NCBI RefSeq assembly: GCF_030708075.1
Contig: NZ_CP117982.1
Coordinates: forward strand, 1,951,513 to 2,015,512
Direction of reading: 5' to 3'
Source: Candidatus Epulonipiscium viviparus
GTDB lineage: Bacteria; Bacillota; Clostridia; Lachnospirales; Cellulosilyticaceae
DNA: 64,000 nt
Shown here one piece after another: positions 1-64,000 of the stretch. A program made the position numbers and the translations under genes. The stretch's first letter is position 1; each line of letters opens with the position of its first letter. A model generated the notes under the pieces. The model did not search any database. It saw nothing but the letters and a program-made list of their open reading frames with translations, and was not told where the DNA came from.

Positions 1-243
1 AAGATAAAGGGATTTGCGTCTAATAAGGTAGTAGATACTACTGGAGCGGGAGATTCTTTCTGGGGAGGATTTTTGTATTCTCTATATAATAAAGATAATT
101 TATCCGAACTGAGTATAGACATTTTATCGAGAGATGCTACATTTGCTAATGCTGTGGCTAGCTTATGTATTGAAAATTTTGGTGCAATAAAAGCCATGCC
201 AACATTGGAACAAGTTAATAGGAGATTGCGAGGGGAATTGTAA
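1..243 (+). CDS. PfkB-family sugar kinase, C-terminal part (5' end outside window)
   Basis: This is the last 80 codons of a carbohydrate kinase of the ribokinase/PfkB family; the frame is open from base 1 and stops at TAA 241-243. The visible peptide contains the PfkB signature 2, DTTGAGDSFWGGF, near residues 17-29. Its GAGD segment forms the anion hole, and its Asp is the catalytic base that activates the sugar hydroxyl. The C-terminal end resembles fructokinases, but the substrate cannot be fixed from this fragment. The stop codon lies one base before the tandem repeat array, so the array forms the gene's 3' flank. The family call is firm and the substrate is open. Confidence 0.85.
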   Translation, partial: KIKGFASNKVVDTTGAGDSFWGGFLYSLYNKDNLSELSIDILSRDATFANAVASLCIENFGAIKAMPTLEQVNRRLRGEL

Positions 244-244
244 T

Positions 245-1402
245 ACAACTACAGCAGCTGATGCGATAATAACTTCTGCAGTTACAACTACAGCGGCTGA
301 TGCGATAATAATTTCTGAAGTTACAACGACAGCGGCTGATGCGATAATAATTTCTGCAGTTACAACGACAGCGGCTGATGCAATAATAATTTCTGCAGTT
401 ACAACTACAGCGACTGATGCAATAATAATTTCTGCAGTTACAACTACAGCGACTGATGCAATAATAATTTCTGCAGTTACAACTACAGCGACTGATGCGA
501 TAATAATTTCTGCAGTTACAACTACAGCGACTGATGCAATAATAATTTTGCAGTTACAACGGCAGCGACTGATGTGATAATAATTTTTGCAGTTACAACG
601 GCAGCGCTGATGCGATAATAATTTTTGCAGTTACAACGGCAACGACTGATGTGATAATAATTTTTGCAGTTACAACTGCAGCGCTGATGCGATAATAATT
701 TCTGCAGTTACAACAACGCTGATGTGATAATAATTTTTGCAGTTACAACTACAGCGACTGATGCGATAATAACTTCTGCAGTTACAACGCAACGCTGATG
801 CGATAATAATTTTCTGCAGTTACAACTACAGCGACTGATGCGATAATAATTTCTGCAGTTACAACGACAACGGCTGATGTGATAATAATTTCTGCAGTTA
901 CAACTACAGCGGCTGATGCGATAATAATTTCTGCAGTTACAACAGCGCTGATGCGATAATAATTTTTGCAGTTACAACGGCAACGTCTGATGCGATAATA
1001 ATTTTGCAGTTACAACTGCACGGCTGATGTGATAATGATTTTTGCAGTTACAACTGCAGCGCTGATGTGATAATAATTTTGCAGTTACAACTGCAGCGGC
1101 TGATGCGATAATGATTTTGCAGTTACAACTACAGCGACTGATGCGATAATAATTTCTGCAGTTACAACTACAGCGACTGATGTAAGAATAATTTTTGAAG
1201 TTACAACTACAGCGCTGATGCGATAATAATTTTGCAGTTACAACTGCAGCGGCTGATGCGATAATAACTTTTGCAGTTACAACTACAGCGGCTGATGTAA
1301 TAATAATTTCTATAGATGCAACTACAGCCTCTGATGCAAATACAACTACAGAGGCTGATGTGATAATAATTTTTGAAGTTACAACGGCAGCGGCTGATGT
1401 AA
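245..1402. repeat. Array of ~31 degenerate 39-bp tandem repeats
   Basis: The unit begins ACAACTACAGCGGCTGATGC and ends with GATAATAATTTCTGCAGTT, 39 bp in total. I could phase about 31 units: units 1-7 (245-517) are all exactly 39 bp, while later units vary between 35 and 39 bp. A 24-bp truncated unit lies at 1318-1341 and a partial unit ends at 1402. Variation concentrates at the C/G after ACAAC, GCG versus GTG, and the T-run before GCAGTT. Where one unit ends in GCAGTT and the next begins ACAACTGC, the junction forms the inverted repeat GCAGTT-AC-AACTGC, often inside PstI sites. One plus-strand frame (TTTAADAIITSAV) stays open through the 39-bp units, but it has no start codon and later indels break it. 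The array lies between convergent 3' ends, so it looks non-coding. Confidence 0.95.
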
Positions 1403-1415
1403 CTTGCGTTTTGGG

Positions 1416-3818
1416 TTAATTTTCCAGATGAATAAGTGCAACTGTAGAAATTTTGCCGCCGTTTTGAGGAACAGTAACGGTGATTTCATTCTGAGTTTTT
1501 AAAATATCGGTTGGGATAACGTAATCTACATATCCAAAGTATCTGTCCGGCTTATTAGTAAAGGATAAATCGTAGGATTCGATGTTATAATCATTGATAG
1601 AGACATTTAAAGGCGCATTAAATCCACCGTGGCGGCCCAACGAAATTCGCAAGATGCTGGATTGAACGTTATCGGTCGGCGTGTTTATGATGAAAGTCGC
1701 GGGAGTACCTGTAGGTTGCAATGTAACATCTCCATAATAAGTGGTTTTGGTTAGCGTGGTGTTGATTTCAGGAGATTCGTTTAAGGTAATTTTGAATATA
1801 CTCGTTTCTTCTACATGCATGAAAATGTCGTTGAGACTATCTAGAGGCTCGTTATCAACAAAATGTAATTCGCCTAAATTTAGGTAAGTAGTAGTGCGCT
1901 CGATTTTTTCGATTTGTTCATCTTGAAGCTTTAAATCTAAGTCAATATAGGCACGTTGCGCATTCATGTTTGTGACTGCAACATAGATTATATTGCCGTC
2001 TTGCGCACTATGAACATGGATATTATTGTTGACGCCGTTGGAATATGCTGGAAGAAGGTCACCGTTGTACTCATCCCACATTTCAATAAAATATTTCATA
2101 TCTGTGAGACCGGTTTCGGGAGTTGGATAAAATTTGCCGTTCTCATCATATGTCCATAATATATTGTCGGAAGCGGGAGACCACCAGGTAGCAGGAATGA
2201 CAAACGGAACGACAATGTCAAATTCATTAGCACGGTTCATATATCTAACCATGTATGCGTTGTGATTTTTAAGCTTAATCCAATAGTCAGATTCCTCCGG
2301 GCCGTTGTGCAAAGTTCCGGTTTCTGAAATGACAATGGGCTTTAGATTGTTGGTGTTAATCATATGGTTTCGAAGCAAATCTAAGTCGGCTTCGAGACGT
2401 CCAGTTAAGTATCCAACATAGTTTGAATCAGTGTCATTTAATACTAAATTTTTACTTTCATAGAAGTGATAAGAATAAAAATCTAAGTGATTAGCGGTAT
2501 CATCCATAAACTTTAGGTTTTGTTCTGCTTTCGAAAAGTTGCCGTTATCTAATGCCATCCAAGCTGACGTTGGGCCGCCTACTAATGCATCGGGATTTTC
2601 TGCCTTGATAGCATCTGCAGTTATGTTATGAAATTCTGCTAGTAGCTCCCAGCCGTTGTCTGAAGTTGCGTGGTGAGACCATTCGCTAGTGATATCGGAT
2701 TCGTTCTTAACTTCGATCCATGTTGGTCCACGGCCTTCTAATTCTGCGTCGTGGGCAGTAATATATTTTGCGGCTAGATCGGCAGCGGCGGCGAAATGCT
2801 GTTCTGCAGGAGTTCCTTTGCCATTATTGATTCCTTCGACAGTCCAGCTTGGCCAGTTGTCAAAGCATACAACGTATTCAAGGTCGGTAGGATATAGCTT
2901 ATCGAACACCGCAATCTCCGATGCACCATTGGAAAATAATTCTGGAAATATGCTGTAGTCTGCATAGCCGGGTTTTGAAGCATCTTCAGTTAATTTGGGA
3001 ATGGAGGAATCGTATCCTGTTTCAAGTGATGGTCCAAATTTAAAAATCTGGCGTCCAGGCATAAAATCTTTTGGTGTAAAATATTCTGCAACAGTATAGC
3101 CATGGGGGTGACCTATTGGATATGCGTATAATGTTTTGAACTTGCGGTTTTCAAACTCTGTAATGCCTTCTATGCTTAGGCGATTTGTAGCATCGACAGT
3201 AACGATGATGTCATCGAGAATTGGAGCATCACCGCCAAGTACTTCCCAAGCTCGGGTATCCATAGTCATAGAAGCTCCGTTGGGCTCAACCAATTTGAGG
3301 GAATCGACGACTACTGGTCCGGTAAATTTTAATTTGTAGCCACTGTATGCTTGATCGCCCCGTGAGAGCTCTTTTGCATGATTTATAGCAAAGCTATTAG
3401 TTTTGACCTGATAATTAGTATCACCAATCCATTGATCAGCAACTTTGCCAGTGTTGCCAACGTGAGGTGAAATGCCTTCAATATACTTATTTTTAAATCC
3501 AGAACCATATGCATCTAGGCGGCTAAATATAAACATAATTCTCGCAAGATCTGCAGGGATTTCGATTTCTTTGGTTTCATTGGCTGCCAATGTAAAAGGT
3601 TCGATGGGAACGGTAATATTCTGGATTCGTACTTCATGGTCATTAACTTGAACCAGCGTTTTAGTTTCATATTTTTCGATGACGGTATCGAGAGTTTCGT
3701 ACGCTGCGTTTTCATTGACTACATAATCGGGCAAGTTTGCAGCGATTTCGGCAGCGCTAATAGGAAATGCAAAGAATAATGTACTGGCTATAATCATGGC
3801 TTTTTTTAGTAATTTCAT
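1416..3818 (-). CDS. Secreted GH86-like beta-agarase/porphyranase (paralog 2)
   Basis: This 800-residue protein starts with a Sec signal peptide (about residues 1-22, basic MKLLKK then a hydrophobic core, with SAA before the cut). A long N-terminal region precedes a TIM-barrel glycosidase domain. The likely acid/base is Glu373 in WIEVKNES and the likely nucleophile Glu499 in VISETGT. Their spacing, with the C-terminal beta-sandwich-like region, fits family GH86, whose known members cleave agarose or porphyran. It has no sortase motif, dockerin or SLH domain, so it is probably released. The AAAGGAG ribosome site lies just before the ATG. The gene sits 27 bp behind a close paralog (3846-6251), probably in one transcript. 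GH86 is assigned by motif and layout recall, not by a search; another clan-A glycosidase family remains possible. Confidence 0.72.
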   Translation of the reverse strand: MKLLKKAMIIASTLFFAFPISAAEIAANLPDYVVNENAAYETLDTVIEKYETKTLVQVNDHEVRIQNITVPIEPFTLAANETKEIEIPADLARIMFIFSRLDAYGSGFKNKYIEGISPHVGNTGKVADQWIGDTNYQVKTNSFAINHAKELSRGDQAYSGYKLKFTGPVVVDSLKLVEPNGASMTMDTRAWEVLGGDAPILDDIIVTVDATNRLSIEGITEFENRKFKTLYAYPIGHPHGYTVAEYFTPKDFMPGRQIFKFGPSLETGYDSSIPKLTEDASKPGYADYSIFPELFSNGASEIAVFDKLYPTDLEYVVCFDNWPSWTVEGINNGKGTPAEQHFAAAADLAAKYITAHDAELEGRGPTWIEVKNESDITSEWSHHATSDNGWELLAEFHNITADAIKAENPDALVGGPTSAWMALDNGNFSKAEQNLKFMDDTANHLDFYSYHFYESKNLVLNDTDSNYVGYLTGRLEADLDLLRNHMINTNNLKPIVISETGTLHNGPEESDYWIKLKNHNAYMVRYMNRANEFDIVVPFVIPATWWSPASDNILWTYDENGKFYPTPETGLTDMKYFIEMWDEYNGDLLPAYSNGVNNNIHVHSAQDGNIIYVAVTNMNAQRAYIDLDLKLQDEQIEKIERTTTYLNLGELHFVDNEPLDSLNDIFMHVEETSIFKITLNESPEINTTLTKTTYYGDVTLQPTGTPATFIINTPTDNVQSSILRISLGRHGGFNAPLNVSINDYNIESYDLSFTNKPDRYFGYVDYVIPTDILKTQNEITVTVPQNGGKISTVALIHLEN

Positions 3819-3845
3819 TATAAACTCCTTTTAAATTTATTTGGC

Positions 3846-6251
3846 TTATTTTTCCATATTAATTAATGCAACTGTAGAAATTTTGCCACCAGATTGGTCA
3901 ACGGAAACAGTGATTTCATTGGTAGCTTTTAAAATATTAGAAGGTACGGTAAAATCAACATATCCAAAATATCTATCATTTTTGTCTGTGAAAGATAGAT
4001 CATATTCCTCGAAAGCATATCCATTAATACTGACATTGAGAGGAACTTTAAAGCCATCATCACGACCTAAAGATACGCGCAATACGCTGGATTGTATATT
4101 TGCAGTTGGAAGAGGTATTACGAAGTTAGCAGGAGATCCAGTATCTTGTAAAATAGTATCACCATAATAAGTATTTTTTGTAATAGTTGTTGTGGTGTTG
4201 GGAGCGTGATCAAGTGTAATTTTGAATATACTGGTTTCTTCGACGTGCATAAAAATATCTTTGAGGCTATCGATAGGTTCATTATCTACAAAATATAGTT
4301 TGCCCATGTCAAGATATGTTGTGGTGCGTTCGATTTTTTCAACAATTTGCCCATCGAGTAATATATTTAAGTCGATATTAGCACGTTGCGCATTCATGTT
4401 TGTGACTGCAACATAAATTACATTGTCATTCTGTGTGCTATGAACATAAATATTGTTGTTAACATCATTTGTGGCTGCAGGTAATAAGTCACCGGTGTAT
4501 TCGTCCCACATTTCTAGGAAGTAATGAATAGGAGTAAGTCCTTCTTCGACAGTAGGAATTAGTTTACCGTTGGGACCGTATGCCCATAAGGCTTCGGGGG
4601 CTTCTTTATCCCACCACATTGCAGGAAGGATAAATGGAACAACCATGTCAAATTCATTTGCACGATTCATATACCTAACCATATAGCCGTTGTAATTTTT
4701 AAGTATAATCCAATAATCGGGGTCAGTAAAACCGTTATGAAGGGTACCGGTTTCTGAAATGACTAAAGGTTTAACAATGTTGTTGTTAATCATATAATTT
4801 TGTAACAAATCTAAATCAGCTTCTAAACGTCCTGTTAAATATCCAACATAATTGCCAACAGTATCATGCAAAATAAGATCCTTGCTTTCATAGAAGTGAT
4901 ACGAATAAAAGTCTAAATGTTGTGCTGTGGCACTCATAAAGTCTAGATTTTTTTTAGCCTGATCAAAGTTTGCGTGGTCTAATGCCATCCAAGCAGCAGT
5001 GGGGCCTCCGACTAATACATCAGGGCTTTCGGCTTTGACCGCATCTGCAACTTTATTATGGAAATCAGCAAGAACCTGCCAACCATAATATGGATCAGGA
5101 TTGTCATGATGAGACCATTCGCTTAAGATGGTAGATTCATTTTTAACTTCGACCCAGGTAGGACCGCGTCCGTCAAAGTGCTTATCATATGATGCGATAT
5201 ATTTGGCGACAAGATCTGCTGCGGCATCAAAATTCTCTACTGCGGGAGTGCCGCGGCCAACATCAGGACCTTCAACATACCAACTAGGCCAATTGTCAAA
5301 GCATAATACATACTCGAGATTTTTTCCGAATAGCGCATCGAAATGTTGTATATCAGATGCGTTGTTTGCGAAATGGTGATCCAAAATTTCATATGTAGCG
5401 TATCCAGGTTTGTTGGGATCTTCTTTTAGTTTTGGCAAGGCAGGGTTGTAACCAATTTCTAATGCAGGACCAAATTTGTAAATTTGTCTTCCGGGTAGAT
5501 AGTTTTTAGAAGTATAATATTCTGCAGTTTTATAGGTATCTCCCCCGGTCAAGTTTCCTGCATGGCGTTTAAATTTATCTTCTTCAAAGGTGGTAATTCC
5601 GGCTATGCTAAGCCTGCTAGTGGCATCAACTGTAACTGCAATGTCGTCTAAAATTTCTTTGTCGCCACCTAAAACTTCCCAAGCGGTGGTATCCATAGTC
5701 ATTGAGACACCATTTTCAGAGGAAAAGTCGATAGATTTAACATACATAGGGCCGGTAAGCAAAAGTTTGTATCCAGAATAAGCTTCATCTCCACGTGCGA
5801 GCTCTGCAATATGGTCAGTTGTAAAGGTTGTTGTTCTAATTTGATAGTGATTATCTGCAATCCAAGGAGATGAAACAGATCCCATATTGCCTTTAGTGGG
5901 AGAGATTCCTTCTATAAAATCTGTACTCTTAAAACCAGAACCATAAATATTGATTCGATCAAATGTGGACATAACTCTAAAAAGATCTGAAGGAATTGTG
6001 ATTTCTGCGGTTTCGTCATCTGCTAATGTAAAAGGAGTTACTGGAAACTTAAGCGTTTTGATTCGTTCTTCTTGATCATTAACTTGCTTAATAATCCAAG
6101 CATCATACTTTTTTATTAAAGCACCAAAGGTATCGTAAGCTGCTTTTGCGGCTTGAACATCTGCAGGTAGATTGGTATCTGCTTTGGCTGCGGCAGGAAT
6201 CATAAATAGCATGGAACAGGTAATTAGCATAATTTTTTTAAATAATTTCAT
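3846..6251 (-). CDS. Secreted GH86-like beta-agarase/porphyranase (paralog 1)
   Basis: This 801-residue protein has a signal peptide (about residues 1-24, ending AAAKA) and is collinear with the downstream gene at 1416-3818. Long shared blocks include the WVEVKNES segment (acid/base Glu372), LDFYSYHFYESK, GYLTGRLEADLDLL and VISETGTLHNG (nucleophile Glu500). Both ends align without gaps of note, so the pair arose by tandem duplication. It is the first gene of the pair in the direction of transcription. The reaction is predicted to be endo-hydrolysis of a sulfated or anhydro-galactan outside the cell. The two enzymes differ around residues 225-245 and 380-390, where substrate preference may have diverged. 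I saw no convincing promoter consensus in the 100 bp upstream. Confidence 0.72.
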   Translation of the reverse strand: MKLFKKIMLITCSMLFMIPAAAKADTNLPADVQAAKAAYDTFGALIKKYDAWIIKQVNDQEERIKTLKFPVTPFTLADDETAEITIPSDLFRVMSTFDRINIYGSGFKSTDFIEGISPTKGNMGSVSSPWIADNHYQIRTTTFTTDHIAELARGDEAYSGYKLLLTGPMYVKSIDFSSENGVSMTMDTTAWEVLGGDKEILDDIAVTVDATSRLSIAGITTFEEDKFKRHAGNLTGGDTYKTAEYYTSKNYLPGRQIYKFGPALEIGYNPALPKLKEDPNKPGYATYEILDHHFANNASDIQHFDALFGKNLEYVLCFDNWPSWYVEGPDVGRGTPAVENFDAAADLVAKYIASYDKHFDGRGPTWVEVKNESTILSEWSHHDNPDPYYGWQVLADFHNKVADAVKAESPDVLVGGPTAAWMALDHANFDQAKKNLDFMSATAQHLDFYSYHFYESKDLILHDTVGNYVGYLTGRLEADLDLLQNYMINNNIVKPLVISETGTLHNGFTDPDYWIILKNYNGYMVRYMNRANEFDMVVPFILPAMWWDKEAPEALWAYGPNGKLIPTVEEGLTPIHYFLEMWDEYTGDLLPAATNDVNNNIYVHSTQNDNVIYVAVTNMNAQRANIDLNILLDGQIVEKIERTTTYLDMGKLYFVDNEPIDSLKDIFMHVEETSIFKITLDHAPNTTTTITKNTYYGDTILQDTGSPANFVIPLPTANIQSSVLRVSLGRDDGFKVPLNVSINGYAFEEYDLSFTDKNDRYFGYVDFTVPSNILKATNEITVSVDQSGGKISTVALINMEK

Positions 6252-6324
6252 AAAATTTCTCCTTACATTATAGTGATATGAAAATTATATGTATTTTAAT
6301 GGTATAAAATGACATTTATAACAT

Positions 6325-6351
6325 AAAAAAAAGAACTCAGAAAAAGAGTCC
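6325..6351 (-). terminator. Intrinsic terminator after the DUF3881-like gene
   Basis: Read on the minus strand, GGACTC and GAGTTC pair around a 7-nt loop and are followed by eight T residues. It lies directly after the stop codon of the gene at 6355-7233 and separates it from the GH86 pair. Confidence 0.8.
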
Positions 6352-6354
6352 TTT

Positions 6355-7233
6355 CTATTCCATAATGACTTGCCCTTGGAGCCAGCAACTGCCAACAAAG
6401 CGCATCCCGACAAAAGGCATGCCAATTAGAGTTTTCTTATTAATAATAACTTCAACAAACATACTATTTATATCAAGTTTAAATACATACATGGTTTCAT
6501 TAGTTTGTTCATTTTTGCGCTCTTTAATTTCAACGATATCCCCTAATACAGCATACATTGATTCATCAAAACTAAGAGGAATAAAGTATCCACTCATGAT
6601 ACTTAGAAAATCTTCTTCTTTGAGTCTTTGCATAAGCTGTTCATCAAGTTCGCGTTCTTCTTCTTCTAGTATTTCTTCGGCTTCTCTATCGCCATCTTTA
6701 ATTCGTTCAACAATTTCGCGTAATTTTTCGCGCTCTTCATTTTCAAAAGCAATTTCATCTTCATCCTTTAAGATAGGTAAAACAATGGTTCCCTCGAGAG
6801 CAATGCCAAGAACACTAGCTCCTATAATTGTTTTACCATTTTGTTTTCCATTGAGGTACTCAACTAAGTTTTGCATCCAGAAAATGACTTGCATAGAAGT
6901 GTTTTTCTCTTCACAAATTACGTAATATAACGTGCCGTCAATACATTCTACTTCTATTTCTTCAAAATCGGATTTGATAGTTGATTCAACATATGCTTCA
7001 CATTCTTCAACATTAAAACGAGTAGTTTCTTTTAAGTCTTCTTCCACACTTACACGTACTAGTATATATGTGTGAGGTGCAACTTTTTTCCTATATTCAG
7101 CAATTTGTACCTTATTTTTATCAACCGCCATACTTTGATATGTCGGGTTTTTGAGTGTTGCTTCAACAAGTTTATTTAAATGCTTTTGCTCTGTAATTTC
7201 TGAAAAGCCTATTGCATTAATTGGTATTTCCAT
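6355..7233 (-). CDS. DUF3881-like cytoplasmic protein, function unknown
   Basis: The protein has 292 residues, no signal peptide and no membrane segment. Its N-terminus (NAIGFSEIT followed by a helix-rich stretch) resembles DUF3881 proteins of Lachnospiraceae; this is recall, not a search. The middle (about residues 155-215) is very acidic, with runs of Glu and a predicted helix or coiled coil (EEILEEEERELDEQ). The C-terminal 70 residues look like a small beta-domain. A GGAGG site lies upstream of the ATG. The gene stands alone between two terminators. No catalytic motif is visible, so no function is proposed. Confidence 0.75.
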   Translation of the reverse strand: MEIPINAIGFSEITEQKHLNKLVEATLKNPTYQSMAVDKNKVQIAEYRKKVAPHTYILVRVSVEEDLKETTRFNVEECEAYVESTIKSDFEEIEVECIDGTLYYVICEEKNTSMQVIFWMQNLVEYLNGKQNGKTIIGASVLGIALEGTIVLPILKDEDEIAFENEEREKLREIVERIKDGDREAEEILEEEERELDEQLMQRLKEEDFLSIMSGYFIPLSFDESMYAVLGDIVEIKERKNEQTNETMYVFKLDINSMFVEVIINKKTLIGMPFVGMRFVGSCWLQGQVIME

Positions 7234-7261
7234 TATGTGCCACCTCCAAAAAAAATTATCC

Positions 7262-7289
7262 TTTGTATAATATATGCTAGAAATGTCAA
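7262..7289 (-). promoter_or_regulatory. Candidate promoter for the DUF3881-like gene
   Basis: On the minus strand a perfect TTGACA (7284-7289) is followed after 16 bp by TACAAA (7262-7267), just upstream of the GGAGG site of the gene that starts at 7233. The -10 match is weak. Confidence 0.4.
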
Positions 7290-7317
7290 TTTAAAGAATA
7301 CTTTACAATGTTTTTAC

Positions 7318-7357
7318 AAAAAAAGATAGGGATAAGCATTTTTAAGCGGCTTATCCC
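7318..7357 (-). terminator. Intrinsic terminator after the small CxxC protein gene
   Basis: On the minus strand GGGATAAGC and GCTTATCCC form a perfect 9-bp stem around an 11-nt loop. A run of seven T residues follows four bases later. It closes the transcript of the gene at 7364-7573. Confidence 0.85.
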
Positions 7358-7363
7358 CAGTGT

Positions 7364-7573
7364 TCATTCTTTAATCCAACATCCTAAACGCCCGCAGTTT
7401 GGACATTCTACACTATTAATATTATTTGATGCATAGGCTAGTGATATAGGATATATTTCGGAATAATTGTTTAATCCAGAAGATGCATAACCAAGATAGT
7501 CAGCTCGGTTGGCAAAGCTTTCTATTGGAGTCAAATCATAACCACAAAGATCACATTCATATTGGTTCATCAT
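7364..7573 (-). CDS. Small zinc-ribbon-like protein (two CxxC pairs)
   Basis: This 69-residue protein has CDLC near residue 8 and CPNC near residue 58, the typical pair of knuckles of a zinc ribbon, with a neutral, Tyr/Ser/Asn-rich linker between them. An AGGGAG ribosome site lies upstream of the ATG. It is followed by a strong terminator and preceded by a deacetylase gene 52 bp away. No family is recognised. A regulatory or chaperone-like zinc-binding role is possible but unsupported. Confidence 0.65.
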   Translation of the reverse strand: MMNQYECDLCGYDLTPIESFANRADYLGYASSGLNNYSEIYPISLAYASNNINSVECPNCGRLGCWIKE

Positions 7574-7625
7574 AGCTCTCCCTCTCTACAAAAAATATGC
7601 TAACTATAGTTTTAGTAAAAAAGAT

Positions 7626-8579
7626 TTATTTTATACCTGCTACAGGAAATTGAATGACGGGAGTTGAACTAGTAATTTTATCAAATTGGAAACCGAGATT
7701 TTTAAGACCTGTGATTATTTCAGGTAAAGCATCTGGAGTAGAAGTTTTAGAAGGAGAATCATGCATTAAAATTATTGCTTGTTTAAGTATTGAGGATTGA
7801 TTTATTACAGAATTTACAATAACATCTTTATCTTGTAGGGCTTTAGCAGCATCCATAGAATCTACATTCCAATCAAAATAAACATATTCGCGATCTAGAG
7901 AGGCGTTTATGATATCTACCATAATATCAGGACCACCATATCTGTGACTGATAGTGTTATTAGAACCGCCAGGAAAACGCAAGATGTCTGGTGTATATCC
8001 AGTAGAATTGACAATAAGAGAGTTTAATTTATCAATATCAGCTAAGAATGACTGTGTATTTTTGTAAATATTGTTATATTCATGAGAGTATGAATGAAGA
8101 GCTAAAGTATGGCCTTCATCTACAATTCTTTGGTATGTGCTAACCCTTTCAGGAATCCCAACAACAAAAAAAGTTGCTTTTATATTATGCTGTTGAAGAA
8201 TATCTAAAATTTTTATAGTATTATTACTAGGTCCGTCATCAAAAGTGAGATAGGCTATTTTAGTATTTGGAGGGATTATTTTTTCGGGTGCAGAAGTATT
8301 TGTTTTGACTGATTCTTTTTTGTCTAATTCTTCAATTTCAATATTTAGCGAAATTATATGATTTAAAATTTGTCTATTTTGTTCTGTAAGATTTGTAATG
8401 TTTTGCTCTAAATTGGTTTTTCTTTTTTCGATAGTGGTATTAGAAAAAGTAGTAGCTATAGTTAATTCATGTGAAAATAAAATAATTAAAACAAAAATTA
8501 AAAATAAGGTTATAATAGTTAATTTATTGTTTGATTTATTAAGTCTGTTCAAAATTGCACCTCTTATTTTAGGAATCAA
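7626..8579 (-). CDS. Membrane-anchored CE4 polysaccharide deacetylase
   Basis: This 317-residue protein has an N-terminal membrane anchor (about residues 18-40) and a short coiled coil (about 50-90). A NodB-homology domain covers about residues 100-310. Motif 1 is TFDDGPS, giving the catalytic base and metal-binding Asp. Motif 2 is HSYSH, supplying the metal-binding histidines. Motif 3 is RFPGG, and a late HDS segment carries the final histidine. Such enzymes remove N- or O-acetyl groups from peptidoglycan or exopolysaccharide. The coiled-coil anchor places it outside the membrane facing the wall, so peptidoglycan N-acetylglucosamine is the likeliest substrate, but that is inference. It appears to be a single-gene unit with its own promoter. 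Confidence 0.9.
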   Translation of the reverse strand: MIPKIRGAILNRLNKSNNKLTIITLFLIFVLIILFSHELTIATTFSNTTIEKRKTNLEQNITNLTEQNRQILNHIISLNIEIEELDKKESVKTNTSAPEKIIPPNTKIAYLTFDDGPSNNTIKILDILQQHNIKATFFVVGIPERVSTYQRIVDEGHTLALHSYSHEYNNIYKNTQSFLADIDKLNSLIVNSTGYTPDILRFPGGSNNTISHRYGGPDIMVDIINASLDREYVYFDWNVDSMDAAKALQDKDVIVNSVINQSSILKQAIILMHDSPSKTSTPDALPEIITGLKNLGFQFDKITSSTPVIQFPVAGIK

Positions 8580-8611
8580 AGTTGTCTTATTATTTATATT
8601 TTATCTCGGTT

Positions 8612-8641
8612 ATTATAACCAGAATGTGATAAAAAAAACAA
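8612..8641 (-). promoter_or_regulatory. Candidate promoter of the CE4 deacetylase
   Basis: On the minus strand TTGTTT (8636-8641) and TATAAT (8612-8617) are separated by 18 bp, about 30 bp upstream of the deacetylase start. Confidence 0.5.
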
Positions 8642-8685
8642 GCATACCATAGCAAATTCTAGGATATACTTTAGAGTTTGCAAAG

Positions 8686-8847
8686 TTATTTTTTTGAAAC
8701 TTCTGTATTTATGCGAATTTGAACTTGTTCAGTGTCGTGTTCAGTATTATATCCACAAACAGTACAATGATATCCAATTACTTCTCCAAGACGTAAATCT
8801 ACTTCTTCACAAAAACCAGTTATACTATTACATTTGGGACATTTCAT
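8686..8847 (-). CDS. 53-residue zinc-ribbon protein
   Basis: The ATG at 8847 follows a strong AAAGGAG site at a normal distance and opens a 53-codon frame ending at TAA 8686-8688. The protein begins MKCPKCNS and has a second knuckle CTVCG at residues 28-32, so four cysteines can bind one zinc ion. The C-terminal tail is charged (DTEQVQIRINTEVSKK). Single zinc ribbons of this size are common in Firmicutes and usually have no assigned role. It lies just upstream of the deacetylase but is separated from it by that gene's promoter. Confidence 0.75.
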   Translation of the reverse strand: MKCPKCNSITGFCEEVDLRLGEVIGYHCTVCGYNTEHDTEQVQIRINTEVSKK

Positions 8848-9190
8848 TTAAAGCCTCCTTTCAAAATATATGTAGTCGTTTTCTCATATTTTAACAATTT
8901 AGCCAATATTTGTCAATGACTTGAAGTAAATTATTAAGAAGTTATTGTTTTGGAATTAATATAATTAAATGAATTGAGTTTTTAAAACGTAGTATAATTT
9001 TTAAAAACTATTTTGTCAAAAAACTATGGTAAAAAATACTAATTTAAAAGTGCAAAAAGTGCAATTATTAGGTTAAAATGCTATTTTTAAATTTTTTGTG
9101 CTATTGTTCCTTTCTAAAATTTATAATCTATGCTATATTAAATCCTGAGCAAGCTTAATGAAAGCTTAATTTTTTTTAAAGGAGACTCAT
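8848..9190. other. AT-rich intergenic region and leader of rpsD
   Basis: This 343-bp region separates the divergent small zinc-ribbon gene and rpsD. It is very AT-rich. It contains a short direct repeat (AAAAGTGC AAAAAGTGC near 9050), weak promoter-like hexamers (TATAAT near 9123, TATATT near 9134) and, at its right end, a hairpin with a T-run just before the rpsD ribosome site. No open frame with a ribosome site is visible. Confidence 0.6.
9151..9177 (+). promoter_or_regulatory. Terminator-like hairpin in the rpsD leader
   Basis: AAGCTT (9151-9156) and AAGCTT (9162-9167) pair around a 5-nt loop and are followed by AA and a run of T residues (9170-9177). The structure ends one base before the AAAGGAG site of rpsD. 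A 6-bp stem is weak for termination, but its position is what a leader attenuator or S4-binding element would occupy. Confidence 0.4.
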
Positions 9191-9781
9191 ATGGCAAAAA
9201 TGATGGGTCCTCGTTTTAAGATGTGCCGAAGCCTTGGAGTAAACGTAGTAGGCCACCCTAAAGCGATGGACAGAGCAAAACAGGGAACAAGCAGAGATGC
9301 AAGAAAATTATCCGAGTACGGAGTACAGCTTTTAGAGAAGCAAAGACTTCGTTCATATTACGGAGTTCTGGAGAAACAATTCGTGAGATACGTAGAAAAG
9401 GCATTTCGCGCGGGAAGTAATCCAGGTCCAATTATTCTTACGTCGCTTGAGATGCGTCTTGACAATATTGTATATAGAATGGGATTTGCTCGTTCAACTA
9501 GACAAGCAAGACAGATGGTAAATCATGGTCATTTTTTAATAAATGGTCAGAAGGTAGATAGACCTTCATATGCATTAAAAGAAGGAGATACTATTACACT
9601 GAAAGAAAAATCTCGTGAAAGCAAAATATTTGCTGAGAATATGGCAGGTAATAATTTTGCGCTTCCTTATCTGGAAATGGATATTGATAACCTTACTGGT
9701 ACTATTATAAGAAAACCAACTAGAGAAGAGCTACCAATCGAAATTAATGAACAGCTTATAATAGAGTTTTATTCAAGATAA
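9191..9781 (+). CDS. rpsD: 30S ribosomal protein S4 (zinc-free form, stand-alone gene)
   Basis: This 196-residue S4 starts MAKMMGPRFK and carries the S4 RNA-binding domain (about residues 90-155, MRLDNIVYRMGFA, then RQARQMVNHGHFLING). S4 nucleates assembly of the 30S body on 16S rRNA and often represses its own mRNA. The N-terminus has only one cysteine where zinc-binding S4 proteins carry a four-cysteine cluster, so this is the C-minus form. The gene stands alone, away from the usual rpsM-rpsK-rpoA group, between its own leader and a terminator. In clostridia such stand-alone S4 genes are often a second copy; whether another copy exists here cannot be seen. An AAAGGAG site precedes the ATG. 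Confidence 0.96.
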   Translation: MAKMMGPRFKMCRSLGVNVVGHPKAMDRAKQGTSRDARKLSEYGVQLLEKQRLRSYYGVLEKQFVRYVEKAFRAGSNPGPIILTSLEMRLDNIVYRMGFARSTRQARQMVNHGHFLINGQKVDRPSYALKEGDTITLKEKSRESKIFAENMAGNNFALPYLEMDIDNLTGTIIRKPTREELPIEINEQLIIEFYSR

Positions 9782-9801
9782 CAAGAATCACTTTGTGGGA
9801 G

Positions 9802-9830
9802 GGTCATGGGCAATTGCCTGTGGCCTTTTT
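9802..9830 (+). terminator. Intrinsic terminator of rpsD
   Basis: A long near-perfect hairpin (GGTCATGGGC and the complementary GCCTGTGGCC with wobble pairs) is followed by five T residues, 20 bp after the rpsD stop. Confidence 0.88.
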
Positions 9831-9841
9831 AAGTGCATAAT

Positions 9842-9865
9842 AAAAGGGACAACCGAAGTCATCCC
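9842..9865 (-). terminator. UUCG-capped terminator of the leftward unit
   Basis: On the minus strand GGGATGAC and GTTGTCCC pair over a TTCG tetraloop and are followed by TTTT. It lies 12 bp after the small cysteine-rich gene and probably ends the whole ilv-leu transcript, facing the rpsD terminator. Confidence 0.88.
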
Positions 9866-9877
9866 CTAGATAAACAA

Positions 9878-10009
9878 TTATTTGCTACTAGTTTTTTTAC
9901 AAGAAGTGAGTCCACCTTTATGGTGTTCTTGACATGCTTTGCAATCACCATGACGAGGACAGTTTAAATTTTTACATACACAATTTTTGTTAATCTTATT
10001 TGGTTCCAT
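9878..10009 (-). CDS. 43-residue cysteine-rich protein (DUF6485-like)
   Basis: The start is set at the ATG at 10009 because a GGAGG site lies 8 bp before it; the frame extends upstream, but those codons overlap the ribosome site. The protein has six cysteines in a C-x-C...CPRHGDCKACQEHH pattern plus a later Cys. This resembles the small DUF6485 family of clostridia (recall, not search). It is probably cytosolic and metal-binding. It lies 63 bp downstream of ilvB with no terminator between, so it may ride on the ilv-leu transcript. Function unknown. Confidence 0.65.
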   Translation of the reverse strand: MEPNKINKNCVCKNLNCPRHGDCKACQEHHKGGLTSCKKTSSK

Positions 10010-10072
10010 GATAGTAACCTCCATTAATGAAATATAAAAAAATATAACACATATTATTACAAAAAGCAATAG

Positions 10073-11752
10073 TTATTCTATAATTAATTGATTAGTTGGA
10101 GCGCCGGGTGCAACCATAGGTAAAACTTTATCGTCTTTGTCTATGATACAGTCGATAACGGCAGGTTTATTTTGAGCAACAGCTTTTGAGAATGCTTCGT
10201 TAAATTCCTCTATGGTGGTTGCCCTATATCCATCTATAGCATACGCCTCTGCAAGTTTTACAAAATCAGGACCACGATCTAAAACTGTTTGAGAATATCG
10301 TTGCGAATAAAAAAGATTTTGCCATTGTCGAACCATTCCAAGTACGCTATTATTAAGAATCACTATTATAATAGGTAAATTATAGTATTGGATAGTTGAT
10401 AACTCATTGGAGTTCATTCTAAAAGAGCCATCTCCAGCAATTTGAATAATTTTCTTATTAGGAGCGGCAAGAGATGCGCCTATGCTAGCACCTGTGCCAA
10501 ACCCCATAGTTCCTAATCCGCCAGAACTTATAAATGTGCGAGGTTCTTTATAGCAATAAAATTGTGCTGCCCACATTTGGTGTTGACCAACTTCAGTCGT
10601 AATAATTGCGTTACCTTTGGTAAGAATATCAATGGATTCTATGATCTGTTTTGCATCTAATAATCCGCTAATAGAGTGATTGATAGTATGCTTAATTTTC
10701 CAGTTTTCAATTGTGTTAACCCATTCAGAATGCTTTTTGATTTCAACTGCCTGATTTAAAGCAGTCAAAATAACTTTTGCATCGCCGATTACACTCAATG
10801 TTACATTTACGTTTTTATCAATTTCAGCAGGATCAATGTCAATATGAATAATTTTAGCGTTTTTGGCAAAGTCTTTAATGCTACTAGTTACTCTATCACT
10901 AAATCTGGCTCCTATCGCAATTAATAAATCACAATTCATGATGCCTTCATTTGAAGCAACTCCTCCATGCATTCCAACAAGCCCTGTAGAAAGCGGATGG
11001 TTTTGAGGAAATCCACCAGCGCCCATGAGTGAGTTGGAAACAGGTGCATCGATTTTTTCTGCAAAGTCAAGTAACTCTTTTTCCGCACCACTTATAATTA
11101 CTCCGCCACCTATATATAAAAATGGTCTTTTGCTTTCATTAATGAGTTTTGCCGCAGTAGAAATATCTTGAGTAGAAAAGAAGTCATATTCTATTACTGA
11201 GTTTGAAAAAAAGTCATTAATATTTTGCAATGGTTCAAAATCAGTTGTTTTAATGGTAACGTCTTTAGGAATATCAATTAACACTGGACCAGGGCGCCCA
11301 CTTTTAGCGATTAAAAATGCCTCACGAATAGTATCTGCTAAGTCTTCTACTCGTTTAACAATATAGTTATGCTTTGTAATACTTCTAGTTACACCAGCAA
11401 TATCGATTTCTTGAAATGAATCTTTTCCAAGTAATGGAACACCGACATTTCCCGTAATTGCAATCATCGGAATAGAGTCCATATATGCTGTTGCAATACC
11501 GGTAACGAGGTTAGTTGCGCCCGGACCCGATGTTGCGATACAAACGCCAACTTTGCCAGAAACTCTAGCATAAGCATCTGCCGCATGAGCCGCCGCTTGT
11601 TCGTGTGCTGTTAATATATGCTTAATATAATCGCTAGCTTTATAAATTTCGTCATAAATTTCGATCACTGCTCCTCCAGGATATCCAAAAACAGTATCAA
11701 CGTTTTGTTCTTTTAAACATTCAATTAAAATCTGTGAACCACTTAATTTCAC
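10073..11752 (-). CDS. ilvB: Acetolactate synthase, large (catalytic) subunit
   Basis: This 559-residue ThDP enzyme condenses two pyruvates to acetolactate (valine/leucine branch), or pyruvate with 2-oxobutyrate for isoleucine. The N-terminal Pyr domain carries the catalytic Glu in the HEQAAAHAADAYAR segment near residue 50. The central domain binds FAD. The C-terminal PP domain shows the GDGSF...NN ThDP/Mg motif. Length matches IlvB rather than the catabolic AlsS, and the pathway context supports the anabolic form. It is the last enzyme gene of the ilv-leu operon, about 100 bp behind ilvD. No ilvN regulatory-subunit gene follows it, which is unusual; ilvN must be elsewhere or absent. Confidence 0.96.
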   Translation of the reverse strand: MKLSGSQILIECLKEQNVDTVFGYPGGAVIEIYDEIYKASDYIKHILTAHEQAAAHAADAYARVSGKVGVCIATSGPGATNLVTGIATAYMDSIPMIAITGNVGVPLLGKDSFQEIDIAGVTRSITKHNYIVKRVEDLADTIREAFLIAKSGRPGPVLIDIPKDVTIKTTDFEPLQNINDFFSNSVIEYDFFSTQDISTAAKLINESKRPFLYIGGGVIISGAEKELLDFAEKIDAPVSNSLMGAGGFPQNHPLSTGLVGMHGGVASNEGIMNCDLLIAIGARFSDRVTSSIKDFAKNAKIIHIDIDPAEIDKNVNVTLSVIGDAKVILTALNQAVEIKKHSEWVNTIENWKIKHTINHSISGLLDAKQIIESIDILTKGNAIITTEVGQHQMWAAQFYCYKEPRTFISSGGLGTMGFGTGASIGASLAAPNKKIIQIAGDGSFRMNSNELSTIQYYNLPIIIVILNNSVLGMVRQWQNLFYSQRYSQTVLDRGPDFVKLAEAYAIDGYRATTIEEFNEAFSKAVAQNKPAVIDCIIDKDDKVLPMVAPGAPTNQLIIE

Positions 11753-11851
11753 GTATTGTTCCTCCTTAGATTGTTAAATATTTAGTTTATTGACTAATTG
11801 CATAGGTTGGGTAATTGAGTTGATAAACGGGAATGCGAAATGTAGTATTCC

Positions 11852-13510
11852 TTACTTAAATACTGCTCCAGTGCTTGCAGACGTAACGAGTTTAGCGTAT
11901 CGTGCAAGGTAACCAGTTTTCACCTTAGGCTCTGGGTGAATCAAATTTTTATATCTAGTTGCTATGTCTGCTTCTGCAACATTGAGACAAATTGTGCAGG
12001 CATTCATATCGATGCTAATGATGTCGCCATCTTCAACGATAGCAATGAGCCCGCCTTCTGCTGCTTCTGGGGAAACATGCCCAATAGAAGCCCCACGCGT
12101 TGCGCCCGAAAAACGTCCGTCTGTAATGAGCGCAACATCTTTATCCAAGCCCATTCCAGCAAGTGTGGCGGTTGGAGATAACATCTCTCGCATTCCAGGG
12201 CCGCCTTTGGGACCTTCGTATCTGATTACAAGTACATCGCCTTTGGAAATTTTACCGTTTGCAATTGCCAAAGAGGCATCTTCCTCGCTGTTATAAACTT
12301 TTGCAGGACCACTATGTTTAAGCATTTCGGGTGCAACGGCCGAGCGCTTAACAACGCATCCATTTGGTGCTAAATTACCTTTCAATACAGCAATTCCGCC
12401 AGTTTTCGAATATGGAGCATCAACAGGTCTAATTACAGTAGTATCTTTATTTTCTGCAACAGAGAGGTTACTTCTTAAGTTTTCGCCAGTGACGGTAATT
12501 ATATCCTCATTTAATAAATTTTTGTGACTGAGTTCTTTCATAACAGCCATCACGCCACCGGCAGAATATAAATCTTCCATATGATGATGTCCAGCAGGAG
12601 CAAGTTTGCATAAATTTGGAGTATTATTAGAAATTCCGTTTGCAATATCGAGATCAATTTCTACACCAGATTCATGTGCGATTGCTGGGAGGTGTAACAT
12701 AGTATTGGTACTGCATCCAAGAGCCATGTCAACAGTTAATGCGTTCAAAAAAGCTTCCTTATTTAATATATCTCTGATGCAAATATTTTTCTCTAACATT
12801 TTCATAACAGCCATACCAGTATATTTTGCAAGTCGAATTCTTTCTGAGTATACTGCTGGAATGCTACCATTGCCTGGGAGAGCGATTCCTAACACTTCGG
12901 TCATGCAGTTCATACTGTTTGCAGTAAACATACCCGAGCATGATCCGCAGGTAGGACAAGTTTTTTCTTCATATTCAGAAAGTTCGGCTTCTGTCATTTT
13001 GCCAGCTTGCACCTGACCAACTGCTTCAAATATCAACGAAAGGCTGACTTTTTTGTCACCAATTTTTCCTGCAAGCATTGGGCCGCCGCTTACAACTACT
13101 GTAGGTAAATTTAATCTTGCAGCACCCATTAACATTCCAGGAACAATTTTGTCGCAATTGGGAACAAGCACTAACGCATCAAATCCATGTGCCATTGCCA
13201 TGCATTCAATAGAATCGGCAATTAACTCACGGGTTACAAGTGAATACTTCATCCCAGCATGCCCCATAGCAATGCCGTCGCATACGCCAATAGCTGGTAC
13301 TTCGATAGGTGTGCCTCCAGCAATTCGAACTCCAGCTTTTACTGCCTCTGTAATTTGGTCTAGATGTGTGTGTCCAGGAACTATCTCGCTTTTGGCACTT
13401 ACAATTCCTATAAAGGGTCTGCATATTTCTTCATCGGTGTAGCCCATAGCCTTAAGTAAAGATCGATGAGGAGCTCGCGCAATTCCTTTTTTTACTGAAT
13501 TACTTTTCAT
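11852..13510 (-). CDS. ilvD: Dihydroxy-acid dehydratase
   Basis: This 552-residue Fe-S enzyme dehydrates 2,3-dihydroxy-isovalerate and 2,3-dihydroxy-3-methylvalerate to the 2-oxo acids. The cluster-binding cysteines are visible in PNCDK and [11 protein letters not shown], and the late segment [12 protein letters not shown], typical of the IlvD/Edd family, is intact. The product feeds the neighbouring aminotransferase IlvE and, through ketoisovalerate, LeuA. It lies between ilvE (63 bp upstream) and ilvB. Length and motifs favour IlvD over phosphogluconate dehydratase. Confidence 0.96.
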
Positions 13511-13573
13511 TATTGTGTATTCTCCTTTATGTGCCGAACTGAGAGTTGCCCCCGCAGTTCGAGCTATTTTTGA

Positions 13574-14452
13574 TTATTTAATTTCTATACCATCAATTTT
13601 GGTATGTGCTTGAAAAGCGGCAAGAAGTTTTTTGGTTATAGGGCCGCAAATTCCAGCTCCAATTATTCGCTCATCTACGCTAGTAACAGCAATAACTTCT
13701 GCAGCAGTGCCGGTCAAAAAGCATTCGTCTGCATTGTATAAATTATATTGAGTGAACTCTTTCTCTTGCACATCATATCCCAAATCCCTTGCCAGTTTGA
13801 TAACAGTATTTCGAGTAATTCCATCCAAAATTCCAACATGAATAGGAGGAGTAAAAATTATTCCTTCTTTAATAATGAAAATGTTATCGCCAGTACATTC
13901 TGCGACAATTCCATCGTGAGTTAGCATCAATGCCTCGGGAACTCCGGCTTGATTGGCCTGAATTTTCGCTAGGATATTGTTCAAGTAATTGAGAGATTTA
14001 ATTTGAGGATCGATGATAGTAGCCTTGTTTCTGCGTTGCGATGCGGTGATTATAGGCATACCCTTCTCGTACATTTCTTCTGGATAAAGCGTAATGTTTG
14101 CAGCAATACAAAAGACGGTTGCAACAGTACATTTAGTAGGACTAAGCCCTAGGTCTCCTTTGCCTCTGGTAACAACCAATCTGATATAGCCATCAGTCAA
14201 ATTGTTGCGCTTACAAGTCTCGACAAGCATTTGTGCAACTTCTTCTTTGGTCAGAGGAATCTCTAGCATAATTGCTTTGGCTGCAGAAAATAATCTGTCG
14301 ATGTGCTCCTTGCCCTTAAAAATTCGTCCATTATAAGCTCTAATCCCTTCGAAGATGCCATCGCCATAAAGCACGCCGTGATCAAATACAGATATCTTGG
14401 CATCGTTTTCGTTTAAATATTCTCCATCAATATAAATAATTCTATCAGCCAT
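13574..14452 (-). CDS. ilvE: Branched-chain amino acid aminotransferase
   Basis: This 292-residue fold-type IV PLP enzyme makes the last step to valine, leucine and isoleucine. The Schiff-base lysine is in [11 protein letters not shown]; the N-terminal [14 protein letters not shown] block and the late [10 protein letters not shown] block are family hallmarks. I place the start at ATG 14452, which has an AAAGGA site; it overlaps the last 8 bases of leuB, a sign of translational coupling. An upstream in-frame codon lacks a ribosome site. D-amino-acid aminotransferase is a structural relative, but the operon supports IlvE. Confidence 0.95.
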
Positions 14453-15548
14453 TATTAACAATCCTTTCACAAATTAATTCTCCCATTTGGGAAGTCCCGA
14501 CCAATTTAAATCCATCAGTATAAATATCTTTGGTGCGATATCCATCAGCAAGCACTTTTCCGACTGCAGCTTCGATAGCAGCAGCTTCGGCTTCCATGGA
14601 AAATGAATATCTGAACATCATGGCAACCGATAAAATTGTTGCAATAGGGTTTGCAATGTCCTCACCAGCAATATCTGGAGCGCTGCCATGGCTTGGCTCG
14701 TATAAGCCCAATGTGGTTTCGCCAAGACTGGCAGAAGGAAGCATTCCAATCGATCCAGTAATCATACTAGCTTCGTCGGACAATATATCTCCGAACATAT
14801 TGGTTGTAATGATAACATCGAACTGCTTGGGATTTACAACCAACTGCATTGCGGCATTGTCAACGTACATATGGCTATAAGTGACTGAAGGAAAGTCGTT
14901 GGCAACCTCAGCTGTAACTTCACGCCAAAGCTTGGATGATTCTAAAACATTTGCTTTATCCACAACTACAACATTGTTATTGCGTTTCGTCGCAATTTCG
15001 AAGCCAGTTTTCAAAATGCGTCGAATTTCCTTTTTGCTATAAAAAAGTTCGTCGGTAGCGTAGGTTTCTTCGTCATTTTCAGCATCGGTTACTCGAGATT
15101 TTTTGCCAAAGTAGATTCCGCTAGTTAATTCTCTAACAATCATAACGTCCAAATTGTTACCAATAATTTCTGCCTTTAAAGGAGAGGCATCTTTGAGCTC
15201 TGAGTACAAAATCGCAGGTCTAAGATTAGAGAATAAATTGAGTTCTTTGCGGATTTTGAGCAATCCCTTTTCTGGTCTATCACCTGTTGGATGATTTTTC
15301 CAGCGATTTATATTGGGGTCACCTCCCACAGCTCCCAACAATACGGCATCTGCTTGCTTGCACTTTGCAATAGTTTTGTCTGGAAGCGAGCAGCCCTCGG
15401 CATCTAATGCCACTTCTCCAATCATTTGTTCATCAATAATAAATCCGTGGTTGAATTTGTCGCCAATCTCATGCAATACCATAACGGCTTGCATAACTAT
15501 TTCTGGACCAATTCCGTCTCCAGGTAAAATTACAATTCGCTTTGTCAT
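14445..15548 (-). CDS. leuB: 3-isopropylmalate dehydrogenase
   Basis: This 367-residue enzyme oxidises and decarboxylates 3-isopropylmalate with NAD to 2-oxoisocaproate. The start [16 protein letters not shown], the substrate-binding arginine region and the Mg-binding [14 protein letters not shown] segment are typical of LeuB. The late [14 protein letters not shown] block binds NAD. It lies 9 bp behind leuD and overlaps ilvE by 8 bases. Length is normal. Confidence 0.96.
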
Positions 15549-15557
15549 TTTGTCCTC

Positions 15558-16034
15558 CTAATTAGATTTACTTTTAACATATCCCACTAATCCATCTGCA
15601 GCCATAATTTTTTGCATAAATTCGGGAAATGCGCCTGCTTTATAAATTTCATTTTTAGTAAGATTTTTGATCTCTCCAGTGGCAAAATCTATTGCAATTT
15701 CGTCATTTAGATCGATTTTATCAGCAGCTTCTTCGCATTCCAGAATTGCTAGGCCAATGTTGATGGCATTTCTATAGAAGATTCTTGCAAAGCTTTTTGC
15801 AATAACACACTTGATTCCACTAGCTTTTATGGCAAGCGGTGCATGCTCACGCGAAGAGCCACATCCAAAATTTTTGCCTGCGACGATTATGTCGCCTACT
15901 TGAACTTTTTCGTGAAAGGTTTCGTCAATATCAAGCATGCAATATTTTTTTAACTCGTTAGGGTCTGATGTTGCAAGATATCTAGCAGGAATAATTACGT
16001 CGGTGTCGACATTGTCACCATATTTGAATATCAT
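15558..16034 (-). CDS. leuD: 3-isopropylmalate dehydratase, small subunit
   Basis: This 158-residue subunit pairs with LeuC to isomerise 2-isopropylmalate to 3-isopropylmalate. It has the small-subunit pattern [17 protein letters not shown] followed by [14 protein letters not shown] and [14 protein letters not shown]. The short length marks the archaeal/clostridial LeuD2 type that goes with a ~420-residue LeuC. It starts 24 bp after leuC with a GGAG site. Confidence 0.95.
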
Positions 16035-16058
16035 AGTTTCTTCTCCTTCAATTGCGAA

Positions 16059-17324
16059 TTACGCATCAATTTTTTCTGGATTTGTGATATAGCCAGTGAT
16101 TGCGGAAGCGGCTGCGACAGCTGGGCTAGCCAAATATACTTCAGATTCGATATGTCCCATTCTGCCAACAAAGTTGCGATTGGTAGTACTAACAGCTTTT
16201 TCGCCTTTGGCTAAAATTCCCATATGTCCGCCAAGACAAGGGCCGCAAGTAGGAGTGCTCATTACGCAACCGGCTTTTACAAGATTGGTAACGATTCCTT
16301 CGGCTAACGCATCAAGATATATTTGTTGAGTGCCAGGAAAAACGATTGCGCGAACTCCCTTGGCAACTTTCTTTCCTTTTAATATGTCCGAAGCCATTCT
16401 TAAGTCTTCGAGACGTCCATTTGTACAAGAACCAATTACAACTTGATCGATTTTAATTTCGGGAAGCTCGTCCAAAGTTTTGGTATTATCTGGAGAGTGA
16501 GGACAAGATACTGTCGGGCGCACTTTGCTTAAATCGATAGTAATCACTTCGTCGTAAATTGCATCTGCATCTGAAGTATAGACGATATATTCGCGATCGG
16601 TTCTGCCTTTTAGATATTCTCGAGTAATAGAGTCAACTTCGAAAATTCCGTTTTTGGCACCGGCTTCGATCGCCATGTTCGCCATGGTGAATCTAGAATC
16701 CATAGATAAATGCTGAATGCCGTCCCCAACAAACTCCATAGACTTGTACAATGCGCCATCAACGCCAATCATCCCGATAATATGAAGAATGATATCTTTT
16801 CCAGAAACATATTTTGTGGGTTGGTTGATGAGATTAAATTTTATTGCAGAAGGTACTTTGAACCAAGCTTTTCCAGTTGCCATTCCGGCTGCCATATCAG
16901 TGCTTCCAACGCCAGTGGAGAATGCGCCCAATGCGCCATAAGTGCAGGTGTGAGAGTCTGCGCCGATTACTGCATCTCCAGGGACTACAAGACCTTTTTC
17001 TGGAATAAGAGCATGCTCGATACCCATCTCTCCAACTTCAAAATAGTTTGTAATGTTTTTATCATTGGCAAATTCTCGCACGCATTTACATTGTGTGGCA
17101 GCTTGAATGTCTTTGGCAGGCGCAAAATGATCGGGTACTATTACAACTTTGTTTTTATCAAATACCTCAGTGATTCCGATTTTATTAAACTCCGTGATAG
17201 CAACGGGGGTGGTTATATCGTTGCCCAATACCAAATCTAAATCGGCTTCAATAAGTTGCCCCGCTTCAACATATTCTAATCCAGCGTGTGCTGCTAAAAT
17301 TTTTTGTGTCATTGTCATTTTCAT
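16059..17324 (-). CDS. leuC: 3-isopropylmalate dehydratase, large subunit
   Basis: This is the aconitase-fold large subunit with a [4Fe-4S] cluster. The cysteines are in VIGSCTNG and in [14 protein letters not shown] near the C-terminus, and [13 protein letters not shown] marks the active-site region. I choose ATG 17324 (421 residues, [15 protein letters not shown]), because it has an AGGAGC site and matches the family N-terminus. A longer frame to 17384 would add 20 unusual residues and overlap leuA. The ~420-residue size is the two-subunit type common in clostridia. Confidence 0.95.
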
Positions 17325-17367
17325 AAATAAGCTCCTATCGCAACAAAAAGCTAGGTGTGACCCCAGC

Positions 17368-18897
17368 TTATCGATTTTCTTCATAAACCATATTATTAAT
17401 AGCAGAAATATAAGCTAAGATACTCGCTTCCACAATATCCACGCTTATGCCGTATCCATTATAAATATTACCTTTGTTATTTTTGATTTTTACATAAACT
17501 TCACCAAAAGCATCTGTGCCACCTGTTACTGCAGAAATTAAGAAGTCTTCTAAGCTAAAAGCGCTGCCCACTAAGCAGTCGATGGCCTTATATGATGCGT
17601 CAATTGGCCCATCATAGGATTGTATTACCGCTTCTAAAAATTCAGTTTTGTTTGTGGCAGGATTGGTATAAATAAGTTTCATACTCGATGTTGTGGTGAT
17701 TGTATTTCCAGAATTAATTACAAATCTGTCTAGCTTATACGTTTGAGGAATTTTGGTATTTCGACGCATAGCAAGCATTTGTATATCAAGGTCTGTGATG
17801 TTTTTCTTCTTATCGGCAAGAGATTTGAATCCTTCAAAAAGCGTATCGATTTCTGCGTCTGGCAATTGAAATCCCAGCTCATCTAATCTATCAACAAATG
17901 CGTGTCGACCAGAATGTTTGCCTAATACCATTCGTTTATCTGCAAGCCCTATCGATTTAGGAGTCATGATTTCGTATGTTGCCTTATTGCTAAGCATTCC
18001 GTGTTGATGAATGCCAGATTCATGTGCAAATGCGTTATCGCCAACTATTGCTTTGTTGGGTTGCACTTTAACTCCTGTAATGTTGGTAAGTAATTTGCTA
18101 GTAGGATAAATTTCTTTAGTATTAATTTTGGTTTCGTATGGATAAATGTCAGGACGCGTTTTTATATTCATTATAATTTCTTCTAACGCAGCGTTTCCGG
18201 CACGTTCGCCAATTCCGTTGATGGTACATTCGATTTGCGTTGCCCCGGCTTTTAGAGCACTTAAAGTGTTTGCAACTCCCAGGCCTAAATCATTATGGCA
18301 ATGTATGGAAATATCAACTTTATCAATGCCACGTACATTTTCGCGTACACCTACGATTAGATCATATATTTCTGCTGGAGATGTATAGCCGACAGTATCT
18401 GGAATGTTTAAAACTGTGGCACCAGCTGTTATTGCGGCCTCCAATACTTTGTATAAAAATTCTGGACGAGAGCGAGTGGCATCTTCAGCTGAAAACTCTA
18501 CCGATTGGCAAAATTTCTTGGCATACCGAACCATTTCGCTTGTAATTTCAATAACCTGGTCTTCGTTTTTCTTAAGTTTGTATTGCATGTGAATATCTGA
18601 AGTTGCAATAAATGTGTGAATTCTAGGAAATGCAGCGCCCTTTAACGCCTCTGCTGAAGCATCAATGTCTTTTTTTAACGCACGTGAAAGGCTAGCAACC
18701 TCGGAATTTTTAATCAACTTGGCAACTTCGGCAACAGATGTGAAATCACCCTTAGAAGCGATCGCAAAACCAGCTTCTATAACATCAACTCCCAAGTTTT
18801 CAAGCTGAGCTGCCATTTCAATTTTTTCAGACAAATTCATGCTATATCCAGGAGCTTGCTCACCATCGCGTAATGTTGTATCAAATATCTTAATCAT
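17368..18897 (-). CDS. leuA: 2-isopropylmalate synthase
   Basis: This 509-residue enzyme condenses acetyl-CoA with 2-oxoisovalerate. The start [16 protein letters not shown] contains the metal-binding and catalytic Arg-Asp, and [12 protein letters not shown] carries metal-binding histidines. [13 protein letters not shown] and HESGIHQHG belong to the DRE-TIM barrel and subdomain. The C-terminal ~130 residues form the LeuA allosteric domain that binds leucine, so feedback control is expected. The ATG at 18897 follows GGAGG at 5 bp. Citramalate or homocitrate synthase are relatives, but the leuCDB neighbours favour LeuA. Confidence 0.94.
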
Positions 18898-18978
18898 AAT
18901 AACCTCCAAAACATTGAATGCTATAACATCTCCTAAAGTTAAATAGGAAATGCTATAAGTTTTAACCCAACATTACAG

Positions 18979-19965
18979 TTAGTTCCAAATCATTTGGTCG
19001 CGGAGATCTTTACCCACGGTTTCAACCTGAAGTTCTTGTTCTTTTTTGCGTCTATCAGTAAATGTTGGACGGTTGTTCTTGTTTTCTGCAATCCAATTTT
19101 TTGCAAAAGTGCCATCTTGTATTTCTGAGAGAACTTTTTTCATTTCTTTCTTAGTTTCATCGGTGATAATTCTTTGACCAATTGAGTAGTCGCCATATTC
19201 GGCAGTGTCAGAGATTGAATGTCTCATAAAATTTAATCCGCCTTTGTTTACTAGGTCGATGATAAGTTTCATTTCGTGAACACATTCAAAGTATGCGCTT
19301 TCTGGCTGATACCCTGCTTCAACAAGTGTTTCAAAACCGGCTTTCATAAGCTCGGAAACACCGCCGCAAAGAACAGCTTGTTCGCCAAATAAGTCTGTTT
19401 CAGTTTCTTCTTTAAAAGTAGTTTCAAGAATACCAGCTCTGGCTCCGCCAATACCTGCAGCATAAGCCAGCGCTATGTCCTTAGCGTTTCCAGTTGCGTC
19501 TTGATATACAGCGATTAGGCAAGGTACGCCTTTTCCAGCTTCGTATTCACTGCGAACAGTATGCCCAGGACCTTTTGGAGCAATCATAATTACATTGACA
19601 TCTTTTGGAGGCTCAATTTGCTTGTAATGAATATTGAAACCATGCGCGAATGCAAGAGTTTTGCCCGCAGTAAGTCCGGGTTCAATACTTTCTTTATATA
19701 GCGTAGGTTGTTTTTCATCATTTACAAGAATCATGATTAAATCAGCGGCAGCGGCGGCGTCTTTGGCAGTCATAACTTTCAATCCTGCATCTTCAGCTTT
19801 TTTCCAAGAAGGACTTCCATCATATAAGCCCACGATTACATTAAAACCTGATTCGTGAAGATTTAAAGCATGAGCATGCCCTTGTGAACCATAACCAATT
19901 ATCGCAATTTGTTTGCTTTTTAATACGTCTTCGTTACAATCTTTTGCATAAAATAATTTTGCCAT
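18979..19965 (-). CDS. ilvC: Ketol-acid reductoisomerase (class I)
   Basis: This 328-residue enzyme isomerises and reduces acetolactate to the dihydroxy acid. The Rossmann motif [13 protein letters not shown] lies near residue 25 and AHGFNIHY near residue 107. The C-terminal knotted domain holds the Mg-binding acidic residues ([24 protein letters not shown]). Length fits the short class I type. It is the first gene of the ilv-leu operon, right behind a TTGACA promoter. Confidence 0.97.
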
Positions 19966-20010
19966 TCTTAAAGCTCCTTTAATTAAAACTAAATTTTCAA
20001 CTACTTGTAT

Positions 20011-20039
20011 ATATTACCAACCTCGAAATGCAATGTCAA
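20011..20039 (-). promoter_or_regulatory. Promoter of the ilvC-leu-ilv operon
   Basis: On the minus strand a perfect TTGACA (20034-20039) is followed after 17 bp by TAATAT (20011-20016), 45 bp before the ilvC start. The leader of roughly 35-40 nt is too short for a T-box. Confidence 0.65.
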
Positions 20040-20067
20040 GTATCAGTTATTTAGAAATTACTGCAGA

Positions 20068-20952
20068 TTACATTAGGCAACCCATAATAGCACCCAACAG
20101 TACTCCAAGGTATACAATTGCGTTAAGTTCTTTTTTTACTACTGCCAGAATCATCTCTTCGAGTTTTTTGGGAGAGTAGCTAACAATTTTTTCTTCTATA
20201 ATACCAGAGAGATTTATTTTTTTGAGTACAGCAGCAAGTTGATTTTCGATAAAATTGGTATATGCGTTTGAGACTATATTGATAACGAAATCTTCATATT
20301 CGCTTATAGAATCGGTTAACTCGCCGACAGATGTATCGAAGAATTTATCAGCTTCTGCAGAAATCATTGTAAAAACATAATCGTAAATGCGCTCTTCGAT
20401 AATTTGATTGACGATTTCTTTGCCCTTAGTACTTATATTATCTATAAATGCATCTCCAATAAACATTTTAAAAGGACCGATACTGTCTTTGATGATATTG
20501 AGCACTTCGTTAATGATAGTTTCTCCAAGATTACTATTTTTAATACTATTTGCAACGAGCTGAGAAAGTTTTTTGATTGTTACAGCTTTATAATAATCCA
20601 ATTGATCAATTTTTAAATTATTTACAAGATATTCGTCCAATGTAATTGCAGAAGTGGAGGCTTCGGCTAGCACAGCTTTTATCGCAGCTTCAATGCCAGA
20701 ATAAATCTCAGCACCAAGTAGACGACTCTTAAGAATACTAAGGTCAATCAATTCCTTTTCTATTAGCTGCCCAGCTTCGTGACCTATTCGTTGTTGCTCC
20801 TTAGGTATCATTCCGGGTGTAAAAGGTAACGTTTTTCCAAAAATAACCACCGGATTTAGTGGTCTAAAGAGCATTTTGATAGCAATGCTGTTAGTAATAT
20901 ATCCTATCGCACCTCCAACAATTGGTCCCATTAAAATTTCCCATTCAAACAT
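20068..20952 (-). CDS. DUF445 family membrane protein (YheB-like)
   Basis: The protein has 294 residues with a hydrophobic segment at each end (PIVGGAIGYITNSIAIKML at the N-terminus; a last 20-residue membrane segment at the C-terminus) and a long helical middle. The N-terminal block IGYITNSIAIKMLFRP and the PFTPGMIPKEQ segment are hallmarks of DUF445, whose role is unknown. It lies upstream of the ilvC promoter and is transcribed in the same direction. Its length is shorter than the Bacillus YheB relative. Confidence 0.85.
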   Translation of the reverse strand: MFEWEILMGPIVGGAIGYITNSIAIKMLFRPLNPVVIFGKTLPFTPGMIPKEQQRIGHEAGQLIEKELIDLSILKSRLLGAEIYSGIEAAIKAVLAEASTSAITLDEYLVNNLKIDQLDYYKAVTIKKLSQLVANSIKNSNLGETIINEVLNIIKDSIGPFKMFIGDAFIDNISTKGKEIVNQIIEERIYDYVFTMISAEADKFFDTSVGELTDSISEYEDFVINIVSNAYTNFIENQLAAVLKKINLSGIIEEKIVSYSPKKLEEMILAVVKKELNAIVYLGVLLGAIMGCLM

Positions 20953-21050
20953 TTTAATCTCCTTATAATATATTTGCAGCCTGAGTAGTTGCAGGATCTG
21001 TAATAGAGTATTGTCTTTTTTACAAAAAATAAAACAGCTATGAATATTTT

Positions 21051-21659
21051 TTAACGGAGATGCTTCGCGAATATTTTATAAAAGATAAATGAGTTTAGAT
21101 ATGCGACTAAAGCAAAGGCAAAAAAGCACCAGCAAAATGTATATAAAGGAAGTAATGCAACATCCATATAAGTCAAGCTGATAGGGAAGAATGTAATTAA
21201 TGCAATTATAGCAGTAGCAGGGAATTTTGCGATCATAAATATAAAGCTATTTTTAATTAAATTGGCTAAAGTATTTTCGAACGTTGCTATTACTGGAAAA
21301 ACGTATAGTGCAACTAATATAAGAATTACTGTAACAAAGACAGTAGTATAAAAAACCGCTTTAGATGCGACAACCACACTGAATTGTAAATTAAATAACA
21401 GTATTGTAGTAATAACAAGTATGGCGATCCAAGCGATTGTTGCTTGTTTAAAGTTGGACTTGAATGCCTTAAAGTAAGTTCGAGCAGTATCGGAATGTGT
21501 ACCATTAATCATTTTCAAAGTGCATTGATACATTGCTGTAAAACTTGCGCCTATAGTAACGATGGGTATGCTGGTTAAAATAAAAAGTATATTTAATAAA
21601 CAAATTTCACCGATTCTAATTAAGATTTGATTTAAAAAAGAATCTTCGTTGGTAAACAT
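21051..21659 (-). CDS. DUF624/YesL-family membrane protein
   Basis: This 202-residue protein has about five membrane helices and begins MFTNEDSFLNQILIRIGEI. The ATG at 21659 is preferred because AAAGGAG lies at the right distance. DUF624 proteins of Firmicutes are usually found beside sugar ABC importers or glycan-use genes. Here the gene is divergent from such an importer (21854-24896), so a shared regulatory region is likely. Its molecular role is unknown. Confidence 0.8.
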   Translation of the reverse strand: MFTNEDSFLNQILIRIGEICLLNILFILTSIPIVTIGASFTAMYQCTLKMINGTHSDTARTYFKAFKSNFKQATIAWIAILVITTILLFNLQFSVVVASKAVFYTTVFVTVILILVALYVFPVIATFENTLANLIKNSFIFMIAKFPATAIIALITFFPISLTYMDVALLPLYTFCWCFFAFALVAYLNSFIFYKIFAKHLR

Positions 21660-21788
21660 AAAAATCACTCCTTTATTAAAGATATTTGCTATTATTATTG
21701 CGTAAATTTATTAATTAGTCAAATGAGAAATAAATTTAAATTAATGCGTAAAAATAGATGCTTCGTTTTAAAAACTTTGTGATAAATG

Positions 21789-21817
21789 TTTACAAGATAG
21801 TAAAAATAGTGTATGAT
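21789..21817 (+). promoter_or_regulatory. Promoter of the sugar ABC importer operon
   Basis: TTTACA (21789-21794) and TATGAT (21812-21817) are separated by exactly 17 bp, about 36 bp before the binding-protein start. Confidence 0.7.
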
Positions 21818-21853
21818 GTACTGGAAAGAAAGATTTTAAGGGAGGATTATATT

Positions 21854-23125
21854 ATGAAATTGACAAAAATATTATACACAATGTTTGCGGCAACAACAAT
21901 TATGGCTATGGTAGGGTGTTCATCATCAGATGAAATTAGTGGAAATTCTGAAGACGTAGTGTTGTCGGTAAATATTTGGGACGCATATCAGCAGCCTGGC
22001 ATTCAGCAAATTTTAAACGAATTTACTGCGGAGACAGGAATTAAAACCAGCCTATCAATGATAACTTGGAGTGAATATTGGTCTGTGTTAGAAGCTGGAG
22101 CACAGGGAGGTCAGTTGCCAGATGTATTTTGGATGCACTCAAATGAGAGTCAGAGATATATGGAAAACGACATGTTACTAGACTTGACAGATCAAATAGC
22201 AGAAAGCACTTTAATCGATCCGGCAAATTACCCTGATGACATCTGGGATTTGTACATATCAGACAAGAAATATTATGCGGTACCAAAAGATATAGATACG
22301 ATTGCGTTGTGGTATAACAAGACGATGTTTGATGCTGCGGGGATAGAGTATCCAAACGAAGATTGGACATGGGACGATATGACACAAGCAGCTCGAAAAC
22401 TTACCAAAGCTGATGGCAGTCAATATGGAATTGCGATGAGAAATGATACAAACCAAGAAGGATACTATAATATATTATATTCTAATGGTGGTAGAATTTT
22501 AAATGAAGATAAAACAAAGTCAATGCTAGATGATCCGAAGACTATTGAGGGAATGGAAGTTTTAGAAACGTGGATTAATGAAGGACTAATGCCATCGTTA
22601 GCAACAATGTCAGAAACTCCGGCAGAAGTTTTAATGCAGTCTGGGCAAGTTGCAATGGCTCTTCATGGCTCTTGGATGTTACCGTCATATAAAACGAGTG
22701 ATTATGCATTAGCAAATATAGATATTGCAGAGCTTCCAAAATCTGCAGCAACCGGAGATCGGGTTTCTGTATATAATGGACTAGGCTGGGCAGCTGCAGC
22801 AAACACGGAGCATCCAGAAGAAGCGTGGAAGTTGGTGGAATACTTGGGTTCAGAAAAAGCACAGTTAAGGCAAGCGGAACTAGGAGTTACAATGTCGGCG
22901 TTTACAGGAACTTCTGATGCTTGGATTAATTCTTCAGATTTTAACTTGCAGGCATATATAAATATGATGGACAATATGGTAATTAGACCGTATTCTAGAA
23001 ATACAGTTATTTGGGAAAATGACAACAACGAGGCTTTGAAAGCAGTCTATACAGGAGACGAAACTATGGAAGAAGCATTAAAAAAGATGGCAGCAGAAAT
23101 GAATGAGACATTAGAAAACGAATAA
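21854..23125 (+). CDS. Sugar ABC transporter, substrate-binding lipoprotein
   Basis: This 423-residue family 1 solute-binding protein starts at ATG 21854, 8 bp after GGAGGA. The signal peptide ends in the lipobox AMVGC, so Cys is lipidated and the protein is tethered to the outer face of the membrane. The mature part has the two-lobe pattern of oligosaccharide-binding proteins (VNIWDAYQQPGIQQIL; DVFWMHSNES; ALWYNKTMFDAAGI). It is followed by two permeases; no ATPase is present, so a shared MsmK/UgpC-type ATPase elsewhere is expected. The sugar is unknown; given the GH86 and GH2 enzymes in the window, a galacto-oligosaccharide is a guess. Confidence 0.93.
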   Translation: MKLTKILYTMFAATTIMAMVGCSSSDEISGNSEDVVLSVNIWDAYQQPGIQQILNEFTAETGIKTSLSMITWSEYWSVLEAGAQGGQLPDVFWMHSNESQRYMENDMLLDLTDQIAESTLIDPANYPDDIWDLYISDKKYYAVPKDIDTIALWYNKTMFDAAGIEYPNEDWTWDDMTQAARKLTKADGSQYGIAMRNDTNQEGYYNILYSNGGRILNEDKTKSMLDDPKTIEGMEVLETWINEGLMPSLATMSETPAEVLMQSGQVAMALHGSWMLPSYKTSDYALANIDIAELPKSAATGDRVSVYNGLGWAAAANTEHPEEAWKLVEYLGSEKAQLRQAELGVTMSAFTGTSDAWINSSDFNLQAYINMMDNMVIRPYSRNTVIWENDNNEALKAVYTGDETMEEALKKMAAEMNETLENE

Positions 23126-23158
23126 TTGTAAATGTTTATAAAAGAAGGGTTGATGTAT

Positions 23159-24046
23159 ATGGAAAAGAAAATGTCCGCCCAACAAAAAAATGAATGTATG
23201 TGGGGATGGCTATTTATTCTTCCTACTATTATAGGTTTGGTTGTACTAAATATCATTCCTATTTTCCAAACATTGTATCAAAGTTTTTTTAAGACAGGAG
23301 ACTTTGGTAAAGGAAACATTTTTGTTGGATTAGATAATTATATGAAAGTTTTTGGAGATAGCGAAGTGTGGCAAGCGTTGGTAAATACATTTCAGTATGC
23401 TATTGTAGAAGTACCGTTATCGATTGCTATTGCCTTGGTGCTTGCAGTTGTATTAAATAGAAAAATGAAAGGGCGAACTATCTACCGTACAATTGTATTT
23501 TTGCCAATGGTTACTGCTCCTGCAGCGATTGCAATGGTTTGGAGATGGTTGCTTAATTCAAATTTTGGATTGATCAATAATATGTTTGGCTTAGATACAC
23601 AGTGGGTTTCAGATCCTAAAATAGCAGTATATTCAATAGCTATTATTGGAGTATGGTCAATTTTGGGATATAACATGATTTTGTTTTTGTCGGGGCTACA
23701 AGAAATTCCTGCCGACTATTATGAGGCAGCAACAATCGATGGAGCAACAGGATTCAGAAGCTTTTTTCATATCACAATTCCGTTGTTATCGCCAACAATC
23801 TTTTTCGTATGCATTACTAGAATCATTGGATCTATGCAAGTGTTTGATTTAATCTATATGGTAATCGATAAATCTAATCCAGCATTGGCTGAGACGCAGT
23901 CTTTGGTATATTTATTTTATCAATACGCTTTTACAGAAAAGAACTTGGGCTATGGCTCAACAATCGTTGCATTATTGCTAGTGATTACATTGATTATTAC
24001 AGTAATTCAAATGAAGTTGCAAAAAAAATGGGTGTTCTATAATTAG
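23159..24046 (+). CDS. Sugar ABC transporter permease (MalF type)
   Basis: This ~295-residue protein has six membrane helices. The EAA loop that docks the ATPase is visible in DYYEAATIDGATGFRSFFHITIPLL. The start is placed at ATG 23159 (MEKKMSAQQ), 9 bp after a GAAGGG site; upstream in-frame starts lie too close to that site or lack one. It forms the first half of the channel with the next gene, in one operon with the binding protein. Confidence 0.93.
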   Translation: MEKKMSAQQKNECMWGWLFILPTIIGLVVLNIIPIFQTLYQSFFKTGDFGKGNIFVGLDNYMKVFGDSEVWQALVNTFQYAIVEVPLSIAIALVLAVVLNRKMKGRTIYRTIVFLPMVTAPAAIAMVWRWLLNSNFGLINNMFGLDTQWVSDPKIAVYSIAIIGVWSILGYNMILFLSGLQEIPADYYEAATIDGATGFRSFFHITIPLLSPTIFFVCITRIIGSMQVFDLIYMVIDKSNPALAETQSLVYLFYQYAFTEKNLGYGSTIVALLLVITLIITVIQMKLQKKWVFYN

Positions 24047-24065
24047 AAAGGGGAGATGATTTGTT

Positions 24066-24896
24066 ATGGAAAAGAAATCGTATGATGTCTCTATAATTAC
24101 ACATGCGTTTATGATTATTGTTTCGGTAACTATGTTAGTTCCCTTTTTCTGGATGATATTAACATCGTTTAAAACAGTTTCTGAGACAATGCAGGTGAAT
24201 CCATTTGTAATATTTCCGAAAGATTGGACATGGGCGGCATTTACTAATGTTATGGAAGAGATGAATTTTTTGGTGCTATATAAAAATACGCTATTGATGA
24301 TTTTGTTTAGAATAGTGTGTGCAGTATTGACGGCAACTCTTGCGGGGTATGCATTTGCTCGATTGGAATTTAAAGGGAAGAATATAGCGTTTGCGGTAGT
24401 ATTGCTTCAGATGATGGTACCAGTGCAAATCTTCTTAATTCCACAATATTTGATGGTGAGTAAAATGGGAATGTTGAACACGACATTTGCGTTAGTATTT
24501 CCAGGAATGGTTTCGGCATTTGGAACATTCTTGTTGCGTCAAGCATATATGGGATTGCCAAAAGAGTTAGAAGAAGCGGCAAAAATTGATGGATGTAATA
24601 TAGGTCAAACGTTTTTATTTATAATGGCGCCACTGACTCGCTCAGCGATGGTAGCTTTAGGAATATTTACGGCCTTGTTTGCGTTTAAAGATTTGATGTG
24701 GCCAATGATTGTAAATACCGATAAAGCTCAGTTGGTATTGTCTTCTGCTCTTGCAAAAATGCAGGGACAATTTTCAACAAACTATCCAGAACTTATGGCA
24801 GCGTCGTTAATTGCTTGCGTACCGATGATTATTATTTATGTGATATTTCAAAAACAATTTATTCAAGGTATCGCAACAAGTGGCGGAAAATTATAA
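24066..24896 (+). CDS. Sugar ABC transporter permease (MalG type)
   Basis: This 276-residue permease has six membrane helices and the EAA loop LEEAAKIDGCNIGQTF. The N-terminal FWMILTSFKT block is typical of MalG/UgpE-type subunits, and the C-terminal QKQFIQGIATSGGK is the usual end that contacts the ATPase. It starts 20 bp after the partner permease with a GGGGAG site. A terminator follows. Confidence 0.94.
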   Translation: MEKKSYDVSIITHAFMIIVSVTMLVPFFWMILTSFKTVSETMQVNPFVIFPKDWTWAAFTNVMEEMNFLVLYKNTLLMILFRIVCAVLTATLAGYAFARLEFKGKNIAFAVVLLQMMVPVQIFLIPQYLMVSKMGMLNTTFALVFPGMVSAFGTFLLRQAYMGLPKELEEAAKIDGCNIGQTFLFIMAPLTRSAMVALGIFTALFAFKDLMWPMIVNTDKAQLVLSSALAKMQGQFSTNYPELMAASLIACVPMIIIYVIFQKQFIQGIATSGGKL

Positions 24897-24913
24897 TATA
24901 TAATTAATAATAG

Positions 24914-24957
24914 ATTGCTGTGCATAGAGATTGATTAGCGCAGCAATTATTTTTTTG
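24914..24957 (+). terminator. Intrinsic terminator of the ABC importer operon
   Basis: ATTGCTGTGC and GCGCAGCAAT pair (one wobble) around a 14-nt loop and are followed by T and A then seven T residues, just after the second permease gene. Confidence 0.9.
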
Positions 24958-24975
24958 GCAATTTTAGAATAATGG

Positions 24976-25803
24976 TTATCCGATGAAGGGGTTATAGAAT
25001 CTGCTACCATTACTAAATGTCACATACATAGATATTGCGAAAAATATTACCATAAATATGAGGCTCAAGTAGTCTGCAACTGTAAAAGGCTTTTCGCTAT
25101 ACCAAGTTCTTTGCGTATTATTTCCAAACGCTCGGAGTTCCATTGCGGCACTGATAGTTTCGATGCGCTCTAAACTAGAAAATACAAGTGGTACAAGAAT
25201 TGCAGAAATATGCTTAACTTTTGTTCTCAATTTGGCTTTTTTTGATAAATCTACGCCGCGGGCTTGTTGAGCAAATGTAATTTCTTGATAGCTGTTTTGA
25301 ATATCTGGAATGTATCGTAAAGTAATTGAAACAGCATATGCGATCTTATAATTGACCCCAATTTTATTTAAAGAGGCAGCAAACTCACTAGGTTGTGTTG
25401 CAACAATAAATAGTAGTGCGAATGGCGTTACTGCGAAATATTTTAGAGTGATATTTAGATGATAGAATAGCTGCTCTGCCGTGACGGAATAATTACCTGC
25501 AATATCAAATAGGACAGTTTTGGTGCCATAAATTTCAACTCCTTGATATGGAGCAAAAATATAGATTGCTATATTGTTAATTACCAAAAATACTAATATA
25601 AAATAGACGATAAAGGAAATTTCACGAAACTGAATTTTGGATATTGCAAATACGATAAAGCTCAATATTAGTAATACAACTAAAACTCGAGTATCATATG
25701 ATAGCATGGCGACAAAGGAGCATAGTAACAATATTATCAATTTGGTTGCTCCAGTTAGGCTATGTACAAATGAAGTTTTTTCAATATATCCCAGTGTTTT
25801 CAA
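24976..25803 (-). CDS. ECF transporter transmembrane subunit EcfT
   Basis: This ~275-residue integral membrane protein is the T component that couples the ATPases to the substrate-binding S component. The coupling-helix motif is visible in ITFAQQARGVDL, followed by the second conserved ERIETISAAMELRAFG block (Ala-Arg-Gly type pairs). I prefer a TTG start at 25803 (MKTLGYIEK), because GGAGGG lies 6 bp before it; the upstream ATG at 25821 is inside or before the ribosome site. The start overlaps the 3' end of the ATPase gene by 23 bases. It forms a three-gene unit with the S and double-A genes. Confidence 0.88.
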   Translation of the reverse strand: MKTLGYIEKTSFVHSLTGATKLIILLLCSFVAMLSYDTRVLVVLLILSFIVFAISKIQFREISFIVYFILVFLVINNIAIYIFAPYQGVEIYGTKTVLFDIAGNYSVTAEQLFYHLNITLKYFAVTPFALLFIVATQPSEFAASLNKIGVNYKIAYAVSITLRYIPDIQNSYQEITFAQQARGVDLSKKAKLRTKVKHISAILVPLVFSSLERIETISAAMELRAFGNNTQRTWYSEKPFTVADYLSLIFMVIFFAISMYVTFSNGSRFYNPFIG

Positions 25804-27490
25804 AGCGTACCCTCCTATCATGTGATATAAAGCGTTTTACAAATTCTTTGGGTTGTGCAAGTCCGGCATAGATAGCTAATGTATATAACGATGTGACTTT
25901 TAAGTGGGCTGCTTCTATCAGATTTGTATCAGTTAGGACATCAACTGTTGCAGCTTCAGCTAGCTTATTGCCATCTGCTAATACGATTGCGCGATCGGTA
26001 TATTCCAGCATTAGATGCATGTCGTGAGTTATAATGATTATGGTAATACCTTTTTGATTTAGCTCTCGTAGAAATTCCATAATTCGAGTATAATTTTTAA
26101 AATCTTGTCCTGCAGTAGGTTCATCTAAGATGATTATATCTGGGTTCATTACCAAAATAGAAGCAATAGTGACGCGCTTTTTTTGGCCAAAGCTAAGGGC
26201 GGAGATGGGCCAATTTCTAAAATGATACAACCCGCAAATTTTTAGTGTGGCATAAACTCGTTCTACGATTTTGGTAGCAGGAATGTTTTGGATTTTTAAT
26301 CCAAATGCAACTTCATCGAATAGCATAGTTTGAGAAATCATTTGGTTGGGATTTTGTAATACGACACCAATATGGTTGGCACGCTCTGCAATTGAAAAAG
26401 GAAAAATGTCGTGATCATTAAACAAAATTTTGCCTCTGGTAGGTTTAAAAAATCCACAAATTAACTTTGCGATAGTAGATTTGCCGGCACCGTTTTTGCC
26501 AACTATACTTAACATTTCACCTTGATAAATAGTGAAGTTTATGTTATTTAATACTTTTGAAGAGGCAGAATAACTAAAGGAAACGTTTTTAAATTCGAGT
26601 ATGGGATTTGTTAGTGCAGGTTTTGGTGCAGCAGGAATTTGGTCTTGCCACTCTTGAAGCTTTTGTGCCATGCCAGGAATGTGAAGAGAATTGATATTGC
26701 TGAGATTAGACCTAATAGCAAGTTCGATGTCTGCATATTTTAAGGCAGCAATATAGAGGGGTTCGCGGATACCAGCTTGTATTAAAGTATCGGTTATTAA
26801 AATATTATTGGGCGCATGATCTGCAACGATCTGTCCGTCATAAATTACAACAATTCTGTCTAAATGACAATGAAGAACATCTTCTAGTCGATGCTCAATA
26901 ATTATAACGGTTTTGTCGTGGCCCACTTTATTAATTAGCTCGATAGCAGATTTTCCGGTAGCAGGATCTAAGTTTGCTAATGGCTCATCAAATAGCAAGA
27001 TGGGCAAGTCGCGAATTAATGTACCGGCCAAAGTTACACGTTGCTTTTGACCGCCCGAAAGCTGATGTGGAGATGCCAGAAGATTGGATTCGATATCAAC
27101 CATTTTTGCCGCATTAGCAACAAGGGCTTTCATTTCAGATTGAGCAATGGCATCGTTTTCGAGTTTGAATGCAATATCTTCTCCTACAGTTAGGCCAACG
27201 AATTGTCCATCAGGATCTTGAAGGACTGTTCCGACAGAGTTTGCAGCTTGTGCGATGCTAGAAATAGGGTTGCCACATATAGAAAGAGTGCCCGTATAAG
27301 CTCCTTCATAAAAAAAAGGAGCCAATCCATTGATGCAGTGAGATAAGGTGCTTTTTCCAGAGCCAGAAGGACCAACAATGAGTACTTTTTCGCCTTCATA
27401 AATGGTTAAGTTGATATTTTTCAGTGTGGGATATTTCTGATTTTTATATAAAAAGTTAAAATCTTTAAATTGAACTACAACTTTTTTCAT
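25781..27490 (-). CDS. ECF transporter double ATPase (two fused EcfA domains)
   Basis: This 569-residue protein contains two complete ABC ATPase domains in one chain. Walker A motifs are GPSGSGKST (residues 40-48) and GKNGAGKST (331-339). Signature motifs are LSGGQKQR (about 144) and LSFGQKKR (about 432), and Walker B LLFDEP and IILDEP follow each. The fused form replaces separate EcfA1 and EcfA2. It is preceded by the UPF0397-type S component by 12 bp. This gene layout is a dedicated (group I) ECF system rather than a shared module. Confidence 0.93.
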   Translation of the reverse strand: MKKVVVQFKDFNFLYKNQKYPTLKNINLTIYEGEKVLIVGPSGSGKSTLSHCINGLAPFFYEGAYTGTLSICGNPISSIAQAANSVGTVLQDPDGQFVGLTVGEDIAFKLENDAIAQSEMKALVANAAKMVDIESNLLASPHQLSGGQKQRVTLAGTLIRDLPILLFDEPLANLDPATGKSAIELINKVGHDKTVIIIEHRLEDVLHCHLDRIVVIYDGQIVADHAPNNILITDTLIQAGIREPLYIAALKYADIELAIRSNLSNINSLHIPGMAQKLQEWQDQIPAAPKPALTNPILEFKNVSFSYSASSKVLNNINFTIYQGEMLSIVGKNGAGKSTIAKLICGFFKPTRGKILFNDHDIFPFSIAERANHIGVVLQNPNQMISQTMLFDEVAFGLKIQNIPATKIVERVYATLKICGLYHFRNWPISALSFGQKKRVTIASILVMNPDIIILDEPTAGQDFKNYTRIMEFLRELNQKGITIIIITHDMHLMLEYTDRAIVLADGNKLAEAATVDVLTDTNLIEAAHLKVTSLYTLAIYAGLAQPKEFVKRFISHDRRVRFENTGIY

Positions 27491-27502
27491 GGTAAATACC
27501 TC

Positions 27503-28045
27503 TTAATTTTCTTTCTCTAAATTTTGGTGCTTTGTGCGCGTGTTAGAATATGTATAAAGAAGTGCAGTTCCGATTACGCCAACAGTAAGAATATTTGTGC
27601 TACCAGCTACTAATCCTTGCAAAAATACCTTATTTGCGGCTTCTTGATAAATAATAATATCTAATATAGGTGCAACAACACCCCAGGCAACTAAGTTGGC
27701 TACTATTTGGGTTAGGTTAAAAATGAGTATATTCTGTTTAGAAAATAATTGATTTTTGATGTTGATTTTTTTAGATACTAATCCTACTATAAGTCCAAAT
27801 ACAGCCGAGGCAATAATCCAGCTAAACCATAGCGAGCCATATGCAGTCAGATCCTTTAATATGTGTCCAATAAATCCGATGCATCCTCCTGCAAGAGGGC
27901 CGTACAATATTGCCATCAATGCCAAAAGCGCATATGCAGTTTGAATTTCTGTATTTGGTACCCCGGTTGGAATAGATGCAAATCTACTGAGAATTAAAAA
28001 AAGGGCAGAACCGATTCCTATTGCTACAATAGTTTTTATTTTCAT
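27503..28045 (-). CDS. ECF transporter S component, UPF0397 family
   Basis: This 180-residue protein has five or six membrane helices. The block FASIPTGVPNTEIQT followed by YGPLAGG identifies the UPF0397 group, known from streptococci and lactobacilli beside a fused ATPase and an EcfT gene, exactly as here. S components bind a vitamin or other micronutrient at nanomolar affinity. The ligand of this group is not certain to me and nothing in the neighbourhood (no riboswitch, no biosynthetic gene) points to one. Confidence 0.88.
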   Translation of the reverse strand: MKIKTIVAIGIGSALFLILSRFASIPTGVPNTEIQTAYALLALMAILYGPLAGGCIGFIGHILKDLTAYGSLWFSWIIASAVFGLIVGLVSKKINIKNQLFSKQNILIFNLTQIVANLVAWGVVAPILDIIIYQEAANKVFLQGLVAGSTNILTVGVIGTALLYTYSNTRTKHQNLEKEN

Positions 28046-28085
28046 TGTGGTATCACTCCTTTAAAAATTTTTAGATACTTTATAA

Positions 28086-28114
28086 ATAATATCGTAATAT
28101 TTAACAAAAGTCAA
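28086..28114 (-). promoter_or_regulatory. Promoter of the ECF transporter operon
   Basis: On the minus strand TTGACT (28109-28114) and TATTAT (28086-28091) are 17 bp apart, 40 bp before the S-component start. Confidence 0.65.
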
Positions 28115-28124
28115 TGCGAGTATA

Positions 28125-28162
28125 TAAAAAAACCTTAATGCCAAAAATACGGCAGAAAGGTT
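28125..28162 (-). terminator. Intrinsic terminator of the tct operon
   Basis: On the minus strand AACCTT pairs with AAGGTT and, inside, TGCC pairs with GGCA, followed by seven T residues. It lies 20 bp after tctA and just before the ECF promoter. Confidence 0.88.
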
Positions 28163-28182
28163 ATAGGAAATTATATTGTATT

Positions 28183-29649
28183 CTATTTTTGTAATTTGAT
28201 TAAACGCTTAACTTTGCCTCCAAATAGTGTGAGGACAATTAATATTAAGAAAAACCAACAAATTGGAGTATTAAAAAAGACGATTAAGCTTCCGTCAGAT
28301 TTGAGCAATGCAGTTCTAAAATTTTCTTCTGCTAATGGGCCCAAAATTAAGCCTAATATTGCAGGGCTAGTTGGAACTTTGAGTTTTGTGAAAAAATATC
28401 CAACGATGCCAGCGACTAACATTACACCAACATCAAACAAATTATTTCGCATAGCATAGCTGCCTATAACACATAAAATGAATATTATAGGAACCAAAAT
28501 AGGTTTAGGTACACTTAATACTTTGGTAAATAAACGCAAACAACTTAAACCCAAAAATACCATCATGGTATTAGCAATGAACATCCCGAAGAATATTGTA
28601 TATACTAACACTTCGTTATTTTTAAATAGCATAGGACCAGGAGTTAGCCCTTGTATTGTTAATGCACCAATCATGATGGCGGCTACTGCATCTCCTGGAA
28701 CACCAAGGGTTAGCATAGGAATCATAGCACCGCCGGTAACTCCATTGTTTCCGCCCTCGGATGCGGCAACAGCTTCGGGAACTCCGGTGCCAAATTTTTC
28801 AGGATGCTTAGAAACTGATCGCGCTGCATTATAACTTACAAATGAGCCAATGTCAGCACCAGCGCCGGGAACTATGCCTATAAATGTTCCGATAAGACCG
28901 GTTAGAGGTGCAGTCTTAAACATAGTTATAAAATCAGCTTTGCTAGGAATGACTCGGGTAACATTACAATTGATTTCTTCTTTATCAAAAATGGTTTCGA
29001 TAGATTCAAATGCCTGGCTCATTGCAAACAACCCGATCATAATGGGAATATATTGAACGCCAGATAGAACATTGACATTATCAGAAAATCGTATATAGCT
29101 AGTGACACTGTCAATTCCAATAGTAGCGATTAGTATGCCCAAGAGTCCGCACATCAAGCCTTTTTCCATATCAGAACCAGAAATACTAGAGATGATGCAA
29201 AGTCCAAATAACGCAAGCAAAAAGAATTCTGCGGAACTAAATTCTAAGGCCAATTTAGCAAGCTGGGGACTAATTAACCATAAACAAAGTACGCTAACAA
29301 CGCCTCCGATATAACTAGAAATTGTTGCTATGCCTAGTGCACGGCCAGCTTCACCGCGTTTAGAAAATTCGTAGCCATCGATGGCAGTTGCCGCTGATGC
29401 TGGAGTTCCTGGAGTGTGGAGCAAAATAGCAGAAATGGATCCACCATAAATTGCGCCTACATAAATTCCTAATAACATAAGTATGCCAGCCTCAGCTTCC
29501 ATTCCAAAAGTGAGAGGAAGAAGTAGAGCAACACCCATCGTTGCGGTTAACCCGGGCAATGCTCCGATGCAAATTCCAGCAGAAACGCCAAGTAACATAT
29601 ATAGTAATATCATAGGTTGTAGTGTATTTTGAAAAACTTCCATAGCCAT
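28183..29649 (-). CDS. tctA: Tripartite tricarboxylate transporter, large membrane subunit
   Basis: This 488-residue protein has about 11-12 membrane helices. The repeated glycine/proline-rich segments GALPGLTATMGVALLLP near the N-terminus and FIGIVPGAGADIGSF in the middle are the TctA signature and form the two halves of the transport site. TTT systems import di- or tricarboxylates with a high-affinity binding protein and an ion gradient. It follows tctB by 15 bp. Substrate (citrate, tartrate, other) is not determined. Confidence 0.94.
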   Translation of the reverse strand: MAMEVFQNTLQPMILLYMLLGVSAGICIGALPGLTATMGVALLLPLTFGMEAEAGILMLLGIYVGAIYGGSISAILLHTPGTPASAATAIDGYEFSKRGEAGRALGIATISSYIGGVVSVLCLWLISPQLAKLALEFSSAEFFLLALFGLCIISSISGSDMEKGLMCGLLGILIATIGIDSVTSYIRFSDNVNVLSGVQYIPIMIGLFAMSQAFESIETIFDKEEINCNVTRVIPSKADFITMFKTAPLTGLIGTFIGIVPGAGADIGSFVSYNAARSVSKHPEKFGTGVPEAVAASEGGNNGVTGGAMIPMLTLGVPGDAVAAIMIGALTIQGLTPGPMLFKNNEVLVYTIFFGMFIANTMMVFLGLSCLRLFTKVLSVPKPILVPIIFILCVIGSYAMRNNLFDVGVMLVAGIVGYFFTKLKVPTSPAILGLILGPLAEENFRTALLKSDGSLIVFFNTPICWFFLILIVLTLFGGKVKRLIKLQK

Positions 29650-29664
29650 AATTTTATCCTCCCA

Positions 29665-30126
29665 TTATAACGCAATGATGCCAAAATCGACAGGCACATT
29701 TAATAAGAAACGAAACACGCAATAAATTATGAGTGTAGTTACTATAGAAATCGTTGCTGTCTGCCAAAGCTTCAATTTTGCAAACCATTGAATAAAGCCA
29801 AATAGCAATATTAGGGAAGATAGTAAAAAGCCAACGGTTTCGAGTATGGCAACATAAAGAATCAGTATAAGCATCGATATGTAAACTCTTTTTGTTCCGG
29901 GGCTGAGAAAAACCACTTCGGTGTTAGCGATTTGATTTTTAAAGGATTTGAACAGCAGTTTAGCGGAAACAGCAAATAAAATTATAGCAACTATCATAGG
30001 CCAAAGTCCAGGACCGGGAACACCTGTCCCATATGCTGCTGCTTTTGGATATCCTGCAGAAATAACAATAACAACGATGCTAAGTATCATGCAAAATATA
30101 GCAAATACAATATTTCCTCTTTTCAT
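29665..30126 (-). CDS. tctB: Tripartite tricarboxylate transporter, small membrane subunit
   Basis: This 153-residue protein has four membrane helices, the size and topology of TctB. The N-terminal helix leads into a YPKAAAYGTGVPGPGLWP loop, typical of the family. It lies between tctC (separated by a hairpin terminator) and tctA. Sequence conservation in TctB is low, so the call rests on topology, loop and operon order. Confidence 0.88.
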   Translation of the reverse strand: MKRGNIVFAIFCMILSIVVIVISAGYPKAAAYGTGVPGPGLWPMIVAIILFAVSAKLLFKSFKNQIANTEVVFLSPGTKRVYISMLILILYVAILETVGFLLSSLILLFGFIQWFAKLKLWQTATISIVTTLIIYCVFRFLLNVPVDFGIIAL

Positions 30127-30147
30127 AATTTGCTCCTTTCATTATAG

Positions 30148-30170
30148 AAAAAGGGCCACTACTGTAGCCC
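30148..30170 (-). terminator. Terminator-like hairpin between tctC and tctB
   Basis: On the minus strand GGGCTAC pairs with GTGGCCC (one wobble) around a 4-nt loop and is followed by five T residues. It lies 14 bp after tctC inside the operon, so partial termination would give more binding protein than membrane subunits. Confidence 0.8.
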
Positions 30171-30183
30171 CTAAATAAATGTT

Positions 30184-31173
30184 TTATTGAATTTTGAGAC
30201 CTAAATCATTAACCAGTTCTGTGTAAATTGTTAAATCATTTTTCATACGTTCGGCATATGAAGCACCATCCATAGTTTCTATAATGTTGTTAGAATTATT
30301 CATAAATTCTATAAATTCTTGGGATTGCGCAGCGTCCATAAATATTTCATAAAGTTCAGCAACTACTTCGTCTGGAGTATCTGCAGGAACGCTTAGACCA
30401 CGCCAAGTTCCGAGTACAGAATCGTAGCCTTGTTCTTTAGCAGTAGGAACATCGGGAATGGCGTCAATTCTATTATCTGCTAGCACACCCAAAACTTTAA
30501 AATCGCCACTTTCTACATAGTTGGCAACTTCCGCATATGATACTGCAACAGCGTCGATGTGCTCACCTAATAAATCGGTTATAGCACCCGCGGCACCGTC
30601 GTATGCTATATGTTTAAAATCAGCACCAGTTTCTTTTGCAAGCCCCGCAGCAGCCAAGTGCCAGATGGCGCCATTGCCAGAGTTGCCGATTTGTAATTGA
30701 TCTGATTTACTGTATGTAATAAAATCTTCTAACGAATGAAATCGATCGTCATCAGCTTTTACAGTAATGGCGGCTGCGGCAGTATTAACCATCATAAGAG
30801 GTTTGAACATGGTGTATGTTAAACCAGCATTGATGCCCATAGCTTCTAAAGTTATAAGCTCGACAGTTGTCATTGTGATTGTGGTGCCGTCTGGATCAGA
30901 ATGCGCTCCTACTAGCATACCCGTGGCTCCGCCTCCACCGGCACGATTTTCAACGGTAATATTTTTGAAAGAACCTTTAGCCGCATCTGCTAAGGCACGC
31001 ATTACAGTATCGGTGCCACCTCCAGCATCGTATGGGACAATACAAGTTATACTCTCTTTAGAAAAATCAATTTCGGCAGGAGTAGAGGTAGTGGCATTTC
31101 CACAGGCAACCATATTAGTAGATATAGCCGCAATAAGCGTAAAAGTAAATATTTTTTTGAATACTTTATTCAT
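30184..31173 (-). CDS. tctC: Tripartite tricarboxylate transporter, binding lipoprotein
   Basis: This ~329-residue protein starts at ATG 31173 behind a GGAGG site. The signal peptide ends in a lipobox-like NMVAC, so it is a lipoprotein facing outside. The mature part begins with the Bug-family pattern ITCIVPYDAGGGTDTVMRALA, in which the glycine-rich loop binds the carboxylate, and a later ADNR/PDVPTAKEQGYD block is also typical. It is the first gene of the tctC-tctB-tctA unit. Confidence 0.93.
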   Translation of the reverse strand: MNKVFKKIFTFTLIAAISTNMVACGNATTSTPAEIDFSKESITCIVPYDAGGGTDTVMRALADAAKGSFKNITVENRAGGGGATGMLVGAHSDPDGTTITMTTVELITLEAMGINAGLTYTMFKPLMMVNTAAAAITVKADDDRFHSLEDFITYSKSDQLQIGNSGNGAIWHLAAAGLAKETGADFKHIAYDGAAGAITDLLGEHIDAVAVSYAEVANYVESGDFKVLGVLADNRIDAIPDVPTAKEQGYDSVLGTWRGLSVPADTPDEVVAELYEIFMDAAQSQEFIEFMNNSNNIIETMDGASYAERMKNDLTIYTELVNDLGLKIQ

Positions 31174-31207
31174 ATAGAACCTCCGAATATTAAATATATA
31201 TTGTAAT

Positions 31208-31236
31208 ATCATAATATAAGTTTGATAGTTTGTCAA
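31208..31236 (-). promoter_or_regulatory. Promoter of the tct operon
   Basis: On the minus strand a perfect TTGACA (31231-31236) and TATGAT (31208-31213) are 17 bp apart, 35 bp before tctC. Confidence 0.75.
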
Positions 31237-31251
31237 TGTTAAATGGATGTT

Positions 31252-32838
31252 TTAGTATTCTGAGTAGATTGTAAAAGTATCCTTGCCTTCTCGTTTTGAA
31301 TTATAAAGCGCAGCATCAGCCACAATATATAAATCTTTAAAATTACACATAGTATTATCTACTACTGCAATACCAATGCTAGCAGAAATAGTTACCGATA
31401 TACTTTCGCCCGAATATGTTTTTTTAAGTAGTTGACTAGCTTTGGTAGCTATTTTTATAATATCAGATTTAGTTTTTGTTGTTCTGAGAAAAACCATAAA
31501 TTCATCGCCTCCAACACGACCGATGATATCTTGAGTAGGATCAAAAATATCTTTTAAAGTTTGTGCAATATCTTTAATCACATCATCACCTACATCGTGA
31601 CCTAAGTTATCATTTATGGCTTTAAAATTGTCTGCATCTATCATAAATAATGCTCCAGAAGCAGTATTTTTGAGATGTTGATTGATTAAATTTTCTGTTG
31701 TCATTTTATTATATAGGCCAGAGAGACTATCTATTTCGGATAAAGATAGTAATTTTTTGGCATTAGTAATATCATTAATTATAAGCAATGCTATGATTTG
31801 TGTTGATACAGAACTTTTTTCTAAGAAAACGTCAACTCTAAACCAGTGATAAGGTTTGTCAGGACTGTCACGTAAACGATATTCAAAGGAATAGTTTATG
31901 TTATTATCAAAAAAAGCTTGTAACATATATTGACAATTAGAAATATTGATAGTTTTTTCTTTATCATCAGGATGAATTTGATTGTTAATCATATCTGAAA
32001 TGACTTGATTATAGGAGGATCCAATGAAAACTGTATTAATACTTCCTTGATAGGCATGGTTTAATATCCTGCCTGTAGTGCAGTCAACATGAAGAGTAAC
32101 TGTAGATCCTAAGACTACAGATTTTTTATATATTTCATTTAATTGAAATTGATTTTCTAGGGTAACTCTGCTTTCTTCCAAAATTTCAATTCCTATAACC
32201 ATAAAAATACCAATTAAATTAACAACAAACCAGCTGATGCCTTGAATAAACTGTTGAAGTATGTGCTTGGTAGAATAAAAATCTGAATAATTGGCTGATG
32301 CAGTAGTTAATATAGCCACAATTGTTGTAATTTCTAGAATCAATAGTATTTTTATTCGATTGGTATCTTGAGCCATTTTCTGTAAATATTTAGGAGTAGC
32401 ATACTTTAATAATAGTAAGGTCATTATTATACAAGTTATAGAAATAATTATTCTGGAGTGTAATAATAGAACAGGATTATTTATAATAGTATTCATACTC
32501 ATAGAAAAAAATAAGCTCATTACTGGAACAACTATTGCGCCTACACAAAATAGTTGTATTACCATTGTTAAAGCAATAGTGATTTTGATGTATATAAATT
32601 TTTCGTAAAAAAGTATTACTTCGGTACAATAAACTAAAATAAAAATGAAGTATGCCCCGACCAATGAAATAGGGATTAGTGAGACCCAAAATGCTCCAAA
32701 TATTGTATTAAATAGTGAAATAATATAAGTATAATGTTTAGCTATTTTTAATGGTAAAATTTTAGAAAGCATATCAAAAAATATTATGTTATGTATAAAA
32801 AATATAGCTAAAAATATTATTGATAATATAATAATCAT
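31252..32838 (-). CDS. Membrane PAS-GGDEF diguanylate cyclase (paralog 2)
   Basis: The protein has about 528 residues: six or more N-terminal membrane helices (1-220), a PAS-like domain (about 240-350) and a GGDEF domain (about 365-525) with an intact RVGGDEF active site at 443-447. It should make cyclic di-GMP from GTP. No RxxD inhibitory site precedes the active site. It is collinear with the upstream paralog (32854-34434), 15 bp away. The start is odd: the ATG at 32838 directly abuts the AAAGGAG site, and no ATG, GTG or TTG lies at the normal distance. Alignment with the paralog puts the start one codon later, at an ATT. Confidence 0.92.
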   Translation of the reverse strand: MIIILSIIFLAIFFIHNIIFFDMLSKILPLKIAKHYTYIISLFNTIFGAFWVSLIPISLVGAYFIFILVYCTEVILFYEKFIYIKITIALTMVIQLFCVGAIVVPVMSLFFSMSMNTIINNPVLLLHSRIIISITCIIMTLLLLKYATPKYLQKMAQDTNRIKILLILEITTIVAILTTASANYSDFYSTKHILQQFIQGISWFVVNLIGIFMVIGIEILEESRVTLENQFQLNEIYKKSVVLGSTVTLHVDCTTGRILNHAYQGSINTVFIGSSYNQVISDMINNQIHPDDKEKTINISNCQYMLQAFFDNNINYSFEYRLRDSPDKPYHWFRVDVFLEKSSVSTQIIALLIINDITNAKKLLSLSEIDSLSGLYNKMTTENLINQHLKNTASGALFMIDADNFKAINDNLGHDVGDDVIKDIAQTLKDIFDPTQDIIGRVGGDEFMVFLRTTKTKSDIIKIATKASQLLKKTYSGESISVTISASIGIAVVDNTMCNFKDLYIVADAALYNSKREGKDTFTIYSEY

Positions 32839-32853
32839 CTCCTTTATACTAGA

Positions 32854-34434
32854 TTATGCGTTATAAAGCGTAAATTGATTTCTCCCCATCTTTTTAGAAG
32901 TATAAAGTGCGCTATCGGCTCTAACATATAAATCTTTAAAGTCATTTATATTGGCAGTGACTTCTGCAATTCCTACACTAGCAGACGTTTCAACAGAAAC
33001 AGTGTCGTTAGAATAGGTGCGTTTTAACTTAGTACAAACGTTGGTTGCAGCTTCAACTAAATTAAATTCATTACTTCCTTTTGTTATAAAAACCATAAAC
33101 TCATCTCCTCCAACACGCCCAACAATAGCATCTTCTGTAAATAGCTCTGTTAAAGTATGAGCTATATTGACAATTACGGTATCTCCAATATCATGCCCTA
33201 AATTATCATTAATTTGTTTAAAATAATCACCGTCTATCATGAATAATATACCATTTTTATGGATTGCTAGATGTTGGTTAATTAGATTTTCTGTAATAAC
33301 TTTGTTATATAATCCGGTAAGAGTATCTCGTTCAGCCTGAAACTCTAATTCTTTTGCATCATGGATATCTTTAATTACTAGTAATGCTAAAATATTGTTA
33401 GTTGCAGTATCTTTTTCTAGAAATATATCTATTTTAGACCAACGAAAATTTATGGTAGTATATTCTTGAAACCTATATTCAAAAGAGTACTTTATAGTAT
33501 TTTGGTCAAAAACGCTTAACATATAATCGATACTTGAAAGGTATAAAACTTGGTCTTTGTCCTCGGGATGAACTTGATAGTTAATAATTAAATTTGACAT
33601 AACGTTGAGATATGAAGAGCCAATAACTTCTGTTACACGTTCTCCTTTATGTACAAAATTTAACACTTTGCCAGTGGTACAGTCAACTTGTATTGTGGCT
33701 TCGGTTTCATTAATTAAAGTGTTTTTGTAAATACCTTCAAGATGAAGCTTATTTTCGAGACGGATTTTGTGTTCGGCTAGTAATTCGAAACCAATTAGCA
33801 TAAATATCCCTGTATATTCAACTACAAGCCAACTAATTCCTTGAACAATTTGCTGAGATAGTTGTTCACTTGTTGGAGTGTCTAGATAATATACGGATGA
33901 CGTTGCTATGATAGAACTAATGGCAGTAATTTCCAGGGTTAAAAATACTTTGATTCGATTTGCATCGTGCCCCATTTTTTTTAAATAAGGTGCAGGAATT
34001 AATATAAGTACTATAAACATCGCGACACCACAAAAGAGTGAAATGAGCATTCGAGAACGCAATAATAAATCTGTATTATTCATTATATAATTCATACTAT
34101 CGTGGATTCCCATACTCATAATAGGTACAGTTATGGCTTCGATACATAATAAATGAACAATGATGGTAAGTGCAACGGCAATTTTAGTATATATATATCC
34201 ACTATAAAAAATAACAACTTCAAGACAATAAAAAACAGAAAAAATGATATAGGGCCAAAAGATAGATTCTCCCACAAAATTAAGGGCAAATGAAGCTGCT
34301 AAGATATTTATAAATGCCACAAGATAATGAGTTTTTTTACTAAGTTTTAGGTCTAAAACTTTTGAAACTATTCCAAAGAATATGATGTTATGTAAAAAAA
34401 ATATAGCTAAATATACAATGAATGTTAAGTTCAT
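32854..34434 (-). CDS. Membrane PAS-GGDEF diguanylate cyclase (paralog 1)
   Basis: This 526-residue protein starts at ATG 34434, 8 bp after AAAAGGAG. It has an N-terminal multi-helix membrane region (about 1-225), a PAS-like domain (about 240-350) and a GGDEF domain with an intact RVGGDEF motif at 442-446, so cyclic di-GMP synthesis is predicted. The membrane part could sense a ligand or membrane state. It heads a two-gene unit with its paralog, formed by tandem duplication; the shared blocks IQVDCTTGKVLN, HPEDKD and SLTGLYNK-like segments are easy to follow in both. Confidence 0.93.
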   Translation of the reverse strand: MNLTFIVYLAIFFLHNIIFFGIVSKVLDLKLSKKTHYLVAFINILAASFALNFVGESIFWPYIIFSVFYCLEVVIFYSGYIYTKIAVALTIIVHLLCIEAITVPIMSMGIHDSMNYIMNNTDLLLRSRMLISLFCGVAMFIVLILIPAPYLKKMGHDANRIKVFLTLEITAISSIIATSSVYYLDTPTSEQLSQQIVQGISWLVVEYTGIFMLIGFELLAEHKIRLENKLHLEGIYKNTLINETEATIQVDCTTGKVLNFVHKGERVTEVIGSSYLNVMSNLIINYQVHPEDKDQVLYLSSIDYMLSVFDQNTIKYSFEYRFQEYTTINFRWSKIDIFLEKDTATNNILALLVIKDIHDAKELEFQAERDTLTGLYNKVITENLINQHLAIHKNGILFMIDGDYFKQINDNLGHDIGDTVIVNIAHTLTELFTEDAIVGRVGGDEFMVFITKGSNEFNLVEAATNVCTKLKRTYSNDTVSVETSASVGIAEVTANINDFKDLYVRADSALYTSKKMGRNQFTLYNA

Positions 34435-34467
34435 ATTGTGATCTCCTTTTTTATTAATCATATCACT

Positions 34468-34496
34468 ATGATAAGCTATGCAAAGTAAATTGTCAA
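34468..34496 (-). promoter_or_regulatory. Promoter of the GGDEF pair
   Basis: On the minus strand a perfect TTGACA (34491-34496) and TATCAT (34468-34473) are 17 bp apart, about 34 bp before the first GGDEF start. Confidence 0.75.
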
Positions 34497-34511
34497 TTGA
34501 AGTGCATAAAT

Positions 34512-34547
34512 AAATAAAACTGCTATACTCATTAAAAAGTATAGCAG
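34512..34547 (-). terminator. Intrinsic terminator of the glycolytic unit
   Basis: On the minus strand CTGCTATACT and AGTATAGCAG form a perfect 10-bp stem around an 8-nt loop and are followed by TTTTATTTA, directly after gpmI. Confidence 0.9.
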
Positions 34548-34557
34548 CTACATTGTA

Positions 34558-36084
34558 TTATTTAATTAATAGAGAGTTGCCATCCATTTCTGCTGGTTTG
34601 TCTAGCCCCATCATATCTAATAAAGTTGGCGCAAGATCTGCAAGTTTTCCGCCGTCTTTTAATTTGTTTACACCCGGATAGTTGACAAGAATAAGAGGAA
34701 CAGGGTTTGTGGTATGAGCTGTGAAAGGCCCTCCGGTTTCGGGATCGATCATTTGGTCTGCATTTCCGTGGTCAGCAGTTATAAGAGCGGATCCCCCTGT
34801 GGCTTTAATTGCTTTAATAACTTGTTCTACCGATTTATCGACTGCCTCCACAGCTGCCATAGCGGCGTCCATGCTGCCGGTATGTCCAACCATATCGCTG
34901 TTTGCATAGTTTGCAATGATCACATCATATTTTTTGCTTTCGATTGCTTCGGTAAGTTTATCTGCAACTTCGTAGATACTCATTTCTGGTTGAAGATCAT
35001 ATGTTGCAACTTTTGGAGATGGTATAAGAATGCGTTCTTCGTTTTCGTTGGGCTCTTCTATTCCTCCATTAAAGAAAAATGTGACGTGAGCATACTTTTC
35101 TGTTTCGGCAATACGGAGTTGTTTTTTGCCTAAGTGCGCAAGGTATTCACCTAAAGTATTTGTTAAGATTTCTGGAGTAAATGCAACTTCTTTATCAACA
35201 ATGGTGATGTCATATTGAGTAAGGGCAACAAAAGTGACAGGAATTAAGTTGCGATTAAACCCAGTAAATTCTTTATCAACAATGGCTCTAGTGATTTCTC
35301 TGGCACGGTCTGGTCTAAAGTTGAAGAAAATTACAGAGTCACCCTTTTTAATTTTGCCTATAGCGTGACCACTTTTGGTGACTACAGTAGGTACCACAAA
35401 TTCATCGAGTATATTTTCATCATAAGATTTTTGCATTATAGTGGAAACATTTTCACTCGTATTGCCTTCACCTTTGCAAAGTGCATTGTACGCCACTTCA
35501 ACTCTTTCCCAACGATTGTCTCGATCCATTGCATAATATCTTCCGGAAATACTAGCAATTTTTCCAAGGCCGATTTCGCGTAATTTAGCTTGAAGTTGGT
35601 CTACAAAATCTTTTCCAGAGTCTGGAGCCACATCTCTTCCGTCCATAAAGGCGTGAACATAAAGTTCTGTAACTCCCAGGTTCTTTGCCATTTCTATAAG
35701 ACCATATAGATGCGTGTTATGACTGTGCACACCGCCATCTGATAAAAGTCCCATTAGATGTACTGCCTTGCCTTCGTCACGAGCTTTTTCCATCGCGCCT
35801 TTGAGTGCGGGGTTTTCTAGGATAGTACCATCTTCTATTGCTTTGGTGATGCGAGTAAGTTCTTGATATACAATTCGTCCGGCGCCGATGTTTAGGTGTC
35901 CAACTTCGGAGTTGCCCATTTGTCCAGCAGGTAACCCAACCTCCAAACCGCTAGCAGCAATTGAAGTATGTGGACAAGATTCCATTAGTTGATCAATATA
36001 AGGAGTTTTTCCAAGTTTAACAGCATTTCCTTCTGTTGCTTGATTTAAACCAAAGCCATCTAAAATTAATAATAGTGTTGCCAT
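34558..36084 (-). CDS. gpmI: 2,3-bisphosphoglycerate-independent phosphoglycerate mutase
   Basis: This ~508-residue Mn enzyme interconverts 3- and 2-phosphoglycerate. The start is set at ATG 36084 (MATLLLILDGFG), the family N-terminus with its metal-binding Asp; an upstream ATG sits too close to the AAAGGA site. The phosphorylated serine is in GQMGNSEVGHLNIGAGR near residue 60. The C-terminal phosphatase-like block TADHGNADQM is intact. It is the last gene of the gap-pgk-tpiA-gpmI cluster; enolase is not in the window. Confidence 0.97.
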   Translation of the reverse strand: MATLLLILDGFGLNQATEGNAVKLGKTPYIDQLMESCPHTSIAASGLEVGLPAGQMGNSEVGHLNIGAGRIVYQELTRITKAIEDGTILENPALKGAMEKARDEGKAVHLMGLLSDGGVHSHNTHLYGLIEMAKNLGVTELYVHAFMDGRDVAPDSGKDFVDQLQAKLREIGLGKIASISGRYYAMDRDNRWERVEVAYNALCKGEGNTSENVSTIMQKSYDENILDEFVVPTVVTKSGHAIGKIKKGDSVIFFNFRPDRAREITRAIVDKEFTGFNRNLIPVTFVALTQYDITIVDKEVAFTPEILTNTLGEYLAHLGKKQLRIAETEKYAHVTFFFNGGIEEPNENEERILIPSPKVATYDLQPEMSIYEVADKLTEAIESKKYDVIIANYANSDMVGHTGSMDAAMAAVEAVDKSVEQVIKAIKATGGSALITADHGNADQMIDPETGGPFTAHTTNPVPLILVNYPGVNKLKDGGKLADLAPTLLDMMGLDKPAEMDGNSLLIK

Positions 36085-36118
36085 AAAAGCTCTCATTCCT
36101 TTCGATTATACACTAAAA

Positions 36119-36148
36119 TAGTGATTAGTAATCATTCACTAATCACTA
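36119..36148 (-). other. 11-bp inverted repeat between tpiA and gpmI
   Basis: TAGTGATTAGT and ACTAATCACTA form a perfect 11-bp stem with an 8-nt loop. On the minus strand it is followed by TTTT. It may be a partial terminator or an mRNA-stabilising hairpin at the 3' end of tpiA. Confidence 0.7.
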
Positions 36149-36159
36149 CTTACTACTAA

Positions 36160-36903
36160 CTAATAATTGACAATATCAGAAAAGTCAGCTTTTAGGCTAG
36201 CGCCACCAACAAGTCCGCCATCAATGTTACCCATATTAAATAACTCGTTTGCGTTTCCAGCATTTACAGAACCGCCGTATTGGATGCGAATTTCATCTGC
36301 AACTTTGTCGCTATAAATTTCTCCAACCACGTCTCTTATTGCTTTGCAGACTTCTTCGGCTTCTGCGTTAGTTGCAGTTTTGCCAGTTCCGATTGCCCAA
36401 ATAGGTTCATAAGCGATAATAACTTTTTTGGCCGCTTCGGCGCAGACATCTTTTAAAGCAATTTTAGTTTGAAGTCTAACAAGATCTACGGTAATTCCTT
36501 GTTCTCTTTGTTCAAGACTTTCTCCAACACAAATTATAGGAATAAGATTATGCTTAATTGCGGCAAGAACTTTTTTATTTACAGATTCATCTGTTTCGGC
36601 AAAGTATTGTCTTCTTTCGGAGTGGCCGATAATTACGTATTTTACACCCATTTCTACAAGCATATCAGGAGCAATTTCTCCAGTGTATGCACCGTTTTCT
36701 TCGAAATACATATTTTGAGCACCAACGGCTATGTTTGTACCTGCCGTTGCTTTAAGTACAGCATCTAGGCAAACGAAAGTTGGGCAAAATATTACATCTA
36801 CAGCATCGGTATTAACTTTATCTTTTAATAAGTTGACAAGCTCTACTGCCTCCTTAGGGGTTTTATTCATCTTCCAGTTACCAGCAATAATCTTTTTACG
36901 CAT
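36160..36903 (-). CDS. tpiA: Triosephosphate isomerase
   Basis: This 247-residue TIM barrel interconverts dihydroxyacetone phosphate and glyceraldehyde 3-phosphate. The start [13 protein letters not shown] is canonical, with the catalytic Lys in NWKMN; an upstream in-frame TTG sits inside the ribosome site. The catalytic His is in IGHSERR and the catalytic Glu in [12 protein letters not shown]. The phosphate-binding GGSVNAGNA and GLVGGASL loops are present. It sits between pgk and gpmI. Confidence 0.98.
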
Positions 36904-36966
36904 AACATCCTCCAATAAATTTATTTTAATTGAGATCTCTGTCCCCCACGAAAGGGGAAAGAATTA

Positions 36967-38178
36967 TTACATATCATCTGCTGCTGCCACGCCAGGAAGT
37001 ACTTTTCCTTCTAAATACTCAAGGCTTGCTCCGCCACCAGTAGAAATGTGTGTCATTTTATCAGCAAGACCTAAAAGGTTAACGGCACTCACAGAGTCGC
37101 CACCTCCAACAACGGTGATAGCATCAACGAGTTTTGCAAGTGATTCACCAACGGCAAGGGTACCTTTGTTAAAGTTTTCAAATTCGAATACACCCATAGG
37201 CCCATTCCAAACAACAGTCTTAGCACCTTCAAGAGCTTTTTGGAAGATCGCTATAGATTTTGGTCCAATATCGTATCCAGCCCATCCATCAGGAATTTCT
37301 TCTACAACTTTAAATTCAGTATCATTTTTGAATTCTTTTCCGACAACTGTATCAACAGGAAGAAGTAAATTTACGCCTTTGTCTTTGGCTTTTTGTAGCA
37401 TTTCACCAGCATATTCAACTTTGTCAGCCTCTAAAAGAGAGTTGCCAACAGGCTTGCCTTGAGCTTTCATAAATGTGTATGCCATACCGCCACCGATAAT
37501 TAATGTATCCACCTTATCCAAAAGATTATTGATTACACCAATTTTATCAGAAACTTTTGCTCCGCCAAGAATAGCAACAAAAGGACGAACAGGCTTTTCA
37601 ACTGCTCCACCTAAAAATTTGATTTCATTTTCCATTAGGTATCCAACGACATTTTGTTTGCAATATTGAGTGACACCAACATTTGAACAGTGAGCTCTGT
37701 GAGCAGTACCAAATGCGTCGTTAACAGAAATTTCATCGTCACAAAGTGCCGCAAGTTCTTTTGCAAAACCCTTCGCAGCTTCTGGATCTTTGGAATATTT
37801 TTCCTCTTCTGGTCTAAATCTAGTATTTTGAAGAAGCATTACTTCGCCGTCTTTTAAATCTTTTGCCATAGCCTGTGCAATTTCACCAGTAACGGTAGGG
37901 TCGTCAGCAAACTTAACAGGAACTCCTAAGTGTTTCGAAAGACTAACAGCAACAGGTTCTAGTGTAAGCTCTGGCTTTACAGTGCCCTTTGGTTTTCCTA
38001 AGTGAGAGCATAAAATAATTTTGGCACCGCCATCAATAAGCTTTTTAATAGTTGGGAGTGCACCAAGTATACGGTTTTCGTTTTGGATTACACCTTCTTT
38101 TAGAGGAACATTAAAGTCGCAACGTACTAATACTTTTTTACCTTTGATATCTTTTAAATTGTCAACCGATTTTTTCAT
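36967..38178 (-). CDS. pgk: Phosphoglycerate kinase
   Basis: This 403-residue enzyme makes ATP and 3-phosphoglycerate from 1,3-bisphosphoglycerate. The N-terminal substrate-binding block [12 protein letters not shown] and the ATP-domain block [12 protein letters not shown] are present. The C-terminal GGGDSVSA and [13 protein letters not shown] blocks complete the active site. It follows gap after a terminator-like hairpin and is followed by tpiA. Length is normal. Confidence 0.98.
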
Positions 38179-38221
38179 GTCATTCTCCTTTGATTAGGTA
38201 TTGATTGGTATTTAGATGACG

Positions 38222-38250
38222 AAAAAGATCCAGCCCCAAAGGACCGGACC
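38222..38250 (-). terminator. Terminator-like hairpin between gap and pgk
   Basis: On the minus strand GGTCCGGTCC pairs with GGGCTGGATC through wobble pairs around a 4-nt loop and is followed by TTTTT, 14 bp after gap. Partial termination would raise gap over pgk-tpiA-gpmI. Confidence 0.82.
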
Positions 38251-38264
38251 CTTTTTAGGACCAA

Positions 38265-39278
38265 TTATTTTAATTCTGCGAAGTATTTGATAGTTCTAAC
38301 CATGTTGCTAGTATAAGAATTTTCATTATCATACCAAGAAACAACTTTTACAAGAGAAGCGTTGTCGCATAATTCTTGTACTTTGGTTTGAGTAGAATCA
38401 AATAGTGAACCACAAGTGATTCCAACGATGTCACTAGATACTAATTCTTCATCAGCATAACCAAATGAAGGTGTTTCGTTTGCTTTCATAGCTTTATTAA
38501 TTTCATCTGCAGTAACTTTTTTCTCAACTACAGCAACAAGTTCGGTTAGTGAACCAGTAGCTACAGGAACTCTTTGAGCAGCTCCGTCGAGTTTTTTATT
38601 AAGTTCAGGAATAACCAAGCCGATTGCTTTTGCAGCACCAGTTGAGTTTGGAACAATGTTAAACGCGGCAGCTCTAGCACGTCTTAAGTCACCTTTTGGA
38701 TGAGGTCCATCAAGAGTCATTTGATCACCTGTAAGAGCGTGAATAGTAGTCATGAAACCTTTTTTGATAGGAGCTAAGTCGTTAAGAGCTTTTGCCATAG
38801 GAGCTAGACAATTTGTAGTACAAGAAGCTGCAGAAATAATTGTATCAGTTGTTTTTAATGTGCCTTCGTTAACTCCAAATACAATTGTTGGAAGGTCATC
38901 ACCGGCTGGAGCAGAAATAATAACTTTTTTAGCTCCTGCATCGATATGAGCTTGAGATTTTGCTTTTGAAGTATAAAAGCCAGTACATTCAAGTACAACG
39001 TCTACACCAAGTTTACCCCAAGGGAGGTTTTTAGCATCTCTTTCAGCATAAATTTTGATTTCGTTGCCGTCAACAACGATAGAATCTGCTTTAGCGCTAA
39101 CTTTATCTGCTAAGTTGTATCTACCTTGAGCAGTGTCATACTTTAATAAATGAGCAAGCATTTTAGGATCTGTTAAGTCGTTGATTGCAACTACTTCATA
39201 TCCTTCCGCACCGAACATTTGTCTAAACGCAAGTCTACCAATTCTTCCAAAACCATTAATTGCTACTTTTACTGCCAT
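38265..39278 (-). CDS. gap: Glyceraldehyde-3-phosphate dehydrogenase
   Basis: This 337-residue enzyme oxidises glyceraldehyde 3-phosphate to 1,3-bisphosphoglycerate. The NAD motif [13 protein letters not shown] is at the N-terminus and the catalytic Cys in [12 protein letters not shown] near residue 152. The later [14 protein letters not shown] block is also typical. Asp in the NDL stretch near residue 33 favours NAD over NADP. It heads the glycolytic cluster, with a GGAGG site and a structured leader. Confidence 0.98.
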
Positions 39279-39326
39279 TTAAAAAATCCTCCTTAAAAAA
39301 TTAAAATTAATTGATGATGTTCTTCT

Positions 39327-39349
39327 ACCGCAATTGGGTGAATTGCAGT
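39327..39349 (-). promoter_or_regulatory. Hairpin in the gap 5' leader
   Basis: On the minus strand ACTGCAATT and AATTGCGGT pair over 9 bp (one wobble) around a 5-nt loop. It lies between the candidate promoter and the ribosome site and has no T-run, so it may stabilise the gap mRNA or bind a regulator. Confidence 0.55.
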
Positions 39350-39368
39350 AAAAATTTAAACCTTAATT

Positions 39369-39398
39369 AGCATAGCATAAGTTATCCAAAATAATCAA
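39369..39398 (-). promoter_or_regulatory. Candidate promoter of gap
   Basis: On the minus strand TTGATT (39393-39398) and TATGCT (39369-39374) are 18 bp apart. A second TATGCT lies 13 bp from the -35. Confidence 0.45.
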
Positions 39399-39484
39399 GG
39401 AGTTTGAGGAATTTTTTTTAATTCAAAATTACACAATATTTTACAACAAACTAGTATCGAATATCAGAATTTATAAATTTGCAA

Positions 39485-39505
39485 ACCTTTATAAGTTATA
39501 AAGGT
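39485..39505. promoter_or_regulatory. Perfect 21-bp palindrome, possible operator
   Basis: ACCTTTATAA and TTATAAAGGT flank a single central G, a perfect inverted repeat with a 1-nt centre. It lies upstream of the candidate gap promoter and downstream of the GH2 gene. With no loop it fits a dimeric repressor site better than a terminator, and no T-run follows it on either strand. Confidence 0.5.
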
Positions 39506-39598
39506 AGATTGTGAACAACAGCGTGGCAAAAAGGGACATAGTCTAACTTCTATATAATTTTTGCAAATATTTATATTTATTTATCATGATTTGCGGAG

Positions 39599-41281
39599 TT
39601 ATTCAAAATAATTACCGTATTGGTTAAAAATATTTTTTACAACATCATAAGCAAGTTTTGGACGTCGATATTCATCAACAATCCCTTTGTTATTATGAAG
39701 CCTTCCGCGTTCTTTAAACCAACCAGCACTCACTTGACAGTCGCAGTATTGCCATATAAATACTCCAGTGCAAGCCGCATTTTCTAGCATCGGCGTAATT
39801 TGTTTAGCAATGATGTCTGCTTGTCCCTCTTCGGACCACTTTTCTTTAGAACGCTGGCGATATCCATAAATGGCACCGCAGCCGATCTCGCTTACGATAA
39901 ATGGTTTAACTTTTCCGGCAGTATCGTTGGCATAGTTAATGTGCTTTTGCAAAACTTCTGCAACATCTCCAGGAAGATACCATAGAGGATACATATTATT
40001 TGAAACTACTGTAGGATAGGCAAAACAGATGTCTTTGTAGTGTTTGTTGCTTGCAAAAGTATTTGGACGAGATGGATCCAAAATTTGCAGTTGCTCGAGC
40101 TGTATTTTGTGATAGCTAGCATAAGGTTCTTTTTGGCTGATGCATTCGTTGAGGACTCCCCAAATGAAAATGCTAGGGTGATTGTAGTGGCAGTCGACCA
40201 TCTCGTTGATGCAAGAAATAGATTGAGGCATAAAATTGGGATTGTCCATATCCTCTTCCTTAAAGCCACGTGCGTGAGCCTCTTCCCAGACCAAAATTCC
40301 GGCTTCATCACACAAGTCAAGGAATAATTCATCATTTGGATAATGCGAAGTTCTAATGGCATTTGCACCCATGTCCTTAATTTGCTCGATATCATGAACC
40401 ATTGAAGCATAAGGCAAAGAGCAGCCAAATTCTGGATGATCTTCGTGGCGATTAAATCCCTTAATTCTGATGCGTTTGCCATTCAATAAAATTTGGTTGC
40501 CGTCTAATGTAATTTCTCTAAACCCGACTGTTTCGATTAAATCATCGTGAATTTCTTTGTCGACAATGATCCAAGTTTTGAGCAGGTATAAATTTGGCGA
40601 TTCCATATCCCAAGGCAAAACATTAGGGAACTCAAATTCATTTTCTAGCTCGGTTAAAGAATTTTTGAGAAATACGGTTGATTCGGAGCCAAACCCGCCA
40701 AGAATAGTTTCTAGCATAAAATCGATATTTCCAAGGATGTCTTGGTCAGAAACATTTTCTACAATTACACGAATTTTAGCAGTCCAAAGATCGCCTTTTT
40801 TTACAGGGGTAAAATACAAGTTTCTAATATACAAACTCTGCAGTCGTTCAATAACAACGCCGCGTGTGATGCCACCATAGGTCATATAGTCGTTTTCTTT
40901 ATGAAGAACAGAATCTGAGTTGAATCTATTATCAACTTCTACTTTTAATATGTGGTTGCCTTCGTCGAGATCTTTGATAACAACTTCAAAAGGAGTATAG
41001 GCGTTGTAGTGGAAGGTGACAAATTGGTCGTCAATATAAACTTTGGCAGTGTGGCTAACACCTTTAAAAACAAGTCTGATACTGCCACCAGCATAAAAAT
41101 TTTTATAAAAAGTGCCGCTGCCTCTATAATTCAAAAAGTCGGGATGTTTTTCTAAACAAGAAGGAACATAAATTTGATAGCTCTTGCCTTTATGTTCTCC
41201 TTCATTTGGTATATAATTCCAAAATGTGTTGCTCAGTATCTCATAATTTCTACAAACATTAGTTTTGAATGCACGAATCAT
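39599..41281 (-). CDS. GH2 glycosidase, beta-glucuronidase-like
   Basis: This 560-residue cytoplasmic enzyme has the GH2 order: jelly-roll domain (1-150), Ig-like domain (about 150-260) and TIM barrel (about 265-555). The acid/base is Glu379 in WGVLNE and the nucleophile Glu465 in VSEIG. An NNK triplet at 530-532, followed by GIVDEYRRPK, matches the NxK motif that binds the carboxylate of uronic acids in beta-glucuronidases. A uronidase activity is therefore more likely than plain beta-galactosidase. It lies 45 bp behind trpA with its own AAAAGGAG site and no visible promoter or terminator between them. Confidence 0.88.
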   Translation of the reverse strand: MIRAFKTNVCRNYEILSNTFWNYIPNEGEHKGKSYQIYVPSCLEKHPDFLNYRGSGTFYKNFYAGGSIRLVFKGVSHTAKVYIDDQFVTFHYNAYTPFEVVIKDLDEGNHILKVEVDNRFNSDSVLHKENDYMTYGGITRGVVIERLQSLYIRNLYFTPVKKGDLWTAKIRVIVENVSDQDILGNIDFMLETILGGFGSESTVFLKNSLTELENEFEFPNVLPWDMESPNLYLLKTWIIVDKEIHDDLIETVGFREITLDGNQILLNGKRIRIKGFNRHEDHPEFGCSLPYASMVHDIEQIKDMGANAIRTSHYPNDELFLDLCDEAGILVWEEAHARGFKEEDMDNPNFMPQSISCINEMVDCHYNHPSIFIWGVLNECISQKEPYASYHKIQLEQLQILDPSRPNTFASNKHYKDICFAYPTVVSNNMYPLWYLPGDVAEVLQKHINYANDTAGKVKPFIVSEIGCGAIYGYRQRSKEKWSEEGQADIIAKQITPMLENAACTGVFIWQYCDCQVSAGWFKERGRLHNNKGIVDEYRRPKLAYDVVKNIFNQYGNYFE

Positions 41282-41326
41282 AGTAAATAACTCCTTTTAT
41301 ATAAAATTTTGAGAAGTAAAAATATG

Positions 41327-42088
41327 TTATTTGATAGCATTTTTCATTACTCTAACATATTCTTCCACATAATCAGGTGAATTTATACCATGTTCTTCTA
41401 TAATTTTTACGATTGCACTGCCGACAATAACTCCGTCTGAGATTTCGCTCATTTGTTTCGCTTGCTGTGGTGTCGAAATGCCAAATCCAATCATGCAAGG
41501 AACATCGGTAATTTGTTTAACTTTTGAAATGATTGCTCCAATGTCGGTTGTTAGTGTATCGCGAACGCCTGTTACGCCTAATGAAGAAACGCAATACAAA
41601 AAGCCTTCTGCCTCTTTGGCAATTTTGGCAAGACGAGCTTCTGATGTTAAGGCGATCAGCGAAATTAATTTGATGTTATGAGCAGCGCACTCTTCGTATA
41701 TTTCATGTTTCTCTTCATATGGCAGATCGGGTACGATTATTGCACAGACTCCGGTTTCGTTACATTGTTCCATAAACTTAGCAGCACCATAGGTAAAAAT
41801 TGGATTGATATACGTCATAATTGCAAGCGGAACGGTAACTTCGGATTTGATGCTTCGTAGCATATCGAAAATAGCATCGGTTGTAACTCCATTTGCTAGG
41901 GCACGCATTGTGGCTCTTTGAATAATAGGTCCTTCTGCAACAGGATCAGAGAAGGGAAGTCCGATTTCGATTAGGTCCGCACCAGCTTTTTGCATTCTAA
42001 GAATGAGCTCTCGCGATGTGGCAAGGTCAGGGTCTCCAGCTGTTATAAATGGAATGAAAGCCTTTGTGGCAAAGTTAAAATTTTTCAT
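41327..42088 (-). CDS. trpA: Tryptophan synthase alpha subunit
   Basis: This 253-residue TIM barrel splits indole-3-glycerol phosphate into indole and glyceraldehyde 3-phosphate and passes indole to TrpB. FITAGDPD near the N-terminus and LIEIGLPFSDPVAEGPIIQ carry the catalytic Glu and Asp. The phosphate-binding GFGIS and GVIVGSAIV segments are present. It starts 3 bp after trpB. Confidence 0.97.
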   Translation of the reverse strand: MKNFNFATKAFIPFITAGDPDLATSRELILRMQKAGADLIEIGLPFSDPVAEGPIIQRATMRALANGVTTDAIFDMLRSIKSEVTVPLAIMTYINPIFTYGAAKFMEQCNETGVCAIIVPDLPYEEKHEIYEECAAHNIKLISLIALTSEARLAKIAKEAEGFLYCVSSLGVTGVRDTLTTDIGAIISKVKQITDVPCMIGFGISTPQQAKQMSEISDGVIVGSAIVKIIEEHGINSPDYVEEYVRVMKNAIK

Positions 42089-42091
42089 AAT

Positions 42092-43270
42092 TTATTCCTC
42101 CAAGTTTATGCCTTGATATTTTGCAACCATGGCAACATCTTTGTCGCCACGTCCAGAAATTGTGATTACTATGATATCTTCGTGGGTCATGTCCTTTGCG
42201 ATCTGTATGGCTAAAGCAACGGCGTGAGCACTTTCTATTGCAGGAATCACGCCCTCCATTTTGGATAAATAGTAAAATGCGGCAACAGATTCGTCGTCTG
42301 ATATAGGCACGTAGGTTGCGCGGCCCAAATCGTGTAGATGCGCATGTTCTGGACCAATTCCTGGGTAGTCTAGTCCTGCAGAAATCGAGTGTACAGGTGC
42401 AATCTGTCCATAATTATCTTGGCAAAAGAACGTCTTCATTCCATGAAATATTCCGACAGAACCTTTATTTACAGATGCGGCGTGAAATGGGGTGTGGATA
42501 CCTTCTCCTGCAGCTTCCGCGGCAAAAAGCTTAACGTTGGCATCGTCGATAAATGTATAAAACGTTCCGATAGCATTGCTCCCACCCCCGACACAGGCAA
42601 CAACAGCATTGGGTAGTCTCCCCTCGGCTTCAAAAATTTGTGACTTGATTTCTTCTCCGATAACTTTTTGAAAATCCCGCACGATTAGCGGAAAAGGATG
42701 TGGCCCAACAACTGATCCCATTACATAGTGAGTGTCCGCAATTCTAGAAACCCACTCTCGAAGCGTTTCGTTGACAGCATCTTTGAGAGTTTGGGTGCCG
42801 CTGGTTACCGGGTGAACAGTAGCTCCTAATAGTTCCATTCGAAAAACGTTGAGTGCTTGCCTTTGCGTATCTTCTTTACCCATAAATATTTCGCATTCCA
42901 TGCCCATAAGTGCTGCTACTGTGGCAGTGGCAACTCCATGCTGACCTGCACCAGTTTCTGCAATGACACGAGTTTTACCCATCTTCTTTGCGAGTAACAT
43001 TTGTCCGATAACATTGTTGATTTTATGTGAACCAGTGTGATTTAAATCTTCACGCTTTAAATAAATTTTGGGACCGCCAAGATCTTTTGTCATCCTTTCT
43101 GCAAAATATAGAGACGAAGGTCTGTTGGCATAATGCTTCGATAGATACTGTAGCTCTTTGCAAAATTGCGGATCATCCTTATAATGGTTATATGCCTTCT
43201 CTAACTCATCTAGTGCGCTCATCAAGGTTTCTGGAATAAATTGCCCTCCAAAATTACCATATCTACTCAT
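42092..43270 (-). CDS. trpB: Tryptophan synthase beta subunit
   Basis: This 392-residue PLP enzyme joins indole and serine. The start is ATG 43270 ([17 protein letters not shown]), after an AAAAGGAG site; a longer frame reaches into trpF without a ribosome site. The PLP lysine is in HTGSHKINN, the GGGSNAIG phosphate loop is intact, and [11 protein letters not shown] supplies the catalytic Glu. Short type (TrpB1) with trpA directly behind it. Confidence 0.97.
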
Positions 43271-43271
43271 A

Positions 43272-43898
43272 TTATTTCTCCTTTTTTGCTGCAGCAAGTG
43301 TGTGCCTACAATGTAATATTATATTTTTTATTTTATCATAATTTTTGACGCCATCGATTTCGACGCCAGAGTTTATATCAAGTGCAAATGGGTTCGCCGA
43401 AATGGCTGAATCAATGTTGTTGATGTTTAAACCTCCAGCCAAAAAAATCTTGTGCTTCGTTGCTGGAATTAGGGTATAGTCAAACGTTTTGCCAACGCCA
43501 CCATAGCTATTTTCATGAAATGTATCTAATAGTAAATAGTCGCATGATAACTCATCGGCGGCAAGGATTTGCGCGGTGCTTTTTACTCGTACTGCCTTAA
43601 TAATAGGTTTATCTGTCAAAGATTTTAAGTTGTTAATATATTCTGAAGTTTCGTCACCATGAAGTTGGATAAAGTCGATTGCAGAGTCTGCTGCAGCAGC
43701 AATGAAGTCTAGGTCTGCATTGACAAAAACTCCAACGGTTGCAACATCTGCTGCGAGCTCGGCCTTTATGGTGACTGCATCTGCCAGAGTAATTCGTCTC
43801 TTGCTAGGTGCAAAGATAAATCCGATATAATCAGGTTTAAATTCATTGATAGCTCGGAGGTCTTGGGTAGATGTAATTCCACAAATTTTAATTTTCAT
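43272..43898 (-). CDS. trpF: Phosphoribosylanthranilate isomerase
   Basis: This 208-residue TIM barrel performs the Amadori rearrangement of PRA to Cd[13 protein letters not shown] contains the catalytic Cys, and the late [18 protein letters not shown] holds the Asp and phosphate loop. It overlaps trpC by 11 bases and ends 1 bp before the trpB ATG, so translation is coupled. Confidence 0.95.
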
Positions 43899-44673
43899 GG
43901 CAACCCTTCAATTCGTTTAAGATACGTGTTTTATCGGTTTGCTTGACTAAAGTTTCGCCAATCAATACGGCATTGACATGAGCAGCTTCTAATATTTCAA
44001 CATCAGTGCGGGTGCGAATGCCGCTCTCAGCTACAAAAACTATATCTGCTGGGACCAATGCGCGCAATGCAACGGAGGTGTTGATATCTACATTGAAAGT
44101 TTTTAGATCTCGATTGTTGACACCTATAATCTCTGCGCCGGCAGCCAAGGCTCGCGAAACTTCTGTTGCATCATGAGTTTCAACTAAGGCATCTAGTTGT
44201 AAAGACTTTGCAATAGCAAGATATTCTGCAAGCGCGGCATCGTCAAGTGCTGAGCAGATGAGCAATACTGCACTAGCACCATCAACTTTTGCCTGATAAA
44301 TTTGATATGGATCAATTATAAAATCTTTCTTTAACAGAGGAATTTTTACGATTCTGCTTATTTGAGCCAAATATTGGGAGCTGCCTAAAAAAAATTCGGG
44401 TTCTGTAAGCACCGATATGGCTGCTGCACCTGCGATTTCATAGTCGATTGCTATTTGTTTATAATCGAAATCAGCGACCATAATTCCTTTGGATGGGGAA
44501 GCTTTTTTCACTTCACAAATGAAATTGATAGCATCCATATTGGAGATTGCTGCTTTAAAACTGGGTTTGGCTGGAGCGGCAGCGGCTAATTCGCGAACCG
44601 TTGACTCGGGAGTTTTTAATTTTTCGGCATCAACCCTAAGTTTTGTGGCTTGCAAAATTTTATCTAAAATCAT
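43888..44673 (-). CDS. trpC: Indole-3-glycerol phosphate synthase
   Basis: This 261-residue enzyme closes the indole ring. FICEVKKASPSKG carries the catalytic Lys, LLKKDFIIDPYQI the second, and the EIIGVNNRDLKTF and VAESGI blocks complete the barrel. It starts 3 bp after trpD and overlaps trpF. Confidence 0.96.
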   Translation of the reverse strand: MILDKILQATKLRVDAEKLKTPESTVRELAAAAPAKPSFKAAISNMDAINFICEVKKASPSKGIMVADFDYKQIAIDYEIAGAAAISVLTEPEFFLGSSQYLAQISRIVKIPLLKKDFIIDPYQIYQAKVDGASAVLLICSALDDAALAEYLAIAKSLQLDALVETHDATEVSRALAAGAEIIGVNNRDLKTFNVDINTSVALRALVPADIVFVAESGIRTRTDVEILEAAHVNAVLIGETLVKQTDKTRILNELKGCHEN

Positions 44674-44676
44674 TAT

Positions 44677-45687
44677 CTATACCCTCCCGTTACTCATTTT
44701 AATTAGTTCGTTTAATTTTTCAATAGCTTGCCCGTTATCAATCGCTGCAGTAGCAAGTTCTACGCCTGCAGAAATGCTAATATCAAGTGCAACATAAAGT
44801 GCAAGTGCAGTATTGAGTATGACAACGTCGCGTTTTGGACCTCGTTCGATTCCCGCAAGGATGTCTCTAGTGATTTGAGCATTTTCTGTTGCATCGCCAC
44901 CCACTAAATCAGCCATTTCGCAAAAATTAAAGCCAAAGTCACGTGGGTCCAAATAGTATGATGTGAGATTGTTATTCTTTATTTCGCAAACATAGGTGAG
45001 ATCTGTGAGTGTGGCTTCGTCGAGACCATCTTTGCCATGAATGACTAGTGCGCGCTTGATGCCTAAATTGTTGAGCACTTCTGCAAGAGGAACAACCAGC
45101 TTTTCGTCGTATACACCCATTACTTGAAAAGAAGCGAATGCGGGGTTAATGAGAGGTCCAAGTATATTAAAAACGGTGCGAATCCCCATTTTTTTGCGAG
45201 CGGAAGCCACATGTTTCATAGATGAATGAAATAATGGTGCAAACATAAATGTGATGCCAGTGTTCATAAGAACTTTGTGTGCATCTTCCGCGAGATTGAT
45301 ATTGACACCGAGTGCCTCCAAAACATCTGCAGAACCGCTTTTGCTGGAAACACTGCGATTGCCATGCTTTGCAACTCGGACACCACAGGCAGCTGCTACC
45401 AATGCTGTAGTCGTAGAAATATTAAATGTGTTGGTGTTATCGCCACCGGTGCCAACAATATCAAGCACATCAGAATCGGTGGGTACTTTAAGTGCTCGAT
45501 TTCTGAGAATTCTTGCAAAGGCGGTGATTTCTTCAGAAGTTTCACCTTTGATGCGAAGCGCAGTGAGAAATGTTGCTATTTTAACTTCATCAACTTTGCC
45601 TGTCATTATATCCGTCATTGCGGCAGTGGCAAGGTCTGCATGTAAATTTTGGCCGTTCAAAAGTTTTCGTATTGCTTGATCAATCAT
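44677..45687 (-). CDS. trpD: Anthranilate phosphoribosyltransferase
   Basis: This 336-residue enzyme transfers phosphoribose from PRPP to anthranilate. The PRPP-binding loop is DIVGTGGDNTNTFNIST, and the KHGNRSVSSKSGSADVLE block binds anthranilate and Mg. Fold and length are those of stand-alone TrpD; it is not fused to TrpG here. Confidence 0.97.
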   Translation of the reverse strand: MIDQAIRKLLNGQNLHADLATAAMTDIMTGKVDEVKIATFLTALRIKGETSEEITAFARILRNRALKVPTDSDVLDIVGTGGDNTNTFNISTTTALVAAACGVRVAKHGNRSVSSKSGSADVLEALGVNINLAEDAHKVLMNTGITFMFAPLFHSSMKHVASARKKMGIRTVFNILGPLINPAFASFQVMGVYDEKLVVPLAEVLNNLGIKRALVIHGKDGLDEATLTDLTYVCEIKNNNLTSYYLDPRDFGFNFCEMADLVGGDATENAQITRDILAGIERGPKRDVVILNTALALYVALDISISAGVELATAAIDNGQAIEKLNELIKMSNGRV

Positions 45688-45705
45688 AATATATACTCCT
45701 AAAAT

Positions 45706-46299
45706 TTATTTATTTAAAGTCTGTGTGTCTAAAAAATTTTGGATCATGGCATCTCCATCTATAGTCAAAATTGATTCAGGATGAAATTGTAGACCGTATA
45801 TCTCATAATTTACATGTTTGACAGCCATCACTTCATTATCATTAGCAGTGGCAATGACGTGCAAACATTCGGGTAAATTTGTACCAATTAGAGAATGGTA
45901 TCGTCCAACTTTAATTTTCGAAGGCAAATTTTTAAATAGCTTGTTGTCATTATTAACATTTATTATGCTCGACTTTCCGTGCATTAATTCAGGAGCATAA
46001 GTTACATCTCCTCCAAAGGCTTCGCAAATCGCTTGGTGCCCAAGACATACACCCAATATAGGAGTGTTGGAAATGTTAGGATAAGCAACAGTTGCAGCTT
46101 GTACTAGGGCTTCGCAAATCCCCGCATCTGCAGGTTTGCCAGGGCCTGGAGATAAGACAATATGACTGGGATTTAACTCGATAATTTCGTCTATTGTTAT
46201 ATCGTCATTTCGTTTAACTAAAATGTTGTCGTCATATTTTCCAAACATTTGTACTAAATTGTAGGTAAAACTATCATAATTATCAATTATTAAAATCAT
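45706..46299 (-). CDS. trpG: Anthranilate/aminodeoxychorismate synthase glutaminase subunit
   Basis: This 197-residue class I glutamine amidotransferase supplies ammonia to TrpE. The triad is visible: Cys in LGVCLGHQAI, His and Glu in QFHPES. The N-terminal IIDNYDSFTYNLVQ is canonical. In many Firmicutes the same subunit also serves folate synthesis (PabA); the trp context favours TrpG. Confidence 0.96.
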   Translation of the reverse strand: MILIIDNYDSFTYNLVQMFGKYDDNILVKRNDDITIDEIIELNPSHIVLSPGPGKPADAGICEALVQAATVAYPNISNTPILGVCLGHQAICEAFGGDVTYAPELMHGKSSIINVNNDNKLFKNLPSKIKVGRYHSLIGTNLPECLHVIATANDNEVMAVKHVNYEIYGLQFHPESILTIDGDAMIQNFLDTQTLNK

Positions 46300-46308
46300 G
46301 GCAACCTC

Positions 46309-47754
46309 CTAAAACTGATCTATATTGTAGGCATTTTCTACGGCTTGCATTACGGCACTGGCTTTGTTGCGACATTCTTGATATTCGTTGTGGGCAATAC
46401 TGTCGTAAACGATTCCCGCACCTGCTTGTACATATACTTTTTGTCCATCACTGATAGCGGTTCGAATTGCGATGCACATGTCCAAGTTGCCAGATAGATC
46501 GATGTATCCAATGGCGCCACCATAAATTCCGCGAGAGCATTCCTCTAGTTCGGCAATGATTTCGCAAGCTCTAAATTTGGGAGCACCAGATAATGTGCCT
46601 GCAGGTAAAAGAGAGTTTATGGCATGAAACGCGTCAAAAGATTTTTTGAGTGTTCCAGAAACAATCGAGGCGATGTGCATAACCTTGGAATATCTATGAA
46701 TTTGCAAATATTCTTCTACTTCAACAGTTCCAAATGCAGCAACGCGGCCAATATCATTGCGTGCTAAGTCGACCAGCATATTGTGTTCTGCAAGCTCTTT
46801 TTCATCTGCAAGCAAGGAGCGCTCAAGCTCGGCATCCTCTTCTGGAGTTTTACCGCGCGGTCGGGTGCCTGCAACAGGAAAAGTAGTAATTTTTCGGTCG
46901 ACAACTTTAACTAGCGTTTCTGGAGAAGTGCCACATATTTCTAAGGCATCGCTTTTGATAAAATACATATATGGCGAAGGATTATTGACTCGGAGCATTC
47001 TGTAGGCATCGATTAAACTGCCACTAAAGTCGGCTTCAAATTTGCGCGACAAGACGACCTGGAAAATATCTCCATCTGTAATATACTGTTTTGCACGTTT
47101 AACCATATCGAAAAATTTAGTTTTACTGGTAGTGCAATTAAACGATACTGTTTTGGGATATGGAATTTTTTCGGGCGCTTCGGTGCTTTGAATCAAGCTT
47201 ATAATTTTGGCAATCTCTAGTCTAGCTTTTTTATATTGTTTTGCGATATTATCAAGTTTCATATTTACTATTACAATAATTTTTTTCTTTAAGTTATCGA
47301 AGGCAATCACCTTGTCAAAGAATTGAAATTCGAAATCGTTGTCATGATTGAGAGGCAAGGTTAGCTTTGGCTCGGCATAAGCAATCATTTCGTATGCCAT
47401 ATAGCCAATAAAGCCGCCTGTAAACGGAGGTAATTCGGGCAATTTTGGAGATTTGTACTTGTTTATATACTTCCTTAAAATAGTAATGGGATCTTCGGTA
47501 GAAGTTGAAATGATTTCGCTGCTGGTGATAGTGGTGATGCCGTTTTTATATTTGATATTTAAGCTAGGCTCAAATCCTAAAAAGGAGTATCTGCCGAGGC
47601 TTTCAGAGTTTTCGACACTCTCTAGCAAGTAAAAGTTATCGCTAATTTCATTAAGTTTTCGTAAGATGTTGATGGGGGTTGTTGTGTCAGCAAGAATTTC
47701 TGCTGATAATGGAAACATTTTATATTCATCTTTATATTTTGATAATTCGATCAT
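46309..47754 (-). CDS. trpE: Anthranilate synthase component I
   Basis: This 481-residue enzyme makes anthranilate from chorismate. The N-terminal LLESVENSESLGRYSF contains the conserved LLES tryptophan-binding site, so feedback inhibition by Trp is expected. The catalytic domain shows GTSPETLVKV, PVAGTRPRGKTPEED and AGAGIVYDS. It is the first trp gene, only 18 bp behind a P1-type peptidase gene, and no T-box or leader peptide with Trp codons is visible before it. Confidence 0.97.
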   Translation of the reverse strand: MIELSKYKDEYKMFPLSAEILADTTTPINILRKLNEISDNFYLLESVENSESLGRYSFLGFEPSLNIKYKNGITTITSSEIISTSTEDPITILRKYINKYKSPKLPELPPFTGGFIGYMAYEMIAYAEPKLTLPLNHDNDFEFQFFDKVIAFDNLKKKIIVIVNMKLDNIAKQYKKARLEIAKIISLIQSTEAPEKIPYPKTVSFNCTTSKTKFFDMVKRAKQYITDGDIFQVVLSRKFEADFSGSLIDAYRMLRVNNPSPYMYFIKSDALEICGTSPETLVKVVDRKITTFPVAGTRPRGKTPEEDAELERSLLADEKELAEHNMLVDLARNDIGRVAAFGTVEVEEYLQIHRYSKVMHIASIVSGTLKKSFDAFHAINSLLPAGTLSGAPKFRACEIIAELEECSRGIYGGAIGYIDLSGNLDMCIAIRTAISDGQKVYVQAGAGIVYDSIAHNEYQECRNKASAVMQAVENAYNIDQF

Positions 47755-47772
47755 AATAAAATTCCCTTCATG

Positions 47773-48729
47773 CTAATTTTGTAGGTCATTGTAGCTGACA
47801 AATCCATATGCACCAGTTGCGGTTAGAGCGGCATTGATAACAGCTTTTTGAACAACAGTAGCCGCGAGCGTGCCAATTACATTTAGATCTGCTGTTTCGT
47901 TGCCAACGCTGGTAGTATATATTGTATCTCCATCGGCCATAGTATGGATAGGGGTAATTGCTCTGGCATAGCCATTTTGTGCCATAGAAGCAATTTTATT
48001 GAGCTCCGACTTTGTAAATTTGCAATTCATAATAACAATGGCTAATGTGGTGTTTGTAGCAACGGCGGCTGTCTCTTGCATTGCATATAAAATTTGTTCA
48101 GAATTACGCATTGACTTTTTATCTGCAGAAAGAACGCCAGCGACCTGAGTACCAGTGGCATCGAATATGTCACCCAAAGCATTTAGAGCGACCAATGCTC
48201 CGATTTTTATGTTGCCAACCTGTGTGGCATAAGCACCGATGCCTGTTTTCATAGCAAAATCCATTCCTAAAATTTTGCCAACAGTACATCCTATGCCGGC
48301 ACCAACATTTCCGAGAGCCAAATTAGTTGCAGAAGCATTTTCGCAAGCAGCATAAGCCATAGCTTTGGTGGGACGTATATTGGCACAAGCAACACCCAAA
48401 TCAAACAATGCACTCTGGCAGACCAATGGCACCTTTGCTATGCCGGTGTCGAAGCCGATTTCACGTTGTTCTAAATATTCCATAACACCAGTGGCAGCTT
48501 CGAGAGAGAATGCGGAGCCTCCCGAAAGTAAAATTGCGTGTAAGCCAGATGCAGCCATCTGAGAATCTAGTAAATGAATTTCGCGTGATGCGGGACCACC
48601 ACCGCGTACATCAACTCCACATGGAGCGAATATGTGAGGCAAGAAAACTGTACAGCCAGTTGCTGATGCTGTATTGTCTGCATGTCCAATTTTAAAGCCA
48701 CCTATGTCTAATAAATTTATTTCGGTCAT
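47773..48729 (-). CDS. P1-family (DmpA-like) aminopeptidase
   Basis: This ~318-residue protein starts at ATG 48729 behind a GAAAGGAG site. It matches the S58/P1 family of self-cleaving N-terminal nucleophile hydrolases: KIGHADN near the N-terminus, RGGGPASREI, LSGGSAFSLEAATGVMEYL, GNVGAGIGCTVGK and the late TMADGDTIYTTS block. Members release N-terminal or D-amino acids from peptides. It directly precedes trpE with 18 bp between, so co-transcription with the trp operon is likely. Its link to tryptophan is unknown; chance operon capture is possible. Confidence 0.87.
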   Translation of the reverse strand: MTEINLLDIGGFKIGHADNTASATGCTVFLPHIFAPCGVDVRGGGPASREIHLLDSQMAASGLHAILLSGGSAFSLEAATGVMEYLEQREIGFDTGIAKVPLVCQSALFDLGVACANIRPTKAMAYAACENASATNLALGNVGAGIGCTVGKILGMDFAMKTGIGAYATQVGNIKIGALVALNALGDIFDATGTQVAGVLSADKKSMRNSEQILYAMQETAAVATNTTLAIVIMNCKFTKSELNKIASMAQNGYARAITPIHTMADGDTIYTTSVGNETADLNVIGTLAATVVQKAVINAALTATGAYGFVSYNDLQN

Positions 48730-48795
48730 AAAACTCTCCTTTCTGAGGAAATGAATTAGAAACAAGTACTCCTAACTCGGAATCCTCAACATATA

Positions 48796-49845
48796 TTAAA
48801 CTTTAGAAAAAGAGCCGTGATTGTTTAATATTACTACATTTTTACCTAAGCGTTTGCCTTCTAATAGAGCTTCGTCGGCTATGCTAATTAAATTTTGTAT
48901 ATTTAGATTTGAAGCAGAAATCGACATCCCAATAGTTAAACTTGTTAATAACTTAAGTGATTTAATAAAATCAGAATTAATATAAGTCTCTAAGATATTA
49001 TTTAGTACTGCGGCAGCATCGAGATAATGTACAGGAATTATTATCACAAACTCATCACCGCCATAACGCACAACCGTTCCGCGTAGGGGGTCCAAATATC
49101 CGCATAAAAGTTTGGCAACAAATTTGATCACCGCATCTCCTGTGTCATGACCTTTAATATCATTTATACTTTTGAAATAATCAATATCTACAATTGCGAC
49201 AATAATATCATCATTATTTTCTTTTGCAAGATTAAATAGTTTATCCAAACTGCGTCTATTATATAATTTGGTCATAGGATCTAATTCAGATTCTCTGGTA
49301 GCAAGAGCCAAAATATTGGCTTTTTTTATGTTGATAGCAATGAATACTCCGAGAGTTTGAAAAAATGTTTGCTTATTAGCTGTGAAATAGTCTGCAGTAA
49401 ATTGTTCCAAAATGATTCCGCCTAATAATTTGCTAGTAGTAAAATCTAGGAGAGGAACATATAGCCTAGATTTTGGAAGCATTTTGGTAGAGCATCCAAG
49501 TTCTGAAATATTTTGAGTTATTTCTTCTGAGTTGTATAAATGAATTTCTTTGGGATTATTTATCACAGAATTTGATTTGAGAATATCGTATGATCTAAAA
49601 TGGTTATTATTGTCTATATTGCGTTCAAAAATTCTTAAGTAGTTCTTTTTATCAACCCACAAATAGCAACTACTAGCACCTGTAACTCCCATGATCATAT
49701 CAGTTGTAGATTCCATAAGTTCTACAAATGTAGTTGTTTCATAAGCAGTTTTCATAACTTCTCCTAAGAGCCAGACCATGCCTCTTTGCATATTGAGTTC
49801 ATTTTCTAGTTCTTCTAGTTGCTTTGCATTATCTGAAGATTGCAT
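48796..49845 (-). CDS. Cytoplasmic GAF-GGDEF diguanylate cyclase
   Basis: This ~349-residue protein starts at ATG 49845 behind AAGGTG. A short N-terminal helix leads into a GAF-like sensor domain (about 25-175) and a GGDEF domain (about 185-345) with intact YGGDEF at 262-266. It has no membrane segment and no RxxD inhibitory site. It should make cyclic di-GMP in response to a small ligand. It differs from the two membrane GGDEF proteins at 31252-34434 and is not their recent copy. Confidence 0.93.
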   Translation of the reverse strand: MQSSDNAKQLEELENELNMQRGMVWLLGEVMKTAYETTTFVELMESTTDMIMGVTGASSCYLWVDKKNYLRIFERNIDNNNHFRSYDILKSNSVINNPKEIHLYNSEEITQNISELGCSTKMLPKSRLYVPLLDFTTSKLLGGIILEQFTADYFTANKQTFFQTLGVFIAINIKKANILALATRESELDPMTKLYNRRSLDKLFNLAKENNDDIIVAIVDIDYFKSINDIKGHDTGDAVIKFVAKLLCGYLDPLRGTVVRYGGDEFVIIIPVHYLDAAAVLNNILETYINSDFIKSLKLLTSLTIGMSISASNLNIQNLISIADEALLEGKRLGKNVVILNNHGSFSKV

Positions 49846-49869
49846 TAAATTCACCTTCTTTCAATTATA

Positions 49870-49898
49870 ATTTTATAATATCTTTGATATAAATTCAA
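49870..49898 (-). promoter_or_regulatory. Promoter of the GAF-GGDEF gene
   Basis: On the minus strand TTGAAT (49893-49898) and TAAAAT (49870-49875) are 17 bp apart, 25 bp before the start at 49845. Its -35 overlaps the 3' end of the YihY gene. No terminator lies between this gene and the trp genes, so it might also feed them. Confidence 0.55.
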
Positions 49899-50773
49899 TA
49901 TTTTTGAAAAATTTTAGTCTGTATACTAGAGTTGAGAATTTTTCTATACGGTACATTTTTGTTTATTAAAATAATAGCATTGATTTCTGCGCCAATTAAA
50001 ATAAATAGACCATTGGTATATAGCCATATTAGCAACACAAAAATTCCGCCGATGCTGCCGTACATAGAGCCATAATTAGAAAAATGTTCTACATATATAG
50101 AAAATAAATACGAAAAAACATACCAGCTAATAGCTGTAAAAAAAACGCCGGGCCAAAGATATCGATTTTTGATATGTCGTCGCGGAATAACTCTGTGAAT
50201 AAAATAAGAGCTTGAAATGAGTAATATCCAAGATAAACACAATCGTGTCAAGTCCCACATTAATGTATAAGATTTAGGGTATCGTACCAAAAATAACTTT
50301 AAAATATATTGACCTAGTTTATTTCCAAAAATTAAAAGCACAACCATAGCAATTAGTATGAACGCTAGAAGCAAAGAATACATCATACCGGCAAGTTTTC
50401 TAACAACAAAATTTCGACTATCGACTACCCCATAAGCTAAGTAAATTCCTTTAATTAGTGTATTCACTGCAGCCGAAGTTGACCACAGTGCTAGTACTGC
50501 ACCAACAAAGATTCCTGTGCCAGATCTTTTTTCGATCATAGAATTAACTGTAGATTCAACTAGTGGTGCAACCATACTAGGAACCACTTTTGGAACGTAC
50601 TCCATAAAGTTGATAGAATCTATTTTGACATAGGAAATTAGGTTGATAATCATAAGTAAAAATGGAAATATAGCTAAAATCCAATAATAAGTCATTTGGG
50701 CACTTCTAGGACTTACGTCATGGTTCAGAAAACGCTTTTTTATATTATAATAATAATATTTTATTTTAGCCAT
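49895..50773 (-). CDS. YihY/BrkB-family membrane protein
   Basis: This 292-residue protein has six membrane helices. The N-terminal block SPRSAQMTYYWILAIFPFLL and the C-terminal GSIGGIFVLLIWLYTNGLFILIGAEINA block define the YihY/UPF0761 (formerly BrkB) family. Its molecular function is unknown; it is not an RNase despite some older names. Gene spacing suggests a single-gene unit, downstream of a terminator. Confidence 0.92.
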   Translation of the reverse strand: MAKIKYYYYNIKKRFLNHDVSPRSAQMTYYWILAIFPFLLMIINLISYVKIDSINFMEYVPKVVPSMVAPLVESTVNSMIEKRSGTGIFVGAVLALWSTSAAVNTLIKGIYLAYGVVDSRNFVVRKLAGMMYSLLLAFILIAMVVLLIFGNKLGQYILKLFLVRYPKSYTLMWDLTRLCLSWILLISSSYFIHRVIPRRHIKNRYLWPGVFFTAISWYVFSYLFSIYVEHFSNYGSMYGSIGGIFVLLIWLYTNGLFILIGAEINAIILINKNVPYRKILNSSIQTKIFQKY

Positions 50774-50810
50774 AAGAACCTCCTTTAAACTAATTATTTT
50801 TAAATATATT

Positions 50811-50860
50811 AAAAGCCTAGTATGTAATATAACCAGATCGGTGGTTATTATTTACTAGGC
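50811..50860 (-). terminator. Long intrinsic terminator
   Basis: On the minus strand GCCTAGTA pairs with TACTAGGC and an inner AATAACC pairs with GGTTATATT-like bases; TTTT follows. It lies 7 bp after the gene at 50867-51454 and before the YihY gene. Confidence 0.85.
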
Positions 50861-50866
50861 CCAAGT

Positions 50867-51454
50867 TTAATTATTTTTGTTTTTGAGTTTTTCAGCTTTT
50901 TTTTGTGCTTTGGCATCTTTAGCTGCCTGATCAGATTTAGCGGCGGCATCTTTTAGCTCCACAGACTTAGTGCGTAGCTTACTTGCTTTAACTAACATTT
51001 TTTGTCTAAAACCTGTTTTTGCTGGTTGAGGAAGTTTACCGCTTAATACGTTAACAATCAAAACTCCAGCAAGTTCAACTTTGCAGGTTTTCTTTACTGG
51101 GAGTATGCTATAGATATTTTCATCACAAAGCAAAGTCATAATCTGGGGACCAATTTTTGCGATTACAACAGGCATTTGTCGCTTGGCTTGCCTTTTAGGA
51201 ATTTGTTCTTTTACCATTTTGGGAAGATTTATATTTTCTAATTTATCTTTTTTCTTATCAATAACAAAAATTTGTGTTGCTTGTTTATGTTCGTTTATCA
51301 TGGCTTGTTGTTCGTCAAAACGTCCTTGAATTTTTCTGCCCCAAAAATATAGTCCAATAAGAACTCCGCCTATTACGACTATCCAAATCAGAGCAACTAG
51401 CCAACCGGACATTCCTGACTCAGCTGTAGCTACTGCAACTTGTTGTGCCTCCAT
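50867..51454 (-). CDS. Uncharacterised one-pass membrane protein
   Basis: This ~195-residue protein starts at ATG 51454, 8 bp after AAAAGGAG. One membrane helix (about residues 15-39, LVALIWIVVIGGVLIGLYFW) is followed by a cytoplasmic part. A basic middle region (about 65-115) leads to a small beta-rich segment ending in a VLIVNVLSG-like stretch. The C-terminal 45 residues are Ala/Lys-rich and helical (DAAAKSDQAAKDAKAQKKAE). I recognise no family. A membrane-tethered scaffold or nucleic-acid-binding role is possible but unsupported. It sits behind plsC and ends at a strong terminator. Confidence 0.8.
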   Translation of the reverse strand: MEAQQVAVATAESGMSGWLVALIWIVVIGGVLIGLYFWGRKIQGRFDEQQAMINEHKQATQIFVIDKKKDKLENINLPKMVKEQIPKRQAKRQMPVVIAKIGPQIMTLLCDENIYSILPVKKTCKVELAGVLIVNVLSGKLPQPAKTGFRQKMLVKASKLRTKSVELKDAAAKSDQAAKDAKAQKKAEKLKNKNN

Positions 51455-51537
51455 ATCAATCACTCCTTTTCCCATGTAGTATATCACAAATTATTTTGTT
51501 CTGCTATACTGAAGATGCCAATTCCATGTATTACTAT

Positions 51538-52278
51538 CTATGGCAATTGGTCAAATAATTCTTGTACGTATTGTTCAACCTGTTTTGGAAGAAGTTTTTG
51601 TTCTTGCCTTGATAAATGTGTTACTTCGATAGGCTTTCCAATGTTTACATAAATTGTGGTAGATTTAATCTTATTAGGCAATTTATTATTTTCAAATATA
51701 CATTCTGTGTTTTTGATGGCAATAGGAATAATGGTGGCTCCAGAATTAAATGCAAGTTTAAAACTTCCGGATTTAAATTCGCCGAGTTGTCCAGTCTTGC
51801 TGCGAGTGCCTTCTGGGTAGATAACTAGAGATTGATGATTTTTGAGCGCAGCGGTGCCTTTTTTTATCGATTCTAATGCTTGGCGAGGATCGTCTCGGAC
51901 CATATGGATGCTTCCGATTACATCAAACCAAGTTCTTATGATGGGCATTTTCTTTACTTCATCTTTGCCGATAAATATGCAAGGGTCATCTATCACTGCC
52001 GCGATAGACATTGGATCATAAAATCCTCTATGATTTGATACATATAAATTACCTCGTTGTGTAGGTAAGTTTTCTTTGCCCATTACAACAATCTCGGAAC
52101 CAGATGCTTTGATCATTCCGCGGCAAAATGACTGCATAATGCGATAAATTTTTTCAGAATAAAGTTTTTGAGTTTCAACATCTAATTGCTGATTATCAAC
52201 GCGATATTTGTTGCGATCTTTGGTATTTATAATAAAGTGATAGACCATAAAAAATAAAGTGCGTAAACCTTTAAACAT
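51538..52278 (-). CDS. plsC: 1-acyl-sn-glycerol-3-phosphate acyltransferase
   Basis: This 246-residue membrane-associated enzyme acylates lysophosphatidic acid to phosphatidic acid. The HX4D catalytic motif is in SNHRGFYDP, the FIGKDEVKK segment is block II, and YPEGTRS is the glycerol-3-phosphate binding block. An N-terminal hydrophobic stretch is short. Length fits bacterial PlsC. Confidence 0.95.
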   Translation of the reverse strand: MFKGLRTLFFMVYHFIINTKDRNKYRVDNQQLDVETQKLYSEKIYRIMQSFCRGMIKASGSEIVVMGKENLPTQRGNLYVSNHRGFYDPMSIAAVIDDPCIFIGKDEVKKMPIIRTWFDVIGSIHMVRDDPRQALESIKKGTAALKNHQSLVIYPEGTRSKTGQLGEFKSGSFKLAFNSGATIIPIAIKNTECIFENNKLPNKIKSTTIYVNIGKPIEVTHLSRQEQKLLPKQVEQYVQELFDQLP

Positions 52279-52342
52279 ATTTTATACTCCTTTCTGATAT
52301 AGTAGGCAAGCCAAAAATAAATTCAACCTGCCTATGTTTTTA

Positions 52343-54769
52343 TTATAAAGCTAGTTCTGGCTGATCTGATGCTATAACATCAAATTCAATCTCAGCAGGA
52401 ATGACTCCGCCAGCCGAAACAATCAACTTAATTTTTCCGAGTTGATCGAGGCTCTGAACGATTGCTAAAGCTTTTCCACCGTATAATCTACGATAAGGAA
52501 CTTTGTCGTGTTCGAGGCTGGAAATATTGCCATTGCCTTGGCCTAGCAATTTGCCCTCTCCAATCACCTCAAAGTCTACCAATATATCACTGTCATTTAC
52601 AAAATTTCCCAATTTATCACAAACTCCAATTTCTATTAAAGCGCAATCAGTATTGTCAGCTACTAAATTGGATTTGGCACAAGTGGCAGTTAACTGATAT
52701 TCTTTTGCAGAAGTGTTGAGAGTATGCCTTGCGACTTCGGTATCATTTTCATATGCTATGGCAATGAGCTCACCCTTAGTGTATGGCACTTCCCAAAAAA
52801 AGTTATCTAGAGTTTGTTTAGATTTTTTGCCTAAAGATTGTCCGTTTAAGAAAAGTTCAGCTTCATTTATTGATGATATTGCATATACCTTTATTATGTC
52901 ACCTTCGAGAGCTTTTAAGTCCCATGAAGAGGGCATTAGCCAAATAAATTTTTTTGTGGTCCAGTGAGCTTTAAAATAGTATGCCCAATCTTTGAAGATT
53001 CCAATATAATCTATGATGCCAAATGGAGAAATTACGTTAGGGAATCTATATGGGAAGGTTTCGCCTCGATAATCTATGCCTGTCCACATAAATAATCCAC
53101 ACATATGAGATTGACCAACATATGCTTTTAATGCTTCTTCTGGAGTTTGTCCCCATCTAGGATAGCAATCACCGTAGCAAGTTAAATTACCATAAGTTTC
53201 CTTATTTGGCCATACTGCACTAACGTTTTTGGCTTGGGTGATAATTCGTTCAATCGGTGCTTTATGCATATATTTATCAATTCTAACTGTGGCAAGCCCT
53301 ATTAATTCGGTATTTACAAAGCAGCCTTCTGGATTTTCCTCTTTCAATTTGGTGTATACATCAAAATCACGCAACATCATGTAATTTACACCATTTAGAG
53401 GTAGGTCTAATCCTTTTGCTTTGTGATTCAAAATATGGTTTCGGTATCTTGCATTAATGGCCATCAAGTAGTCTCGAGTATCATCATGTAATTTTCCGGT
53501 AGCAATCATGCGTTTAAATACTCGTACACCTTTGTCTTTGCCGAGGAGATCCGCTTCTTCGTTGCATAGCGACCAAGAAAATATGCAAGGGTGATTTCTG
53601 TCTCGACGAATCATATCTACAAATGGTTTCATGCTTTCTTCGGATACTGCAGGCCAACGAATTTCATCCATAACGATAATCCCTTTTTCATCGCAAATAT
53701 CTAGGAATACAGGATCTGGTGGATTATGAGAGCAACGATACGCATTGCAACCCATATCAATCAGTTTGTTAATTTTATATTCATGCACAGATCGATTACA
53801 AGCAACACCAACTCCGGCAAAATCATCATGACCGCAGGCGCCTCTCAAAAAGATAGGTTGACCATTTAATTTCATTCCTTCTGCAGAATTGTATTCAAAA
53901 ACTCTAGGGGCAAATTTTTGCTCGAAGACTTCTGTTCCAGCAATTGAAGTGAGCGTGAGTTTTGCAGTATATTGGTGCGGATTTTTATCACTCCATAAAA
54001 TGGCATTGGATATTGACATAGGTATTTCGAAATAGTCAACTTTACAGGCTGTCGCAGTACCCGAAAAATTTGTGGTGGCAATAGATTTTTCGGCATCAAA
54101 AAATTCTATGGCACAAGTAAATTCAGCTTCTATTAGGCTATCAATTTCTACTTGTACTGAAAAATCTGCTGTTTTGGTGGCTAAGTCAACATTTTTCTGT
54201 TTGATATAAATTCCATTTGGCACGAAGCAAAGCTGGGGAACAATCTCTAAAAATGCATCGCGATAAATGCCTCCTCCAGTATACCACCAACCTTCTGGCT
54301 CCGTTGCATCACAAAATACTGCTAAAGTGGAAGGTTTATCATAATTCACAGTTTCGGTAATTTCGGTTCTGTAACTATTAAAGCCACTCAGTTCTCTTTT
54401 GACGATATCGCCATTACACCACAGCTGGCTGTCGCGATAGATGCCATTAAAGGTAACAAATATACGTTTGCCAAGAGAGTCTGGAGGTAAAGTGAAAGTT
54501 TTGCGATACCAACCAAAGCCTGTATCTAATGAACCGGTAGAAAAAGGAATATCACTGGTATATACGCCGCGATCGATTACAAAGTCATGAGGTAACTGAA
54601 CATCTTGCCAGTTGCTATCATTATATTGAGGCATAGAAAGATTAAAGCTACCTGTTTTGGTCCATTTACGAGGTAGTTGTGTTTCAAATATTATGGTAGG
54701 TCCGTCATCTTCACCTGCATCAGCAGTGCCATAAAAAAATTTCCAACCAAAATTCATATTGTATTTCAT
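52343..54769 (-). CDS. GH2 beta-galactosidase-like glycosidase (long form)
   Basis: This ~808-residue enzyme has the GH2 order: jelly roll (about 1-175), Ig-like domain (180-290), TIM barrel (295-620) and C-terminal Ig-like domains (about 640-800). The acid/base is Glu404 in SLCNEE and the likely nucleophile Glu488 in NTELIG. The MWTGIDYRGE segment closes the barrel. It lacks a signal peptide, so it acts on imported oligosaccharides. The start is placed at ATG 54769; upstream codons lack a ribosome site. Galactosides from algal galactans are a likely substrate given the GH86 genes, but fucosides or uronides are not excluded. Confidence 0.88.
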   Translation of the reverse strand: MKYNMNFGWKFFYGTADAGEDDGPTIIFETQLPRKWTKTGSFNLSMPQYNDSNWQDVQLPHDFVIDRGVYTSDIPFSTGSLDTGFGWYRKTFTLPPDSLGKRIFVTFNGIYRDSQLWCNGDIVKRELSGFNSYRTEITETVNYDKPSTLAVFCDATEPEGWWYTGGGIYRDAFLEIVPQLCFVPNGIYIKQKNVDLATKTADFSVQVEIDSLIEAEFTCAIEFFDAEKSIATTNFSGTATACKVDYFEIPMSISNAILWSDKNPHQYTAKLTLTSIAGTEVFEQKFAPRVFEYNSAEGMKLNGQPIFLRGACGHDDFAGVGVACNRSVHEYKINKLIDMGCNAYRCSHNPPDPVFLDICDEKGIIVMDEIRWPAVSEESMKPFVDMIRRDRNHPCIFSWSLCNEEADLLGKDKGVRVFKRMIATGKLHDDTRDYLMAINARYRNHILNHKAKGLDLPLNGVNYMMLRDFDVYTKLKEENPEGCFVNTELIGLATVRIDKYMHKAPIERIITQAKNVSAVWPNKETYGNLTCYGDCYPRWGQTPEEALKAYVGQSHMCGLFMWTGIDYRGETFPYRFPNVISPFGIIDYIGIFKDWAYYFKAHWTTKKFIWLMPSSWDLKALEGDIIKVYAISSINEAELFLNGQSLGKKSKQTLDNFFWEVPYTKGELIAIAYENDTEVARHTLNTSAKEYQLTATCAKSNLVADNTDCALIEIGVCDKLGNFVNDSDILVDFEVIGEGKLLGQGNGNISSLEHDKVPYRRLYGGKALAIVQSLDQLGKIKLIVSAGGVIPAEIEFDVIASDQPELAL

Positions 54770-54791
54770 AATAATATAGTGTCCTTTCAAT

Positions 54792-54819
54792 TTTATATTG
54801 TATTTCGCAGCTATATCAA
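54792..54819 (-). promoter_or_regulatory. Candidate promoter of the long GH2 gene
   Basis: On the minus strand TTGATA (54814-54819) and TATAAA (54792-54797) are 16 bp apart, 22 bp before the GH2 start. Confidence 0.5.
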
Positions 54820-54827
54820 CAGCTAGA

Positions 54828-54851
54828 AACCCCACAGATAATTGTAGGGTT
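54828..54851 (-). terminator. Weak hairpin after pncB
   Basis: On the minus strand AACCCTAC and GTGGGGTT pair (one wobble) around an 8-nt loop. Only three T residues follow, so termination would be weak. It lies 12 bp after pncB and just before the GH2 promoter. Confidence 0.45.
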
Positions 54852-54863
54852 TACGCTACTATA

Positions 54864-56309
54864 TTAGAAATTAAAATTTTTGAGCATTTCGTCTTTCAAG
54901 AAGTATAGTTTATCTGATAAATCCACAGGCATAATTTCGGGATTAATAAATCTGGTATGCTCTTCCCACAAAGTAGCCATTTCTTTTTTTGCATAAGCTG
55001 CTATTTCTAATATGCTCGGAGATTCATAAACACATACGCCATCTTTAAAAATTGGCACAAGAAGTTCACGTAAAGTATATTTTCCAGGGAATAAAGCCAT
55101 TTTTTTCCAACGAGCATTGTGGTCAGAAGCTATTACAGTTTGAGTTTCATCGTAGTGCTCATCATCTAGTGCAACTATATCGACTTTGATTTTATGATGT
55201 TCTTTATCATAGAAGCGAACTATTTTTTTGATTCCGGGATTAGTCACTTTGGCAACATTATCAGAAAGCTTGATTTTGGGTATAAATTCACCATATTTAT
55301 TTTCAGTTGCAACAATTTTATAGACACCTCCAAATGCTCCCCAGCCTTCAGATGTAATCAAACGTGTGCCTACCCCCCACAACGAAATTTTTGCTCCTTG
55401 CAATTTTAAATCAGTTATTAAATTTTCGTCTAGGTCACTCGATGCGCTTATTATGGCCTGCTCATATCCGGCCGCATCCAGCATCCGGCGAGCCTTTTTG
55501 GAGAGATAGGCAAGGTCGCCACTATCAAGACGAATGCCATATATTCCGGTTAGTTTACCGACTTCTCGCAACTCGTCAAAAACTTGAATGGCATTGGGAA
55601 TACCGGAGCCAAGTGTATCATAAGTATCGACCAGCAGAATAGCTTTTTCAGGAAAAATATTGGCATAAGCTCTAAAGGCTTCTAATTCGGTATCGAAACT
55701 CATAACCCAGCTGTGTGCATGTGTTCCAGAAATTGGAAGTCCAAATATTTGCCCAGAAAGTACATTGCTAGTGCCAGTGCATCCGCCGATAATGGCAGCT
55801 CTAGCACCATATGTACCGGCATCAGGCCCTTGAGCGCGTCGCAATCCAAATTCAAGAACAGTATCTCCTTGGGCAGCAAGGCACACTCTAGATGCTTTGG
55901 TTGCGATGAGAGATTGATGATTGATTATATTTAATATAGCTGTTTCGATAAATTGTGCCTCTATTATATTAGATTTTACACGTAGAAGAGGTTCATTTGG
56001 AAAGACAATAGTGCCCTCAGGAACAGCGTATATTTCACCAGTAAATTTAAAAGTTCGTAGCATAGCTAAAAATTCATCTTTAAAAATATTCAAACTCTTC
56101 AAATATGCAATATCAGCTTCTGTAAAATGTAAATTGTTTATATAATCTATTACTTGTTCAAGACCTGCGCAGATGGCATATCCTCCGTTATATGGATTTT
56201 TGCGATAGAACATATCAAAGACTACAGATTTGTCAGTTATACCATACTCAAAATATCCTTGCATCATAGTAAGTTGATACAAGTCGGTTAAAAGTGTTAA
56301 ATTTCTCAT
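54864..56309 (-). CDS. pncB: Nicotinate phosphoribosyltransferase
   Basis: This 481-residue enzyme makes nicotinate mononucleotide from nicotinate and PRPP in NAD salvage, with ATP hydrolysis. The N-terminal LLTDLYQLTMMQGYF is canonical. The catalytic, phosphorylated His is in PISGTHAHSWVMSF, and the LDSGDLAYLSKKAR block binds phosphoribose. The next genes upstream, a sirtuin and a macrodomain, both handle NAD-derived groups, which may or may not be coincidental. Confidence 0.96.
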   Translation of the reverse strand: MRNLTLLTDLYQLTMMQGYFEYGITDKSVVFDMFYRKNPYNGGYAICAGLEQVIDYINNLHFTEADIAYLKSLNIFKDEFLAMLRTFKFTGEIYAVPEGTIVFPNEPLLRVKSNIIEAQFIETAILNIINHQSLIATKASRVCLAAQGDTVLEFGLRRAQGPDAGTYGARAAIIGGCTGTSNVLSGQIFGLPISGTHAHSWVMSFDTELEAFRAYANIFPEKAILLVDTYDTLGSGIPNAIQVFDELREVGKLTGIYGIRLDSGDLAYLSKKARRMLDAAGYEQAIISASSDLDENLITDLKLQGAKISLWGVGTRLITSEGWGAFGGVYKIVATENKYGEFIPKIKLSDNVAKVTNPGIKKIVRFYDKEHHKIKVDIVALDDEHYDETQTVIASDHNARWKKMALFPGKYTLRELLVPIFKDGVCVYESPSILEIAAYAKKEMATLWEEHTRFINPEIMPVDLSDKLYFLKDEMLKNFNF

Positions 56310-56411
56310 TATAAAATAAATCCCCCTTATACATTGATTTTTTACTGTATTGAATGGAATTGTCTATATGTAACTATACAACCTTTTGTTAAATTATACA
56401 AGTATTTAATT

Positions 56412-56444
56412 CAAAAATAAAGAAGCTATCTCCTATGGATAGCT
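56412..56444 (-). terminator. Intrinsic terminator of the macrodomain-sirtuin pair
   Basis: On the minus strand AGCTATC and GATAGCT form a perfect 7-bp stem around a 7-nt loop and are followed by TCTTTATTTTT, 15 bp after the sirtuin stop. Confidence 0.85.
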
Positions 56445-56458
56445 CAACGGTTGCTTAT

Positions 56459-57346
56459 TTATATATTATATATTTTCTTTAAATCATGCAAGGCATCATG
56501 AATATCATGGGTTATACAAATGCTTTGATCTGTAATTTCTGATGGAACAGAAACTTCGTTTAGATTAATGCTTACATACGTGGCTTTATTATTTAGTTTA
56601 GTATAATGCCAAAATGGATATTTGATGATGCCGGGTGTGTTTAAACCAACTCCTAGCTCTAAATACAATATTGGTTTGCTTGCAGAATATGTCAGCAAAA
56701 ATTCTTCGTAGCGCTCTTGTGCTGCATACCAACCTGGGGGTTGAGCAAATGTATCATCGATTCGCAAGTTGCTAATAGCAGGGGCGTCACAGTAGGGACA
56801 TTTTGGAAGCATCTTGGTGGGAACTCGCATATCTTTTTGAAATTTGACCATTGTTACTATTTGGAATTGATTTTTAAAGGTTTCTTGCACGCAAGGGACA
56901 GAACATTGAAATAGTTGATAGTCTCCTTGGGTATAAAATAATCTTTTTCGGTCGAAGCCGTGATTTAAAAAGGCATGATCTGCATTTGTGGTGAGTACAA
57001 AATAATTTTTATCTTTGATTAAATCAAACAAGATATCGTACGTATCATTTAATACATAGTTGTAGCCATTCATAAATACATGGCGACTCCAATATGCCCA
57101 TTTTGTTTCTAAATCCGGAAATTCATAAAATGCTGAAGAATACATATCAGTTAGACCAAATTTTTGAATGAAGTCGGGAAAGGCATCGGTAAACCTTTTG
57201 CCAGAATAAGTCAGCCCAGCAGATGTGGATAATCCAGCTCCAGCTCCAATTATAACATTATTAATTTGACTTAATATTTGTGCTAAATCTTCAATCTGTG
57301 CGGAGTAACTCGGAGTATATTTTGTAGTCGATATCTTTGAAGACAT
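56459..57346 (-). CDS. SirTM-type sirtuin (protein ADP-ribosyltransferase)
   Basis: This ~295-residue sirtuin starts at ATG 57346, 6 bp after GGTGG, overlapping the macrodomain gene by 56 bases. NAD-binding motifs are GAGAGLSTSAG (34-44) and TTNADH (119-124). At the usual catalytic His position it has TQGDY (139-143), the replacement that marks macrodomain-linked SirTM enzymes. Four cysteines (148, 152, 183, 186) fit a zinc site. Known SirTMs ADP-ribosylate a lipoylated GcvH-like carrier instead of deacetylating lysine. Here neither GcvH-L nor LplA is present in the window, so the target is open. Confidence 0.9.
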   Translation of the reverse strand: MSSKISTTKYTPSYSAQIEDLAQILSQINNVIIGAGAGLSTSAGLTYSGKRFTDAFPDFIQKFGLTDMYSSAFYEFPDLETKWAYWSRHVFMNGYNYVLNDTYDILFDLIKDKNYFVLTTNADHAFLNHGFDRKRLFYTQGDYQLFQCSVPCVQETFKNQFQIVTMVKFQKDMRVPTKMLPKCPYCDAPAISNLRIDDTFAQPPGWYAAQERYEEFLLTYSASKPILYLELGVGLNTPGIIKYPFWHYTKLNNKATYVSINLNEVSVPSEITDQSICITHDIHDALHDLKKIYNI

Positions 57347-58058
57347 TGAACACCACCTTAATCTTATCATTTTCGGTAAGGAAATTTTTAACAATTTTTA
57401 TGGCTATTTCTGCAGCTCGTCGGTTTGGAAAATGAAATTCTCCAGTAGAAATACAGCAAAAAGCGATGACATGACAGTTTTCTGCCGCGGCAATGCTTAA
57501 CGAAGATTTATAACAGTTTGCTAAGTCTTCTTCATTTTGAGGAGTTAATTTGTCATGTACAATAGGACCGACTGTATGGATTACGTAGCGACAAGGTAAA
57601 TTGAAAGCGGCAGTCATTTTCGCAGATCCCGTTGCTTCTGGATGCCCTTGTTTTGAAATAATTCCATCACAAGCTTGGCGAAGTTGTAGGCCAGCTGCAG
57701 AATGAATCGCATTGTCGATGCAATGATGATTTGGAATAAAACATCCAAGAAGTTGACTGTTGGCAGCATTCACGATCGCATCTACTTGAAGTCTAGTAAT
57801 ATCTCCTTTCCATACAAAAATGTTTCCGTCATCAGTAATAAGTTCTTCTCGAGAAATAATCCCTTTTTCGGCAATTTCTTGTGATAGAAAAGCATCTTGA
57901 ATCTGAAGCCATTCATCGCTAATGGGGATTGGTTTGCGTACATTCATTAAAGCACGTAATAAGTTGCGTTTTTCAGCAAAAGTCTGTGGAATTTCGAGAT
58001 CACTATATTCTGCTGCTAAATGTGTTACAAGATAGTCTAATCTTTCTGATTGGTTCAT
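57291..58058 (-). CDS. Zinc-containing macrodomain ADP-ribosyl hydrolase
   Basis: This 255-residue protein has an N-terminal helical part (1-75) and a macrodomain (about 78-250). ADP-ribose-binding motifs are WKGDIT (83-88) and NAANSQLLG (97-105). The segment C106...H111/H112-C113 (GCFIPNHHCID) matches the zinc-binding insertion of SirTM-associated macrodomains. The late CCISTGEFHFP loop binds the diphosphate. The predicted job is to remove the ADP-ribose that the overlapping SirTM adds. It is the first gene of the pair, with a GAGGTG site. Confidence 0.92.
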   Translation of the reverse strand: MNQSERLDYLVTHLAAEYSDLEIPQTFAEKRNLLRALMNVRKPIPISDEWLQIQDAFLSQEIAEKGIISREELITDDGNIFVWKGDITRLQVDAIVNAANSQLLGCFIPNHHCIDNAIHSAAGLQLRQACDGIISKQGHPEATGSAKMTAAFNLPCRYVIHTVGPIVHDKLTPQNEEDLANCYKSSLSIAAAENCHVIAFCCISTGEFHFPNRRAAEIAIKIVKNFLTENDKIKVVFNVFKDIDYKIYSELLRTD

Positions 58059-58073
58059 TGTTTCACCTCAAAT

Positions 58074-58100
58074 ATTATAGTATAAGATTAGTCTATACAA
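58074..58100 (-). promoter_or_regulatory. Candidate promoter of the macrodomain-sirtuin pair
   Basis: On the minus strand TTGTAT (58095-58100) and a perfect TATAAT (58074-58079) are 15 bp apart, shorter than ideal, right before the macrodomain start. Confidence 0.35.
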
Positions 58101-58119
58101 TTTAAGAATTTTTATAAGT

Positions 58120-58152
58120 AAAAGAAAAGGACTGCCATAATAAAGGCAATCC
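58120..58152 (-). terminator. Intrinsic terminator of ileS
   Basis: On the minus strand GGATTGCC and GGCAGTCC pair (one wobble) around an 8-nt loop and are followed by TTTTCTTTT, 20 bp after ileS. Confidence 0.9.
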
Positions 58153-58171
58153 AGAATTTAGAAATTATATT

Positions 58172-61100
58172 TTATAACATAAATTTTTTGATACTAAACT
58201 TAACTGTTTCACCATTTACTTTCCATTCTTTGACAATGGTTTGAGAAAGTTTATTTTCTATTGCATTTGCAAGGACTTCGGTTTTGATTAAATCTGCATT
58301 TGCTTCGATTATAGCAGCAATTTTATCGTTGTCTGCATATCCCACGGTGATATGATCTTGAACAAGTAGATCAGATTCCTTACGCATAGTTTGAATTTTT
58401 GAAATAATTTCGCGTACGAATCCTTCTTCTATTAATTGATCATTTAACTCAGTGTCGATGACAGTGGTAAATCCAGCTTCACTGGCAGCGATATAGCCTT
58501 CTTTTTGAGTAGTGGCAATAAGAAGATCATCTTTAGTTAGACTGATATTTTCGCCTTTGATTTTGAGAGCGAGGATGCCAGATGCATTAAGTTCTGCAAA
58601 GGCCGCGGTGCCATCAAGATTTGCTAATGCAATTCTGATATCATTTAGAAGTTTACCATATTTGGGACCGAGTGTGCGCATTTGAGGTTTAAACGAATAC
58701 GAAATAAAGTCGGTCGCATCACTTGTGAAGATTACTTCTTTGACATTTAGTTCTTCGGCAACAATTTGAATAAACTCGTTTGTGAGAGTTTTGGTAGAAC
58801 CCACATACATTTTGCCAATTGGTTGACGAGTTTTGATATTTGCTTCATTTCGGCAAGCACGACCGAGGTTTACAATTTTTAATACACTGTCCATGTTTTC
58901 TTCTAAGTTGGTATTGATTAGAGTTTCATTTGCAGTAGGAAAATCGCACAAGTGAATGCTCATAGGGGCTGTTTTATTAGTGGTACGAACAAGATTTTGA
59001 TAGATTTCTTCTGTTAAAAATGGAATTAACGGTGCAGCAATTTTGATTAACGTTTCCAAGACAGTGTAGAGAGTCATATATGCGTTGATCTTAGTTTGCG
59101 GCATTCCGCCAAGCCAGAATCTTTCGCGGGAGCGACGAATATACCAGTTTGATACATCATCAATAAATTCTTGCATAGTTCTTGATGCTTCAAAAACCTT
59201 ATAATCGCCGAGGAAGGTATCTACGTTTTTAACAACAGTGTTCAATTTTGAAAGTACCCATTTATCCATCATATTTAAAGATGCAGTATCAAGAGTGTAT
59301 TTTTGAGGGTCAAACTTATCGATATCAGCATACAAAATATAAAATGCATAAGTGTTTAAAACAGTTCCCATAAATTTACGAGAGGCCTCTGTGACATTAT
59401 CTATACCAAAACGGCTTGGCAGCCAAGGTGCGCTTGCATAGTAAAAATACCAACGCACAGCATCAGCTCCGGTAACATCAATTACACTAAATGGTTCAAC
59501 AACGTTTCCTTTGGACTTGCTCATTTTTAAACCATGTTGATCGCAAACGTGTCCCATAACAATTACATTTTTATATGGCGCGACATCAAAAATTAAAGTA
59601 GAAATAGCCATTAAAGTATAGAACCATCCGCGAGTTTGATCTACTGCTTCTGAAATAAAGTTTGCAGGAAAATTTTGTTCAAATAGTTCTTTGTTTTCGA
59701 ATGGGTAATGCAGTTGTGCAAAAGGCATAGATCCGCTATCATACCAGCAGTCAATAACATCAGGAACGCGCGTCATCAGTTTGTTACATTCTGGACAAGT
59801 AATATGAACCGAATCAATATATGGTTTGTGAAGTTCGATATCTGCAGGGCAGTCTGGGCTAAGTTTTTTGAGTTCTTCAACACTGCCGATGACGTGTTTG
59901 TGACCATTAGGACATTCCCAAATTGGCAAAGGCGTGCCCCAATAGCGGCTTCGAGATAATCCCCAGTCGATAACATTTTCGAGGAAATTACCAAAGCGGC
60001 CTTCTCCAATAGAAGGAGGCAACCAATTTACTGTTTTGTTATTAGCAATCAATTTATCGCGAACCGTACTCATTTTTATAAACCAAGTATCTCGAGCATA
60101 ATATAGAAGCGGGGTATCGCATCGCCAGCAATGAGGATAGCTGTGTTCATAAGGTGAGGCGGCAAATAACTTATTATGCTCGTCTAACCACTTAATGATG
60201 AGCTTGTCTGCATCTTTGACAAAAATATTTTGCCATGGAGTTACTTCTGGAGTAAAATATCCTTGCTCATTTACAAGCTGAATAAACGGAATATCATTTT
60301 CGCGACCAACTTTGGCATCATCTTCACCAAAAGCAGGGGCGATGTGAACGATTCCCGTACCGTCAGATAAAGTAACAAAATTATCCGCAACAACAAAGAA
60401 AGCTTTTTTGTCGGGCTTTGCAAAGTCGAATAGAGGTTCGTATTCTATACCTTTAAGTTCGGCTCCAGTATATTCTTCTAAAATTTTTACATCTTCGCCC
60501 AAAACCGCTGTGACAAGTTCTTTTGCTAAGATAAAGTTTTCGCCATCTTTAGCAGCTTTTACATAAAGGGCGACAGGATTTACACAAAGTGCAGCGTTGG
60601 ACGGAAGAGTCCAAGGGGTTGTGGTCCAGGCTAGGAAGAAAGTGTTTTTCTCCTTTAGTAATTTGAATTTGGCAATGGCAGTAATATCTGTTATATCTTT
60701 ATAGCCTTGAGCGACTTCATGAGAAGATAGAGGAGTTCCGCAACGAGGGCAATACGGCACAATTTTATATCCTTTATACATCAGATTCTTGTCCCATATT
60801 GATTTGAGAGACCACCATACAGATTCAATATAATTGTTATCGTAAGTTATATAGGGATGTTCTAGATCAATCCAATAGCCAACTCGCTCACTCATTTTTT
60901 CCCAATCACTTTGATATTTAAAAACACTTTCTTTGCATTTTTTTATAAAAGCATCTACACCATATTTTTCAATTTCTGGCTTACCGCTGATGCCTAATTG
61001 TTTTTCGATTTCTAGTTCTACAGGAAGTCCATGAGTATCCCAACCAGCTTTTCGGGTAACGTACTTGCCTTTCATAGTTTGATAGCGAGGGACAAAATCC

Positions 61101-61294
61101 TTGATTACACGAGTGAGTACGTGACCTATGTGAGGTTTTCCATTTGCAGTTGGAGGACCCTCATAAAAAGTAAAATTTTCTTTATTAGCTCTAGCTTCTA
61201 TAGATTTTTCAAAAATTTTATTTTCTTTCCAAAATGAAAGAGTCTCCAATTCTCTATCAACAAAATTTAAGCTAGTATCAACTTTTTTATACAC
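58172..61294 (-). CDS. ileS: Isoleucyl-tRNA synthetase
   Basis: This ~1040-residue class I synthetase charges tRNA-Ile. The HIGH motif is in GKPHIGHVLT, the KMSKS motif in LKMSKSKGN. The CP1 editing domain lies between, and zinc cysteines occur in CPECNKL-type segments. I choose the GTG at 61294 (MYKKVDTSLNFV), which matches the family N-terminus and follows AAAGGA; an upstream ATG would add 14 unlike residues. Its length and motif forms are of the eukaryote-like, mupirocin-resistant IleRS2 type seen in clostridia (recall). No T-box is visible in its ~110-nt leader. Confidence 0.96.
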   Translation of the reverse strand: MYKKVDTSLNFVDRELETLSFWKENKIFEKSIEARANKENFTFYEGPPTANGKPHIGHVLTRVIKDFVPRYQTMKGKYVTRKAGWDTHGLPVELEIEKQLGISGKPEIEKYGVDAFIKKCKESVFKYQSDWEKMSERVGYWIDLEHPYITYDNNYIESVWWSLKSIWDKNLMYKGYKIVPYCPRCGTPLSSHEVAQGYKDITDITAIAKFKLLKEKNTFFLAWTTTPWTLPSNAALCVNPVALYVKAAKDGENFILAKELVTAVLGEDVKILEEYTGAELKGIEYEPLFDFAKPDKKAFFVVADNFVTLSDGTGIVHIAPAFGEDDAKVGRENDIPFIQLVNEQGYFTPEVTPWQNIFVKDADKLIIKWLDEHNKLFAASPYEHSYPHCWRCDTPLLYYARDTWFIKMSTVRDKLIANNKTVNWLPPSIGEGRFGNFLENVIDWGLSRSRYWGTPLPIWECPNGHKHVIGSVEELKKLSPDCPADIELHKPYIDSVHITCPECNKLMTRVPDVIDCWYDSGSMPFAQLHYPFENKELFEQNFPANFISEAVDQTRGWFYTLMAISTLIFDVAPYKNVIVMGHVCDQHGLKMSKSKGNVVEPFSVIDVTGADAVRWYFYYASAPWLPSRFGIDNVTEASRKFMGTVLNTYAFYILYADIDKFDPQKYTLDTASLNMMDKWVLSKLNTVVKNVDTFLGDYKVFEASRTMQEFIDDVSNWYIRRSRERFWLGGMPQTKINAYMTLYTVLETLIKIAAPLIPFLTEEIYQNLVRTTNKTAPMSIHLCDFPTANETLINTNLEENMDSVLKIVNLGRACRNEANIKTRQPIGKMYVGSTKTLTNEFIQIVAEELNVKEVIFTSDATDFISYSFKPQMRTLGPKYGKLLNDIRIALANLDGTAAFAELNASGILALKIKGENISLTKDDLLIATTQKEGYIAASEAGFTTVIDTELNDQLIEEGFVREIISKIQTMRKESDLLVQDHITVGYADNDKIAAIIEANADLIKTEVLANAIENKLSQTIVKEWKVNGETVKFSIKKFML

Positions 61295-61410
61295 TAAATA
61301 ATCATTCCTTTCAAGACTAAAATGGATATCGAACATCCTTATTTTTTGATAGTCTTATAAACAATCGTCAGATACTCAAGATCAAACGTCTGCATACTTT
61401 TTTTGATGTC

Positions 61411-61439
61411 AGCATATACCAAATGCCAAAGAATGTCAA
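61411..61439 (-). promoter_or_regulatory. Promoter of ileS
   Basis: On the minus strand a perfect TTGACA (61434-61439) and TATGCT (61411-61416) are 17 bp apart, about 115 bp before the ileS start. Confidence 0.7.
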
Positions 61440-61538
61440 GTCATATTTGAAAAATAGCATTAGAGTCATATACCGAAAATATAATTTAATAGGAGATTTT
61501 GTAACAACAATGATAACTATGAATAAACAAATAAAAGC

Positions 61539-61567
61539 TTGATTAATAGTATAAAATAAGTTATAAT
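61539..61567 (+). promoter_or_regulatory. Promoter of the beta-CASP/coiled-coil/Hsp70 cluster
   Basis: TTGATT (61539-61544) and a perfect TATAAT (61562-61567) are 17 bp apart, about 70 bp before the beta-CASP start. Confidence 0.75.
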
Positions 61568-61636
61568 AATGGGTATATTTTCCAAGAAAGAGGGTGATTT
61601 TGCTGATATAAGATAGTTATTTGGAGGTGAAGATAG

Positions 61637-62761
61637 ATGAATCTTATGGTTTTGGGTGGAGGGCAAAATGTTGGGGCTAGTTGTTACTTTTTGAAGTTGG
61701 GAAAATCTAATATTTTGTTAGATGCCGGGATTGGAATAGACAAAGAAGGATTGGTTTTTACACCAAATTTACACGCATTAAAAACTTCACCATTTATAAA
61801 TAGTTTATCTCAGATTGATGAAATTTTTATTTCTCATGCGCATTTAGACCATGTTGGATATTTAACTCATGTTGCGACAGAATCAACTCAGGCGAATACA
61901 TACATGACAGCGGTGACTAAAGCTTTGACCAAATATCAATTATATGATAGAGTGTATAGTAATGCCAACGCAAGAGAATTAGAAAGGCTAGCAACTAAAT
62001 CGGTTTTAGATAGAATAATTTCTGTTACCTATGCAAAAACAATTAAATTTAGAAACTATAGTGCTACATTTTTTCCGGCAGGGCATATTCCAGGAGCAAT
62101 GATGATCTTGTTTGAATATCGTAATTCAAAGATTTTATATACTGGAGATTATTCTATTGCGAATAGTCCGTTGACCAGTGGGTGTTTTGATTTTTCAGGG
62201 TTTAAGATAGATACCATGATTATGTGTGGTTTGCATTCCAAACATTCCAGTTATGCAAAAAACCAAAATGGTATATATAAAACAATAGAAAAGATATATA
62301 AACAAATCTTTTTAGGTAGATCTGTATCTTGTCAGGTAAATCAGTTGACAAAAGGGGTAGAGTTTCTAAAGCTTCTCAATGATTTTAATCAGCAAGATAT
62401 TTTGATTTATGTTGATAAAAATTTACTGAATGTTATAGAAAAATTGGAAATACCGATATTGCATGAAAATGTGCGCTTATATAATAGTGCTACTGTATCG
62501 GATGCACCTCATATTTGTATAACGTCTAAAAAGGTTACAAAGTCTAAGTATTATAATATGAATATAGATTTTTCATTGCACGTAGACTTTTCGGAGATTA
62601 AAAATTTCGTAACTAAAATTAATGCGCGTCATGTATATATAGTTCATTGCGAAAAGCCGTTTAGTTTAAATGATCATGACATAGAACAAGCCGTAATGCG
62701 GGAATCGGATTGTCGTTCGCAATTTATTTTTATTGATAATCAGGAGATATATAGACTGTAG
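61637..62761 (+). CDS. Metallo-beta-lactamase-fold beta-CASP nuclease-like protein
   Basis: This 374-residue protein keeps the metal-ligand set of an active MBL-fold nuclease: HAHLDH (67-72), His150 in PAGHIPGA and Asp171 in YTGDYS. The C-terminal part shows beta-CASP-like motifs: His315 in FSLHVDFSEI and His337 in IVHCEK, as in CPSF73-type RNA nucleases. It is shorter than RNase J and lacks RNase J's C-terminal domain. GGAGGTGA precedes the ATG. It heads a rightward unit with a coiled-coil protein and an Hsp70-like protein. A nuclease role on RNA or DNA is likely; the target is unknown. Confidence 0.85.
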   Translation: MNLMVLGGGQNVGASCYFLKLGKSNILLDAGIGIDKEGLVFTPNLHALKTSPFINSLSQIDEIFISHAHLDHVGYLTHVATESTQANTYMTAVTKALTKYQLYDRVYSNANARELERLATKSVLDRIISVTYAKTIKFRNYSATFFPAGHIPGAMMILFEYRNSKILYTGDYSIANSPLTSGCFDFSGFKIDTMIMCGLHSKHSSYAKNQNGIYKTIEKIYKQIFLGRSVSCQVNQLTKGVEFLKLLNDFNQQDILIYVDKNLLNVIEKLEIPILHENVRLYNSATVSDAPHICITSKKVTKSKYYNMNIDFSLHVDFSEIKNFVTKINARHVYIVHCEKPFSLNDHDIEQAVMRESDCRSQFIFIDNQEIYRL

Positions 62762-62779
62762 AAAGAAGAGGTGTAAAAT

Positions 62780-63910
62780 TTGAGTAAAATTAATGTAGAA
62801 AAAAAAGAGGTTAAAAAGATTTTAGAAAAGGTCCATGTAATAATGGAAAAAAAGCATATTCCAAGAGTAAATCGACAGCATAATTTTGAACACTATATAG
62901 AAGAAAATAGAATGTTGCGAGTAATTTGTGAAGATTATTCGTACGAGCCTTATCAAATTGCTATTAATATGAATTCAAGATATGATTATGATTTGAATGG
63001 TTCGGACATAATTTTGAGCTTGAAAAAACGTAAATTGGGGCATCCGGCAAGAAGAGTTGAAATCTTTAGTTGGGCCGAAAAAACAATGCTATATTTTGGT
63101 CAAGCTATCAATGGTGATAAACAGGCCTTTGAAAAATTTCAAGAATTGCGACAAAATGCAATTAGCTCTCATATTTCTAGACATGAAGAAGAATTTAAAA
63201 TTTTGGCGATAATGATGTATTATAAATACCCGGAATTGGATGTTTATAAAGAGCTAAAAGAAATATATAAATTTGGAATTGTATATGCAAAGTATTTTTT
63301 CTATGATGTAGTTGATATTATTTCAGATGTGTATCATTATCCAAAAACTAATCAATTTAATAAAAAGTATAAGAATAATGATGAAATTAATAATTTATCA
63401 AAACAAGATTTGATAGATAAGATTACAGAATTAGAAAATAATAACAATAAATTAGAAAAAGATAACAACATGCTTAATAATATGTTAACGGAATTGCAAG
63501 ATGATTTTGAGAAACAGCTAGAAGAGAGTAAGGTAAAGGAATTTACGTATTTTTTTAGCCAATTAAATTCTGAAAAATATGGATGTGTTTTAGATGAATT
63601 ATTGGTAATTAAGAAAGAGGTTAAACGGTTACGAAAAGATAAATTTGATTTACCTATTAAATTAAATGGTCTTCTTATTTTGATTGATAAATTGGCTAAA
63701 TTTGTTCAGGATAATAAAATTAATCCGATGAAAAAAGGAAGTGATATTATAAATTTAACATTTGAAGAAGCACAATTTTGCTTATATGATGGAAGTCCTT
63801 ATGCAAATAAAACTGATGTAAAAAGAGTAAAAATAATTTCACCTGGTTGGATATATAATGACATTCAAATTTCAAGACCTAAAGTGATGGAGGTGACTAA
63901 TAATGCATAA
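62780..63910 (+). CDS. Coiled-coil protein of unknown family
   Basis: This 376-residue protein starts at TTG 62780 behind AGAAGAGGTG, 18 bp after the beta-CASP gene. The N-terminal ~190 residues are helical and mixed-charge with aromatic patches (EDYSYEPYQ; MMYYKYPELDVYKEL). A long Asn/Glu/Lys-rich coiled coil covers about 205-285 (LIDKITELENNNNKLEKDNN). A C-terminal ~70-residue globular part ends in GWIYNDIQISRPKV. No catalytic motif, membrane segment or known family is recognised. It overlaps the Hsp70-like gene by 8 bases, so the two are translationally coupled and probably work together. Confidence 0.75.
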   Translation: MSKINVEKKEVKKILEKVHVIMEKKHIPRVNRQHNFEHYIEENRMLRVICEDYSYEPYQIAINMNSRYDYDLNGSDIILSLKKRKLGHPARRVEIFSWAEKTMLYFGQAINGDKQAFEKFQELRQNAISSHISRHEEEFKILAIMMYYKYPELDVYKELKEIYKFGIVYAKYFFYDVVDIISDVYHYPKTNQFNKKYKNNDEINNLSKQDLIDKITELENNNNKLEKDNNMLNNMLTELQDDFEKQLEESKVKEFTYFFSQLNSEKYGCVLDELLVIKKEVKRLRKDKFDLPIKLNGLLILIDKLAKFVQDNKINPMKKGSDIINLTFEEAQFCLYDGSPYANKTDVKRVKIISPGWIYNDIQISRPKVMEVTNNA

Positions 63911-64000
63911 TGATTTATGTGTGGGCATTGATCTTGGAACCACCAACTCTGTTTTAGCAACTATTTCGCTGAAGCAAAATGGAGATGCGATTAGCAAAGT
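63903..64000 (+). CDS. Hsp70-like ATPase, N-terminal fragment (runs off window)
   Basis: An ATG at 63903 follows a near-perfect GGAGGTGA site by 6 bp and overlaps the preceding gene's stop by 8 bases. The 32 visible codons contain GIDLGTTNS, the phosphate-1 loop of the Hsp70/actin ATPase fold. The residues around it (MHNDLCV before, VLATISLKQ after) differ from canonical DnaK, and the neighbours are not grpE or dnaJ. It is therefore probably a specialised Hsp70 homolog. Size and C-terminal domain are outside the window. Confidence 0.85.
   Translation, partial: MHNDLCVGIDLGTTNSVLATISLKQNGDAISK

Follow-up and report, generated by a model that had tools for sequence, protein, structure and literature searches.

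CoCoNuT systems combine an McrB-like NxD GTPase and an McrC homolog with HEPN RNases (PMC11090510). In type III CoCoNuTs, the CnuD/CnuCD proteins consist of an Hsp70 NBD/SBD followed by HEAT-like repeats, the ATPase motifs of CnuD being partly degenerate, and an RNA-targeting role in conflict has been proposed for these RNase-containing systems (PMC11090510). GAP1-N2 systems are predicted conflict operons of Firmicutes and actinobacteria that encode an Hsp70 and a GrpE around a central TRAFAC GTPase with FNIII/DnaJ proteins (PMC7159879). In type VII CRISPR-Cas, the immune effector Cas14 is an MBL/beta-CASP RNase that possesses a Cas10-like C-terminal domain and is guided by Cas5-Cas7-crRNA (PMC10910872). 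Nucleases of the CPSF73 type function in eukaryotic and archaeal mRNA 3' processing. In Integrator, the HEAT protein IntS4 is part of the cleavage module together with the nuclease.

The window, a stretch of 64,000 nucleotides, comprises bases 1951513-2015512 of the 3.28 Mb single-contig genome of Candidatus Epulonipiscium viviparus, a giant and highly polyploid symbiont of surgeonfish (PMC8245194). At its end, a co-directional gene trio is located on the + strand. The first gene (61637..62761, ATG start) encodes an MBL/beta-CASP-type metallo-hydrolase of 374 aa, as assigned by motifs and profiles, and the second (62780..63910, TTG start) a 376-aa protein with a helical N-terminal domain, interpreted below as a GrpE-like nucleotide-exchange factor (NEF). 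The third gene encodes an Hsp70-like ATPase and runs past the window end (63903..64000). The gene order, the rightward direction and the 8-base overlap of the last two genes, as given in the initial annotation of this DNA, are all present in the sequence; the intergenic gaps are 18 bp (MBL/NEF) and -8 bp (NEF/Hsp70). Completion of the Hsp70-like gene from the flank, which that annotation had proposed, yields a protein of 931 aa (L002:5416-8211, genome 2015415-2018210). The next gene encodes an alpha/beta hydrolase on the opposite strand, so that the unit ends at the Hsp70 gene. Upstream of the MBL start, GGAGGTG is found at 61623-61629. The promoter that had been assigned to the unit, TTGATT-17-TATAAT (61539..61567, + strand), is present as a sigma-70-like site with 10/12 consensus matches, but it is not above chance on its own, since 13 promoter-like sites occur in the region vs 10.5 +/- 3.5 in shuffles.

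Just past the cassette, two large Sel1-repeat proteins are encoded in tandem (L002:9202-11175 and 11191-13356), and Sel1-like neighbours are found in genome G002 too. Further upstream in the window, on the - strand (54864-58058), genes for a pncB-like nicotinate phosphoribosyltransferase, a SIR2-family deacetylase and a macrodomain protein are arranged in tandem. This row resembles an ADP-ribosylation locus of the sirtuin-macrodomain (SirTM) type, and its SIR2 and macrodomain pair is kept in G002 (L011/L026).

The cassette shares with type III CoCoNuTs the succession of Hsp70 NBD/SBD and HEAT-like repeats as well as a putative RNase component. It differs from them in that its enzyme is of the beta-CASP type, the ATPase residues of its Hsp70 are intact, a GrpE-like protein is included and a GTPase is lacking. 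No McrB-like NxD GTPase or McrC was found in the window locus or in the core cassette, McrBC being only a neighbour in one plasmid (L128). The combination of Hsp70 and a GrpE-type protein is analogous to GAP1-N2 systems, which in contrast are organized around their GTPase; MBL is unmentioned in the text of the respective paper (PMC7159879). With Cas14, the cassette has an MBL/beta-CASP enzyme in common, whereas the type VII systems include neither Hsp70 nor NEF (PMC10910872). The window MBL reaches 79.5 bits with the Cas14 model NF045584 (cut-off 800), and no cas genes, Cas5 and Cas7 among them, are found at the window locus. The closest solved sequences to the window MBL are CPSF73, Ysh1, IntS11, archaeal aCPSF including aCPSF1, and Cas14 (8yhd). 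In contrast to the cassette, CPSF73-type nucleases are not accompanied by a chaperone pair, and the window MBL is devoid of the motif A Glu. Like DnaK and GrpE, the cassette combines an intact Hsp70 ATPase with an exchange factor of the GrpE type. This pair, however, is private, has an altered linker, a solenoid in place of the lid and no dnaJ, and its GrpE-like part is fused to a new N-terminal domain.

The window Hsp70 matches PF00012 at 6.9e-36, which places its NBD in the Hsp70 superfamily, and all of its ATPase residues agree with the DnaK alignment, while the interdomain linker differs. These residues are intact in 11/11 loci, and the protein had rightly been called an Hsp70-like ATPase. 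The architecture consists of NBD and SBD-beta, followed by an alpha-solenoid that replaces the C-terminal lid. This C-terminal helical array is predicted with a pLDDT of about 90, and HEAT/ARM proteins make up most of its best structural matches. SBD-beta was also detected by profile in the split Hsp70s of other lineages. No sequence link was found between the window solenoid and the separate HEAT proteins (hhalign 0.8%), and the relation between fused and split solenoids therefore rests on architecture. A stand-alone 343-aa helical protein (L115:6242-7273, genome about 1649240-1650270) is a paralog of the solenoid part; it matches the latter by profile (E 2.6e-8) and not by pairwise BLAST. 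It is adjoined by tandem-repeat DNA (L115:7383-8470) with translated (M)LRRQMVKS repeats. Genome G007 encodes unusually many divergent Hsp70-like proteins, some of them in adjacent pairs (contigs C28, C39, C41 and C81; loci L087, L092, L097 and L102).

For the NEF, no Pfam or NCBIfam family was above cut-off, PF01025 (GrpE) included. Three of its relatives, however, match PF01025 over nearly the full length at 17.5-18.2 bits (E 0.002-0.005) vs a cut-off of 25.8. The AlphaFold model, built with five sequences (pLDDT 74.7), shows an N-terminal helical domain, a helix of 55 residues, two helices and six short strands. The long helix or coiled coil spans residues 208-262 (63401..63565), and the helix pair with the C-terminal beta domain residues 263-374 (63566..63901), ending with the GrpE-like motif KIISPGWIYNDIQISRPKVMEV. 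This is the layout of GrpE, with a long dimerisation helix, a helix bundle and a C-terminal beta domain. Foldseek E-values were weak for both predicted models, with best values of 0.2 and 0.002, and match probability and consistency were used instead. Among the 50 PDB matches listed for the NEF, only GrpE/GrpEL1 chains reach probabilities of 0.63-0.94 (0.94, 0.90, 0.75 and 0.63; the GrpE-type entries are 9blt, 9bls, 1dkg and 4ani). In hhalign, the profile of E-type NEFs and that of NEFs from other cassettes align with 97% (E 1.4e-10), and NEF aligns with canonical GrpE at 45% (E 2e-4) in the correct C-terminal register, compared to <1% for column-shuffled controls. When the NEF-family profile was searched against 780 ORFs, the sole non-member match was one canonical GrpE. 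Searched against PDB sequences, the NEF profile returned nothing beyond coiled-coil noise, and Mob_Pre and other weak Pfam matches of the NEF were likewise discarded as coiled-coil noise. L065, a weak GrpE match, was set aside as it has no adjoining Hsp70. The 376-aa protein is thus predicted to be GrpE-like by fold and likely by function, although it is not a member by Pfam score. Of the description as an unrecognised coiled-coil protein, the TTG start and the long helix hold, but the protein is recognisable as a GrpE-like NEF. As the supposed coiled-coil adaptor is mainly a GrpE-like NEF, Hsp70 and NEF would form a dedicated machine.

The trio is found in relatives of the same genus and the same family. 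In two Epulopiscium species, the cassette occupies the same site between ileS and the hydrolase gene. At 30-33% identity, the trio is present on a 5.3 kb contig of a Ruminococcus MAG (L024) and at a second Epulopiscium locus (L013), which represents a divergent second trio of genome G003. In the E-type loci that were measured, the three genes directly follow one another in the same direction, and the gaps between them range from -8 to 168 bp. Wherever the contig allows, each confident homolog of the 376-aa protein adjoins a matching Hsp70 and MBL. With the Hsp70 as query, a Priestia megaterium plasmid was found on which genes for MBL, a hypothetical protein, Hsp70 and HEAT lie in a row, the hypothetical protein having the same GrpE-like C-terminal motif. 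The set of MBL, NEF, Hsp70 and HEAT, with HEAT as a separate gene, is encoded in variants of gene order on the Priestia plasmid, on plasmid CP079755 and in G604, G618 and G756, three Bacillota genomes from two families. Family f170 (L116, L129-L133) has a NEF-less variant, which is always located at a dhaKLM site and includes a coiled-coil 326-aa, a 501-aa and a 226-aa gene. An Hsp70 profile was built from five cassette Hsp70s; in leave-one-out runs, members scored >=339 bits and DnaK <=221 bits. This profile identified the cassette Hsp70 in 9/397 other Bacillota genomes, with MBL and HEAT adjoining in all nine, and in none of the 330 other genomes of the class sample. The NEF was found in 1/390 other Clostridia genomes and is absent from most genomes of the same family. 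The match in G031 and others at E 0.004-0.008 were false positives by context where the neighbourhood was inspected, and an Hsp70 locus on a Nostoc plasmid proved to be an ordinary DnaJ-GrpE-Hsp70 set without MBL.

The genomic neighborhood of the cassette differs between lineages. In G604, two genes for BrxD-like ATPases are part of the same tight operon. G618 and G756 belong to one genus; in both, about 200 bp separate the end of the MBL gene from a CRISPR array, and cas genes of type III-A (G618) and type I-B (G756) are located nearby. On CP079755, an integrase gene is located 5' of the cassette and McrBC 3' of it, and the Priestia cassette lies near genes for DprA and HNH proteins. The record CP079755.1 (L128) is labelled Klebsiella grimontii, has 34% GC and contains Hsp70 and McrC genes that are each split. 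At this GC content native Klebsiella DNA is improbable, and the GC content and the split genes together suggest a mislabelled or error-containing record. No defence neighbours were found at the window locus or in its two close relatives, and the Epulopiscium loci in general are free of them. Adjoining the CRISPR-flanked cassette of G618, genes for a PP2C phosphatase, FHA, radical-SAM-like and ATPase-like proteins and a Ser/Thr kinase are encoded (L135:12250-15887 and L139:970-3090; the Pfam check covers the kinase). In PADLOC 2023, the cassette had no strong match, with weak ones to PDC-M48B, PDC-M61B, LmuA, HEAT-ARM_XIII and Cas3. Neither the phage records nor the viral contigs searched contained the NEF, so a phage or viral origin was rejected; Hsp70 matches from phages show 26-31% identity, as DnaK does.

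The defence neighbours in three lineages (BrxD-like, CRISPR, McrBC) are suggestive of a role in conflict. Alternatively, the cassette may serve in housekeeping quality control of RNA and protein, where Hsp70 and NEF would sense stalled or misfolded nascent chains and recruit the RNase to the mRNA. The f170 locus, fixed beside dhaKLM and apparently inherited vertically, has a housekeeping-like appearance, the two Epulopiscium species share one insertion site, the ATPase residues are intact as in true chaperones, and phage carriage was not found. Against this speak the rare and patchy distribution of NEF and Hsp70 given above, even within the same family, and, in other lineages, the presence on plasmids and the proximity to genes of the CRISPR, BrxD-like and McrBC kinds, and we consider a purely housekeeping function possible but somewhat unlikely.

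The window MBL matches Lactamase_B, Lactamase_B_6 and RMMBL of Pfam, all above their cut-offs, with RMMBL at the C-terminus and a shortened beta-CASP cap. MBL motifs 1-4 (Asp, HxHxDH, His, Asp) are present, motif 1 being D29, and the metal ligands are complete (H67, H69, D71, H72, H150 and D171). H315 and H337 are the histidines of motifs B and C. Motifs 2-4 are invariant in 12/12 cassette proteins, in which the metal ligands and the motif B/C histidines are likewise intact, and seven of the twelve exhibit the full beta-CASP motifs. In motif A, the window protein has CGLH in place of ESTYG, with the Glu replaced. This acidic residue is lost throughout the Epulopiscium/Ruminococcus clade (CG[LT]H); the other cassettes retain the Glu, as does the second Epulopiscium locus (L013), whose MBL has no beta-CASP cap. 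The initial annotation's metal-complete beta-CASP protein stands as far as metal ligands and the histidines of motifs B and C are concerned; for the cap and motif A it has to be qualified. Motif A of MTH1203 serves to position the histidines of motifs B and C, and the motif C histidine marks beta-CASP enzymes of the RNA type (PMC3095777). The presence of this histidine makes RNA the likelier substrate of the cassette MBL and fits the previously suggested RNA-type nuclease; the window MBL is probably an RNase. Where the motif A Glu or the cap is missing, i.e. in the Epulopiscium/Ruminococcus MBLs and L013, the putative nuclease activity is uncertain, and for the window lineage it appears less certain than for the Priestia-type MBL. 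MBL matches on Nostoc, Crinalium and Herpetosiphon plasmids had no adjacent Hsp70 or NEF in the inspected neighbourhoods, so that relatives of the MBL also occur solo. Clostridia MBL proteins of about 835 aa (L032-L048) have a GGxxxVGASC start in common with the cassette MBL.

Dedicated Hsp70s for single clients are known, as in the case of HscA for IscU. Following this precedent, Hsp70 and NEF could fold, mature or protect the MBL, or one other client, with the MBL being a metabolic, non-nucleolytic enzyme. The loss of motif A and the shortened cap in the window lineage and the capless MBL of L013 agree with such a function. Since the motif B/C histidines are kept in all twelve proteins, the full beta-CASP motifs in more than half of them, and the nearest solved sequences are nucleases of the CPSF73, IntS11 and aCPSF type, we regard it as improbable.

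Phylogenetic trees of Hsp70 and MBL from 10 loci share the same topology, and the NEF tree departs from them only in the placement of G604; for G007, the MBL was taken from that genome's other copy (C37). A coincidental neighbourhood of three proteins without joint function, which shared ancestry could explain for the Epulopiscium loci alone, is very improbable: the Hsp70 and MBL trees are congruent, and the set is found, with its genes in varying order, in six or more divergent contexts. The MBL/beta-CASP-type protein, the GrpE-like factor, the ATPase-intact Hsp70 and the solenoid of predicted fold thus form a conserved, co-inherited set. The earlier idea of a system of nuclease, Hsp70 and adaptor is borne out as a recurrent gene set, to which the overlooked helical solenoid has to be added and in which the GrpE-like NEF takes the place of the adaptor. 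The adjacency of the Hsp70 and GrpE-like genes could also reflect a canonical dnaK-grpE operon beside an unrelated MBL gene, but this is refuted by the presence of hrcA-grpE-dnaK at 2.696 Mb, about 0.68 Mb from the cassette, a DnaK equivalog score of 123.9 vs a cut-off of 822.6 bits, the missing DxLLLD linker and alpha-helical lid, the lack of dnaJ and the MBL that always accompanies the cassette Hsp70.

Because this rare combination of genes is found repeatedly in Bacillota, at times beside CRISPR or other antiviral genes, the cassette is probably a chaperone-controlled nuclease system that has not been described previously; in the open-access literature, which was covered in part, no description of the MBL/NEF/Hsp70/HEAT set was found. 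We infer that its products act as one machine in which Hsp70 gates the hydrolase, with RNA as substrate and a role in conflict or stress. A dedicated chaperone-gated hydrolase module, likely for conflict or stress response, has about even odds in our estimate. A more specific and more novel reading is that of an undescribed immune or stress system of a giant polyploid bacterium, sparsely distributed in Bacillota and on their plasmids, where a beta-CASP RNase is gated by an ATP switch of the Hsp70/GrpE type, private to the system, together with a HEAT solenoid; we assign it a probability of roughly 0.4. In the proposed module, the probable MBL RNase is co-encoded with its own Hsp70, a GrpE-like NEF and a HEAT-like solenoid, the latter fused to Hsp70 in the window and provided by a separate gene in other lineages. 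The substrate-binding domain of Hsp70 and the solenoid would retain either the nuclease or a molecule that serves as trigger. ATP turnover, reset by the NEF, would act as the switch, the nuclease being inactive as long as it is held and active when released or recruiting. Specificity may come from the solenoid and from the N-terminal domain of the NEF, which is divergent. RNA would be degraded once the Hsp70 part meets a foreign or aberrant protein or RNP.

In known systems, sensing and timing fall to GTPases, AAA+ or STAND ATPases. If the proposed reading is true, bacteria would assign both tasks in a nuclease system to an Hsp70 that is dedicated to it and has an exchange factor of its own. 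The natural variants, with the solenoid fused or split and with or without beta-CASP cap and NEF, can reveal which component is the sensor and which the effector. The four components constitute a concrete and testable set. The reading also suggests what an orphan protein family may do, and it puts forward a candidate system for Epulonipiscium, whose biology is little known.
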